Shown here one piece after another: positions 1 through 40,256 of a DNA stretch of 40,256 nt. The notes under the pieces were generated by a model that saw only the letters and a program-made list of their open reading frames with translations, had not been told where the DNA came from and did no database searches. The stretch covers positions 1 through 40,256 of the forward strand of contig JARLHO010000027.1 in assembly GCA_031292215.1 (NCBI GenBank), in the 5' to 3' direction. Numbering within the stretch: the stretch's first letter is position 1; each line of letters opens with the position of its first letter. Origin of the DNA: Syntrophobacteraceae bacterium (GTDB lineage: Bacteria; Desulfobacterota; Syntrophobacteria; Syntrophobacterales; Syntrophobacteraceae). The translations under genes and the position numbers were made by a program.

Positions 1-270
1 CGCGTACTGGCGCATGGTCCAGTAGCGGCCCCGGTACATCGTGGGCTGGACGCCGCGGGTAAAGGGAAAGGTTCCCGGATATCCCAGGTCGCGGTCGTAG
101 TCACCGTTTTCCACATCCAAGGGGGTGTAGAGTCTTTCGACAGGAGCGCCCGAGATGGTGGTAAAAACGGGCTTGGCCTCGGGCGATTTGGCTAGCGACC
201 TCGCAAGGGGCCCCTTCTCCCAATTTTTCTTACCGTCTTGTATTTTTTTAAGCGCCTTGTCATCGAACAT
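1..270 (-). CDS. mutA: Methylmalonyl-CoA mutase large subunit, N-terminal part (cut by window edge)
   Basis: The first 90 codons of a B12-dependent methylmalonyl-CoA mutase, which interconverts succinyl-CoA and methylmalonyl-CoA in propionate oxidation or formation. The start is the ATG at 270-268, preceded by a clear GAGGAGG Shine-Dalgarno. The frame stays open to base 1, so the C-terminal part lies outside. The translation contains the family signature YPGTFPFTRGVQ followed by TMYRGRYWTMRQYA, which lies at the entrance of the TIM-barrel substrate domain. The gene points away from the GNAT gene at 699-1211 across a 428-bp spacer holding several palindromes. Known: this is a core enzyme of methylmalonyl-CoA propionate metabolism in Syntrophobacter-like bacteria. 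Whether the B12-binding domain is on the same chain or a separate subunit cannot be seen. Confidence 0.9.
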   Translation of the reverse strand, partial: MFDDKALKKIQDGKKNWEKGPLARSLAKSPEAKPVFTTISGAPVERLYTPLDVENGDYDRDLGYPGTFPFTRGVQPTMYRGRYWTMRQYA

Positions 271-319
271 ACAAGCGACCTCCTCGCAAGGCCAAGTCCA
301 CACCCGGGGGCCTAGATTG

Positions 320-333
320 TGAAAATATTTTCA
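320..333. promoter_or_regulatory. Perfect 14-bp palindrome upstream of the mutase gene
   Basis: TGAAAATATTTTCA is perfectly self-complementary and lies about 50 nt upstream of the mutase start, where a repressor or activator site would be expected. The regulator is unknown. AT-rich palindromes of this size also occur by chance. Confidence 0.3.
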
Positions 334-558
334 GACCGTACCCTTGTACCAGTTGCTCCCCGGCGGGTCAATATCAATTGAGCGCGAACCATCAGGGATG
401 ATCGTACAAGATGTTTGTCTTAAACATAACAATCGATACAGGGGCGCAGCAAGCGGGGGGATTTTGCGCTGCCGGATAAGCGGGGATTATAAGGAAGAGC
501 AGCCGGAGGTGAAAGGAGGTGGCCGATTTATTCTTGTCCCTGGAGCCGGTTATGGTGG

Positions 559-573
559 ATACTTGTCAAGTAT
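559..573. promoter_or_regulatory. 15-bp palindrome in the mutase/GNAT spacer
   Basis: ATACTTG-T-CAAGTAT has 7-bp arms around one base. It is a plausible operator, but it lies nearly 290 nt from the mutase start and downstream of the convergent end of the GNAT gene, so its target is unclear. Confidence 0.25.
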
Positions 574-612
574 ACAGGAAACCTGCTGATGGGCACGGTA
601 GAGCTTCTGGCG

Positions 613-637
613 ATTATCTACACATGCGCCCACTTAT
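613..637. repeat. Isolated MITE terminal-repeat remnant
   Basis: The segment around ACACATGCGCCCACTTA matches the terminal inverted repeat shared by the elements at 26179-26391 and 31482-31698, with a couple of changes in the outer bases (ATTATCTACACATG instead of ATTACCCACACATG). No partner end or internal element sequence is present nearby, so it looks like a scar or a decayed end. Confidence 0.5.
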
Positions 638-698
638 ACAATACCGGAGTAGAGTGGGTACCCACCGCCATCTCGACCCGGGTTTCCGGATGGAAAGA

Positions 699-1211
699 CT
701 AGCCGTCCGCTTTGAATCCGTCGTGGAAAGTCATTGTTCCCTGCGGAATATGTCCGTCGAAAGACAGGGCCAGGAAGACCTCCTCGGGGACCCCCTCAAA
801 CACAAGTCCCGGCGTGTTCTCAAATCCTAATTTTCTGTAGTAATCCGGGTGTCCCACGAGGCAGCATCCCCGAGCATTAAGCCCTCTTAGCCGGGATAGC
901 CCTTCTCGTATCAGCGATTTGCCAATGCCCTGCCGCTGGTGCTCCGGCAATACCGAAACGGGTCCCAGGCCGTACCAGTCTTGGGAGCCGTCAGACATCT
1001 CGACGGGAGAGAAGGCGATATGCCCTGCCGGCTTGCCGTCCGCTTCCGCGACAAGCGATACAGTTAGCGCCCCGGCCGCGCGTAGCGCCGTGATGACAAA
1101 CTGTTCCGTATGATTGCTGATTTCCAGGGTTTTGAACGCAGCAATGATCACTTCGGCTATTGCGGCCTCATCGCCGCTTGTCTCGTTCCTGATAACGATC
1201 TTGGATTTCAT
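699..1211 (-). CDS. GNAT family N-acetyltransferase (YhbS-like)
   Basis: A 170-aa acetyltransferase that would transfer an acetyl group from acetyl-CoA to an unknown amine. The pyrophosphate-binding loop is visible as HQRQGIGKSL (residues 91-100), following beta-strand 4 (GLGPVSVLPE). The C-terminal HPDYYRKLGF (121-130) is typical of the YhbS subgroup. The start is the ATG at 1211, with GAGGAG about 9 nt upstream. It lies 40 nt downstream of cysQ on the same strand, so the two may be co-transcribed. The substrate cannot be inferred. Full length for a single-domain GNAT. Confidence 0.85.
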   Translation of the reverse strand: MKSKIVIRNETSGDEAAIAEVIIAAFKTLEISNHTEQFVITALRAAGALTVSLVAEADGKPAGHIAFSPVEMSDGSQDWYGLGPVSVLPEHQRQGIGKSLIREGLSRLRGLNARGCCLVGHPDYYRKLGFENTPGLVFEGVPEEVFLALSFDGHIPQGTMTFHDGFKADG

Positions 1212-1251
1212 CCCACTGCACTCCTCGTAACAGCTTTTCCAATAGCTGCGG

Positions 1252-2058
1252 CTACAATCGGGGCAACTTCGACGCCGCCTCCAGGATCCCGGTGTTTTTT
1301 AGCCATTCCCTGCTCGAACAAACTATAAATGAGCCGTTTAAAAGGTTTTGCTTGTTGTAGACAAAAAGTTTTCCGGATAAATCGACCATGACGCCCCCTG
1401 CTGCGGTAACGATCGCCTGGCCTGCCGCGGTGTCCCATTCCCAGGTGGGGCCGAACCGGGGATAAAAATCGGCTTCTCCAGCCGCTACCGAACAGAATTT
1501 TAGAGCGCTGCCGCGGTTTATGATCCGGTGGGAGGGAATAAGCGAGAGGAATTGCTCCAACCCGGGGGTGGGATGAGAGCGGCTCCTTACGACCCGCACC
1601 GGTTCATCGGGGGAGATCGGGGAAACCGTTAGCCTTTTGCGCCCGCCCGAAGTTATTTCCCAGCACCCTTCGGATGCGCCGGCAACGAACGCGCGGTCCG
1701 ACACCGGGATGTAGATTATCCCGGCGACTGGCGTGCAGCCCTCTACCAGGGCGATATTTACGGTGAATTCGCCGTTTCTTTTTATAAACTCCTTCGTTCC
1801 GTCGAGCGGATCGACGAGCCAGAACCTGTCCCAATTTTTCCTCGCCTCAAAGGGAATTTCCCGCCCCTCTTCGGAAAGGACAGGAATATCGGGGTAGCGC
1901 TCCCGCAGCGCACCGTCGATTATGGCGTGCGAGCGCAAATCGGCGAGGGTAAGAGGGGAGTGGTCCTGCTTTCGAGTCACCTCGAAATCGGCCCCGTAGA
2001 CTTCCAGGATGGCACGGCCGGCTTCTTTTGCAATTTTTATGAGAAAATCGAAATCCAT
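1252..2058 (-). CDS. cysQ: 3'(2'),5'-bisphosphate nucleotidase CysQ
   Basis: A 268-aa Mg-dependent phosphatase of the inositol monophosphatase superfamily. CysQ removes the 3'-phosphate of PAP or PAPS and so recycles the by-product of sulfate-activation chemistry. The metal-binding motifs are intact: LSEEG (61-65), DPLDGTKEF (83-91) and WEWDTAAG (206-213). The DGTKEF variant and EWDTAAGQAI are characteristic of CysQ rather than of SuhB. The start ATG at 2058 has AAGGGG about 9 nt upstream. It sits 26 nt downstream of the methyltransferase gene and upstream of the GNAT gene, on the same strand. Confidence 0.92.
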   Translation of the reverse strand: MDFDFLIKIAKEAGRAILEVYGADFEVTRKQDHSPLTLADLRSHAIIDGALRERYPDIPVLSEEGREIPFEARKNWDRFWLVDPLDGTKEFIKRNGEFTVNIALVEGCTPVAGIIYIPVSDRAFVAGASEGCWEITSGGRKRLTVSPISPDEPVRVVRSRSHPTPGLEQFLSLIPSHRIINRGSALKFCSVAAGEADFYPRFGPTWEWDTAAGQAIVTAAGGVMVDLSGKLFVYNKQNLLNGSFIVCSSREWLKNTGILEAASKLPRL

Positions 2059-2084
2059 TTTATTTTTCCCCTTGGTCTTTCGCT

Positions 2085-3056
2085 CTATCTTTGCGCCTTA
2101 AGGAACAGGCTTCGGATAAGTTCGAAGTGGTTTCTGTGGTTTCGGATTTTCCACCACACAGATCCCCTTTGCCCGATTGTCCAGGCAGAGCCACCGTCCG
2201 GGTCTTGCGCGCAAACAAGGCGTGCGACGTTGTCTATGCCCGCTCCGGCAAATCTACCCTCGACCGTTCCCCCAAGCCAGTCTTTAGGATCGCAAATATT
2301 CTCCGACCAGGAAAAAGGATCGGATAGGAGTAACTGCGCATCGGTTCCCCGCGCCACACGCCGCGCCTCCTTTATAAGTTCGAAAGGGCCTGAAGTCTTG
2401 TCGATAACATTTAGAGAAGCCACGCAGGCAAAGGAACCGGAGCGAAAGGGAAGCGCTTGGGCATCGGCTACGATAAACTCCACCTTTGCCGAGTCCCACT
2501 CCGGGGGCAGGAAAAAACTTTTTTGCGAGCAGATCAAGCCCTCTTCCTTTATTGGAAAAGCGAGGTTTCGTTCCCTCAAAATGCGCCTGGCCGTTGCAAT
2601 AAAGCTCCTGGAGGCATCTATGCCGATAACCAGGTCGCACTTTGCAGACATCTCAAAGCAGAACCTTCCCGTGGCGCAACCGGCGTCGAGGGCCGCCCCT
2701 GAGACCGGCGCGATTTGTTCGGCCCACTGCGAATAGGCCTTCGTTGCGTCCGGGTCCCCGAAAAGATCGGCGTAATGGGACCAAAGATAGGCCGAGAGCA
2801 CCTCGGGCGTCTCGTAGGCAGAGGTCGCGGGGGGGATGTCCCCTACTTTTCCACTCTTTACTTTTTCCTCATTACTCTTGCAAATCGTAAGGCATGCGAT
2901 TCCCTCGCTTATCGGGTAAGTCTTCCCGCAGCCTCCGCACTCCAGGCGACCATCGAGTATCTCCTCGCCAGGGCATCGAGAATCCTCTAGATGAAGGCAA
3001 TTTTCCTCGGGGAGGCACTCAGGGCATATCAAAAACTTCAGGATTTGGCGTTTCAC
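2085..3056 (-). CDS. SAM-dependent methyltransferase with N-terminal zinc ribbon
   Basis: A 323-aa protein. Residues 1-60 form a Trm112-like zinc ribbon with Cys pairs at 11/14 and 40/43. Residues about 95-270 are a class I methyltransferase with SAM-binding motif I LDAGCATGRF (123-132) and an acidic end to beta-2 (IGIDASR). The best frame begins with GTG at 3056, without a clear Shine-Dalgarno, so the start is uncertain; it includes the first Cys pair, which supports it. Such zinc-ribbon methyltransferases act on RNA bases, quinones or small molecules; the substrate here is unknown. First gene of a probable minus-strand unit with cysQ and the GNAT gene. Confidence 0.8.
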   Translation of the reverse strand: MKRQILKFLICPECLPEENCLHLEDSRCPGEEILDGRLECGGCGKTYPISEGIACLTICKSNEEKVKSGKVGDIPPATSAYETPEVLSAYLWSHYADLFGDPDATKAYSQWAEQIAPVSGAALDAGCATGRFCFEMSAKCDLVIGIDASRSFIATARRILRERNLAFPIKEEGLICSQKSFFLPPEWDSAKVEFIVADAQALPFRSGSFACVASLNVIDKTSGPFELIKEARRVARGTDAQLLLSDPFSWSENICDPKDWLGGTVEGRFAGAGIDNVARLVCAQDPDGGSAWTIGQRGSVWWKIRNHRNHFELIRSLFLKAQR

Positions 3057-3344
3057 AACATTTTAAGCCAATAGTAAAGGAGTACGGGTTGATGCCAAAC
3101 ACTCGAGCGGATAAAACGGCGCGCGCGCCATTTTTTAACCACGGTAAGCACCGGCCGGCCTTGTGGCGACAGTCGCCTGACGCTTTGGTCCTCATGCCGA
3201 TTTTATCATTGAATAACCCCCAAACCGCCATTATATAAGAGAGCGCTTTGCAATACATGACCTGCGCCGGGGGAAAATGATAATGTAAAGAGAAATGTTG
3301 TCAAGAAGACAAAAACAGGAAGAACTGCATCAGGGAGGAAACAA

Positions 3345-3932
3345 ATGGCGGAAACCGAACTGCCGAACCCGCGGGAGATCGAAGAACTAAAGGAAAAAAA
3401 GTTTAACACAATCGTTGCCATGATCACCGCGGTTTATGCGGTTATTTTGGCCTTATCGTCTCTTGGCGGAAATCACGCCATGAAAGAAATGCTTCTTTCA
3501 CAGCAGCAGGCCTCGGACCAGTGGGCCTTCTACCAGGCCAAGTCGATACGGGAGCACCTCTACAAGAGCCAGAAGACGATACTCGAAAACGAAATAACGC
3601 TACTATCCGGCAGCCTTGGCGCGGAGGCGACGGCGAAGGCCCGCGCTGCCGTAAAGGAGCTTGGAGACCAGGAAGCCAAGTACGGGAAAGATAAGAAGGA
3701 AATCATGCACAAAGCCAGAGAGCTGGAAAACGACAGGGATAAAAGCAAGGCAAAGGACCCCTACTTCGAATACGCCGAGGTGCTGCTCCAGTTGGCCATA
3801 ATCCTGGCCTCGGTATCCATATTGGCGGACAGCTTCGCGGTATTTTCCTTTTCGCTCCTGTTTGCCCTGGCCGGGACCTTCATGTGCGCAAACGGGTATC
3901 TGCAGTTTCTAGCGATCCCCTTTATACAGTAA
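3345..3932 (+). CDS. DUF4337-like membrane protein
   Basis: A 195-aa protein of unknown function. A membrane segment lies at about residues 20-42 (FNTIVAMITAVYAVILALSS), followed by GGNHAMKEMLLSQQQASDQW, a charged helical region likely to form a coiled coil (about 55-135), and two or three hydrophobic segments at the C-terminus (140-195). This arrangement and the N-AMKEMLLSQQ-ASDQWAFYQ-KS segment match the DUF4337 family. The start ATG follows GGGAGG with about 7 nt spacing. It is transcribed alone, between two minus-strand units. Confidence 0.75.
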   Translation: MAETELPNPREIEELKEKKFNTIVAMITAVYAVILALSSLGGNHAMKEMLLSQQQASDQWAFYQAKSIREHLYKSQKTILENEITLLSGSLGAEATAKARAAVKELGDQEAKYGKDKKEIMHKARELENDRDKSKAKDPYFEYAEVLLQLAIILASVSILADSFAVFSFSLLFALAGTFMCANGYLQFLAIPFIQ

Positions 3933-4107
3933 TCGAGCTGGATTCTTAGAAGTCCTTGCCCCGGGCTTCCCATAATCCTGCAATATGTCGATCGTCTCAG
4001 CGGCGGCGCCGCTTTATAATCGGCCGGGCAAGGGGTCGCGCCCGATGTCCTGGCTCCTGCGCCACATCCGGCGAGGCCACTGCAAACCTTCCTTTACGGC
4101 GTCCCCC

Positions 4108-5085
4108 CTAAGCTGTAGCTTTTTCCGGCTCCGGTGTCTGCCTTATATGCAGCAGCTCGGGTTTTTTAAGGATTACGCGGGTATCTGCCGGGACGGACTC
4201 GGTTATCCATACGTTTCCGCCGATTATCGACCGTGCCCCGATAATTGTCTTTCCACCCAGGATGGTCGCTCCCGCATAGATTATCACATCGTCTTCGATG
4301 GTGGGGTGGCGCTTTTTGTCTCTTAGCAGATCGCCGGCATCGCGCGGTAGCGATAGAGCGCCAAGGGTTACTCCCTGGTAGAGCCGTACCCGGTCGCCGA
4401 TCTCGGTGGTCTCGCCTATGACAACTCCTGTGCCGTGATCGATAAAGAAGCTCTCCCCGATGTGGGCGCCCGGGTGGATGTCTATGCCGGTCACGCTGTG
4501 GGCGTATTCGGTAACGATGCGGGGAATGAGGGGGATTTGTTGTTCCCACAGGTGATGAGCTATCCGGTGGACGGTTACCGCAAAAAGCCCCGGATAGCTG
4601 AAAATTATTTCATCGTAGCTCTTGGCGGCGGGATCTCCCTGGTATGCGGCGCGCACGTCGGCTGCCAGCATAAGACGAAGCGAGGGAAGATCTCTCATGA
4701 AGTTTAGCGTCGCTTTCTGGCCCGACTCTTCACAGTGTACGCACGGCAAATCGTGGCGGATACAGTCGTGGCGAAGAGCCAGGGTCAGTTGCTCCGACAT
4801 CAGTTCGAAAAGCTCGGTGGCCTCCTGGCCCAGGTAGAAATCGAGATTGAACTTGTCGAGCCGCCCTTTAAGGAAATACCCCGGGTAGAGCAACCTCTTT
4901 GCCCGGTCCACTATGTCCACTACGGCTTCCTTGGAGGGGATCGGCTCGGGTCCCACATGGTCGAAGCACACGCCGTTGGAGCAGGTGGCCGCAAGTTTTT
5001 CCACGATCCGCGGGACCTCTTCCCGGAAAAGGATTTCCGAAGCTATTTCAGTTTTGCAATTGTTGAAAATACGTTTATCGCCCAT
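4108..5085 (-). CDS. cysE: Serine O-acetyltransferase (CysE, EpsC type)
   Basis: A 325-aa enzyme making O-acetylserine from serine and acetyl-CoA, the first committed step of cysteine synthesis. The N-terminal helical domain is followed by a left-handed beta-helix of hexapeptide repeats (GIDIHPGAHIGESFFIDHG, then GVVIGETTEIGD and a further set ending in IIGGNVWITESVP). The active-site segments SVTGIDIHPGAHIG and DHGTGVVIGET are intact. The longer frame opens with TTG at 5118, directly against an AAAGGAG and so too close; the ATG at 5085 has an AGGTGG just upstream and is preferred. It lies 84 nt downstream of nifS, so cysteine supply appears tied to the desulfurase that consumes it. Confidence 0.9.
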   Translation of the reverse strand: MGDKRIFNNCKTEIASEILFREEVPRIVEKLAATCSNGVCFDHVGPEPIPSKEAVVDIVDRAKRLLYPGYFLKGRLDKFNLDFYLGQEATELFELMSEQLTLALRHDCIRHDLPCVHCEESGQKATLNFMRDLPSLRLMLAADVRAAYQGDPAAKSYDEIIFSYPGLFAVTVHRIAHHLWEQQIPLIPRIVTEYAHSVTGIDIHPGAHIGESFFIDHGTGVVIGETTEIGDRVRLYQGVTLGALSLPRDAGDLLRDKKRHPTIEDDVIIYAGATILGGKTIIGARSIIGGNVWITESVPADTRVILKKPELLHIRQTPEPEKATA

Positions 5086-5169
5086 GGCCCACCTGGAAGA
5101 AAAGAAACAGGGCCGCAACTCCTTTTGAGAGCGCCGGCCCGGTAGCGGAAGAATAACTGTTTTTTTGGC

Positions 5170-6351
5170 TCATCCCTGCCCGCACAACCGGGGGCCCATT
5201 TTCCAATAGGGAGACATGCCCCTTAGGGTTTCGATTATGGGGGGTAATTTTTCGATTACAAAATCGATTTCGTCTTCGGTATTGTAGATGCTCAGGCTGA
5301 ACCTGATCGATCCATGGGCCATGGTAAAGGGAATGCCCATGGCCCGCAGGACGTGGGAAGGCTGCAGGGACCCGGAGGTGCAGGCAGACCCGGAAGAGGC
5401 GCAGATCCCGTATTGGTCCATCATGAGAAGGATGCCTTCTCCTTCGACGAATTCAAAGCTGATGTTGCTCGTGTTGGGCAGCCGGTTGGTCCTGTCGCCG
5501 TTTACCTTGGTATTGGGGACGATGCTGAGGATGGCGTTTTCCAGCCTGTCGCGCAGCCCCTTAACGAAGGTATTTTCCATTTCCAAATTCTTTAGAGCCA
5601 GCTCGGCGGCGACACCCAGCGCTATGATGCTCGAGGTCGCCTCGGTGCCCCCGCGCCTTCCCCGCTCCTGGTGGCCGCCCAGCAGGAAGGGCGAAAACTT
5701 GGTGCCCTTTCGCAGGTAGAGAACGCCGATCCCCTTGGGCGCGTGGAGCTTGTGGCCGGAAAGCGAGAGCATGTCGATAGGGGTCTTTGCCAAATCGATT
5801 GCGATTTTTCCAACCGCCTGGACCGCGTCGGTATGGAAGAGAATATTGCGTTCCCGGGCGATTTCGGCCGCTTTTTCCAACGGAAATATCACCCCGGTTT
5901 CATTGTTGGCCCACATAAGGCTTACCAGCGCCGTGTCGGGGGTAAGCGCGCGCTTATACTGCTCAAGGTCGAGACGTCCTTCGGCATCGACTGGCAACTC
6001 GCTCACCCGGTAGCCCTGGGTGGCCAGTTGGGCGCAAACCGCGCGTATCGCCGGATGTTCGACCCGGCTGGTCACGATGTGCTTTTTGTCCGGATGCCTG
6101 GAGAGCGCCGAGTGAATGGCGGTGTTGTCGCTTTCCGTGCCGCAGCTCGTAAAGACGATTTCCTCGGGGGATGCGCCCAGAAGAGCCGAGACCTGCTCGC
6201 GCGCCTTCCTAACCTCTTTCATCACCTGGCCCCCGAAAGAGTGCATGCTCGAAGGATTCCCGTAGAGTTCATGGAAATAGGGGAGCATCGCTTCGACCAC
6301 TTCCGGGGCTACGCTCGTAGTCGCATTGTTGTCCATGTAGACCGGTTTCAC
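5170..6351 (-). CDS. nifS: Cysteine desulfurase NifS
   Basis: A 393-aa PLP enzyme that removes sulfur from cysteine and passes it to the NifU scaffold. It begins with the family signature YMDNNATT. The PLP lysine is in SGHKLHAPKG (about K201) and the catalytic loop Cys is in SSGSACTSGS (about C324). The best start is a GTG at 6351, with GAGGAGG 7 nt upstream inside the end of nifU; the GTGA overlap (6348-6351) is a classic translational coupling. A longer frame is open upstream but has no start signal and overlaps nifU heavily. Confidence 0.93.
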   Translation of the reverse strand: MKPVYMDNNATTSVAPEVVEAMLPYFHELYGNPSSMHSFGGQVMKEVRKAREQVSALLGASPEEIVFTSCGTESDNTAIHSALSRHPDKKHIVTSRVEHPAIRAVCAQLATQGYRVSELPVDAEGRLDLEQYKRALTPDTALVSLMWANNETGVIFPLEKAAEIARERNILFHTDAVQAVGKIAIDLAKTPIDMLSLSGHKLHAPKGIGVLYLRKGTKFSPFLLGGHQERGRRGGTEATSSIIALGVAAELALKNLEMENTFVKGLRDRLENAILSIVPNTKVNGDRTNRLPNTSNISFEFVEGEGILLMMDQYGICASSGSACTSGSLQPSHVLRAMGIPFTMAHGSIRFSLSIYNTEDEIDFVIEKLPPIIETLRGMSPYWKMGPRLCGQG

Positions 6352-7178
6352 GCCGACACCTCCTCTACGACAAGCTCGGGCCACACCAGTTCGCGCAGCT
6401 TTACCTCGACGAAATTTTTGAGCGTCTGGTTGGATGCCTGGCAGGAGGAGCATGCGCCCCGTGTTGCGACCATTACCCGATTTCCCACCACGTCCACCAA
6501 CTCGATATCGCCGCCGTCGTGTTTTAGCGCCGGCCGGATCTCGCGCTCAAGCGTTTCCTCGATCATCTTGATCTTCTTGATATTGGAGAGCTTGGGCATG
6601 GAGGGCAAAGCCCCGCCGGCCTCGGCCAGCACATGATCGATTATCTCCTGGATCAGCGGATGGCAGTTTCCGCAGCCGCCTCCCGCCTTGGTGTAATTGG
6701 TCACATCTTCGACTGTCGCCAGCCGGTTCTCGCGCACGGCCCGCTCAATTTCCTTTTGGGTCACCCCGAAGCACTCGCAAACGATCTTGTCTTCTTCGGC
6801 CTGGACAGGTGCGCCCTTATAAAAAGAGATGGCCTGTTCGAGGGCTTCCCGCCCGAGGACCGAGCAGTGCATTTTTTCCTCCGGCAGTCCGCCGAGGTAG
6901 TTTGCAATGTCCTGGTTGGTGACTTTGGCGGCCTCATCGACGGTCATCCCCTTTACCATTTCGGTCATGGCCGAGGCCGAAGCTATGGCGCTCGCGCATC
7001 CGAACGTTTTAAACTTCGCCTCCAGGATCCTGCCGTTTTCATCGAGTTTAAAGGTGAACTTCAAGGCGTCCCCGCAGGCAATCGATCCAACTTCCGCAAC
7101 CCCGTCGGGATTTTCGATTTCCCCAACGTTTCGAGGGTTGAGAAAATGCTCTTTGACTTTATCAGTGTAGTCCCACAT
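6348..7178 (-). CDS. nifU: Fe-S cluster scaffold protein NifU
   Basis: A 276-aa three-domain NifU. Residues 1-125 are the IscU-like scaffold, with three cluster-ligand cysteines at 35, 61 and 105. Residues about 130-180 are a BFD-type [2Fe-2S] domain (C134, C136, C169, C172). Residues about 205-276 are the C-terminal Nfu domain with GACSSC (243/246). All expected cysteines are present. GGGAGG precedes the ATG at 7178. First gene of nifU-nifS-cysE. No nitrogenase genes are in view, so it may be a general Fe-S system, as in many anaerobes, rather than nitrogen-fixation specific. Confidence 0.94.
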   Translation of the reverse strand: MWDYTDKVKEHFLNPRNVGEIENPDGVAEVGSIACGDALKFTFKLDENGRILEAKFKTFGCASAIASASAMTEMVKGMTVDEAAKVTNQDIANYLGGLPEEKMHCSVLGREALEQAISFYKGAPVQAEEDKIVCECFGVTQKEIERAVRENRLATVEDVTNYTKAGGGCGNCHPLIQEIIDHVLAEAGGALPSMPKLSNIKKIKMIEETLEREIRPALKHDGGDIELVDVVGNRVMVATRGACSSCQASNQTLKNFVEVKLRELVWPELVVEEVSA

Positions 7179-7215
7179 GTACAGTCCCTCCCGCTACTCC
7201 GTATTATCTCGCCAC

Positions 7216-7221
7216 ATTATA
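7216..7221 (-). promoter_or_regulatory. Possible -10 element for nifU-nifS-cysE
   Basis: On the minus strand TATAAT sits about 40 nt upstream of the nifU start in an AT-rich setting. No good -35 hexamer is seen at 16-18 nt, so this is a weak prediction; activator dependence would be consistent with that. Confidence 0.35.
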
Positions 7222-7313
7222 ACTATAAGCGATCCCCGGCAGGCAGCAAATAGAGTAATATCTAGATAAATTTTTTCGAACTTACAATTTTAACAAAACT
7301 TGGCGCGAGTTGG

Positions 7314-7432
7314 AATGAAAAAACCACCAAGGAGTCCCGGAGGGCGCAGCCTTTTTGACCGGCCGTCGTCTCCCGGCCGGTCAAAAAAAGAGTTTTCCTC
7401 TGTGCCTCCGTGTCTCTGTGGTCTGATTTTCA
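7314..7432. repeat. Large imperfect palindromic element with a perfect 14-bp core
   Basis: Centre: TTTTTGACCGGCCG (7352-7365), an 8-nt loop, then CGGCCGGTCAAAAA (7374-7387). Outside the core the arms continue to match imperfectly: GAAAAAACCACCAAGGAG on the left against the complement of CTCTGTGGTCTGATTTTC on the right. A hairpin of about 119 nt results. On neither strand is the hairpin followed by a T-run, so it is not a standard terminator; it resembles a REP or palindromic mobile repeat. It lies between the divergent nifU and fhs units. Confidence 0.6.
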
Positions 7433-7660
7433 CTTACCCGGGTGTAGCGCAAGTACATGAAAGAGGGCGGCGACCCCTTTTTAAGACCTCGTCCCACGCC
7501 CTCGATATCCCGACTTTTTCCTTGACAAAACCCGCAGCCCTACACTAATTTTCGCGATGGCCTTTCGTTCTTTCTCAGGCTCTGCGCCTGCAACTATTCC
7601 GCAGCACCGACCACTTGTAAATTGCCGGATTTTCTTAACCGCCGCTTAAAGGTTTGCACA

Positions 7661-7691
7661 GGACCGATAAGCCTTAGGAGGCGAGCGGTCC
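7661..7691 (+). promoter_or_regulatory. Nested stem-loop in the fhs leader
   Basis: GGACCG (7661-7666) pairs with CGGTCC (7686-7691). Inside it GCCT-TAGG-AGGC (7671-7682) forms a second hairpin. It lies about 95 nt upstream of the fhs start and could be part of an untranslated regulatory leader. It does not match the THF or ZTP riboswitch consensus as I know them. Confidence 0.35.
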
Positions 7692-7784
7692 GGCTAAATT
7701 GAGGTTTTAGTGGGTGAGTGAAACCCTTTCCTTGCCTTGGTTCTTACTGAAAGACAAAAATTTCAAACGGAGGTTAAATCGAAC

Positions 7785-9548
7785 ATGCCTTACGATGCTA
7801 CCAAGATGATGGACTGGCAGATTTCGGAAGCCGCAGAAGTCAATATGCCTACTCCATGGGATTTCCAGGAGAAGCTGGGACTGCAAAAAGATGAAATCCT
7901 TCCCATGGGCAGGCTCTGCAAGCTCGACTTCATGAAGATCGTCGACAGGCTGAAGAGTCGCCCCGATGGAAAGTACATCGAAGTTACCGCCATCACTCCT
8001 ACCCCCCTGGGAGAAGGCAAGAGCACGACTTCCTGCGGTTTGATGGAAGGGTTGGGAAAAAGAGGCAAAAATGTCGGCGGCGCCCTCAGGCAGCCCTCGG
8101 GCGGCCCGACCATGAACATCAAAGGAACGGCGGCGGGCGGGGGCAATTCGCTTCTTATCCCGATGACCGAGTTTTCGATGGGTCTTACCGGCGACATAAA
8201 CGACATCATGAACGCCCACAACCTGGGCATGGTCGCCCTTACCTCCCGCATGCAGCACGAGAGAAACTACAATGACGAGCAGCTTGCTCGCTTGACCAAA
8301 ATGAGACGGCTAGACATCGACCCGACCCGGGTCGAGATGGGCTGGATCATCGATTTTTGCGCCCAGTCGCTTCGTAACATCATCATCGGGATTGGCGGCA
8401 GAACCGATGGCTACACGATGCAGTCAAAGTTCGGGATCGCGGTCAGCTCCGAAATCATGGCCATTCTGTCGATTGCAACCGATCTCGCCGACATGAAAAA
8501 AAGGCTAAATAACATCACCGTGGCCTTCGACAAGAGCGGAAAACCTGTGACCACAGGGGATCTCGAAGTCGGAAACGCCATGACCGCCTTCATGAGAAAC
8601 GCCATCAACCCGACCCTTATGTGCACCGCCGAATATCAGCCCTGCCTGGTTCACGCCGGTCCTTTCGCAAACATCGCCGTGGGTCAGTCCTCGATCATCG
8701 CCGACCGCGTGGGCTTAAAGCTCTTCGATTACCACGTAACGGAAAGCGGTTTTGCAGCAGACATCGGATTTGAGAAGTTCTGGAACGTAAAGTGCCGCTA
8801 CTCGGGTCTTAAGCCTCACGTATCGGTTCTAACGACCACCATTCGCGCGCTCAAGATGCACGGCGGAGGCCCCAGGGTCGTGGCCGGTCTTGCTCTTCCC
8901 GAAGCCTACACCAGGGAAGACCTCGCGCTGGTCGAAAAGGGCATCCCCAACATGGTGCATCACATCAACACGATCCGCAAGTCGGGCATCAACCCCGTCG
9001 TGTGCATCAACTCCTTCCATACGGACACCAAGGATGAAATCGCCCTGGTGAAAAAGCATGCGGAAGCCGCCGGCGCGCGCTGCGCGGTATCCCAGCACTG
9101 GCTAAAGGGCGGCGAAGGCGCTCTGGAATTTGCCGATGCGGTTATCGATGCCTGCGAACAGCCGGGCGAATTCAAGTTCCTCTATCCGCTCCAAATGAAG
9201 CTAAGAGACCGTGTCGCCATGGTGGCCAAGGAAGTCTACGGCGCAGACGGAGTCTCCTGGACTCCCGAAGCCGAGTCAAAGGCCAAGATGCTCGAAGCCG
9301 ATTCGAAGTACGACGATTATGCCACCATGATGGTCAAAACGCACCTCAGCCTCTCGCACGATCCGGCCGTAAAGGGCGTGCCCAAGGGCTGGACGCTTCC
9401 GATCCGCGACATCCTCATCTACTCGGGCTCAAAGTTTCTGTGCCCCTGCGCGGGCACCATCAGCCTTATGCCCGGAACCGCTTCCAACCCGGCTTTCCGC
9501 CGCGTGGACGTGGATGCCGAAACCGGCAAGGTGACGGGGCTGTTCTAA
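7785..9548 (+). CDS. fhs: Formate-tetrahydrofolate ligase
   Basis: A 587-aa enzyme that activates formate with ATP onto THF to give 10-formyl-THF, the entry of the methyl branch of the Wood-Ljungdahl pathway; it can run backwards during oxidation. The nucleotide-binding loop [12 protein letters not shown] is at about 71-82, and [20 protein letters not shown] and the C-terminal [17 protein letters not shown] segment are typical of the family. An upstream in-frame TTG (7737) is less likely than the ATG at 7785, which has GGAGG 11 nt before it. Followed by a terminator-like hairpin and then fchA and folD, completing the formate to methylene-THF steps. Confidence 0.96.
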
Positions 9549-9612
9549 CTGCGGCAGGGTATAGCGCCGAATCGTCATTTCTATTCGGTTAGTCCGAGCG
9601 ACATTGTAAAAG

Positions 9613-9647
9613 GGGGCAGGGCCAAAGATGTGCCCTGCCCCTCTTTT
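9613..9647 (+). terminator. Terminator or attenuator hairpin between fhs and fchA
   Basis: GGGGCAGGGC (9613-9622), loop of 9 nt, GCCCTGCCCC (9632-9641), followed by TCTTTT. A perfect 10-bp GC stem with a short T-run. It probably reduces read-through into fchA-folD rather than abolishing it, since those genes act in the same pathway and no clear new promoter is visible. Confidence 0.65.
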
Positions 9648-9673
9648 CGCATGCGCTTCGAAGGAGAATGAAA

Positions 9674-10306
9674 ATGTCAATGCTGGATAAAACTTGCTCG
9701 GCATTTGTCGAGGTGCTGGCCTCGAAGGCGCCCGTTCCCGGCGGGGGCGGCGCTGCAGCCATGGGTGGAGCGATAGGGATGGCCCTCTCCAACATGGTCG
9801 GAAACCTTACGGTAGGCAAAAAAAAATACGCCGATGTTGAAGGTGAAGTGAAGGAACTAATAGCCAAGGGCGATGCTATCATCGATAAGCTAAAAAGGCT
9901 TGTGGATCGGGACGCGGAAGTGTTCGAACCCCTGTCCAAGGCCTACGGGCTCCCCAAAAGCACGCCTGAGGAAGTCAAATATAAAGAAGAAACCATGGAG
10001 AAGTGTTGCATCGAGGCTTGCGGCGTGCCCATGGAAATCATGCGCGCGGCCTTCGAGGGAATTAAAGTGCATGCCCGGATGGGCGAGATCGGCGCCATGA
10101 TCGCCATCTCGGATGTGGGCTGCGGGGTAGCGTTTTTAAAGAGCGCGCTCATTGCGGGTAGTCTCAATGTGATTATCAATCTCAACACGATCGAAGACCG
10201 GCAATTCCTCTCCGCCACCCGCAAAGAAATGGACGACCTGCTCGAAACCGGCTCCAAAATGGCAGACGACACTCTGTCCCTGGTTCTATCGAAATTGAAG
10301 AAATAA
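9674..10306 (+). CDS. fchA: Methenyl-THF cyclohydrolase (FchA, cyclodeaminase fold)
   Basis: A 210-aa all-helical protein of the formiminotransferase-cyclodeaminase C-terminal family. FchA hydrolyses 5,10-methenyl-THF to 10-formyl-THF. The N-terminal APVPGGGGAAAMGGAIG (around residues 19-35) is the conserved glycine-rich folate-binding loop. Three in-frame ATGs lie close together (9668, 9674, 9680); the second is 7 nt from GGAG and is preferred. The length matches stand-alone FchA. The gene ends 12 nt before folD, whose product lacks cyclohydrolase residues, so FchA is likely the working cyclohydrolase. Confidence 0.93.
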   Translation: MSMLDKTCSAFVEVLASKAPVPGGGGAAAMGGAIGMALSNMVGNLTVGKKKYADVEGEVKELIAKGDAIIDKLKRLVDRDAEVFEPLSKAYGLPKSTPEEVKYKEETMEKCCIEACGVPMEIMRAAFEGIKVHARMGEIGAMIAISDVGCGVAFLKSALIAGSLNVIINLNTIEDRQFLSATRKEMDDLLETGSKMADDTLSLVLSKLKK

Positions 10307-10318
10307 GGAGACTTGTCA

Positions 10319-11176
10319 ATGGCTGAACTTTTAAAGGGAAAACCCGTAGCCGATGCCATGAAGGAAGAATTGATAAAAAAGGTCCAAGCCTTGAAGGCGA
10401 AGGGAATTGCGCCAAAGCTTGGGATAGTTCGGGTAGGAAATCGCCCGGACGACCTTTTTTATGAAGGGGGCGCCAAGAAGACTTGCGTAGCCCTTGGCAT
10501 GGAGTCACAGGTTTTTGAATATCCCGAAAACATCGCGCAGGCCGATTTCGAAAAGGCAGTGATCGCAGTGGGGCAAATGAAAGACGTCCACGGCATACTG
10601 ATGTTTTCGCCTCTGCCAAAACATTTGGACGAAAAGAAGATCAGGACTTTGATCCCGGTGGAAAAGGATGTGGATTGTTTGACTGTTGGCGGCGCGGCCA
10701 AAGTTTTTACAGATGATCCTACCGGTTTTCCTCCCTGCACGCCCGCTGCCTGTATGGAAATGCTCCATCACTTCGCCATTCCCGTCAAGGGCAAAAAATG
10801 TGTTGTGGTGGGCCGTTCCCTGGTGGTTGGAAAACCCCTTGCCATGTTGCTGCTAAGAGAGCACGGCACCGTGACGATCTGCCATTCCAGGACCGAGAAT
10901 CTGCCGGAAGTCTGCCAAAACGCCGATATTCTTATCGCCGCCGTTGGAAAAGCCAAGATGATCAAGGGCAATTTCGTAAAGCCCGGGCAAATAGTAATCG
11001 ACGTGGGCATAAATCCCGATCCCGACAATCCCGGCAAGTACTGCGGCGATGTGGATTTTGCCGAAGTGGAGCCCGTGGTCCAAAAGATTTCGCCGGTTCC
11101 AGCAGGTGTAGGATCGGTTACAACCGTGGTTTTGTGCAAGCAGACCATCATGGCCTGTGAAATGCAAAATAGCTGA
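10319..11176 (+). CDS. folD: Methylene-THF dehydrogenase, FolD family, probably without cyclohydrolase activity
   Basis: A 285-aa FolD homologue that oxidises or reduces methylene/methenyl-THF with NAD(P). The Rossmann part is intact ([18 protein letters not shown], then TVTICHSRT, and the C-terminal [14 protein letters not shown]). Aligned by eye to E. coli FolD, Tyr50 is kept (Y48), but Lys54 is Ala (A52) and Gln98 is Phe (F96); Asp121 is kept (D119). Lys54 and Gln98 are the cyclohydrolase residues. Start ATG 10319 has AAGGAG 8 nt upstream; the TTG at 10313 is less likely. I recall similar variants in anaerobic Firmicutes that also carry fchA. Confidence 0.93.
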
Positions 11177-11201
11177 AGCGATGCGAACTTTGCGCATCAA
11201 T

Positions 11202-11240
11202 CCCTGTTGCATTTCAAATGTGATTTGAAATGCAACAGGG
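11202..11240. repeat. Perfect 18-bp inverted repeat after folD
   Basis: CCCTGTTGCATTTCAAAT (11202-11219), GTG loop, and its exact complement (11223-11240). It begins 25 nt after the folD stop and would make a very stable hairpin. No T-run follows, so it is a poor intrinsic terminator; it may stabilise the 3' end of the mRNA or be a REP-like repeat. Confidence 0.65.
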
Positions 11241-11553
11241 GACATCCCCCTTGGGAAGATCCCTCCCAGGTAGGTCGGCTCCCCCGCCCCACTTTTCTCT
11301 ATCCGGATACCCTCCGCTTTTGCCTTTTTCAGATTTTTCAGAGAAAAACCCCCATTATGTCAAACCCAAGGCTTAAGCGCAAATATTGCGGGAAAAAACG
11401 TGCGGTCCTGCCCCGGGGCTTTGCACGATTTTTGGCGGCGAAAATCCGGCCTCCCAGAGTTATGTGAGAGCGAAGCAGAACACCGCCCACGCGTAGCGAA
11501 GGAGCCGCTTTACCGTCCTTACTCTCAAGCGTGGCGCCGAAGTCCGCGCCGGT
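11241..11553. other. Spacer between folD hairpin and the IS
   Basis: No supported gene. A minus-strand frame ending at 11338 is open for about 80 codons but has no recognisable domain and runs into the IS end. I see nothing else here. Confidence 0.4.
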
Positions 11554-11572
11554 CATAAACATTCTTTCCCGT
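11554..11572. repeat. Left target-site duplication of the IS
   Basis: CATAAACATTCTTTCCCGT, identical to 13184-13202. Confidence 0.85.
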
Positions 11573-11816
11573 GTTGTCAACAAATAGAAATGTCCGGTTT
11601 TATAGCAAATGAATTGTCCGCTTTCCGGGTGGCTCCGATGCCGAATTCAGATCAGGCTGAATTTCTTGGCGGAGCGCCCCTGGTTACGCTGTCTAACGAT
11701 CCCTATTGTTTTTTTACTTGTCTGGTTTCAACTAAATGCTATCTTCTTCTTACCCGCCCGGAGGATAAGGCAACGCTGGGGAGCGACCTGAGCGCCGAGG
11801 CGGGAGGATGATGGAG

Positions 11817-11846
11817 GGGCAGAGCTTTTACGGGCTCTGCCTTCGC
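11817..11846. terminator. Hairpin downstream of the transposase gene
   Basis: GGCAGAGC and GCTCTGCC are arms around a short loop inside the IS, about 75 nt beyond the transposase stop on the minus strand. It could end transposase transcripts or block outside transcription; no strong T-run is present. Confidence 0.35.
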
Positions 11847-11919
11847 TATTAATCTGCCCCTCTTGAGTCCTCCAAAGCGATAAACCCAAAAGCTAGCGTC
11901 AACGACTAACCCGCCGGGC

Positions 11920-13107
11920 TCAGGCAGTGGCGCCTTGCCGCGTGTTTTGAGTTTTTTTTATTTCCTCTCCCTGCGGGCTGTAGCAAGCCAGCCGACGCGG
12001 GCCATGAAAGATTGCCAGCCCCCCGTCCGGGTAACGATGAACTTTTACCGTGACCTTTACATAGTGCATTCGGTATTGGTCCGGCGGGATTTGGAGTTTT
12101 AGCCCCTCGAATGAAACGCAGTTGTCTTTGCCCACCACGCGTTCGTGCTGCTCGCAAAGAATGTCGTCAACATCATGGCCTATAAAGGCTACGAACGCCG
12201 ATCCTTCCTCCATGGCGGGTTGCATGAACTCCTCGTTAAATGCCCGCAGATAGTGGTCACTTAAATACCGGTTGGCACCCACCATGTCTTTTATGCCGGC
12301 CAGGGCCAACTCTTTGGGAAGCCGTTCCTGATGAGTACGAAACATCCGTTCGCAGCGCCCGCGAGCCTCGGGAGAATAAGCCGGAATCATATGGATACCT
12401 AAGTTCTTCATGGCTCGTCCAAACTGGGTAAGATTGACCTTGTCAACTTTGCCCCCGGCCTCCGGAGTTGTCCAATAATGACTGCCTCGATCCGTGTAGA
12501 GGGAGGAGAATAGACCCTTCTTTTCAATCACCTCCTTTACTCCCTGAAAGCTGCTCAACGTGCCCTCCTCTTCGACAAAGAAAAGGGAATAGTGCTCGTT
12601 GGTCGCATCATCCATGGTCAGGATCAAGTCCCACTGCAGGCCCGGAACCCACTCGTGCGTGCTGCCGTCCTGGTGCAGCATCATCCCCGGCCAGGCTGCC
12701 CGCTCCCTGCGTTTCCTGTGTTTCCCGCGACCTGGCGCCTTGGAGATTAATCCCGCCTCCTGGAGGCGGCACTTGACCCAGGTGTAACTGCGTGTTCCTC
12801 CACCCTTGCGGTACCAGGCATAAAAATGTTTGGCGTTCCAACCCCGATGGCGTTGCTTATAACGTTCAAGCAGTTCAAAAGCCTCATCGACAGGCGCTCT
12901 GCGATGAGACGGCTGAGAAAGCCGCTTGTCCAGTAATCCGTCGAGTCCGGATTCTTCATATCGATCAATCTGGCGCCGAAAGGTCCTTTCGCACACTCCC
13001 AGCATTCGAGCCGCTTCCTCCTGGGTCAAGCGACTTTCCCGCCAACCCCCGTATACTTCTTCGAAACGCATTTTCCGCACCTCCTGTAGCAACTCTGTCC
13101 GTCTCAC
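11920..13107 (-). CDS. ISNCY family DDE transposase
   Basis: About 395 aa. The N-terminal helix-turn-helix is visible as RLTQEEAARMLGVCERTFRR, followed by a linker and an RNase H-like integrase core. The likely catalytic acids are the Asp in LHQDGSTHEW, the Asp in LYTDRGSHYW and the Glu in SPEARGRCERMF. A GTG at 13107 follows GGAGGAGG and gives the usual RRTELLQEVRKMRFEE start; an ATG at 13071 with AGGAGG is the alternative. The frame also opens at a GTG inside the terminal repeat (13149), which lacks a ribosome site. Unbroken, so the IS may be active. Confidence 0.9.
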   Translation of the reverse strand: MRRTELLQEVRKMRFEEVYGGWRESRLTQEEAARMLGVCERTFRRQIDRYEESGLDGLLDKRLSQPSHRRAPVDEAFELLERYKQRHRGWNAKHFYAWYRKGGGTRSYTWVKCRLQEAGLISKAPGRGKHRKRRERAAWPGMMLHQDGSTHEWVPGLQWDLILTMDDATNEHYSLFFVEEEGTLSSFQGVKEVIEKKGLFSSLYTDRGSHYWTTPEAGGKVDKVNLTQFGRAMKNLGIHMIPAYSPEARGRCERMFRTHQERLPKELALAGIKDMVGANRYLSDHYLRAFNEEFMQPAMEEGSAFVAFIGHDVDDILCEQHERVVGKDNCVSFEGLKLQIPPDQYRMHYVKVTVKVHRYPDGGLAIFHGPRRLACYSPQGEEIKKTQNTRQGATA

Positions 13108-13183
13108 AGGCCTCCTCCTTCGGAAGCCTATCAGAACCGGACAATTCACGTGCTACAAGTGCGGACATTTTATTTGCTCGCTA

Positions 13184-13202
13184 CATAAACATTCTTTCCC
13201 GT
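13184..13202. repeat. Right target-site duplication of the IS
   Basis: CATAAACATTCTTTCCCGT, identical to 11554-11572. Confidence 0.85.
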
Positions 13203-13288
13203 TGTGCGCCTGTAGTGAATATGCTAAGCTAATTGATCTTATCTGGCGAAGGCCGGTCCATCTTGAGTGGACGATTGCACATCCTAGA

Positions 13289-13302
13289 CATAATCGATTA
13301 TG
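13289..13302. promoter_or_regulatory. 14-bp palindrome overlapping the start of the TonB uptake cluster
   Basis: CATAATCGATTATG is perfectly palindromic and includes the ATG of the small protein at 13300. A repressor bound here would block the first gene. No match to the Fur or Zur consensus is claimed. Confidence 0.35.
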
Positions 13303-13632
13303 GAAAAAAGCAAATCGCTGCCCAACGATGTTCGCGCCAAAGCTCCACCATGTCGGGTTGCGTCTTATCCTGCAAGGCTTGCCCTCCTCTTCGCCCTTTT
13401 TTTCCTCTTTAGCGCCGTTTCCATAGCGTTCCATCATCATGACGACGGCTGCGAACACGACGACTGCCCCATCTGCGCGGCGGCTTTTGTCATTTCAACA
13501 GCCGTCGTCGGCCTGGGATTTTTCCTCTACGCGGTCTTCATCACCGCCTCGAGGCTCGAAGTCTTTGAGCCATCCTCGGTGTATGATTGCGAAAGTCTTT
13601 GTCTTCCCCGCACAAGAGCCCCTCCGGCCTGA
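13300..13632 (+). CDS. Small membrane/exported protein with His/Cys metal-binding motif
   Basis: 110 aa. A hydrophobic segment (ARLALLFALFFLFSAVSIAF, about 25-44) is followed at once by HHHDDGCEHDDCPIC and a second hydrophobic segment (about 62-82). The His, Asp and Cys cluster looks like a transition-metal site facing the periplasm. Similar short HH...H..C..C proteins, for example DUF2946-like ones, occur beside TonB receptors and metal exporters; the exact family is not certain. The ATG has no clear Shine-Dalgarno and lies inside a palindrome. It begins about 100 bp from the IS duplication, so the IS sits in or near its promoter. Confidence 0.6.
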   Translation: MEKSKSLPNDVRAKAPPCRVASYPARLALLFALFFLFSAVSIAFHHHDDGCEHDDCPICAAAFVISTAVVGLGFFLYAVFITASRLEVFEPSSVYDCESLCLPRTRAPPA

Positions 13633-13790
13633 CTCCTCTGACATAATCAACTAATAGAATCGTTCGGACTCGATTGCTGTGCAACCCTTGTTGAACACGG
13701 CCCGGGATAGTTTTTTCCGGCGGAAGGGATTATTGCGCGCAGTGCGGGGCCGAGGTGAAGAGTCATGTCGCAAGACTTAAGGAGGGGAAT

Positions 13791-16151
13791 ATGTTGTCGC
13801 TTAAAAGCGCGGCCGCCTTGGTGCTGCCGTTCGTTTTCTTCATGGCCGGAGCGGTTGAGGCCGGCCCGGTAGCTACCGGCAGGGTAGAGGGAACGGTAAG
13901 GGATGCGTTGGGAAGGGCGCTGCCAAGGGTGGAGGTAACTCTTAAAACATCCGGACAAGAGGTTGTCGGGAAGAAAAGAAGCGATGCGAAGGGCCGGTTC
14001 ATGTTCACCGGTGTAAGGCCCGGGGTTTATGCGGTTTTCGGAGCTAAAAAGGGCTTTGAAAAGAGCACCGCGATAGCTGTGGTGAAGCCCGGCGCGACAG
14101 CGGCCGCACCGCTTACCCTGACATCGAAAAAGGCGCTCGAGCTCTCCGTTGTGGCGCAGCGGCTGGTCCAGGCCAGAAACGAATTATCGCCTTCGACGGG
14201 AGGAAGCGAATATCACATCAGCCAAAGCGATATCAACACTTTGCCCCAAGGGGAGAACACTCCGCTAAACGACGTGTTGCTGCAGGCGCCCGGCGTTGCC
14301 AATGATTCGTTCGGCCAGCTTCATATCCGTGGCGACCACGGCAACATACAATACCGCATCGACGGGGTGACGCTTCCCGAAGGAATCACCGCAGGTTTTG
14401 GCCAGGCGCTCGACACCCGCTTTGCAAACTCGATCAACCTTCTGACAGGCTCGCTGCCGGCAGAGTATGGCTACCAGACCGCGGGGGTCGTGGACATAAA
14501 CACGAAGAGCCAAATAGAAAACGGAGGGAGCCTCGATATCTACGGGGGAAGCTACGGGACGGTTCAGCCCAGTATCGAGTACGGAGGCTCTGACGGAAAG
14601 CTGAACTATTTTGTGTCCGGTTCCTACCTGGGAGACGATCTGGGGGTCGAAAACCCCACTTCGAGCCAGAGCGCGATCCACGACCATACGGACCAGGCCA
14701 ACGGGTTTGCCTATTTTTCCTACCTGCTAAACGACACTACCAAGCTCAGCTTCATGTCCGGCACATACGACGGCTGGTTTCAAATTCCGAATAATCCGGG
14801 ACAGACCCCAAACCCGAATTATCTGGCCGCGCTGGGCATCCCGGGCTTTAATTCCGCGGCGCTAAACGAGAACCAGTATGAGACCAACCGCTACGGGGTT
14901 ATCTCCCTGCAAAGCGCAATCGGTTCGGATGTAAATTACCAGCTCTCCTATTTCAGCCGTTACACAAGCACACATTTTGTTCCGGACCCGATCGGAGACC
15001 TGGTTTTTAACGGGGTCGCCTCCGATGTCTTCCAGAGCAGTTTCACCAACGGCCTGCAGGGTGACGCCAGCTACCGCCTAAACGACAAACACACCCTCCG
15101 GGCCGGTATTTATTTTAGCGACGAAAACGACGTGAGCGACAATAGTTCTTCGCTCTTCCCGGTAAACAGCCTGGGAGTTCCCACCGGCTCGCCCTACACC
15201 ATAGTGGACGACACGTCCAAGAACGGCAATACTCTTTGCGGGGTCTACCTCCAGGACGAGTGGAAACCGATCGAAAAGCTTACGATCAACTACGGCGCAA
15301 GGTTTGACCAGATGAACGCCTTTGTTTCCGCCAATCAGTTGAGCCCCCGTCTGGGAGCGGTCTACAAATTGACCCCCGAAACCACCCTTCATGCCGGTTA
15401 TTCCAGGTACTTCACGCCGCCGACTAACGAGTTGATCGCCCCCGACACCCTGCAGCTCTATCAGGGAACTTCGAATCAGGCCCAGGTTCAGGAAAATTCG
15501 CCCGTCTTGCCGGAACGGTCCAACTATTACGACGCCGGCGTAATACAAAAGATAACGCCCGAGTTTAACGTCGGCCTGGACGGTTACTACGAAACCAGCA
15601 AAGACTTGATTGACGAAGGTCAGTTCGGACAGGCTATGATTTTCGGTCCCTTCAATTATGCGCAGGGCCAAATAAAAGGCGTAGAATTGACCGGCAACTA
15701 TCATTCGGGCAAATTCGGCGCCTACGCAAACCTTGCCGTAACGCAAAGCCTGGCAAAAGACGTGGTTTCCGGCCAGTTCAATTTCACGCCTGACGAATTG
15801 GCTTATATAGCGGATAACTGGATACATACCGACCACGACCAGCTCATTACCGCTTCCCTGGGCGTTTCCTATACATGGTGCGGAACCAAATTCACAGCGG
15901 ATGGAATCTACGGCAGCGGTCTACGCAGCGGATTCGCCAATACGGGCTCCGTTCCCGCCAATATCCAGGTCAATCTGGGGGCGATGCGAAAATTCCAATC
16001 GGCGTGCTTTGGCCCCATGCAGGCCCGCGTGGCGATCCTGAACGTGTTCGATTCAAATAATGAAATCAGGTCCGGGAGCGGCATAGGCGTATTCGCGCCC
16101 CAATACGGGCCGCGAATAGGCCTCTATGCCGGACTGACCAGGTTTTTTTAA
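13791..16151 (+). CDS. TonB-dependent outer-membrane receptor
   Basis: A 786-aa receptor. The signal peptide (LSLKSAAALVLPFVFFMAGA) is followed by a carboxypeptidase-regulatory-like beta domain (about 24-110: GRVEGTVRDALGRALPRVEV), a plug domain (about 130-235, with PLNDVLLQAPGV and HIRGDHGNIQYRIDG) and a 22-strand-type barrel ending in an aromatic residue (RIGLYAGLTRFF). The start is the ATG at 13791 with AAGGAGG upstream; a GTG at 13755 is less likely. exbB-exbD-tonB follow 45 nt later, so the receptor has its own energising complex. The ligand is unknown; the metal-motif protein upstream suggests a metal or metal complex (inference). Confidence 0.9.
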   Translation: MLSLKSAAALVLPFVFFMAGAVEAGPVATGRVEGTVRDALGRALPRVEVTLKTSGQEVVGKKRSDAKGRFMFTGVRPGVYAVFGAKKGFEKSTAIAVVKPGATAAAPLTLTSKKALELSVVAQRLVQARNELSPSTGGSEYHISQSDINTLPQGENTPLNDVLLQAPGVANDSFGQLHIRGDHGNIQYRIDGVTLPEGITAGFGQALDTRFANSINLLTGSLPAEYGYQTAGVVDINTKSQIENGGSLDIYGGSYGTVQPSIEYGGSDGKLNYFVSGSYLGDDLGVENPTSSQSAIHDHTDQANGFAYFSYLLNDTTKLSFMSGTYDGWFQIPNNPGQTPNPNYLAALGIPGFNSAALNENQYETNRYGVISLQSAIGSDVNYQLSYFSRYTSTHFVPDPIGDLVFNGVASDVFQSSFTNGLQGDASYRLNDKHTLRAGIYFSDENDVSDNSSSLFPVNSLGVPTGSPYTIVDDTSKNGNTLCGVYLQDEWKPIEKLTINYGARFDQMNAFVSANQLSPRLGAVYKLTPETTLHAGYSRYFTPPTNELIAPDTLQLYQGTSNQAQVQENSPVLPERSNYYDAGVIQKITPEFNVGLDGYYETSKDLIDEGQFGQAMIFGPFNYAQGQIKGVELTGNYHSGKFGAYANLAVTQSLAKDVVSGQFNFTPDELAYIADNWIHTDHDQLITASLGVSYTWCGTKFTADGIYGSGLRSGFANTGSVPANIQVNLGAMRKFQSACFGPMQARVAILNVFDSNNEIRSGSGIGVFAPQYGPRIGLYAGLTRFF

Positions 16152-16196
16152 TCGGTTTTGACCCCTTCTCAACTTCCTTTGGAACAGAGGTGCAAG

Positions 16197-16850
16197 ATGC
16201 AGGAAATGAAAACGGTCATCGAAGCTTTGAAGCTCGGGGGCGCCATGGTTTATCCGCTGGCGGTTCTGGCGGTTCTGGCCATTTCGGTCATGCTGGACAA
16301 GGCGTTTGTTTATCTGCGCTACATGCGTATTCCGGGACATCTGATCGAATTTGTCGAAACTTATGATTTTTCATGGTCGGATTTTGACCGCCATTTGAGC
16401 GGTCTTGGCAAGGGCAACTATTTCCAGCGGTTTTTCCGGGTGGTCGTGGAAAACCGGGCAAAACCGGTGTGGTGGGTCGAATCGCGCGCCGGAGATGAAG
16501 CGCAGTTGATCGAGGGAGCTTTGAGTCGAGGATTGTGGATGCTGGAGACGATCGTAACCGCGGCGCCCCTCCTGGGTCTATTTGGCACGATAACCGGCAT
16601 GATGCGCGCCTTTAACCTCATTGGCAAAAACGGGCTGGTGGATCCAACCGGTGTAACGGGTGGAGTCGCGCAGGCGCTGATCGCCACCGCTCTTGGCCTG
16701 GTGATCGCCGTCATTGCTCTTTTCGCGTTCAATTTCTTTTCGCGCCGGCAGGCCCGAATGCTCGATGAAATGGAGCGGCTGGGGACCCGCCTGGTTGATC
16801 ATATCAGAATGAACGGGCCCTCGAAGGAGGATATAAATGAAACTGCGTAA
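16197..16850 (+). CDS. exbB: ExbB/MotA/TolQ proton channel family protein
   Basis: A 217-aa inner-membrane protein that with ExbD converts proton-motive force into TonB movement. Membrane segments: about 18-38 (MVYPLAVLAVLAISVMLDKA), about 118-138 (IVTAAPLLGLFGTITGMMRAF) and about 158-185 (QALIATALGLVIAVIALFAF). The AAPLLGLFGTITGM and TGGVAQALIATALGL segments are the conserved core. The ATG at 16197 has GAGG 6 nt upstream; an earlier TTG (16158) lies next to the receptor stop and lacks a good site. Overlaps exbD by 14 nt. Confidence 0.92.
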   Translation: MQEMKTVIEALKLGGAMVYPLAVLAVLAISVMLDKAFVYLRYMRIPGHLIEFVETYDFSWSDFDRHLSGLGKGNYFQRFFRVVVENRAKPVWWVESRAGDEAQLIEGALSRGLWMLETIVTAAPLLGLFGTITGMMRAFNLIGKNGLVDPTGVTGGVAQALIATALGLVIAVIALFAFNFFSRRQARMLDEMERLGTRLVDHIRMNGPSKEDINETA

Positions 16851-17259
16851 GTCCCGCCGGCCAAGCAAGGGCCGGATCGAGATCATCCCGATGATCGATG
16901 TCATGTTTTTTCTCCTGGCTACATTCATGCTTGCATCGCTTTCCATGCAAAACCTGCATTCGATGGCGGTAAACCTTCCGCGAGGGAGTGCTGCGGCCAT
17001 GCAGGCCAAAAGCCCGGTGACGCTGACCATAACCAGGGAGAGCGCAATATTTCTGGATAAAACGCCCGTTACTCTGAAAACGCTTGCCGCAACACTTAAA
17101 CCGATGCTCGCAGCCCCCGGCTCAAGCGTTATAGTTTCGGCCGATAGTGCTGCGCCCTACGGAATAACCGTCCAGGCGATGATGCAGGCCCGCGCGGCGG
17201 GGGCAAGCCATTTTCTCATTGCCGTAAAACACGATAACCGGGGGAGCTCCGTTGAATAA
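16837..17259 (+). CDS. exbD: ExbD/TolR family protein
   Basis: 140 aa. A short basic N-terminus is followed by one membrane helix with the essential Asp in IIPMIDVMFFLLATFML (about residues 16-33), then a periplasmic domain. AAGGAGG lies 6 nt before the ATG, inside the end of exbB. It partners ExbB and TonB in energising the receptor encoded upstream. The usual family length is 130-145 aa. Confidence 0.92.
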   Translation: MKLRKSRRPSKGRIEIIPMIDVMFFLLATFMLASLSMQNLHSMAVNLPRGSAAAMQAKSPVTLTITRESAIFLDKTPVTLKTLAATLKPMLAAPGSSVIVSADSAAPYGITVQAMMQARAAGASHFLIAVKHDNRGSSVE

Positions 17260-17983
17260 ATGGAAAAACATCGACAGCCCCTGGCGCCGGCTGCCCTGGA
17301 CGCTTCCCGGCGCCCTGATGATTTGGGCCATGGCGCTTTGGAGCCTTTCCTATTTTATCAAAAAGCCGGCCCCTCGGGTGGTTGCGCCCCCTCCGATAGA
17401 CGCCAGGCTCCTCGAGGAGCCCGCTCCACCTCCTGTGCAAAAGGTAAGGATCGGCCAACCCGCGGCTCCGAAGAAGTCGGAGCCCACTCCAGCGCCTCCG
17501 GAAAAGCCTTCGCCCGTGCGAAAAACCCGCGCAAGGCCGGTGGTTCCTAAATTACGGAGGCGCGAGACGTCTCGCCCTTCCCGGGCGGTCTCCGGCCACA
17601 CTCACGTCGTACCCGAGAGCGATCAACGGGGCGCTGTGACCAAACCAGCGGCCCCGGCCGGCGGCGCTCAGGCCGGGTCGGTCCATGGAAACAGCACAAC
17701 CGGAAGTTTGGATGCCAATAGCGGCGCTCGGGCCATAATCAGGCCCATGCCGCAAATTCCCGATGAGCTTCGGGAAGAAGACTTCAGTACTTCAGTTTTG
17801 GCGCGCTTCCATGTCGCCGCCGACGGCAGTGCGACTGTCGAGCTTGCCAAACCGACGCCCAGTCCCCGTCTTAATAGCATCGTGCTTGCCGGCCTCAAAA
17901 AATGGCGTTTTATGCCGGCGATAAAAAACGGCAGCCCGGTGGCTTCGGTTGAAGACATAGTTATAAAAATCGAGGTCAAGTGA
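17252..17983 (+). CDS. tonB: TonB energy-transducing protein
   Basis: 243 aa. An N-terminal membrane helix (LPGALMIWAMALWSLSYFI, about 13-31) leads into a Pro-rich periplasmic linker (about 35-120, many PAPPP, PTPAPPEKP and basic stretches) and a C-terminal TonB domain (VELAKPTPSPRLNSIVLAGL, KKWRFMPAIKNG). The start is an uncommon TTG at 17252 overlapping the exbD stop by 8 nt; GGGGGAG 5 nt upstream supports it, and a TTG start may keep expression low. Last gene of the uptake operon, followed by a strong hairpin. Confidence 0.9.
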   Translation: MNKWKNIDSPWRRLPWTLPGALMIWAMALWSLSYFIKKPAPRVVAPPPIDARLLEEPAPPPVQKVRIGQPAAPKKSEPTPAPPEKPSPVRKTRARPVVPKLRRRETSRPSRAVSGHTHVVPESDQRGAVTKPAAPAGGAQAGSVHGNSTTGSLDANSGARAIIRPMPQIPDELREEDFSTSVLARFHVAADGSATVELAKPTPSPRLNSIVLAGLKKWRFMPAIKNGSPVASVEDIVIKIEVK

Positions 17984-18004
17984 GCTGAGGCAGGTTTCCA
18001 TCAA

Positions 18005-18042
18005 CAACCCGGCGGGCACACGCGTTCGTGCCCGCCGGGTTG
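18005..18042. terminator. Long perfect hairpin after tonB (shared with convergent gene)
   Basis: CAACCCGGCGGGCAC (18005-18019), 8-nt loop, and its exact complement (18028-18042). A 15-bp GC-rich stem between convergent tonB and the minus-strand gene ending at 18055. No T-run, so termination may be factor-assisted. Confidence 0.6.
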
Positions 18043-18054
18043 GAGGGCGGCAGG

Positions 18055-18444
18055 CTAGTTATCGAGCGACTCGGCCTTGCGCTTTACCTCTTCGCTAACT
18101 CTTTGCGCAAACTCCTCTTCATTTAGCTTCCCTTCGACGTAGTCGCTCCACACGAGAAATTTTTCGAAAAAGAAAGCGTGCAGTCCCGCGCTCTGGCTAA
18201 GGGACCTAAAGATCTCGTTTGCCCGCTTGGCTCTTTTTCGCCTCAGTTCCTCGTCTTTATCCTGGACAAGGTTTTCTCCCCTGGAGACCAATCGTTTACC
18301 AAGGATTTGAGAATACTGCTCAAACCCGCCTCCAACGCCGCTAGAGTCTTTTTGGGCCTCCATCCCCATTCCGTTATTTAGTAAAGGAGTCAACCCGGCT
18401 TGCGAGTTGGGGCAATTCATATTTTTTGCGATATTTAGGACCAT
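18055..18444 (-). CDS. Hypothetical protein, charged helical
   Basis: About 129 aa from the ATG at 18444 (AAAGG 9 nt upstream; an ATG at 18453 is adjacent to it). No family is recognised. The N-terminal half is Gly/Asn-rich (LLNNGMGMEA, SGVGGGF). The C-terminal half is strongly helical and charged (DKDEELRRKRAKRANEIFRS, EGKLNEEEFAQRVSEEVKRK). No signal peptide or membrane segment. It lies 116 nt downstream of the DUF1786 gene on the same strand. Confidence 0.6.
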   Translation of the reverse strand: MVLNIAKNMNCPNSQAGLTPLLNNGMGMEAQKDSSGVGGGFEQYSQILGKRLVSRGENLVQDKDEELRRKRAKRANEIFRSLSQSAGLHAFFFEKFLVWSDYVEGKLNEEEFAQRVSEEVKRKAESLDN

Positions 18445-18569
18445 GGAAACCATCCTTTCAAGGGCGGCCCGATCAGGGGGCCCGGTCTAAGCTGGCACTC
18501 AAAGCATGTGAGTGCTAGTACATTAGCCACGGCGGTTTCCAAAGTCAAGACGCTCGCAGAGCAAGGCAG

Positions 18570-19646
18570 CTACAGGTAGAGTGGAAAATCGAGCCCCTTG
18601 CGTCTCCGTATGGCTTCGAGCAGCCCGGTCGTTCCGGTCATCATATTGTCTCCAAGAGGGGCGCCGTAGACCATGGGGAGCCTGGAATTTTCGACCAGCC
18701 GCCGCTTGGGGCCGGTGGCCACGATGAGTTCGACAGCAGAAAATCCGAAAGAGCGTCTCACGTAGGCCCCGTGTCCGCCCTCGGCCAGCACCCGCTGATG
18801 ATCGAGCCGGCCTTCGGCAAGGTCGACCAGAAGAGATTCGAGTTTTTCCAGGGTAAGGTCGCGCGTGTGGTATTCGACAAGCCCCGCGATCTCTCCCTCC
18901 TCGATGGCCGCGCAGACAGTGTGGGAGGTGGCGATGTCCAGCACGATAAACCTTTTTTTGCCCCGGAGCTGAAAGTCCTGGCAAGCCCCGAGTATGGCCG
19001 CCATGCCGCTGTCCATGACATAGACCTCGCGGCAGGGAAATGTTAAGGCCGTGGCAGCAGCCGACGTGAGGCGGTTTAAATAGGCGGGGACGTTTTTGCC
19101 ATCGTAGAGCAGGGTTTCAGGGGAGGGCTTTTGCTCGAGCCCCGATTTCATGATTTCGTGCCTGAAGTCCAGGTGAGATTTGCCCTGCGGGGCGACACCA
19201 TGGTCCTGGGCGCACACGCCAACGACATCGAAGTCGAAAGGAACGCCAAAGCCGGAAACTATGCTCTCGAGCCGCTCACGCGGAAGATCCGAGAGCGTAA
19301 GATTTTCAAACTCTCCCGATTGGGCGAACTTTTCGGCCTCCAAGTCGTCTACGATCGAAATACCGGCGCTTCGGAGACGTTCCGGGTTGTGGCCAAGGGT
19401 CATGGCAGCAGAAGCCGAAACGACCACCCGGGCCTTTCGGGCATGCTTTGAGAGAACGTCCAGAAGAGAACCGCCGCCCATTTCGACGCCGGTCACCAAA
19501 AGATCGCCTGCGATGTCTTGCGCCCGCTCGGGGGCGCAGAGCACCGGGGAGCGCACTACCGCCTTGTAATTGAGCCCCGTGCAGCCATCATAGAAAAGAA
19601 TGTCCAGTGTCCCGGCGCCAACGTCTAGAAGCAAAAACCTGCTCAT
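18570..19646 (-). CDS. DUF1786 protein (ASKHA/actin-like ATPase fold)
   Basis: 358 aa. Two phosphate-binding loops of the actin/Hsp70/sugar-kinase fold are visible: FLLLDVGAGTLDILFYD at the N-terminus and KKRFIVLDIATSHTVCAAIE near the middle, plus a GGHGAYVRR segment near residue 295. These match DUF1786, sometimes labelled a putative pyruvate-formate-lyase-activating protein; that label has no support in the sequence (no radical-SAM CxxxCxxC). The ATG at 19646 has GGAG 8 nt upstream and overlaps by ATGA the stop of a small upstream ORF. Function unknown; a nucleotide-dependent role is inferred from the fold. Confidence 0.82.
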   Translation of the reverse strand: MSRFLLLDVGAGTLDILFYDGCTGLNYKAVVRSPVLCAPERAQDIAGDLLVTGVEMGGGSLLDVLSKHARKARVVVSASAAMTLGHNPERLRSAGISIVDDLEAEKFAQSGEFENLTLSDLPRERLESIVSGFGVPFDFDVVGVCAQDHGVAPQGKSHLDFRHEIMKSGLEQKPSPETLLYDGKNVPAYLNRLTSAAATALTFPCREVYVMDSGMAAILGACQDFQLRGKKRFIVLDIATSHTVCAAIEEGEIAGLVEYHTRDLTLEKLESLLVDLAEGRLDHQRVLAEGGHGAYVRRSFGFSAVELIVATGPKRRLVENSRLPMVYGAPLGDNMMTGTTGLLEAIRRRKGLDFPLYL

Positions 19647-19783
19647 TTATCGACTCCCGAAGTGTCCGTTCTAAAAACCGGTTCATCGCAAGATTTTCCC
19701 GCCCTGTCGGTCTTTTCCCGTAAAAGCTCCCAATCGAGCCTCAAGGCCTTGCCGCAGGCCCTCGTAATAGAACTCGCCCCCAC
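19643..19783 (-). CDS. Possible small ORF coupled to DUF1786 (46 aa)
   Basis: A minus-strand frame whose TGA overlaps the DUF1786 start as ATGA. From a GTG at 19783 it reads VGASSITRACGKALRLDWEL and continues with REKTDRAGKSCDEPVF, a composition normal for a protein. There is no ATG; an AGAAGG lies about 14 nt before the GTG, and the frame is closed by a stop at 19808. It could be a real small protein, or the C-terminus of a broken larger gene. No family recognised. Confidence 0.4.
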   Translation of the reverse strand: MGASSITRACGKALRLDWELLREKTDRAGKSCDEPVFRTDTSGVDK

Positions 19784-20093
19784 TTTTTTGCCGGATGCCT
19801 TCTTGGTTTACAATACCTTATAATGGCTGCTGGCCCAAAATCGAAATGGTTTTTCGAGAATCGAGGCAAATATTGTCGTCTAAAAATTTGCTGTCCTGAA
19901 AGTCTTTAGGCCTGCAAACCCCCCCGCTGACCTACACGAGGGGATTGCCTATCGTGTCGGGTCTTTCCAAAAAAACGGGGTGTTCGGGGCAGCCATGCCG
20001 CCTGTCATCGCGGACCCTATGAGAGTCGGAAACGGCCCCGGAGTTTTAAAGCGAACAAACTTGTCGAGGTAAAAGGGGGGGCGGCGTCGGCGC
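19784..20093. other. Spacer upstream of the DUF1786 unit
   Basis: No supported gene. It carries only weak promoter-like AT-rich bits such as TATAAG on the minus strand near 19820. Confidence 0.4.
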
Positions 20094-20588
20094 TTAGCCC
20101 CGGGACTCGCTTTTTTCTTCCGGCGGGTTAAGCTTTACGAAAGACTCCAGGGCGAAGTAGGCAAGAAGATACCATGGGGCTCCGCCAATCTCCAGGCCGC
20201 GCCTTGCGAGTTGAAGGGCGGCGAGCGCTCCAAAGCCGATCGGGACGAGCATCTTTAAATCCACAAGGTTTGCCAGAAGCGGCCCTGCCTGTTTTTCGAG
20301 ATCAAAGACCGCGTCGGACAAAGATGATGCTGATGTCTCGACGCCGGTTGCGGCCATAACGATCACGCCCAGGTCTTTTAGCTCCGCCTCGATACCCGCG
20401 AGGGCTTTTTCCTTGTGGTGGACAATCAGCGTTCCAGCGTATAAATTAGTCTCTACTTCGCTTACATTCGGAGAAGCCTGGAGCGCCTGGGCAAGCCGGG
20501 TCATTTCTTTCAGGCTGCGCCTTTTTTTAGACACTCTGATTCTGGTGCGCCTGGGAGTACTCGATACGATTCGCGTGTGTTCGGCCAT
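20094..20588 (-). CDS. HMA-like domain protein with hydrophobic C-terminus
   Basis: 164 aa. The N-terminal 75 residues look like a ferredoxin-fold HMA-type domain (TPRRTRIRVSKKRRSLKEMT, then VSEVETNLYAGTLIVHHKE), but without the CxxC metal site. The C-terminal half is hydrophobic (LLANLVDLKMLVPIGFGALA, then WYLLAYFALESFVKL), probably one or two membrane segments. Two other small proteins with the same P-x-R-x-R-[IL]-[RK]-V/L opening lie just beyond on the plus strand. These resemble HMA_2-type proteins of unknown function. AAGGA lies 11 nt before the ATG. Confidence 0.72.
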   Translation of the reverse strand: MAEHTRIVSSTPRRTRIRVSKKRRSLKEMTRLAQALQASPNVSEVETNLYAGTLIVHHKEKALAGIEAELKDLGVIVMAATGVETSASSLSDAVFDLEKQAGPLLANLVDLKMLVPIGFGALAALQLARRGLEIGGAPWYLLAYFALESFVKLNPPEEKSESRG

Positions 20589-20630
20589 TGAAAATGCAAT
20601 CCTTCAGATGAATTCCGTGCAAAGCAGTTA

Positions 20631-20666
20631 AAATGACAGATAGTCTGTTACGTTATGGTGTCATTT
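20631..20666. promoter_or_regulatory. Nested inverted repeats between divergent HMA-like genes
   Basis: AAATGACA (20631-20638) and TGTCATTT (20659-20666) are exact complements 20 bp apart. Within them ACAGA-TAG-TCTGT (20636-20648) is a second small repeat. The position between divergently transcribed related genes fits a shared operator; the regulator is unknown. Confidence 0.4.
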
Positions 20667-20752
20667 CGCTAGTGTCAAGTTCTGTGTTTGTATCATTTTC
20701 ATTACCCACCCATGGTGAAAAACTTAAAGGCCGAAGAAAAACGGGGAAAACG

Positions 20753-21082
20753 ATGAAAGAAGAGCTTCTTATAGAAAGGCTGATCGATCTTGCCGCTCAA
20801 TCCTCAATTGCCCATCACATTCCGGGGCGCATCCGGTTGAAAGTGAAGCTGCCCGCGCTGTTTCTTGCCCGCGACCTGGAAATCTCCGACCTGGTGGACT
20901 GTTTTTCCGGCATTTTGGACGCCAGGGTAAACGCCGGCGCACTGTCGATCGTCATCGGCTACGACACGGGCATAATTGCCCCGGAGCTCTGGGAGCGGCT
21001 GGTAAACGGGAAAAACGACCCGTCGCACAGAGAGTCCATACGGGAACAACTGCTGCGACTCGTTAGTCCGGAAAACAGATAG
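20753..21082 (+). CDS. HMA-like small protein
   Basis: About 109 aa from the ATG at 20753. It contains AHHIPGRIRLKVKLPALFLA, then DLVDCFSGILDARVNAGALS and IVIGYD, matching the beta-alpha-beta start of an HMA-like domain but with no CxxC. No membrane segment is obvious. A longer frame opens at an ATG at 20633 inside the inverted repeats; the shorter start is preferred because the first 40 residues are unlike the family, though its ribosome site is weak. Related by motif to its neighbours at 20094 and 21309. Confidence 0.65.
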   Translation: MKEELLIERLIDLAAQSSIAHHIPGRIRLKVKLPALFLARDLEISDLVDCFSGILDARVNAGALSIVIGYDTGIIAPELWERLVNGKNDPSHRESIREQLLRLVSPENR

Positions 21083-21308
21083 CAGACATTGTCTTTGGAA
21101 CCCTTTTGCGTCTCCAGCCGCTTTTCGCTGGAACACTTCCCACGCCCGCACGACCAAAATAAAACCGATGTCTACAAACTGTACGGTTTCTGTCACGGAG
21201 CCGTAATAATTGCTCTCTATTATCGGCAGCAAGTAAAGTCTTGGGAGGCGTTAAGAGTTCGGGGTTATGCCAAAGAAGCGCAAACGAGATCGGGTCCGGG
21301 AGAAAACA

Positions 21309-21686
21309 ATGAGTTGTTATTGCCATATAACGCCTGGAAGACTCAGGGTCAAAACCCCGATAATCAGGCAAAACGCGGCTGAAGCGGAGAAGGTGCGCGC
21401 AATGCTCGCAACCGTTTCCGGGGTGGAAACCGTTGACGTAAACGGCCTCACGGGAAGCATTACGGTCTACCACAGCGGTTCGGCGACAGATTCCGATTCG
21501 ATTCTTGGTGTTTTAAAAAATAATGGTTATTTCAGGGCCTTAGAAGAGCCCAATCACCACCCCGATCACCACATGGAATCTCTCGTATCGAGGATTGGCG
21601 CAACCATCGGCAAAGTTATCCTGGGGGCTGTGGTCGAGAAGGCCTTCGAGGGCTCGATGCTCTCGTTTCTAGCCTTTCTGGTTTAA
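21309..21686 (+). CDS. HMA-like protein with His-rich linker and Gly/Ala C-terminal helix
   Basis: 125 aa. SCYCHITPGRLRVKTPIIRQ opens an HMA-like domain continuing with VSGVETVDVNGLTGSITVYH and VLKNNGYF. Then comes NHHPDHHMES (about residues 78-88), possibly metal-binding, and a hydrophobic C-terminus (GKVILGAVVEKAFEGSMLSF). The ATG at 21309 has GGGAG 6 nt upstream; the longer frame from 21267 lacks support. The third of three related proteins in 1.6 kb. Confidence 0.72.
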   Translation: MSCYCHITPGRLRVKTPIIRQNAAEAEKVRAMLATVSGVETVDVNGLTGSITVYHSGSATDSDSILGVLKNNGYFRALEEPNHHPDHHMESLVSRIGATIGKVILGAVVEKAFEGSMLSFLAFLV

Positions 21687-21768
21687 TCGCCCGCCCGCGG
21701 ACTTTTGGTTTTTCAGTCCCATGAGACAGGCGCCGCACAATCCCCCCGTTTCGAAAAGCCTGCTATTC

Positions 21769-22941
21769 CTACCTTTCCCCATCATCTGTTGTCGCCCGAG
21801 GTTTTCCCAAGGCAATCTCTGCCCGATTTTTGGCGCCGCGAGGCCCCTCCCCCAGTCCGGCAAAAAGCATGAGCGCAGATAAAAGGACCAAAGGCACGGC
21901 AAACGGCTTAAAGGCCGCCGGCTGCAAAAGGCCGGTAAGGCCGGGAAGCGCTCCGAGCAGCAGGGCGAGGCAAGGGAGCCCGAAAGAGAGCCCCGGCCAC
22001 CGGGGAAATGCGAGATAGATTGCAGCAAGCGTCACGGGCATGGTGAACTGGAAAAGGAACATCCCGCCAAGCGCCAGGCCAAGGTTTGTAAGCCCTGCCG
22101 CAAGGAGAGGCGCGGAAACGAGAAGAGCCAGGATGGTCGTAAGACGCCAGCCGAATCGGTCGCTCACAATCCCGCCCAGCCATTTTCCGGCCATCGCCGC
22201 CGCGCCGAGCCCGAATGGGGCAAAAGTCGAAGTCCGCCACGAACCGCTTAGCAGGCCGCCAACCGCCGAGCGAACCGCGACCGAACAAAAGAGCAGGAGG
22301 ATAACCGCAAAAGCGGCCAGGAGGGCCGCTGCCCGGGGCGGGACGGGCGCTGCGTCCCTCATGGGCGCCTCTTGCCCGAGCGCCGGCAGGAGGCGGGGAA
22401 AAAGCAGGCTCGCGCCAAGGAGCAGGATAATCGAGGGCAGGCGCCAAAGATTGGAATGGAGTCCCAGCCAGAGGCCCGCTACGAGCCCGAGTGCTCCCGG
22501 GCCTACAAAGATGCCCGATTCGGCCCCCCTGCCAAAAGATTTTCGCAAAACCACAGCCCCCGCGCCCACATGGAAGCAGGCGTTGCCGATACCGGCGACC
22601 ACAACTCCGGCGAAAGCAGAAGAGGGTTCGACTACGGCCGCCGCCGCGACGAGCAGCGTTCCGGCAGCGGCCGTCAAGCGGTAGGCGCCACTAATATCGG
22701 CAATCAGCCCGATTAGCCACTGGGTGCCGAAGGCAAGCGAGTTGTAGACAAAAACCAGTAAGACAAGCGTATCGAAGGGAAGCCTTCCCCGCGCGACCTC
22801 CGCATAGACAAGGGCGGCGCACGCCGCATCGACTAGCGCGTGGACCACTCCAAGTCTTATCGCAAGCCCCATCGCGGCCGGCCGTTTGGGACCCCGCGCC
22901 CTCAACCATTCTAGACCCTGCGCGGAGGAACAGCTCTTCAT
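21769..22941 (-). CDS. Major facilitator superfamily transporter-like protein
   Basis: 390 aa, very rich in Ala, Leu and Gly, with about 11-12 predicted membrane segments, for example LGVVHALVDAACAALVYAEV and VPLVLLSALMLFAGLGEG. The loop WLGGIVSDRFGWRLTTILAL fits the MFS segment 8-9 loop (GxxxDRxGRR). Substrate unknown. The start is the ATG at 22941, with AAAGG 9 nt upstream; the GTG at 22950 sits too close to that site. It begins 12 nt after the stop of the exported-protein gene, so the two form an operon. Confidence 0.78.
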   Translation of the reverse strand: MKSCSSAQGLEWLRARGPKRPAAMGLAIRLGVVHALVDAACAALVYAEVARGRLPFDTLVLLVFVYNSLAFGTQWLIGLIADISGAYRLTAAAGTLLVAAAAVVEPSSAFAGVVVAGIGNACFHVGAGAVVLRKSFGRGAESGIFVGPGALGLVAGLWLGLHSNLWRLPSIILLLGASLLFPRLLPALGQEAPMRDAAPVPPRAAALLAAFAVILLLFCSVAVRSAVGGLLSGSWRTSTFAPFGLGAAAMAGKWLGGIVSDRFGWRLTTILALLVSAPLLAAGLTNLGLALGGMFLFQFTMPVTLAAIYLAFPRWPGLSFGLPCLALLLGALPGLTGLLQPAAFKPFAVPLVLLSALMLFAGLGEGPRGAKNRAEIALGKPRATTDDGER

Positions 22942-22953
22942 GCCATCCACCCT

Positions 22954-23736
22954 TTACGGTTTATCCCGCGGAAAAATTTCAAGTCTTATGTCTTCGGCCG
23001 GTTTGACATTTATTATCTCCCAGGTAAGGGAATCGGTGGAACTCACCGGTTTTAGCGCGACCGGGCTCAGCACCTTTACGCGCAGCCCCTTTTGGGTTGT
23101 AACGTTTACCGTCTCACGTCCGATCGGGCCGTCCCACAGAGCCCCGGAGCGCAGAAAGTAGATAAATTGCGCCTTGCCCGCGATTTGGGGGAGAAAAACC
23201 GAGTAGCGTACCGCGACCCGCAGCTTTTGCCCCGGTTTTACGGGCGGCAACCGCCAGGCGTAGCCCCACAGTCCAAGCGGTTTTCCGTGATCACCAGTAA
23301 CCGTCCAGGAGCGCTTCTTTAAGTCCGCACCCGGTTTGCCATCGACCGTAACCGCGAAGGAACCGCCCGCCGGAGCCCCTCCTTTATCGACATCGACAGG
23401 GAACAATACATCGATTCCCTTGCCGCTTTTGAGAGCCGAACCACCCAGCATGTCGAAATCGGCCGTAACGTCGGCCACAAACGGGGTGGCCTCAGTTGCG
23501 CCTTCCGCGCCGCCTCTTGTTTTCTTTATGCGCACCGCAACTTTTGCCGCGGCCATGGAGACTCCTACTAAACGCGGCCCGGCGGGATTTTCCACGCCGC
23601 TGTTTCCGTGCTGCTCGTAGTTTCGCTCAAGGGGCGGCCGGGGACGCCTTACGCCGGGGAAAGGCAATATGTCGGCACCGGCCACCGTTACGGAAAAACA
23701 CATCCAGATCAGCAGTAAAAACTTAACGCTTCGCAT
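22954..23736 (-). CDS. Exported beta-rich protein of unknown function
   Basis: 260 aa. The N-terminal signal peptide (MRSVKFLLLIWMCFSVTVAG, cut likely near ADIL) is followed by a sequence of alternating hydrophobic residues and glycines typical of beta-sandwich periplasmic proteins (VDGKPGADLKKRSWTVTGDH, KPGQKLRVAVRYSVFLPQIA). No catalytic motif or cofactor site is seen. GAGGAG lies 8 nt before the ATG. First gene of a two-gene unit with the MFS protein; a joint role at the envelope is inference. Confidence 0.7.
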   Translation of the reverse strand: MRSVKFLLLIWMCFSVTVAGADILPFPGVRRPRPPLERNYEQHGNSGVENPAGPRLVGVSMAAAKVAVRIKKTRGGAEGATEATPFVADVTADFDMLGGSALKSGKGIDVLFPVDVDKGGAPAGGSFAVTVDGKPGADLKKRSWTVTGDHGKPLGLWGYAWRLPPVKPGQKLRVAVRYSVFLPQIAGKAQFIYFLRSGALWDGPIGRETVNVTTQKGLRVKVLSPVALKPVSSTDSLTWEIINVKPAEDIRLEIFPRDKP

Positions 23737-23921
23737 TTTTACAACTCCTCTATAAGTCGGCTACTTTGCTGTCGAGGCACAACTGCCGTGCGAACGACTG
23801 ATCAACTAAATTTGACAAGGGCAGAGTAAAATAGTTCCTTCATATGATACAAAATTTAATTTTCCCGTGAATTCAGGACACCGCTGTCCGGTTAATTTCA
23901 AAAGCGGCGGCAAATGTGTAG

Positions 23922-23948
23922 GGTGGGCACAGTTTCACCGTGCCCACC
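23922..23948. repeat. GGTGGGCAC hairpin repeat
   Basis: GGTGGGCAC (23922-23930), loop AGTTTCACC, GTGCCCACC (23940-23948). It has the look of a dispersed GTGGGCAC-type palindromic repeat seen in many bacterial genomes; here it stands alone, away from any gene end. Confidence 0.5.
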
Positions 23949-24342
23949 GAAAAGGTGCGCAAGATAAGGCCTTGCCCTCCCTAAAAAACCGGCACAACAT
24001 TTTGTGCCCGAGTTTCAGATTTTATCCATGAATGCCGTGCAGACAGCACTACCCAAATTCAGATCGAAAACGGGACACTATGCCAAAGAGCATTAGAAAT
24101 CAAACGTTTATAGCTGCCGATTCAAAATTTACCGGACAATAGTGAATTCAGGAATTGAGGAATTGAGGAGGGCTTCAGATTTTTTGGGAACAAGAGTTCG
24201 ACTCCGTAATTGAAACTGAGAGCAAAACAGCAATGATAATGGTTTATCCCAAATATTGTGTCGGGAAAGATTACATTGATCGCGCCTTATTTAAGATATT
24301 GATTATTAAAGGTATTTCCGACCATTCCGGGCGGGTGCGCCC

Positions 24343-24369
24343 AAGAGTGTAAGAAAATATTACACTCTT
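24343..24369. promoter_or_regulatory. Probable activator site (palindrome) upstream of a sigma-54 promoter
   Basis: AAGAGTGTAA (24343-24352), 7-nt spacer, TTACACTCTT (24360-24369): a perfect 10-bp inverted repeat 62 nt upstream of the -24 box. That is where a sigma-54 enhancer-binding protein would sit. Known: PEP-CTERM genes in some bacteria depend on RpoN and the PrsK/PrsR two-component pair; that PrsR binds this site is inference. Confidence 0.6.
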
Positions 24370-24430
24370 TCGGGGGACGGCGGACGGCGCTTACTGCAAT
24401 AAGGTACGTAAAAACAATATGGCGATGTGA

Positions 24431-24446
24431 TGGCACGTGCCTTGCT
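24431..24446 (+). promoter_or_regulatory. Sigma-54 (-24/-12) promoter
   Basis: TGGCACG-TGCC-TTGCT matches the RpoN consensus TGGCACG-N4-TTGCW exactly, with GG and GC 10 nt apart. It lies about 85 nt upstream of the PEP-CTERM protein start and on the same strand. Transcription would begin about 12 nt downstream. Confidence 0.85.
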
Positions 24447-24531
24447 TGTATACTGGTCGAGGCTGCGAAATCCAGTGTGAGCAAACATAGGGAACACTTT
24501 CAGATGCTGATTTTTAGAGGAGGAGAGTTCG

Positions 24532-25071
24532 ATGAAAAGATTAATGTATATGTTTATCGCTGTAACATTTTTGTTGGGTGTTGCTACTATTGCAAGTGCT
24601 GACACCATATCATACGATCTCACAGTTTCGAATTTATATCTTAATGCCGACCAAACATGGGCGTCATTTTCCGTTACCCTGCCGCAAGGCCAGACGATCC
24701 CGACCGATATTGCCTCTTATACCCCCACTTCATTAAAGCTGGTGGTGAATACGACCTATCCAGATAATACATGGATAGCAAAAGTCTACAACTCGTCAGT
24801 TATTGAAAGTGAAGTATCCCATACAGGAAACAACCAGCAAGGCGGTTCGGTCACTTTCGACTTCTCGGCGACTGATTTTAACAACACATCGTACAAATGG
24901 TATTCGTCCCCCATCGAGTTCTCCGCACAAGCTGACTGTCATGTTACCGGCGCGACGTTCTATGTGACCGCGGAGAAGAATGTGGCCACCCCGGAACCCG
25001 GCACTATCCTTCTTCTTGGCCTCGGCTTATTCGGCTTGGCGATTTTGGGGAAAAAGTCAGAACTAGTCTAG
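24532..25071 (+). CDS. PEP-CTERM sorting-domain protein
   Basis: 179 aa, exported. The signal peptide (KRLMYMFIAVTFLLGVATIA, cut likely after ASA) leads to a beta-rich, Ser/Thr/Asn-rich body and a C-terminal sorting signal: TPEPGTILLLGLGLFGLAIL (PEP at 154-156), then the basic GKK. Such proteins are processed by exosortase and linked to the cell surface or exopolysaccharide. GGAGGAG lies 6 nt before the ATG. The gene has its own sigma-54 promoter and upstream palindrome, and a strong hairpin follows. Its base composition is more AT-rich than the metabolic genes. No exosortase is in the window. Confidence 0.88.
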   Translation: MKRLMYMFIAVTFLLGVATIASADTISYDLTVSNLYLNADQTWASFSVTLPQGQTIPTDIASYTPTSLKLVVNTTYPDNTWIAKVYNSSVIESEVSHTGNNQQGGSVTFDFSATDFNNTSYKWYSSPIEFSAQADCHVTGATFYVTAEKNVATPEPGTILLLGLGLFGLAILGKKSELV

Positions 25072-25097
25072 CTACCCCATCGATACAACTTAACAAG

Positions 25098-25143
25098 CGA
25101 CAAAGAAGGCGGGGTCTGTAAAGTGGTCCCGCCTTCTTTGTCG
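25098..25143 (+). terminator. 16-bp hairpin after the PEP-CTERM gene
   Basis: CGACAAAGAAGGCGGG (25098-25113), 14-nt loop, and its exact complement (25128-25143). A stable terminator-type stem 26 nt after the stop. No T-run follows; instead a possible class C group II intron end begins at its last base. Confidence 0.65.
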
Positions 25144-25460
25144 TGCGCTCGGCAGGGAGAGCGAGCGCACTTGGAGGTGCAAGTCCTCTACATGCCCGAC
25201 AGATTGGCAAGGGTGCAAGTCTCCATTAAGAAAGATGGTCAAACGGCGACCTCTTTTCCAGGTGACCCGGGAGCCAAAGGCGGGTATTTCCATACTCCAT
25301 CCGCCTGAGGGAGACTCCGCGCTTCGTGTCCTTGTGGGAATGGGCGTTGCGGATCGGAAAGCAACACCGGTTTGGCCTGAGCGCTTACCCTGTTTTTTCG
25401 GTCCAGGAGTTCTCACCTCATGCGGTTTCCGGAATTACCGCCCCCCCGGATGGCCAATGG
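25143..25460 (+). mobile_element. Possible remnant of a group IIC intron
   Basis: Directly after the hairpin the sequence starts GTGCGC, pairs with GAGCGCAC further on, and continues with GGAGGTGCAAGTCCTC and later GGCAAGGGTGCAAGTC. The GUGYG opening, the CGGCA near base 10 and the AGGTGCAAGTCCT hairpin resemble the 5' domain I of bacterial class C introns. Known: class C introns insert just downstream of terminator hairpins, as here. No reverse transcriptase gene and no convincing domain V are present, so this would be a truncated copy. The call is by eye and could be wrong. Confidence 0.35.
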
Positions 25461-25472
25461 ATTCGGGCGGCG

Positions 25473-25805
25473 CTACTTCTTTTTCTTTAGCAAGTTATCG
25501 AGGCCGGCAAAGGGACTGTATGTAACCGAGTCCTTTCTCTCTTCTCCGGGCGTCACCTCATCGTACCATTCTCCACTGATCGAGCGCGAGTGCTCGTTGT
25601 CATGGCAGAAAAGACACAACAGTTCCCAGTTGCTGCCATCGGGTGGATTATGATTGTGGTTGTGATCTTTGTGGTGAACGGTAAGCTCCCGGAGTCGTTT
25701 TCCGCCAAATTCTCGCCCGCACTTTGCGCAGATCCAGGGGAAGAGCTTAAGTGCGCGTTCCCGGTAGGTCTTTTCAAGCTCGGCGTGTGTATCCTTCCCA
25801 GCCAT
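25473..25805 (-). CDS. yajD: YajD-type HNH nuclease
   Basis: 110 aa. The sequence fits the YajD family almost end to end: YRERALKLFPWICAKCGREF, then LRELTVHHKDHNHNHNPPDG and SNWELLCLFCHDNEHS. The HNH site is VHHKDHNHNHN...N...L, and the two CxxC pairs (CAKC and CLFCH) bind structural zinc. The second ATG (25805) is 9 nt from AAGGAG and preferred over the one at 25811. Transcribed alone. Known: YajD is a widespread HNH protein of poorly defined role; it is not itself evidence of an intron or phage. Confidence 0.9.
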   Translation of the reverse strand: MAGKDTHAELEKTYRERALKLFPWICAKCGREFGGKRLRELTVHHKDHNHNHNPPDGSNWELLCLFCHDNEHSRSISGEWYDEVTPGEERKDSVTYSPFAGLDNLLKKKK

Positions 25806-26178
25806 CGACATATGCTCCTTGCCCGGCGGTCCGAACGGGGGGCCCCGGGTGAATAAACAAAATTAGTAGCCCTGTTCGATCAATTTATTTGACAAAACAG
25901 CGTAAGTCAACAGCATAGGCTATTGTAATTTCCAAGCCTTACACCGGGCGGAGTCGATGTGGTGACACCTTTTTTTACCCAGTTGCGTTCAAGCCCGGCC
26001 GCCACGTCCTCGGACGCGGTTTGACCGGGAAAACTTCGCGTTTCATAGGAGATGCGTCAATGCGAAGGGTTCCACTACGTTCCACCCATCCTTGTATCTT
26101 AAAAGAGCATGGGATTAAGAATAGGGAGGGAGTTTTATCCCAAGTCGAAATCCCCCCGCCCCCCCTTTGAAAAAAAGC
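25806..26178. other. Spacer with folded region
   Basis: No gene. Around 25998-26080 nested complementary stems occur (CCCGG...CCGGG enclosing CGTCC-TC-GGACG, then CTTCGC...GCGAAG), which could be a structured RNA or a decayed element. Just before the MITE are runs of C and A (ATCCCCCCGCCCCCCC) like the inside of the MITE itself. Confidence 0.35.
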
Positions 26179-26391
26179 TTACAATTACCCACACATGCGC
26201 CCACCTATCTCCTTTTGCAAAGTTGCAAATAATGGGGGAGAGCGAGCCCAGCCGGTCCATGCGCGTCATTGCAAGCGGCTGGAGAGTAAATCCCCCCAAC
26301 CCCTTGCAAAAAAGGGGGGCGATCGGGCCAAGCCCCTTTCTTGGGAGTCTCCGCTAAGGGGTAAGTGGGCGCATGTGTGGGTAATTGTCAG
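26179..26391. mobile_element. MITE-like element, copy A (213 bp)
   Basis: The ends carry perfect 24-bp terminal inverted repeats (26181-26204 and 26365-26388; outermost ACAATTACCCACACATGC). No coding capacity. The interior has a GGCTGGAGAGTAAATCCCCC segment and a palindromic CCCC...GGGG centre. Copy B at 31482-31698 is nearly identical over its whole length but in the opposite orientation. No target duplication is seen at this copy. Confidence 0.85.
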
Positions 26392-26719
26392 TATAAGGAT
26401 AGGGAGGGCTAGGGAAATTACCTACTGCGCGATCCGACTCCCCGGTTTTGAGGATTCTAACGATCGGCACGGAAATTCATTTATTTTAGCTGCCTCCATT
26501 TTGCCGTTTCTATTGCCGTTTCTGGTCACCGTTTCTATTGCCGTTTCCGGTTGCCGTTTGGCAGACGCAAATCCCCTGCGGGTATGCTCTACGAAGGTTT
26601 ATAACGGTGTCTGTCCGCAAAACTCCGGGTTGTTGGGGCGGCGGGCGCAATAGTTTTAGCTAAAGGCCACAAGGCCAACGTGGCCGCAACCCAATCTCAT
26701 TTGCGAAAAGGAGTAAGCC
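26392..26719. other. Spacer with short tandem repeats before the phage-type gene
   Basis: Between about 26500 and 26560 the motif TTGCCGTTTC recurs four to five times in imperfect tandem. No supported gene. The last 15 nt hold the ribosome site (AAAAGGAG) of the next gene. Confidence 0.4.
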
Positions 26720-28858
26720 TTGCCAACCATTCCAGCCAATTTTACGCAATCCGTTATGCCCCGTGGGGGGTTGGCCCCTCAGCAGATCCAGGCAAACCCC
26801 GCCGATTTCGGCGCCAGGGTCGGGCAGACACTGGAGCAGAGCGGAAACGAGCTCATGCATCAAGCTGTGGCCCAACAGCAGTTCCAAAACGAAACTGCGG
26901 TAAACGATGTGATCAATAACAAATTTTTCCCTGCTTTTCAGGACCAGTACCAAAAGTATTACGCCCTCCAGGGCAAAGACGCCGTCGATCAGTTGGGAGA
27001 TTATCAACAATCGATGCGAGATCTTGCTTCGCAGTACCGCGCCGGCTTCTCCAGTCCCATGCAGCAACGGTTGTTCGATCAACAGGTGACACGCCGCATA
27101 CAATACGAAATAGGGGGCATGGGCAGATATGCCGACCAGCAAAACAAGGTCTGGCAGGCGCAGACGAGCGAGGCCTCGGTCCAGAGGGCGATCGGTTCGG
27201 CGGCCGACAAGTATAACGATCCGAATATGCTCTACGACGGCGTGCTTTCGACGGCAAAGGAGATCGCCAAATATGGCGCGATGGCCGGCCAGGGCGAGGA
27301 TGTAGTGCAGCAGCGCCAGCAGGCGGCCTGGGATAAGTTGTATTCAACCGTAATCGAGCGGCAGGCAATCGATGCGTCAATGGGACCGCAGGCCGCCAAC
27401 ACCACCTTTCAGGACGGGGTGAGCAAGGGCTTCATCTCAGGTGGGGCGCAGCTAAATATCGCCCGGTATCTACGGCCCATGCTCCAGGTTGCCGAGGCGC
27501 AAAGGGCATACGGAGAAGCCACAGGTCACGGACTGGCCTCCCAAATCGTAAGCGAGGCAAATAACGCGGGCCTGGACCCCACGACAGCTCTTACGATCGC
27601 CACCATCGAATCCGGGCTAAATCCTGCGGCGAAAAATCCGGACTCTTCGGCCCAAGGCCTTTTCCAGCATCTCGATTCGACCTGGCAGGGCCTGGGGGGG
27701 ACCCCGGAAAACCGAAGCGACCCCAACGCTCAAATCGCTATCGGAATAAAGGGTTTGAAAGCGGACCAGGACCAATTGGCGGCGGCTTTGAACCGGGAGC
27801 CGCAGCCCTGGGAGCTCTACCTCGCCCATCAGCAGGGAGTGGCCGGCGCCGAAAAGCTCCTTCAGGCCGATCAGAGCTCCAGGGCGGCAGATATCGCTAG
27901 CGACAAAGCCGTTACCGGTAACGGAGGAACGGAAAAGACAACGGTCGGGCAGTTTCTTTCGATGACAAAAGATCTCTTTGCCCGAAAATCGACGCACTTT
28001 ACCGACCAGGGGCTTCCGACTCCGCAACATATAAGCGAGAACTACGATGCCGGCCTCGAAGCGGTGACCGGGCTAGCCGAGCGGGACCATCCGGGCGACC
28101 CGGCGGCGGTCGAGCAGTACCGAAATGTTTATATCCAGCAGGCGGGGCAGACGATTCGGGCCCGGGAAATTGGGGACCAGGCCAACCGGCAGAGTTTGCG
28201 CTCGGGCTTTGCCGGCCCAAGCGGCGCTAAATCATGGCAGCAGTTCCTGTCCGATCCCGGGCGAGCGCAGTCCTACGCCAACGCTCATGAAACAGACCCG
28301 CAGATATACAACACGGTAAATAAGGCGATTACAGCAAATGCCCTGGGCGCCTGGGATCCTCCCGCGAGCCAAAAGACAAACGATCTGCGAGATGAGCTAA
28401 AAGGAATGCAGGCTACCGACGCCACACGCTTTTCGGGACTCGACCTGAACACGGTTTACGGCGATATGCCGATGCGCGACTGGACCGATCTTTTGCAAAC
28501 GCAAACGGCTATTCGAAATCACGACGACCTGGCAGCCGCAAGAAATGGCGAACTGGTGCATGCCCTGGAGGTCGCCAAACCGTATTTACTCGAGGCGGCC
28601 CAAGCGCCGGATTCTCCCTATCACGGCGCGGACCCGGATCCCGAGTCGTCTGAGGCAACCGCGGTCTATAACCTCTATGCGGGGCGTTTCGGGCGGGCCC
28701 TGGACGACTGGCGCCAAAATAACGGCGGGAAGGTCCCAAGTGATGCCGACTTGAGGCAAATCGCCAGGGGCTTTCTGTTTTCCGAGGATGCGCGAAAGCC
28801 CATGGTCGAGGCCCGCGCAGTCCCTGCGCCGCAGGGCGGCGGCTCGTCCGACTCATAG
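26720..28858 (+). CDS. Phage-type virion protein with lytic transglycosylase domain
   Basis: 712 aa. Residues 1-250 are Gln/Ala-rich helices resembling podovirus internal virion or ejection proteins (QFQNETAVNDVINNKFFPAF, YYALQGKDAVDQLGDYQQSM). Residues about 268-370 are a transglycosylase SLT domain with the catalytic Glu in TIATIESGLNPAAKN (E297), then SSAQGLFQHLDSTW. The rest is Gln/Asp-rich and helical. The start is TTG at 26720 with AAGGAG 6 nt upstream. No capsid, tail, terminase or integrase genes are adjacent, so it is an orphan: a prophage remnant or a domesticated wall hydrolase. No signal peptide. The long intact frame suggests it is still under selection. Confidence 0.8.
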   Translation: MPTIPANFTQSVMPRGGLAPQQIQANPADFGARVGQTLEQSGNELMHQAVAQQQFQNETAVNDVINNKFFPAFQDQYQKYYALQGKDAVDQLGDYQQSMRDLASQYRAGFSSPMQQRLFDQQVTRRIQYEIGGMGRYADQQNKVWQAQTSEASVQRAIGSAADKYNDPNMLYDGVLSTAKEIAKYGAMAGQGEDVVQQRQQAAWDKLYSTVIERQAIDASMGPQAANTTFQDGVSKGFISGGAQLNIARYLRPMLQVAEAQRAYGEATGHGLASQIVSEANNAGLDPTTALTIATIESGLNPAAKNPDSSAQGLFQHLDSTWQGLGGTPENRSDPNAQIAIGIKGLKADQDQLAAALNREPQPWELYLAHQQGVAGAEKLLQADQSSRAADIASDKAVTGNGGTEKTTVGQFLSMTKDLFARKSTHFTDQGLPTPQHISENYDAGLEAVTGLAERDHPGDPAAVEQYRNVYIQQAGQTIRAREIGDQANRQSLRSGFAGPSGAKSWQQFLSDPGRAQSYANAHETDPQIYNTVNKAITANALGAWDPPASQKTNDLRDELKGMQATDATRFSGLDLNTVYGDMPMRDWTDLLQTQTAIRNHDDLAAARNGELVHALEVAKPYLLEAAQAPDSPYHGADPDPESSEATAVYNLYAGRFGRALDDWRQNNGGKVPSDADLRQIARGFLFSEDARKPMVEARAVPAPQGGGSSDS

Positions 28859-28959
28859 CGAGCCAGGGGGCCAATACCCGGAGAGGCTTCAGATAAAGGA
28901 CATTCCCGGCGGGGTAAACGGCAAGAGTAGTGGAGCGGTTTGTGCGAGGCTTTCCCACG

Positions 28960-30066
28960 CTAATTTTGCGGTTTTTTTTCTTTAAGTATCTTTTGGTGCA
29001 GCTCGTGGAAATCGGCCGCAGGCCTTTCTCCCACTCTGTCTTGTCTTACCTCCAGGAAAACCGCCTCAGTCGGGCAGACCGTGGCGCAGACGCCGCAGCC
29101 GATGCACCACTCGGTGTCGGTAACGGGGACGCCCCCTGCCATCTGCACGGCTTGCACCGGGCAAATCACCGCGCACTCACCGCACCCGAGGCAATCGTCG
29201 GGGTCCGTGCGCCTCATGAAATAGGTGGCCATGATGGCGTCGCGGGGAATTTTTCTTCTCCTGATGTTTCCCACGTTCCAGCAGGCGCAGCCGCAACAGT
29301 TGCAGTTGTGCTTTATTTTGCCTTCCGCGTTGTCTACGAAATGAACCAGCCCGGCCTCCTCGGCTAAGCGGATCACTTCGAGGGCCTGATCCCGGGACAA
29401 CTCTTTGGCCAGGCCGCGCTCGATCACAAAATCGGCCATGTCGTCGAATTTCAAGCATACCTCGGTTGGATGGTCGCACCCTCTGCCTGCAAGGTGGTAG
29501 CTGATGCGGCACGGGCAGTGGGCGACCGCTATACGCTCGGCGTTTGCAATCACCTGCTCCATGAGTTGCGTGGGATAGACCGCCTGTAAATCGGATTTTA
29601 TCGACTTTCCAACCGGAATGTAGCGGTACTGCTTGGTTTGGCTGCCGTAGGCTTCCTGCGTAACCTGCCGGTTGAAATACTTTGCCGTAAGCCGTGCCAT
29701 TTTCCGCGCATGGGGCGAGTCTTCGCCCTTCCAAAAAAAGGTCTGGGGAAATCCGAAACCGATGTGCAAAAGGGCATAGCCCCTTGCGCCGTCCGGGGTT
29801 TTTCCCGCAAACAAAAGGCCCTTTGCCCCAAGGCGCTCCAGCGCGGCTTCCAGTTCGTCTCGCTCCATCGCGATCCGCGCTGCGATGTCGTCTACGGTTG
29901 CGGGAGAAAGTGGAATGAGGTCCGTTGGAAGCGCCAAAGCGATCTGCGCTTCCAGGGGGGTGAAATTTTCTTCCAGGATTTCGAGCAAAGAGTCTCGTGC
30001 GGGATAACCCATCCCGACGTTACTCAAGTGATCGGCAAGCCGCCTGTAAATGTCATGTGAGTCCAT
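28960..30066 (-). CDS. Multi-cluster 4Fe-4S ferredoxin-like protein
   Basis: 368 aa. The N-terminal 85 residues look like a winged-helix domain (SPATVDDIAARIAMERDELE). The middle carries extra Cys groups (AHCPCRISYHLAGRGCDHPTE, KHNCNCCGCACWNVGN) that could bind a further Fe-S cluster or zinc. The C-terminus has two classical 4Fe-4S motifs (CLGCGECAVICP and CIGCGVCATVCP). Soluble; no signal peptide or membrane segment. It lies 21 nt downstream of the FmdE-like gene, so the two probably work together. Proteins of this layout are common in Desulfobacterota; the exact electron partner is not known. Confidence 0.85.
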   Translation of the reverse strand: MDSHDIYRRLADHLSNVGMGYPARDSLLEILEENFTPLEAQIALALPTDLIPLSPATVDDIAARIAMERDELEAALERLGAKGLLFAGKTPDGARGYALLHIGFGFPQTFFWKGEDSPHARKMARLTAKYFNRQVTQEAYGSQTKQYRYIPVGKSIKSDLQAVYPTQLMEQVIANAERIAVAHCPCRISYHLAGRGCDHPTEVCLKFDDMADFVIERGLAKELSRDQALEVIRLAEEAGLVHFVDNAEGKIKHNCNCCGCACWNVGNIRRRKIPRDAIMATYFMRRTDPDDCLGCGECAVICPVQAVQMAGGVPVTDTEWCIGCGVCATVCPTEAVFLEVRQDRVGERPAADFHELHQKILKEKKPQN

Positions 30067-30087
30067 CTTAGCCCCACCGCGATTTGT

Positions 30088-30660
30088 TTACTTACCGACA
30101 TAGGGAGATTGGCCCTGGCAGGCCAGGCAAACGGCGCCGTCCTTTTTCGGATAGGGCTCCCCGCATTCGGGGCAGTCCGAGATAGCTCCCCTGCTCGTCT
30201 TGCCAAGATGTTGCGCGGTAACGGTAATGATGCGCTTACTCAGTACGGCTCGGCCGGCCTTTTCCATTTGAGCCAAAAGCCGGTCCTTGTCCTGCTCCCG
30301 CTTGGGTTTTAGCTTGTAGAGCCAGATTGAGATGTCTTCCCAGTCTTTTAGCTTTTCGGGATCCGCAAATACCCTTACGCCTTCACCGTTATACTTGTCA
30401 TACAGGCTCATGGCAAAGAGTCCGAGGTCGATCACTTTGAGCCACCCGTTCCCGATAGTACACGGCGTTAAGAGTTGGATCGCGTCGGGCAGACAGGCGG
30501 GCGTCTCGGAGATGGCGTCAAACAAAACGCCTGCTGCCATTTGGCTAACGGCATAATCCACCATGATCCCACCCAGCAAAAGACCGGGGGCCACGTTGCC
30601 GTGAAAGGCTTCGACCATCTTCAGGTATTCCTCAAAGGAATAGCGGCCAATTTTATCCAT
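30088..30660 (-). CDS. FmdE-like protein with C-terminal zinc ribbon
   Basis: 190 aa. The N-terminal domain fits the FmdE family (named from formylmethanofuran dehydrogenase subunit E): EAFHGNVAPGLLLGGIMVDY at about 17-36. The usual FHGHxCPG metal site reads FHGNVAPG, so a His and the Cys are replaced. Residues about 160-185 are a zinc ribbon (CPECGEPYPK, CLACQG). AGGAAATG precedes the ATG at 30660. First gene of a pair with the ferredoxin. FmdE-type proteins are linked to molybdenum/tungsten enzymes or tetrapyrrole-related chemistry; the function here is unknown. Confidence 0.82.
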   Translation of the reverse strand: MDKIGRYSFEEYLKMVEAFHGNVAPGLLLGGIMVDYAVSQMAAGVLFDAISETPACLPDAIQLLTPCTIGNGWLKVIDLGLFAMSLYDKYNGEGVRVFADPEKLKDWEDISIWLYKLKPKREQDKDRLLAQMEKAGRAVLSKRIITVTAQHLGKTSRGAISDCPECGEPYPKKDGAVCLACQGQSPYVGK

Positions 30661-30918
30661 TACATTTCCTGCTGTGTTGGTTCGAAAGTTCCGCGCGGGC
30701 AGCGCTCGCGCTCAACCCACCCCGATACATCCTGCAAAAGTCAAAACCACCGCGGGCGCCGGCATCCCCGGAGCCCCAAGCCGTGGCGGAAGACGACCAC
30801 AACTGCCTCCATATCCCCTTTTCGCGGATGGTTGGCCGTCATTGTAACATATCCGCGATTGGTTTCCACAACGACGTCGTCAAAATGGCGGACGGAGTCT
30901 GAACAATGGGTCGCTAGC

Positions 30919-30924
30919 TATAAT
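30919..30924 (+). promoter_or_regulatory. Possible -10 box for the candidate RNA
   Basis: A consensus TATAAT lies about 37 nt upstream of the folded segment. No good -35 is visible at normal spacing, so support is weak. Confidence 0.3.
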
Positions 30925-30955
30925 ACCGCTACAATGTAACTTGGCTGAAAGGGGG

Positions 30956-31073
30956 TGTCAATGATTTTGAGTGGACCGCTTGTCACGGGATTCTTCTATC
31001 CGACCCCGAAATGGGCTGACTTGACCTGTGTCAAGGACCGATCGCGCAAGAGTCGATAGGCTCAAAATCACTG
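30956..31073 (+). ncRNA. Candidate structured RNA or leader (unclassified)
   Basis: TGATTTTGAG (30962-30971) and CTCAAAATCA (31061-31070) are exact complements 89 nt apart and would close a multi-branched fold. Inside lie small hairpins: CGGGAT...ATCCG, CCC-GAAAT-GGG, and CTTGAC-CTGT-GTCAAG (about 31020-31035), plus ATCG...CGAT. It sits about 60 nt upstream of the small membrane protein at 31133, so it could be a riboswitch-like leader or a small RNA. I cannot match it to a known class. Confidence 0.3.
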
Positions 31074-31132
31074 AATGTTATTTACGAATTTGCCTGTGAG
31101 CGATAGATCGGTATCTATTGAAAGGCCTTACT

Positions 31133-31492
31133 TTGAAAAAATCCGTTCGCAAGTTTCCTGCTGTCTTAAGCCTGGTCCTCCTTGCCGCTCATTTTTTGCG
31201 CGCGCAAAGTCTTTTCTTTGTGGCCGTAAATATTGGCCTCACACCGCTTCTTTTCTGGAAAAAACGGTGGCTCACTCAGATTGTCAGGATTTACCTCGTC
31301 TTGGGCTGCGGTCTGTGGGTCTATACGGCGTCGATGATAGTCATGGAGCGCGAAGCGCTGGGGCTCCCCTTCGCCGGAGCTGCGATCATCCTTGGATCGG
31401 TGGCGATCTTAACCCTTGCAAGCGCTCTTTTGGCTGCGCCGGAAGAGTCGGTTCCAGCCCGAACACAGCTCGGCGTAAAAGCTGACAATTAG
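31133..31492 (+). CDS. Small membrane protein, end altered by a MITE
   Basis: 119 aa from a TTG at 31133 (AAAGG 7 nt upstream; an earlier TTG at 31118 lacks a site). Three to four hydrophobic segments: FPAVLSLVLLAAHFLRAQSL, FFVAVNIGLTPLLFW, IVRIYLVLGCGLWVYTASMI and FAGAAIILGSVAILTLASAL. No family is named with confidence. The last codons (ADN, stop) come from the end of MITE copy B, which begins at 31482, so the original C-terminus was cut or replaced; the change affects only the hydrophilic tail. Confidence 0.65.
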   Translation: MKKSVRKFPAVLSLVLLAAHFLRAQSLFFVAVNIGLTPLLFWKKRWLTQIVRIYLVLGCGLWVYTASMIVMEREALGLPFAGAAIILGSVAILTLASALLAAPEESVPARTQLGVKADN

Positions 31493-31698
31493 CCACACAT
31501 GCGCCCACTTACCCCTTAGCGGAGACTCCCAAGAAAGGGGCTTGGCCTGATCGCCCCCCTTTTTTGCAAAAGGGGGTTGGGGGGATTTACTCTCCAGCCG
31601 CTTGCAATGACGCGCATGGACCGGCTGGGCTCGCTCGCCCCCCTTATTTGCAACTTTGCAAAAAGGAGATAGATGGGCGCATGTGTGGGTAATTGTAA
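31482..31698. mobile_element. MITE-like element, copy B (217 bp, inverted relative to copy A)
   Basis: The same element as 26179-26391, in reverse orientation, with only a few substitutions and small indels. The terminal repeat matches ACAATTA-CCACACATGCGC on the left and its complement on the right. The 10-bp direct repeat GGCGTAAAAG flanks it exactly (31472-31481 and 31699-31708), a good target duplication. No open frame of its own. Confidence 0.88.
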
Positions 31699-31772
31699 GG
31701 CGTAAAAGGGGGGGGGCCATTAACCCCGGTAAGGGCCATGGTTTGGAATCTCTCCTCCACCCTCTTGGCCGC

Positions 31773-32426
31773 TTACCGAATTATCTCCCATCCGTCGGGT
31801 TCCAACGGGCGGGCCGCAAAGGATCCGAAAGGTCTAAGAGCCTCCCGGACAGCGAAGATAAACCTGTAGTAGACCTCGGATCTCACCTGCCTGCCCTCTT
31901 TGGAAAGATCTCGAAACATTTTGCTCCTCACCCCCCGGCTTATCTCGATTTGAACCCCCATCCCGCGGCCGCACAGGTTGCAGACGTTTCTTTGATCGGT
32001 CCCCCTGAACCTGGAATTGGAATCGATTTGCGCCTCGAAACCACGCTCGATCAGTTTCTTTGCAATGCGCTCCTTTATTGTCTTTTCCAGCCCTCCGATG
32101 TGCACTGTCTCTTCCGTTTCCGCGCAGCCATGGACCGATACGATTATTTCCGAATTGCACACGATCTCGATGCTGCACGGTTCGTCAAAAACCGTGCTGG
32201 TGATGTGAAGGGTTTTGTTGCCGGACTTTTTGATGCCTTCGAGCGCATAGAACGTGTGATCGCGCCCGGCTATACCGTCTGCGATCTCCGAGGTCCCGGG
32301 CTCGATATCTCCCCCGTGGATGCACAAAAGGGCGATTCCCGTTGTCCCTGCCCGGCTGCGGATTTTGTAGTCGGCCCCCTCGACTTCGTTATCGAAGAGT
32401 TCTTTAAAACTTGCGTATCTGTCCAC
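31773..32426 (-). CDS. Poly-gamma-glutamate hydrolase family protein (YjqB/PghP-like)
   Basis: 217 aa. The family signature is clear: DRYASFKELFDNEVEGADYK at the start, the zinc-binding HGGDIEPGTSEIA (H37, E42 counted from the GTG), then YALEGIKKSG, LHITS and SVHGC. Known members (B. subtilis YjqB, phage PghP) cleave poly-gamma-glutamate. The start is a GTG at 32426, with GGAG 8 nt upstream; a longer frame to a TTG at 32477 has no ribosome site. A lone gene, convergent with the MITE. It could serve in biofilm or capsule degradation or be of phage origin. Confidence 0.88.
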   Translation of the reverse strand: MDRYASFKELFDNEVEGADYKIRSRAGTTGIALLCIHGGDIEPGTSEIADGIAGRDHTFYALEGIKKSGNKTLHITSTVFDEPCSIEIVCNSEIIVSVHGCAETEETVHIGGLEKTIKERIAKKLIERGFEAQIDSNSRFRGTDQRNVCNLCGRGMGVQIEISRGVRSKMFRDLSKEGRQVRSEVYYRFIFAVREALRPFGSFAARPLEPDGWEIIR

Positions 32427-32548
32427 GGACTCTTCTCCGGGTTTAAAACAAAAACTCTTTTTGCGCTCCGGCGCCAAAAGAAGGAGTTCGCATGCATCCC
32501 GCGCCCAAAAAACATTGGCTTTTTGGACAGGATTTACAGGATTTTGTT
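32427..32548. other. Spacer between PghP gene and enolase fragment
   Basis: Contains the open but unlikely upstream extension of the PghP frame and AT-rich sequence (AATCCTGT repeated at short distance). Nothing else is recognised. Confidence 0.4.
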
Positions 32549-32662
32549 TTATTCGAAGTCATTTCCCTTCGATTCCGGAAAGAGACGAAGGCCACTTAGA
32601 GTGGGATTGCCCCTTGAGTCCGGAATTTCAAGTGTTTGAACGTTGGCGATTTTCCCATTCAT
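32549..32662 (-). pseudogene. eno: Enolase N-terminal fragment (37 codons)
   Basis: From the ATG at 32662, with AAAGGAG 5 nt upstream, the frame reads NGKIANVQTLEIPDSRGNPT, matching the beta-strand start of enolase (consensus I..I.A.EILDSRGNPTVE). It then departs from the family (SGLRLFPESKGNDFE) and stops. About 390 residues, including the whole catalytic barrel, are missing. So this is the ribosome site and first 25 or so codons of an eno gene joined to unrelated DNA. No enolase activity is possible; a peptide could still be made. Confidence 0.75.
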
Positions 32663-32722
32663 TGTATCTCCTTTGTCGGAAAATAAAAAAAGCTCCTGCG
32701 CGCACCTCCCGCAGAAGAACGG

Positions 32723-32937
32723 GTGTTTTTCGGCCAGACCGTTCATACATTTTGCCTAAGCAATCGCGATGAGGCCGGCGCACAGGCCCTGTCGGAATTG
32801 AGGGTAATAGGGATAAACCTGGTAGCCGACGCCCTTGCCGGGTCGGTCGATCATAAACCGCTGAAAACCTGCTATATGGCAAAGATTTATACTACGCCAT
32901 CTTCGATGCCGGCAGGTCCGAATACGAGGCAGTACTA
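32723..32937 (+). pseudogene. Possible frameshifted ORF remnant upstream of the MFS gene
   Basis: One frame reads AGAQALSELRVIGINLVADA and on to SVDHK; after about 32868 the protein-like sequence continues in another frame as AENLLYGKDLYYAIFDAGRS and EYEAVL, joining the MFS start. The composition looks like coding sequence broken by one frameshift. No family is recognised. It could be a decayed gene or a sequencing error. Confidence 0.25.
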
Positions 32938-34131
32938 ATGAACGGAGCCGCCTTTAAAAAAAAGACGGCCGGTATTCGGCCGGCCATGCTGTTCATAGTC
33001 TTGATCGGCGTGGTGAGCCTTTTTGCCGACATGACCTACGAGGGCGCCAGAAGCATCACAGGGCAGTTTCTGGGCTCTCTTGGGGCCAATGGCGCGATCG
33101 TGGGGTTTGTGGCGGGCTTTGGAGAACTCGCCGGGTATGCGATACGCTTTTTGTCCGGAGTGATTGCCGACCGGACCGAAAGATACTGGACCCTGGCTGT
33201 CGCCGGTTATGTCGTCAACTTGTTCGCCGTGCCCCTTCTCGCCCTGGCCGGAAGGTGGGAAATCGCCGCGTGTCTTATGATCGTCGAGCGTATCGGCAAG
33301 GGGATCCGAAACCCGGTCCGGGACGCCATGCTTTCCCACGCGGCCTCAGAAGTTGGAACAGGCTGGGGATTCGGGCTCCATGAAGCGATGGATTCCACGG
33401 GGGCGACGATCGGGCCGCTTATCGTAGCCGCTGTGCTCTACGAAAAGGGGAGCTATCAAACCGGATTTGCCTTTTTGCTGATTCCCGCCGTCCTGGCGAT
33501 AGCTGTGCTCATTTGCTCGATGTTGCTCTACCCTCGTCCCAAAGAGCTCGGGGTGAGCGTTCCCGAACTGCAAACCCGTGGCCTTCCGGACGTCTACTGG
33601 ATCTATCTCGGGGCGATGGCCCTTGCCGGCGCCGGATACGCCGATTTCCCGCTCATTGGCTACCATTTCGAAAAAACCCTGGTCGTCTCCAGAAACTGGG
33701 CGCCGGTTTTCTATTCGGTGGCCATGGGGGCGGCGGCGATTACCTCCCTTGTGCTCGGCCGCCTCTTCGACAGGGTAGGCATCCGGATAATCATCGTCTC
33801 GGTTTTGCTTTCCTCGATTTTCGCGCCGCTGGTTTTCCTGGGAGGTTTTGGGCTGAGCCTTGTCGGAATGGCGCTTTGGGGCCTCGGGATGGGCGCCCAC
33901 GAATCTGTTATGCGGGCCGCGGTCGCCGGGATGGCGCCGCGCGACAGGCGCGCCACGGCTTACGGGATTTTCAATACGGGATATGGTATATTCTGGTTTC
34001 TTGGCAGTTTCCTGATGGGCGCCCTCTATGATATTTCCATACCGTATCTCGTTTTGTTTTCCATGGTCTGTCAGTTCGCATCGGCGCCCTTGCTTTTTGC
34101 GGTTAAGAGAAAATCCCAATTGATGAGGTAG
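32938..34131 (+). CDS. MFS transporter
   Basis: 397 aa with about 12 membrane segments. MFS features: SLFADMTYEGARSITGQFLG at the first helix, then GAIVGFVAGFGELAGYAIRF and SGVIADRTERYW (helix 2-3 loop, GxxADRxxR), and ERIGKGIRNPVRDAML on helix 4-5. The C-half repeats the pattern (LVLGRLFDRVGIRIIIVS). GAGG lies 8 nt before the ATG. It is followed 6 nt later by a metallophosphoesterase, so the two are co-transcribed. The substrate is unknown; the helix-4 RNP motif occurs in a group of uncharacterised bacterial transporters. Confidence 0.85.
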   Translation: MNGAAFKKKTAGIRPAMLFIVLIGVVSLFADMTYEGARSITGQFLGSLGANGAIVGFVAGFGELAGYAIRFLSGVIADRTERYWTLAVAGYVVNLFAVPLLALAGRWEIAACLMIVERIGKGIRNPVRDAMLSHAASEVGTGWGFGLHEAMDSTGATIGPLIVAAVLYEKGSYQTGFAFLLIPAVLAIAVLICSMLLYPRPKELGVSVPELQTRGLPDVYWIYLGAMALAGAGYADFPLIGYHFEKTLVVSRNWAPVFYSVAMGAAAITSLVLGRLFDRVGIRIIIVSVLLSSIFAPLVFLGGFGLSLVGMALWGLGMGAHESVMRAAVAGMAPRDRRATAYGIFNTGYGIFWFLGSFLMGALYDISIPYLVLFSMVCQFASAPLLFAVKRKSQLMR

Positions 34132-34137
34132 CAGACT

Positions 34138-34962
34138 ATGAAAATCTATTTCTTCGGGGACATTCATGGAAACGAATACGGTTTAGAGGCTTGCCTTGAG
34201 CATATCGGGCAGGTTAAGCCCGACGAGATTTACTGCCTGGGAGATCTTGTGGGCTGGCTTCCGTTCGGGGACCGTACCTTGTCCAAGATGAGGTCCTCCG
34301 GATTTCCCTGCGTTGCCGGAAACCATGACCTCATGGTGGCGGGCGTATTCAAGGACTATCCGCAACAGTTGGATCGAATCGAGGCGACCGCGTTCAACGC
34401 GGGGTTGATTTCAACGATTCCCGGCGCTGTCGAATTCCTTTGCGGCCTGCCGCTTTTCATCGAAAAAGATAACTTTTTCGTTACCCACCACAGTCCGTTT
34501 CACCTTCCCTTTCAGGGGAAGGCCCCCACGATCGAGTGCTTCGATTATCTCACGGAAGCAGCCCTTGAGGCTTGTCTCGTCGAGTGGAGCTATTTTCCCA
34601 AACCGCTTATCTTTAGCGGTCACGATCATGTGCCGGCGATCTATGAGCTGCCCGGCGATTTGAGCGCTCCTCCCGGGCTGGGGGACGTAGTCGTGCACAA
34701 ACTCTCGGCCGACCGCGGGATAACCATCCGGCTAAAACCCGGCGCCAGGTACTGGGTTAAGGCCGGGAGCCTGGCCATGAATCGCGACTCGGTTCCGGTG
34801 GCCAATTCGGTCCTCTACGACACTGTCGAGGAGACGATCACTTTCTTTCGGCTTCCGTTTGCAACCGGGAGTCTTTGCCGCGAGCTTGAGTCCCACTTTT
34901 TCGGGCCGACGCTTCCTGCCATAAGAAAGTATATCGCTCTTCTGGCCGATTGCGGTTCCTGA
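34138..34962 (+). CDS. Metallophosphoesterase (calcineurin-like)
   Basis: 274 aa. The dinuclear metal motifs are in order: FFGDIHGNEYG (D8, H10), CLGDLVGW (D36), AGNHDLM (N62, H63), then THHSPFH and FSGHDHVP. These define the YfcE/calcineurin-like phosphodiesterase or phosphatase fold. The substrate could be a cyclic nucleotide, Ap4A or a phosphoprotein; the sequence does not decide. GAGG lies 9 nt before the ATG. It overlaps nothing and ends the short operon with the MFS gene. Confidence 0.88.
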   Translation: MKIYFFGDIHGNEYGLEACLEHIGQVKPDEIYCLGDLVGWLPFGDRTLSKMRSSGFPCVAGNHDLMVAGVFKDYPQQLDRIEATAFNAGLISTIPGAVEFLCGLPLFIEKDNFFVTHHSPFHLPFQGKAPTIECFDYLTEAALEACLVEWSYFPKPLIFSGHDHVPAIYELPGDLSAPPGLGDVVVHKLSADRGITIRLKPGARYWVKAGSLAMNRDSVPVANSVLYDTVEETITFFRLPFATGSLCRELESHFFGPTLPAIRKYIALLADCGS

Positions 34963-35060
34963 AGCTTGGAAACCATCGGACCCATTGCATTGCAAAGCGC
35001 GCGCGACTCATTACTTTTATTATAAAATGGTGAAAATCCATGACAATGGGGGTAGAGAAA

Positions 35061-35201
35061 ATGTTTAATTGCTCAAAGTGCAGTGAACAGGATAAAGAAA
35101 CCGGCTCGACGTCGGAGTGTGTGGAGTGCCGGAAGAGCGAATGTCAGCAATGTCTAGACGATGACGGGAGCTGCATACCGTGCGGCCACTTCGATTATTG
35201 A
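35061..35201 (+). CDS. 46-aa protein with four CxxC pairs
   Basis: MFNCSKCSEQ, then a short Ser/Thr loop, SECVECRKSECQQCLDDDG and SCIPCGHFDY. Eight cysteines in four CxxC pairs (4/7, 20/23, 28/31, 38/41) in 46 residues; a ferredoxin or double zinc-ribbon-like density. GGGGGT lies 7 nt before the ATG at 35061; ATGs at 35040 and 35046 are also in frame. It could bind two zinc ions or an Fe-S cluster. No family is recognised. It lies alone between the phosphoesterase and the acyl-CoA synthetase. Confidence 0.65.
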   Translation: MFNCSKCSEQDKETGSTSECVECRKSECQQCLDDDGSCIPCGHFDY

Positions 35202-35282
35202 TTGACCTCTTGTGAGGTCGGGATGTGACAGGGCCGGCCGCGGCGAGGGCGACTTCCCGGTTGCGTGCGTAAGGGAGGTCCC

Positions 35283-35417
35283 ATGCGAACCATGAAATTT
35301 TTCCGGGATCGCTTTCGCGCCGTGGTCGGCCCGCTTCTTTTCTCTTATCGTCTACCCTCGGCTAACCGATTGGTAAATTTATCGATTAAACCGATCCGTA
35401 CCATTTGCCACACCTGA
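35283..35417 (+). CDS. Possible small basic ORF (44 aa)
   Basis: From an ATG with GGGAGG 4 nt upstream: RTMKFFRDRFRAVVGPLLFS, then YRLPSANRLVNLSIKPIRTI. Basic with a weak hydrophobic centre. No family. The ribosome site is good but nothing else supports it. Confidence 0.25.
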   Translation: MRTMKFFRDRFRAVVGPLLFSYRLPSANRLVNLSIKPIRTICHT

Positions 35418-35515
35418 GCAATAAAGCTGGGCCGGCGCCTTCGTGATAAAATATAGAGTTGTGGTGTATACTGGTTTTGACCGCACACGTTTGCATTCTA
35501 CCGGAGACAAAAACC

Positions 35516-38212
35516 ATGCTGCAGAAACCGGTCCTTGACTATTTTTTTAAACCCGGGGCTATTGCGATCGTAGGGGCCAGTTCACGGGAAGGCTCCATTG
35601 GCTTTACGCTTTTAAACAATTTGAAAAATGACGGCTTTACCGGGCCGATCTATCCGATAAACCCCAAACACGACGAGATACTGGGCTATAAGGCTTATCC
35701 GTCTGTGACTGCGGTCGGCGCGCCAATCGATTTGGCGATTATCGCCGTGCCGATCCAGGAGGTCCCCGCTCTCATGAGGGAGTGCGGCGAGGCGCAGGTA
35801 AAAGGGGCGATCATCATTTCCGCAGGCGGAAAAGAGGTGGGAGAAAAGGGGGCGCTCCTGGAAGCCCAGATAGCCGAGGAGGCCAAACGGGGCGGGATAC
35901 GCTACCTCGGGCCCAACTGCATGGGGATTTTGTCTCCGGTAAATAATCTTAACGCAAGCTTTGCCGCCCATAGCGCTCAGCCGGGTAGCCTCGCGCTGCT
36001 TTCCCAAAGCGGGGCCATCTGCACCGCCATTCTGGACCGGGCGGCCAGCGAAAAAATAGGATTTTCCCATTTTGTATCCGTTGGCTCCATGGCCGATCTG
36101 GATTTTGCGGACATGATCGACTACCTGGGCAATGACCGAAATGCCCGAAGCATCATCATATATATGGAGAATATGACCAGGCATCGAAAGTTTATGAGCG
36201 CGGCGCGCTCGGTCTCGCGCGTAAAGCCGATCATAGTGGTCAAATCGGGTCGAAGCGAGGCTGCCGCTAAGGCTGCGGCCTCCCACACCGGCTCTCTCGC
36301 CGGGCGCGATGACGCCTACAACGCGGCGTTTCGCCGCGCGGGAATCATCCGCGTGGACACCATCAGCCAGCTCTTTAGCTGCGCGCAGGCGCTCGGGAAG
36401 ATGCAGCGGCCAACCGGCTCGAACCTTGCCTTCATAACAAACGCGGGCGGCCCCGGGGTAATGGCGATCGACGCCTTGAGCAACTGGGGCTTTGAGCCGG
36501 CACGTCTCGACCCGGAAACGTTTCGAAAACTCGATGAGTCCCTGCCCGCCTTCTGGAGCAGGGGAAATCCGATCGACATCCTGGGGGACGCACCGCCGCA
36601 GCGCTACGTAGAGGCTGTTCGCATCTGCCTGGAAGCCCGCGAGCTCTCCGGGCTGATCGCAATTCTTACCCCCCAGGCCATGACCGATCCCACAGGAGTT
36701 GCCAAAGCGCTTGCCGAAGAGATAAAAAACCGCTCCAAACCCTTCATGGCCGTCTGGATGGGCGCCCGGGACGTCGAAGCCGGCATCCGGATACTAAACG
36801 AGGCCGGCATTCCCACCTTCCCGACCCCCGAAGAGGCCGTGGACACCTTTATGCACATGTACTCCTACACCCGAAACCTCGAGCTTCTCCAGGAGACCCC
36901 GCCGAGTTTTCCCCATGAAATTCAGGTAAATACGAGACAGGCTCGCACTTTCATAACCGAGTGCATAAGGCGTGGGCAAAGGATTCTAACCGAGATAGAA
37001 TCCAAGGCCATTTTGTCTGCCTACGGCATTCCCGTAAACCGCACCGTGGCTGCATCGAGTGCGCAGGCCGCGGCCGAAGCCGCCAAAAATATCGGCTTCC
37101 CGGTCGTGGTAAAGATCTTTTCCCCCGACATTACCCACAAATCGGACGTGGACGGCGTGAGGCTAAACCTCAAAAGCGAGCAGGAAGTGGCGGCGGCTTT
37201 CGACGAAATCACCTCCCGGGCGGCCGGCGCGAAGCCGGAAGCAAGGATCACGGGGGTAACGGTGCAAAACCAGGTGAAAAAGTCCGAAATCGAACTGATC
37301 GTCGGAAGCAAGCGCGACCCGCAGTTTGGCCCGCTGCTCCTCTTTGGCATGGGAGGCGTTTTGACCGAGCTTTTCCGGGACTCTGCGGTGAGCCTTCCGC
37401 CACTAAATCTTCTTCTGGCCAGGCGCCTCATGGAAAGAACCCGCGTCTATCGCCTGCTGCAGGGATATCGCAACATCCCGGCAGCCGACGTGGACAAAAC
37501 GGCCGAATTTCTCGTCCGGGTTTCCCAACTGGTTAGCGATTTTCCAGAAATCGTGGAGTTGGACTTAAACCCGGTCGTAATCAGCGAGGGACGCCCCATC
37601 GCCATTGACGCCCGAATAGTGGTCGAAGCCTCCGAAGTCGTTGCGCCTCGCCACCTCATAATCAGCCCCTATCCCAACCAGTACGAAAGCGAATGGCTGC
37701 TCGAAGACGGAACACCCGTTCTCATTCGCCCGATGAAGCCCGAAGACGAGTCTCTGGTAAAGGATCTCCTGGACAATTGTTCGTCTCAGACGATCTATTT
37801 TCGCTACTTTGCGGTGGTAAAAAACTGGCCCCATGACTCCTTGGTCCGCTTTACCCAGTACGACTACGACCGGGAAATCGGGGTCGCCGCCATAGGGCTG
37901 CCGCCCGGTCCGGCCACGATGATGGGAGTGGGACGGCTGGTGATGCCCCCCGAGCGGCCCGACGCCGAATTCGCCGTAATAGTGGCCGATCCGTGGCAGG
38001 GAAAAGGCCTTGGCGAAAAGCTGATCGAGCGGGTGATAGAAATCGCCAGGGAAAATGGGGTGAAAACCCTGGTGGGAGATGTGCTGCCGGAAAACGAAAG
38101 GATGCTCTCCCTGGTGAGAAAGCTTGGATTTAAGCTGTTGCGAGATGAGGGGGCATGCAAAGTGGAGCTCGACGTTACTTCCTGGTGCCCGGAGGACGCG
38201 CCGGGGGCGTGA
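35516..38212 (+). CDS. ADP-forming acyl-CoA synthetase fused to a GNAT acetyltransferase
   Basis: 898 aa. Order: CoA-binding Rossmann domain (FKPGAIAIVGASSREGSIGF, about 10-140), succinyl-CoA-ligase-like domains with the phospho-His in ASHTGSLAG (H257, the position of the known ACD alpha-subunit His), an ATP-grasp domain (about 480-700, with DITHKSDVDGVRLNL), and a C-terminal GNAT (about 725-898, with ADPWQGKGLGEKLIER). It makes ATP from acetyl-CoA or a related acyl-CoA, and the GNAT part may acetylate lysines, as in Pat/PatZ-type fusions. Because the catalytic His is kept, synthetase activity is likely, unlike in purely regulatory Pat proteins. The ATG at 35516 has GGAG 9 nt upstream; the earlier start at 35459 has none. 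Confidence 0.93.
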   Translation: MLQKPVLDYFFKPGAIAIVGASSREGSIGFTLLNNLKNDGFTGPIYPINPKHDEILGYKAYPSVTAVGAPIDLAIIAVPIQEVPALMRECGEAQVKGAIIISAGGKEVGEKGALLEAQIAEEAKRGGIRYLGPNCMGILSPVNNLNASFAAHSAQPGSLALLSQSGAICTAILDRAASEKIGFSHFVSVGSMADLDFADMIDYLGNDRNARSIIIYMENMTRHRKFMSAARSVSRVKPIIVVKSGRSEAAAKAAASHTGSLAGRDDAYNAAFRRAGIIRVDTISQLFSCAQALGKMQRPTGSNLAFITNAGGPGVMAIDALSNWGFEPARLDPETFRKLDESLPAFWSRGNPIDILGDAPPQRYVEAVRICLEARELSGLIAILTPQAMTDPTGVAKALAEEIKNRSKPFMAVWMGARDVEAGIRILNEAGIPTFPTPEEAVDTFMHMYSYTRNLELLQETPPSFPHEIQVNTRQARTFITECIRRGQRILTEIESKAILSAYGIPVNRTVAASSAQAAAEAAKNIGFPVVVKIFSPDITHKSDVDGVRLNLKSEQEVAAAFDEITSRAAGAKPEARITGVTVQNQVKKSEIELIVGSKRDPQFGPLLLFGMGGVLTELFRDSAVSLPPLNLLLARRLMERTRVYRLLQGYRNIPAADVDKTAEFLVRVSQLVSDFPEIVELDLNPVVISEGRPIAIDARIVVEASEVVAPRHLIISPYPNQYESEWLLEDGTPVLIRPMKPEDESLVKDLLDNCSSQTIYFRYFAVVKNWPHDSLVRFTQYDYDREIGVAAIGLPPGPATMMGVGRLVMPPERPDAEFAVIVADPWQGKGLGEKLIERVIEIARENGVKTLVGDVLPENERMLSLVRKLGFKLLRDEGACKVELDVTSWCPEDAPGA

Positions 38213-38452
38213 CAAAACACCGCCGGGTTTTTACCCCCGCTTCGCCTTTTTTGCCAGGCGGGACAAGTTCCCCTGGAGCGGGGAAACCTCGCCGGGCCCC
38301 GGGGTAGGCTCGCACACCGCCTTGGTCTCCCTTCTCGCGCACCGCAATGCTCACGTGCAGGGGGGGGCAAGCGGGGGATTTCGGGGGGCAAAACCCGATG
38401 CCACTGTAGAACTTGGATGTAATAGCAGTTCATGGTCCATAGGAAAAGTGAA

Positions 38453-39874
38453 ATGGCTAGCAAACCACAAGAGTTTGACATATTAGTAGCTAAGCTCTCC
38501 GGGCAAGACATGCCTGTATTCGCTGCTACTGCCAGACAAATTGCAGAAATGTCAAGCAAGGAAGAGTCCTCAATAAGCGATATAACATTGGAGGTACTTA
38601 AGGACCCTTCCCTTACCTCCAAAGTGCTGGCCTTCGCAAATAGTTCGGAAAACGGCATAGCATCAGCCAAGATCAATACCATCAGCCGCGCAGTTATGCA
38701 GCTTGGATTCAATGTCATTAAGGATGTAACGCTTTCGGCCTCGTTAATTGAGACCGTTTTGAAAGGTCAGAAACGCGAAAAGGTGCTCTCCGAGATTGCC
38801 AGGTCTCTTCATGCCGCTACCCAGGCTAAGAAGTTGGGCGCAGTACTAAGGGATGTCGCGACTGAGGAGATATTTATCGCCAGCCTTTTGCAGAGATTGG
38901 GCCATATTGCTTTCTGGAGCTTTGGCGGAGAACAGGCCGATAGACTTGAGAAAGCAATTATCGAGCATCCAGACATTGCTGAAGAAGTTCTGGAACGAGA
39001 TGTATTGGGGTTTAGTCTAAATGAGCTTACCCTTAAGCTTGCCAGTAAATGGAGTCTTAACTATGCGTTGTGCGACTCATTAAATAGCGGTATTGATAAT
39101 AAAAAGGTCAGATGTATCAGATTGGGGCATGCGGTAGCTAAAGAAGTTGCTGAAAATGGCATCGAGGGTGAAAAATTCGATTTGCTGACTCGAGCCATTA
39201 GTAAATTTCTTAATACGGATCAAGAGAAAACCAGGTCGTTAATTATTGAAAATGTGACGGAGGCCACCGAGGTCGCAAGAAATTTCGGGATAAAGGATCT
39301 GTCGAAATATATCCCGAAAGGCGATAAGCAATCACTTGATTCCGAGCCTACCCGCAAAGTCAACGAACCTGACGATATGCTCCAGGTTGAAGTTCTTGCC
39401 GAACTCATGGCCATGCATAGGGAACGTCGTTTGAACCTGAACAATTTTCTGACAATTCTCGTGGAAGGTATATCGAGAGGATTGGGAATGGACAGGGTAA
39501 TTCTTAGCATTATTGACAAGGAACGCACTTCCTTAACCGGGAGGTACGGAGTGGGGGTTTCTTCGGTTGATACCGAACGTTTCGCCTTTCAACTCGATCC
39601 GCAGATTCCAACCTCCTTAAGCGAAGCAGTGCGGAACAAAGGTGTCGACTGGGCTGGTTATTCGGGCAGGTATGACAAATTTTTTACCGACGAAGTAAAA
39701 TGGAGGGTCAGGGCAGAAGAATTTTTTATCGGGACGATACAAGTACGCGGGCGAGTTATCGCCGGCATATATTGCGACCGCTCGATCAGCGGCAGAAAAC
39801 TCACCGAAGAAAGTTTCATGGATTTCAAGTATTTTATCAAAACGGCAAACGCTATACTGGCTGCCAATTTCTAA
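38453..39874 (+). CDS. HDOD domain protein with C-terminal GAF-like domain
   Basis: 473 aa. Residues about 15-210 are an HDOD domain (SKEESSISDITLEVLKDPSL, TSKVLAFANSS, TISRAVMQLGFNVIKDVTLS, LLQRLGHIAFW). After a linker, residues about 325-473 look like a GAF domain (LNNFLTILVEGISRGLGMDR, YGVGVSS, IYCDRSISGRKLTEESF). Known: HDOD proteins act in signalling, motility and stress control, and GAF domains sense small ligands. Two starts (38432 and 38453); the second fits the domain. Its DNA is more AT-rich than the synthetase gene next to it. Lone gene. Confidence 0.85.
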   Translation: MASKPQEFDILVAKLSGQDMPVFAATARQIAEMSSKEESSISDITLEVLKDPSLTSKVLAFANSSENGIASAKINTISRAVMQLGFNVIKDVTLSASLIETVLKGQKREKVLSEIARSLHAATQAKKLGAVLRDVATEEIFIASLLQRLGHIAFWSFGGEQADRLEKAIIEHPDIAEEVLERDVLGFSLNELTLKLASKWSLNYALCDSLNSGIDNKKVRCIRLGHAVAKEVAENGIEGEKFDLLTRAISKFLNTDQEKTRSLIIENVTEATEVARNFGIKDLSKYIPKGDKQSLDSEPTRKVNEPDDMLQVEVLAELMAMHRERRLNLNNFLTILVEGISRGLGMDRVILSIIDKERTSLTGRYGVGVSSVDTERFAFQLDPQIPTSLSEAVRNKGVDWAGYSGRYDKFFTDEVKWRVRAEEFFIGTIQVRGRVIAGIYCDRSISGRKLTEESFMDFKYFIKTANAILAANF

Positions 39875-39940
39875 TTGTCGTGGTTTGTTGCGGGTGGCTA
39901 AAGAACCGGTGTATAAATTCCGTTGAGGAAGGGAGATTGT

Positions 39941-39966
39941 TGAGCGCCAATTTTTTTGGCCGCTCA
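39941..39966. terminator. Imperfect hairpin between the HDOD gene and tRNA-Pro
   Basis: TGAGCGCCAA and TTGGCCGCTCA pair with one bulge around a T-rich loop. It lies between the convergent ends of the HDOD and tRNA genes and could terminate either. Confidence 0.4.
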
Positions 39967-39979
39967 TCTCAAAACCGAG

Positions 39980-40054
39980 TCGGGACGAGCCGATTTGAAC
40001 GGCCGACCTCCTGCACCCCAAGCAGGCGCGCTAACCAGGCTGCGCCACGTCCCG
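39980..40054 (-). tRNA. tRNA-Pro (anticodon GGG)
   Basis: The minus strand reads CGGGACG-TGGCGCAGCCTGG and so on. Acceptor arms CGGGACG/CGTCCCG, D-arm GCGC/GCGC, anticodon stem CCTGC/GCAGG with loop TTGGGGT, T-arm GGTCGGCCGTTCAAATCGGC. Anticodon GGG gives proline (codons CCC/CCT). The discriminator is A; CCA is not encoded. The C1:G72 pair is typical of bacterial proline tRNA. Confidence 0.95.
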
Positions 40055-40132
40055 ACGAAAAATCAGATTAGCATTGAGAGGCCTGCTAGTCAAGCCCGCG
40101 TGTGGTCTGATTTGCATTTTTGAGCGGCGTGT
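40055..40132. other. Spacer upstream of tRNA-Pro
   Basis: Should carry the tRNA promoter on the minus strand. TTGACTAG (complement of CTAGTCAA at 40086-40093) followed on that strand by AATGCTAAT (complement of 40068-40076) gives a plausible -35/-10 pair. Confidence 0.4.
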
Positions 40133-40256
40133 CTGGCGCGGCGTGTCGCCGCAGACGGGTTGCCAAGCCCCGACCTGCCCGACTGGCGCGGCGTGTCGCC
40201 GCAGACGGGTTGCCAAGCCCCGACCTGCCCGACTGGCGCGGCGTGTCGCCGCAGAC
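40133..40256. repeat. 50-bp tandem repeat, cut by the window edge
   Basis: A 50-bp unit beginning CTGGCGCGGCGTGTCGCC is repeated exactly at 40133, 40183 and 40233 (third copy incomplete). The unit contains GGCG...CGCC hairpin potential. There are no variable spacers, so it is not a CRISPR array. It begins about 80 bp upstream of tRNA-Pro. Confidence 0.9.

What the first reader, a model, noticed from the sequence alone, without database searches (positions are those of the whole stretch)
26179..31698. A MITE-like family: two near-identical inverted copies 5 kb apart
26179-26391 and 31482-31698 are almost the same over 210 bp, in opposite orientation, each bounded by about 24-bp terminal inverted repeats and with no gene. 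The terminal sequence does not match that of the resident IS (ATGTCCG ends), so some other transposase mobilises them. Inverted copies can also flip the 5.1 kb between them, which holds the phage-type gene, the ferredoxin/FmdE pair and the membrane protein gene.
Basis: seen in the sequence. Interest (0 to 1): 0.6.

Follow-up and report, generated by a model that had tools for sequence, protein, structure and literature searches.

The report
Tn5-type MITEs inserted in hairpin repeats
The two look-alike segments are copies of a small, gene-less jumping element found at roughly a hundred places in this bacterium's genome, most likely moved by a Tn5-like enzyme and often dropped beside runs of C or G or into hairpin repeats, one of which it carries itself.

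Summary
Window 26178-26391 and 31482-31699 are inverted copies (97.7% over aligned bases) of a gene-less element with 26-bp terminal repeats. Fetched parts of the 4.89-Mb genome hold 58 two-ended elements and 62 single ends, about one per 41 kb, so two in 40 kb is ordinary. Of 56 evaluable elements 30 have a 9-bp target duplication (at least 8/9). The second window copy has a perfect one and the first has none. The mobiliser is most likely an IS4-family, IS50/Tn5-group transposase: a congener carries a multi-copy IS with nearly the same ends, 9-bp duplications and a Tn5 dimerisation domain coded just inside one end. No such transposase was found in the window's own assembly. Targets: 17 of 23 duplication-bearing sites outside hairpins lie after a C-tract or before a G-tract (control 513 of 5000), and 43 of 120 places abut half of a C6/G6 hairpin (control 268 of 20000), a kind of hairpin the element also carries inside. 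MITEs, and IS4 elements in REPs, are known; an element carrying its own kind of landing site is the less usual reading, inferred only. The proposed 5.1-kb inversion could not be tested.

The parts
26178..26391 (+). MITE copy 1 (214 bp)
   Evidence: 99.1% to the 35-copy consensus; no target duplication (4/9)
26178..26203 (+). left terminal inverted repeat of copy 1
   Evidence: 25/26 against the other end
26366..26391 (-). right terminal inverted repeat of copy 1
26288..26336 (+). inner C/G hairpin with its tail in copy 1 (hairpin core 26295-26319)
26148..26177 (+). half of a hairpin repeat abutting copy 1 on its left; the other half is absent on the right
   Evidence: blastn 26148-26177 against the inner hairpin, 90%
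31482..31699 (-). MITE copy 2 (218 bp), inverted relative to copy 1
   Evidence: 98.2% to the consensus
31482..31507 (+). terminal inverted repeat of copy 2, low-coordinate end
   Evidence: 24/26 against the other end
31674..31699 (-). terminal inverted repeat of copy 2, high-coordinate end
31473..31481 (+). 9-bp target duplication GCGTAAAAG, first copy
31700..31708 (+). 9-bp target duplication GCGTAAAAG, second copy, followed by a G-tract
31554..31579 (-). inner C/G hairpin core of copy 2
31118..31492 (+). small membrane-protein-like gene whose last residues and stop codon lie in the terminal repeat of copy 2
   Evidence: related frames in G005, G007, G009, G010
607..632 (+). possible degenerate lone element end (doubtful)
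   Evidence: blastn 607-636, 86.7%, E 4e-4

Best explanation
A non-autonomous MITE family of the IS4 family, IS50/Tn5 group. Its 26-bp ends (CT[T/G]ACAATTACCCACACATGCGCCCA) are recognised in trans by a Tn5-like transposase, which moves the element and leaves a 9-bp target duplication. Preferred targets are pyrimidine-purine 9-mers (about CTYYNRRAG) that follow a C-tract and/or precede a G-tract; the strongest form of that target is the loop of a C6/G6 hairpin repeat scattered through this genome, and the element carries a hairpin of this kind inside. Shown here: ends, duplications, copy number, target bias, association with the hairpin, and a congener's multi-copy IS with nearly the same ends, 9-bp duplications and a Tn5-type C-terminus. 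Inferred: that such a transposase acts or acted in the window's own cell; that the hairpin association is target choice; and that many single-ended copies come from recombination between inner and outer hairpins.
For: 58 two-ended elements and 62 single ends; 9-bp duplications at 8/9 or better in 30 of 56 evaluable. Ends match the Tn5 outside end at 13/19, reached by 57 of 200000 shuffles (outside end seen in PMC3347997). Congener G001: 11 IS ends with the same first 17 bases, each within about 210 bp of a contig end; PF02281 43.9 bits, cut-off 26.7, coded inside one kind of end; duplications GATTCAAAC (L068/L133) and AGCTTTATC (L227 with any of L072, L116, L126), 9/9. C/G-tract targets: 17 of 23 against 513 of 5000, opposite orientation 1 of 23. 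Hairpin halves at 20 of 58 two-ended elements and 23 of 62 single ends, against 268 of 20000 random positions.
Against: No Tn5-type transposase was found in the window's own genome: PF14706 none; PF02281 three sub-cut-off hits, the best (22.1 bits) without such ends; three PF01609 loci without such ends. The congener IS is known only from its ends. 26 of 56 elements lack a good duplication, copy 1 included. The tract control is not matched for intergenic position, only partly answered by the orientation result. Palindromy around non-hairpin sites is only mildly raised.
Confidence: 0.83

Rival explanations
1. The pair is an inverted segmental duplication, or the two ends of one composite transposon, not two independent insertions.
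For: The two copies are close, inverted and 97.7% identical.
Against: Copy 2 has its own perfect 9-bp duplication. The outer flanks of the pair, GAAAAAAAG and GCGTAAAAG, agree at only 6/9 by eye (flanks). Other copies are as similar to each of them (copy 1 is closest to C172:545 at 98.6%, copy 2 to C93:19863 at 98.1%).
Confidence: 0.04
2. The mobiliser is a transposase of another family whose ends happen to resemble those of Tn5.
For: No transposase is found with these ends in the own genome, and the congener's IS is not assembled in full.
Against: A Tn5 dimerisation domain lies directly inside the same kind of end in G001, together with 9-bp duplications.
Confidence: 0.1
3. The hairpin association is not target choice: the hairpins are remains of older elements of the same superfamily, and elements and hairpins share intergenic places or arise together by recombination.
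For: 11 of 21 sampled hairpins have element-like arms, and one of the other 10 (L202) has an end at 6 mismatches. Long elements hold two hairpins with shared sequence between them.
Against: Hairpin-loop insertions carry 9-bp duplications of the loop, such as CTTTGAAAA. Free-standing hairpins exist, and G005 has 18 strict hairpins with no element end at up to 2 mismatches. The C/G-tract bias also holds outside hairpins.
Confidence: 0.25
4. The two inverted copies work as an invertible switch for the 5.1 kb between them.
For: Geometry only: two about 215-bp inverted repeats at 97.7%.
Against: No read data. The interval is not kept with its flanks in the listed congener matches. Many equally similar copies elsewhere would compete for recombination.
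Confidence: 0.04

Closest known systems
Tn5/IS50 (IS4 family)
   Same: 9-bp duplication; ends alike at 13 of 19 bases to the outside end; target centre T/Y...R/A as in AGNTYWRANCT (PMC3046479, passage)
   Different: No transposase in the element; duplications mostly begin with C and end with G or A, where the Tn5 rule has G and C; C/G-tract context
ISRm22 of Sinorhizobium meliloti (IS4 family)
   Same: Inserted in REP palindromes at the axis, 10 of 10 copies (PMC1525189, passages)
   Different: Autonomous IS; 6-bp direct repeats; no REP inside the element is mentioned in the passages read
QMITE2 of Coxiella burnetii
   Same: MITE of 150-190 bp with 7-11 nt direct repeats that contains a REP serving as an insertion target; truncated copies look like REPs (PMC5896051, passages)
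   Different: There the REP is hit by IS1111, an IS; here it is the MITE family itself that is found in such hairpins
Chunjie of Geobacter uraniireducens
   Same: 235-bp MITE, 38 copies of 178-235 bp with conserved ends and direct repeats plus 57 partial copies (PMC10969869, passage; original paper not read)
   Different: Sequence not compared here; no hairpin target in the passage read

Membership tests
MITE | short, no transposase gene | tested here: met
   214 and 218 bp, only short mechanical frames across them
MITE | terminal inverted repeats | tested here: met
   26 bp, 25/26 and 24/26
MITE | target-site duplication | tested here: met
   9 bp in 30 of 56 evaluable elements; window copy 2 yes, copy 1 no
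MITE | many dispersed copies | tested here: met
   58 two-ended elements and 62 single ends; 181 ends
MITE | ends shared with an autonomous IS | tested here: inconclusive
   Shared with a congener's IS known from its ends only; none found in the own genome
IS4 family, IS50/Tn5 group (as mobiliser) | Tn5-type transposase between these ends | tested here: inconclusive
   PF02281 C-terminal domain inside G001 ends; full gene not seen
IS4 family, IS50/Tn5 group (as mobiliser) | 9-bp duplication | tested here: met
IS4 family, IS50/Tn5 group (as mobiliser) | transposition by that enzyme | not testable with these tools
   needs an assay
composite transposon (two copies plus 5.1 kb) | target duplication outside the two outer ends | tested here: not met
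   GAAAAAAAG against GCGTAAAAG, 6/9 by eye; copy 2 has its own 9/9 (flanks)
REPIN/RAYT system | repeat moved by an IS200-type (Y1) transposase beside it | tested here: inconclusive
   An IS200/IS605-type gene lies at C102, with no such hairpin in the 2.5 kb looked at; a link to the free hairpins is not shown

The most novel reading that the evidence does not exclude
A self-seeding MITE: a Tn5-type transposase aims at loops of C/G-tract palindromes, and the element has captured such a palindrome, so each insertion uses up one landing site and brings a new one. The family thereby keeps up its own supply of targets, and recombination between inner and outer hairpins leaves single-ended scars. That the congener's IS hits the 9-bp loop of an unrelated palindrome (GGTGGGCAC-9-GTGCCCACC, stem 9/9, put together from two contigs), next to a repeat seen at 9 of its 11 ends (by eye), suggests that palindrome loops as such are the target of this transposase group.
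Probability: 0.33. Interest if true: 0.6.

Novelty: new member of a known kind. Interest (0 to 1): 0.42.

Why it matters
It turns a chance-looking repeat pair into a genome-wide family with a named type of transposase and a measurable target rule. If the element really carries its own landing site, it is a simple natural case for asking how a small genomic parasite keeps supplying itself with insertion sites. It also bears on assembly: 27 contigs have an element within 400 bp of an end, out of 30 element-bearing contigs whose lengths I entered (177 contigs in all).

Tried and rejected
Plasmid collection, blastn with the element: no match. One viral-collection scan with an 18-base end pattern: 2 contigs whose inner sequence does not resemble the element, taken as chance. 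Own-genome PF01609 loci L075-L077: no end at up to 8 mismatches in 26. The PF14706 hits in G001, G020 and G036 (3 of 39 genomes, own genome none) belong to another IS type without these ends; the G001 frame joins a DruA-like part to a Tn5-like transposase. The best own-genome PF02281 hit (C175:83142, 22.1 bits, below the cut-off of 26.7) reads like the C-terminus of that other type and has no such end. A lone IS-like end at C80:7631 was followed to the contig end; among its open frames I saw no transposase by eye and ran no family search on them. Palindromy around insertion points outside hairpins is only mildly raised (mean 5.26 against 4.65 complementary bases of 10, p 0.004), much weaker than the C/G-tract signal. 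Inversion could not be tested through congeners. A search downstream of the single ends for a matching duplication found one clear partner, C71. Papers: 'Syntrophobacter' with 'miniature inverted-repeat' gave none; searches for REP-targeted IS and MITEs and for IS4/IS50-type MITEs gave the precedents cited. I make no claim that the family is unpublished.

Counts and what was dropped: stretches were fetched around ends listed, whose listings are capped, so a few ends may be missing (181; 178 at up to 6 mismatches of 26 in my stretches). The 62 single ends include ends of some elements whose other end is cut by the contig or too changed to score, and two pairs of neighbouring ends (C46, C167), so '120 places' is approximate. 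Two pairs at contig starts have no left flank and are outside the 56. One of the 30 duplications was dropped for a short left flank. Control positions lie at least 650 bp from any element end and are not matched for intergenic position; those are not kept away from elements. The hairpin rule is a regular expression and by eye misses some cases. The hairpin sample is 21 sites from the first 28 loci of one listing. An earlier count said 177 ends and 55-56 evaluable pairs; 178 and 56 are right.
Full report
WHAT IS THERE. The two segments are real: 26178-26391 (214 bp) and 31482-31699 (218 bp), inverted, 97.7% identical over aligned bases with two small gaps. Each ends in a 26-bp terminal inverted repeat (25/26 and 24/26). 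Only short mechanical frames cross them, and no Rfam family matches in them. The first copy folds as single-stranded DNA at -63 kcal/mol against -33.2 for shuffles (z -8.3, 0 of 200).

A GENOME-WIDE FAMILY. The window is contig C127 of a 4.89-Mb assembly in 177 contigs. That call scored 40 of 261 first-look candidates, and all 40 are near-full matches (192-231 query bases, 90-100%), so 40 is a lower bound. The 20-base end occurs 181 times at up to 2 mismatches, 0 for the reversed pattern. In 114 merged stretches (249 kb) I find 178 ends at up to 6 mismatches: 58 two-ended elements and 62 single ends; in the same stretches read backwards the lowest count is 8 mismatches. Of the 58, 36 measure 202-219 bp, 9 are shorter (126-166 bp) and 13 longer (298-558 bp). 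Thirty-five copies of 205-225 bp average 96.6% to their consensus and 94.0% to each other. One place per about 41 kb makes two in a 40-kb window ordinary. Contigs of two congeners match public records by sequence and length: G001 is Deltaproteobacteria bacterium DX1.bin82, and G007 Syntrophobacteraceae bacterium MAG_BA69, so the host is probably of that group.

TRANSPOSITION. Thirty of 56 evaluable two-ended elements have a 9-bp flanking duplication (19 perfect, 11 with one mismatch). Copy 2 has GCGTAAAAG on both sides; copy 1 has none (4/9). One site fits 10 bp better and one 8 bp. The duplications resemble CTYYNRRAG, alike in its centre to the Tn5 target AGNTYWRANCT (PMC3046479, passage).

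THE LIKELY TRANSPOSASE. The ends match the Tn5 outside end at 13 of 19 bases, reached by 57 of 200000 shuffles (outside end in PMC3347997, passages). In congener G001 there are 11 ends at up to 2 mismatches, of two kinds (6 and 5), each within about 210 bp of a contig end, as expected for a collapsed multi-copy IS. Inside one kind lies part of a Tn5 dimerisation domain (PF02281, 43.9 bits, cut-off 26.7), with the stop codon about 30 bases from the outer end (by eye). The two kinds pair through 9-bp duplications: GATTCAAAC (L068/L133), and AGCTTTATC (L227 with any of L072, L116 or L126), 9/9. AGCTTTATC is the 9-bp loop of a palindrome GGTGGGCAC/GTGCCCACC (stem 9/9); this site was put together from two contigs, so it is a composite. 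Nine of the 11 G001 ends lie beside this GGTGGG repeat (by eye). In G025, of another genus, 4 similar ends (1 mismatch) lie near contig ends, each of the flanks that I saw with CCCTCTCC. In the window's own genome no such transposase was found. Elements sit at many contig ends there, so a repeated IS could have dropped out of the assembly. This is the main gap.

TARGETS. Of 29 sites with a duplication and long enough flanks, 23 lie outside the hairpin class. Of these, 17 have CCCC within 14 bases before or GGGG within 14 bases after the duplication, against 513 of 5000 random positions (Fisher p 1e-12); tracts in the opposite orientation occur at 1 of 23. The control is not matched for intergenic position; the orientation result speaks against composition alone. 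Copy 2 of the window is one of the 17, with GGGGGGGG after its duplication. The extreme case is a hairpin repeat, CCCCCCTTTGAAAAAAAGGGGGG and variants: 20 of 58 two-ended elements and 23 of 62 single ends abut half of it, against 268 of 20000 random positions of the sampled DNA. Copy 1 abuts such a half on its left (26148-26177), and the other half is absent on its right. The element carries one such hairpin inside (26288-26336; 31554-31579).

HOW HAIRPIN AND ELEMENT RELATE. The strict hairpin pattern occurs 153 times here, 18 times in G005, once in G007 and not in the eight other genomes of the genus searched, where the reversed control gave 3 in G002; weaker matches to the hairpin part exist in G003 and G009. 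G005 has no element end at up to 2 mismatches. Of 21 hairpins sampled, 10 show no arm-like sequence by my threshold, though one of these (L202) has an end at 6 mismatches; 11 have arms. So a hairpin repeat exists apart from this element, but part of the landing sites are remains of related elements. Many single ends run through the inner hairpin into sequence that elsewhere flanks free hairpins, which fits recombination between inner and outer hairpins; long elements holding the same sequence between two hairpins offer another origin for some. At two places (C46, C167) one end lies at a hairpin shortly after another end.

THE INTERVAL. The 5.1 kb holds a frame with an SLT domain (26720-28858), a ferredoxin-like gene (28960-30066, minus), an FmdE gene (30088-30660, minus) and a small membrane-protein-like gene (31118-31492; no Pfam or NCBIfam match) with related frames in G005, G007, G009 and G010. 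The last ends inside the terminal repeat of copy 2; with the flanks joined the frame would run to 174 codons instead of 124. In the congeners the listed matches to the interval and to its flanks fall on different contigs, so orientation cannot be compared.

COMPARISON. MITEs of this size and number are known in bacteria (PMC10969869, passages). An IS4-family element inserting at the axis of REP palindromes is known: ISRm22, 10 of 10 copies, with 6-bp repeats (PMC1525189, passages). A MITE holding a REP that is an insertion target is known: QMITE2, hit by IS1111 (PMC5896051, passages). In the passages seen I did not meet a MITE that inserts into the kind of palindrome it carries. That combination is the interesting part and rests on association, not on a test.

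VERDICT. Observation confirmed; interpretation right in kind (a MITE moved in trans), untested for inversion. New member of a known kind, with a target rule worth a test.

Noticed in passing
L140 2-1579 (G001); similar frames in L141 (G020) and L142 (G036): One open frame joins a DruA-like domain (PF14236, 38.8 bits, cut-off 27; Pfam run on L140 only) to a Tn5-like transposase (PF14706), in another IS type with ends near CTGCCCTTTACCC.
   Followed up: partly
window 26497-26565: A TGCCGTTTC-rich stretch upstream of the SLT-domain frame matches many places in several congeners at 80-89% and, by eye, the stretch after C80:7631 of the own genome.
   Followed up: no
window 25970-26177: Further repeats left of copy 1: matches at many places in G007 and G001, and with copy 1 at C81 and C122 of the own genome at 86-87%.
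   Followed up: no
L222 244-786, minus strand (G000 C102): IS200/IS605-type transposase gene (NF033573, 56.1 bits, cut-off 55), RAYT-like by my reading; no C/G hairpin found in the 2.5 kb looked at.
   Followed up: partly
G000 C30 (L044) and C120:25223-25562 (L164): A second small inverted-repeat element, CAATACTGTTCACTTAA...TTAAGTGAACAGTATTG, lies inside the inner hairpin of the MITE; a related end occurs at C121.
   Followed up: no
window 31118-31492: The terminal repeat of copy 2 supplies the last residues and the stop codon of a membrane-protein-like gene; a base that differs from the family's usual end makes the TAG.
   Followed up: partly
window 40122-40256: A 50-bp tandem repeat runs to the contig end; a similar stretch lies inside the long element at C26:21904 (by eye).
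   Followed up: no
window 607-632: A lone, changed copy of the element end without a partner; may be a relic or chance.
   Followed up: partly
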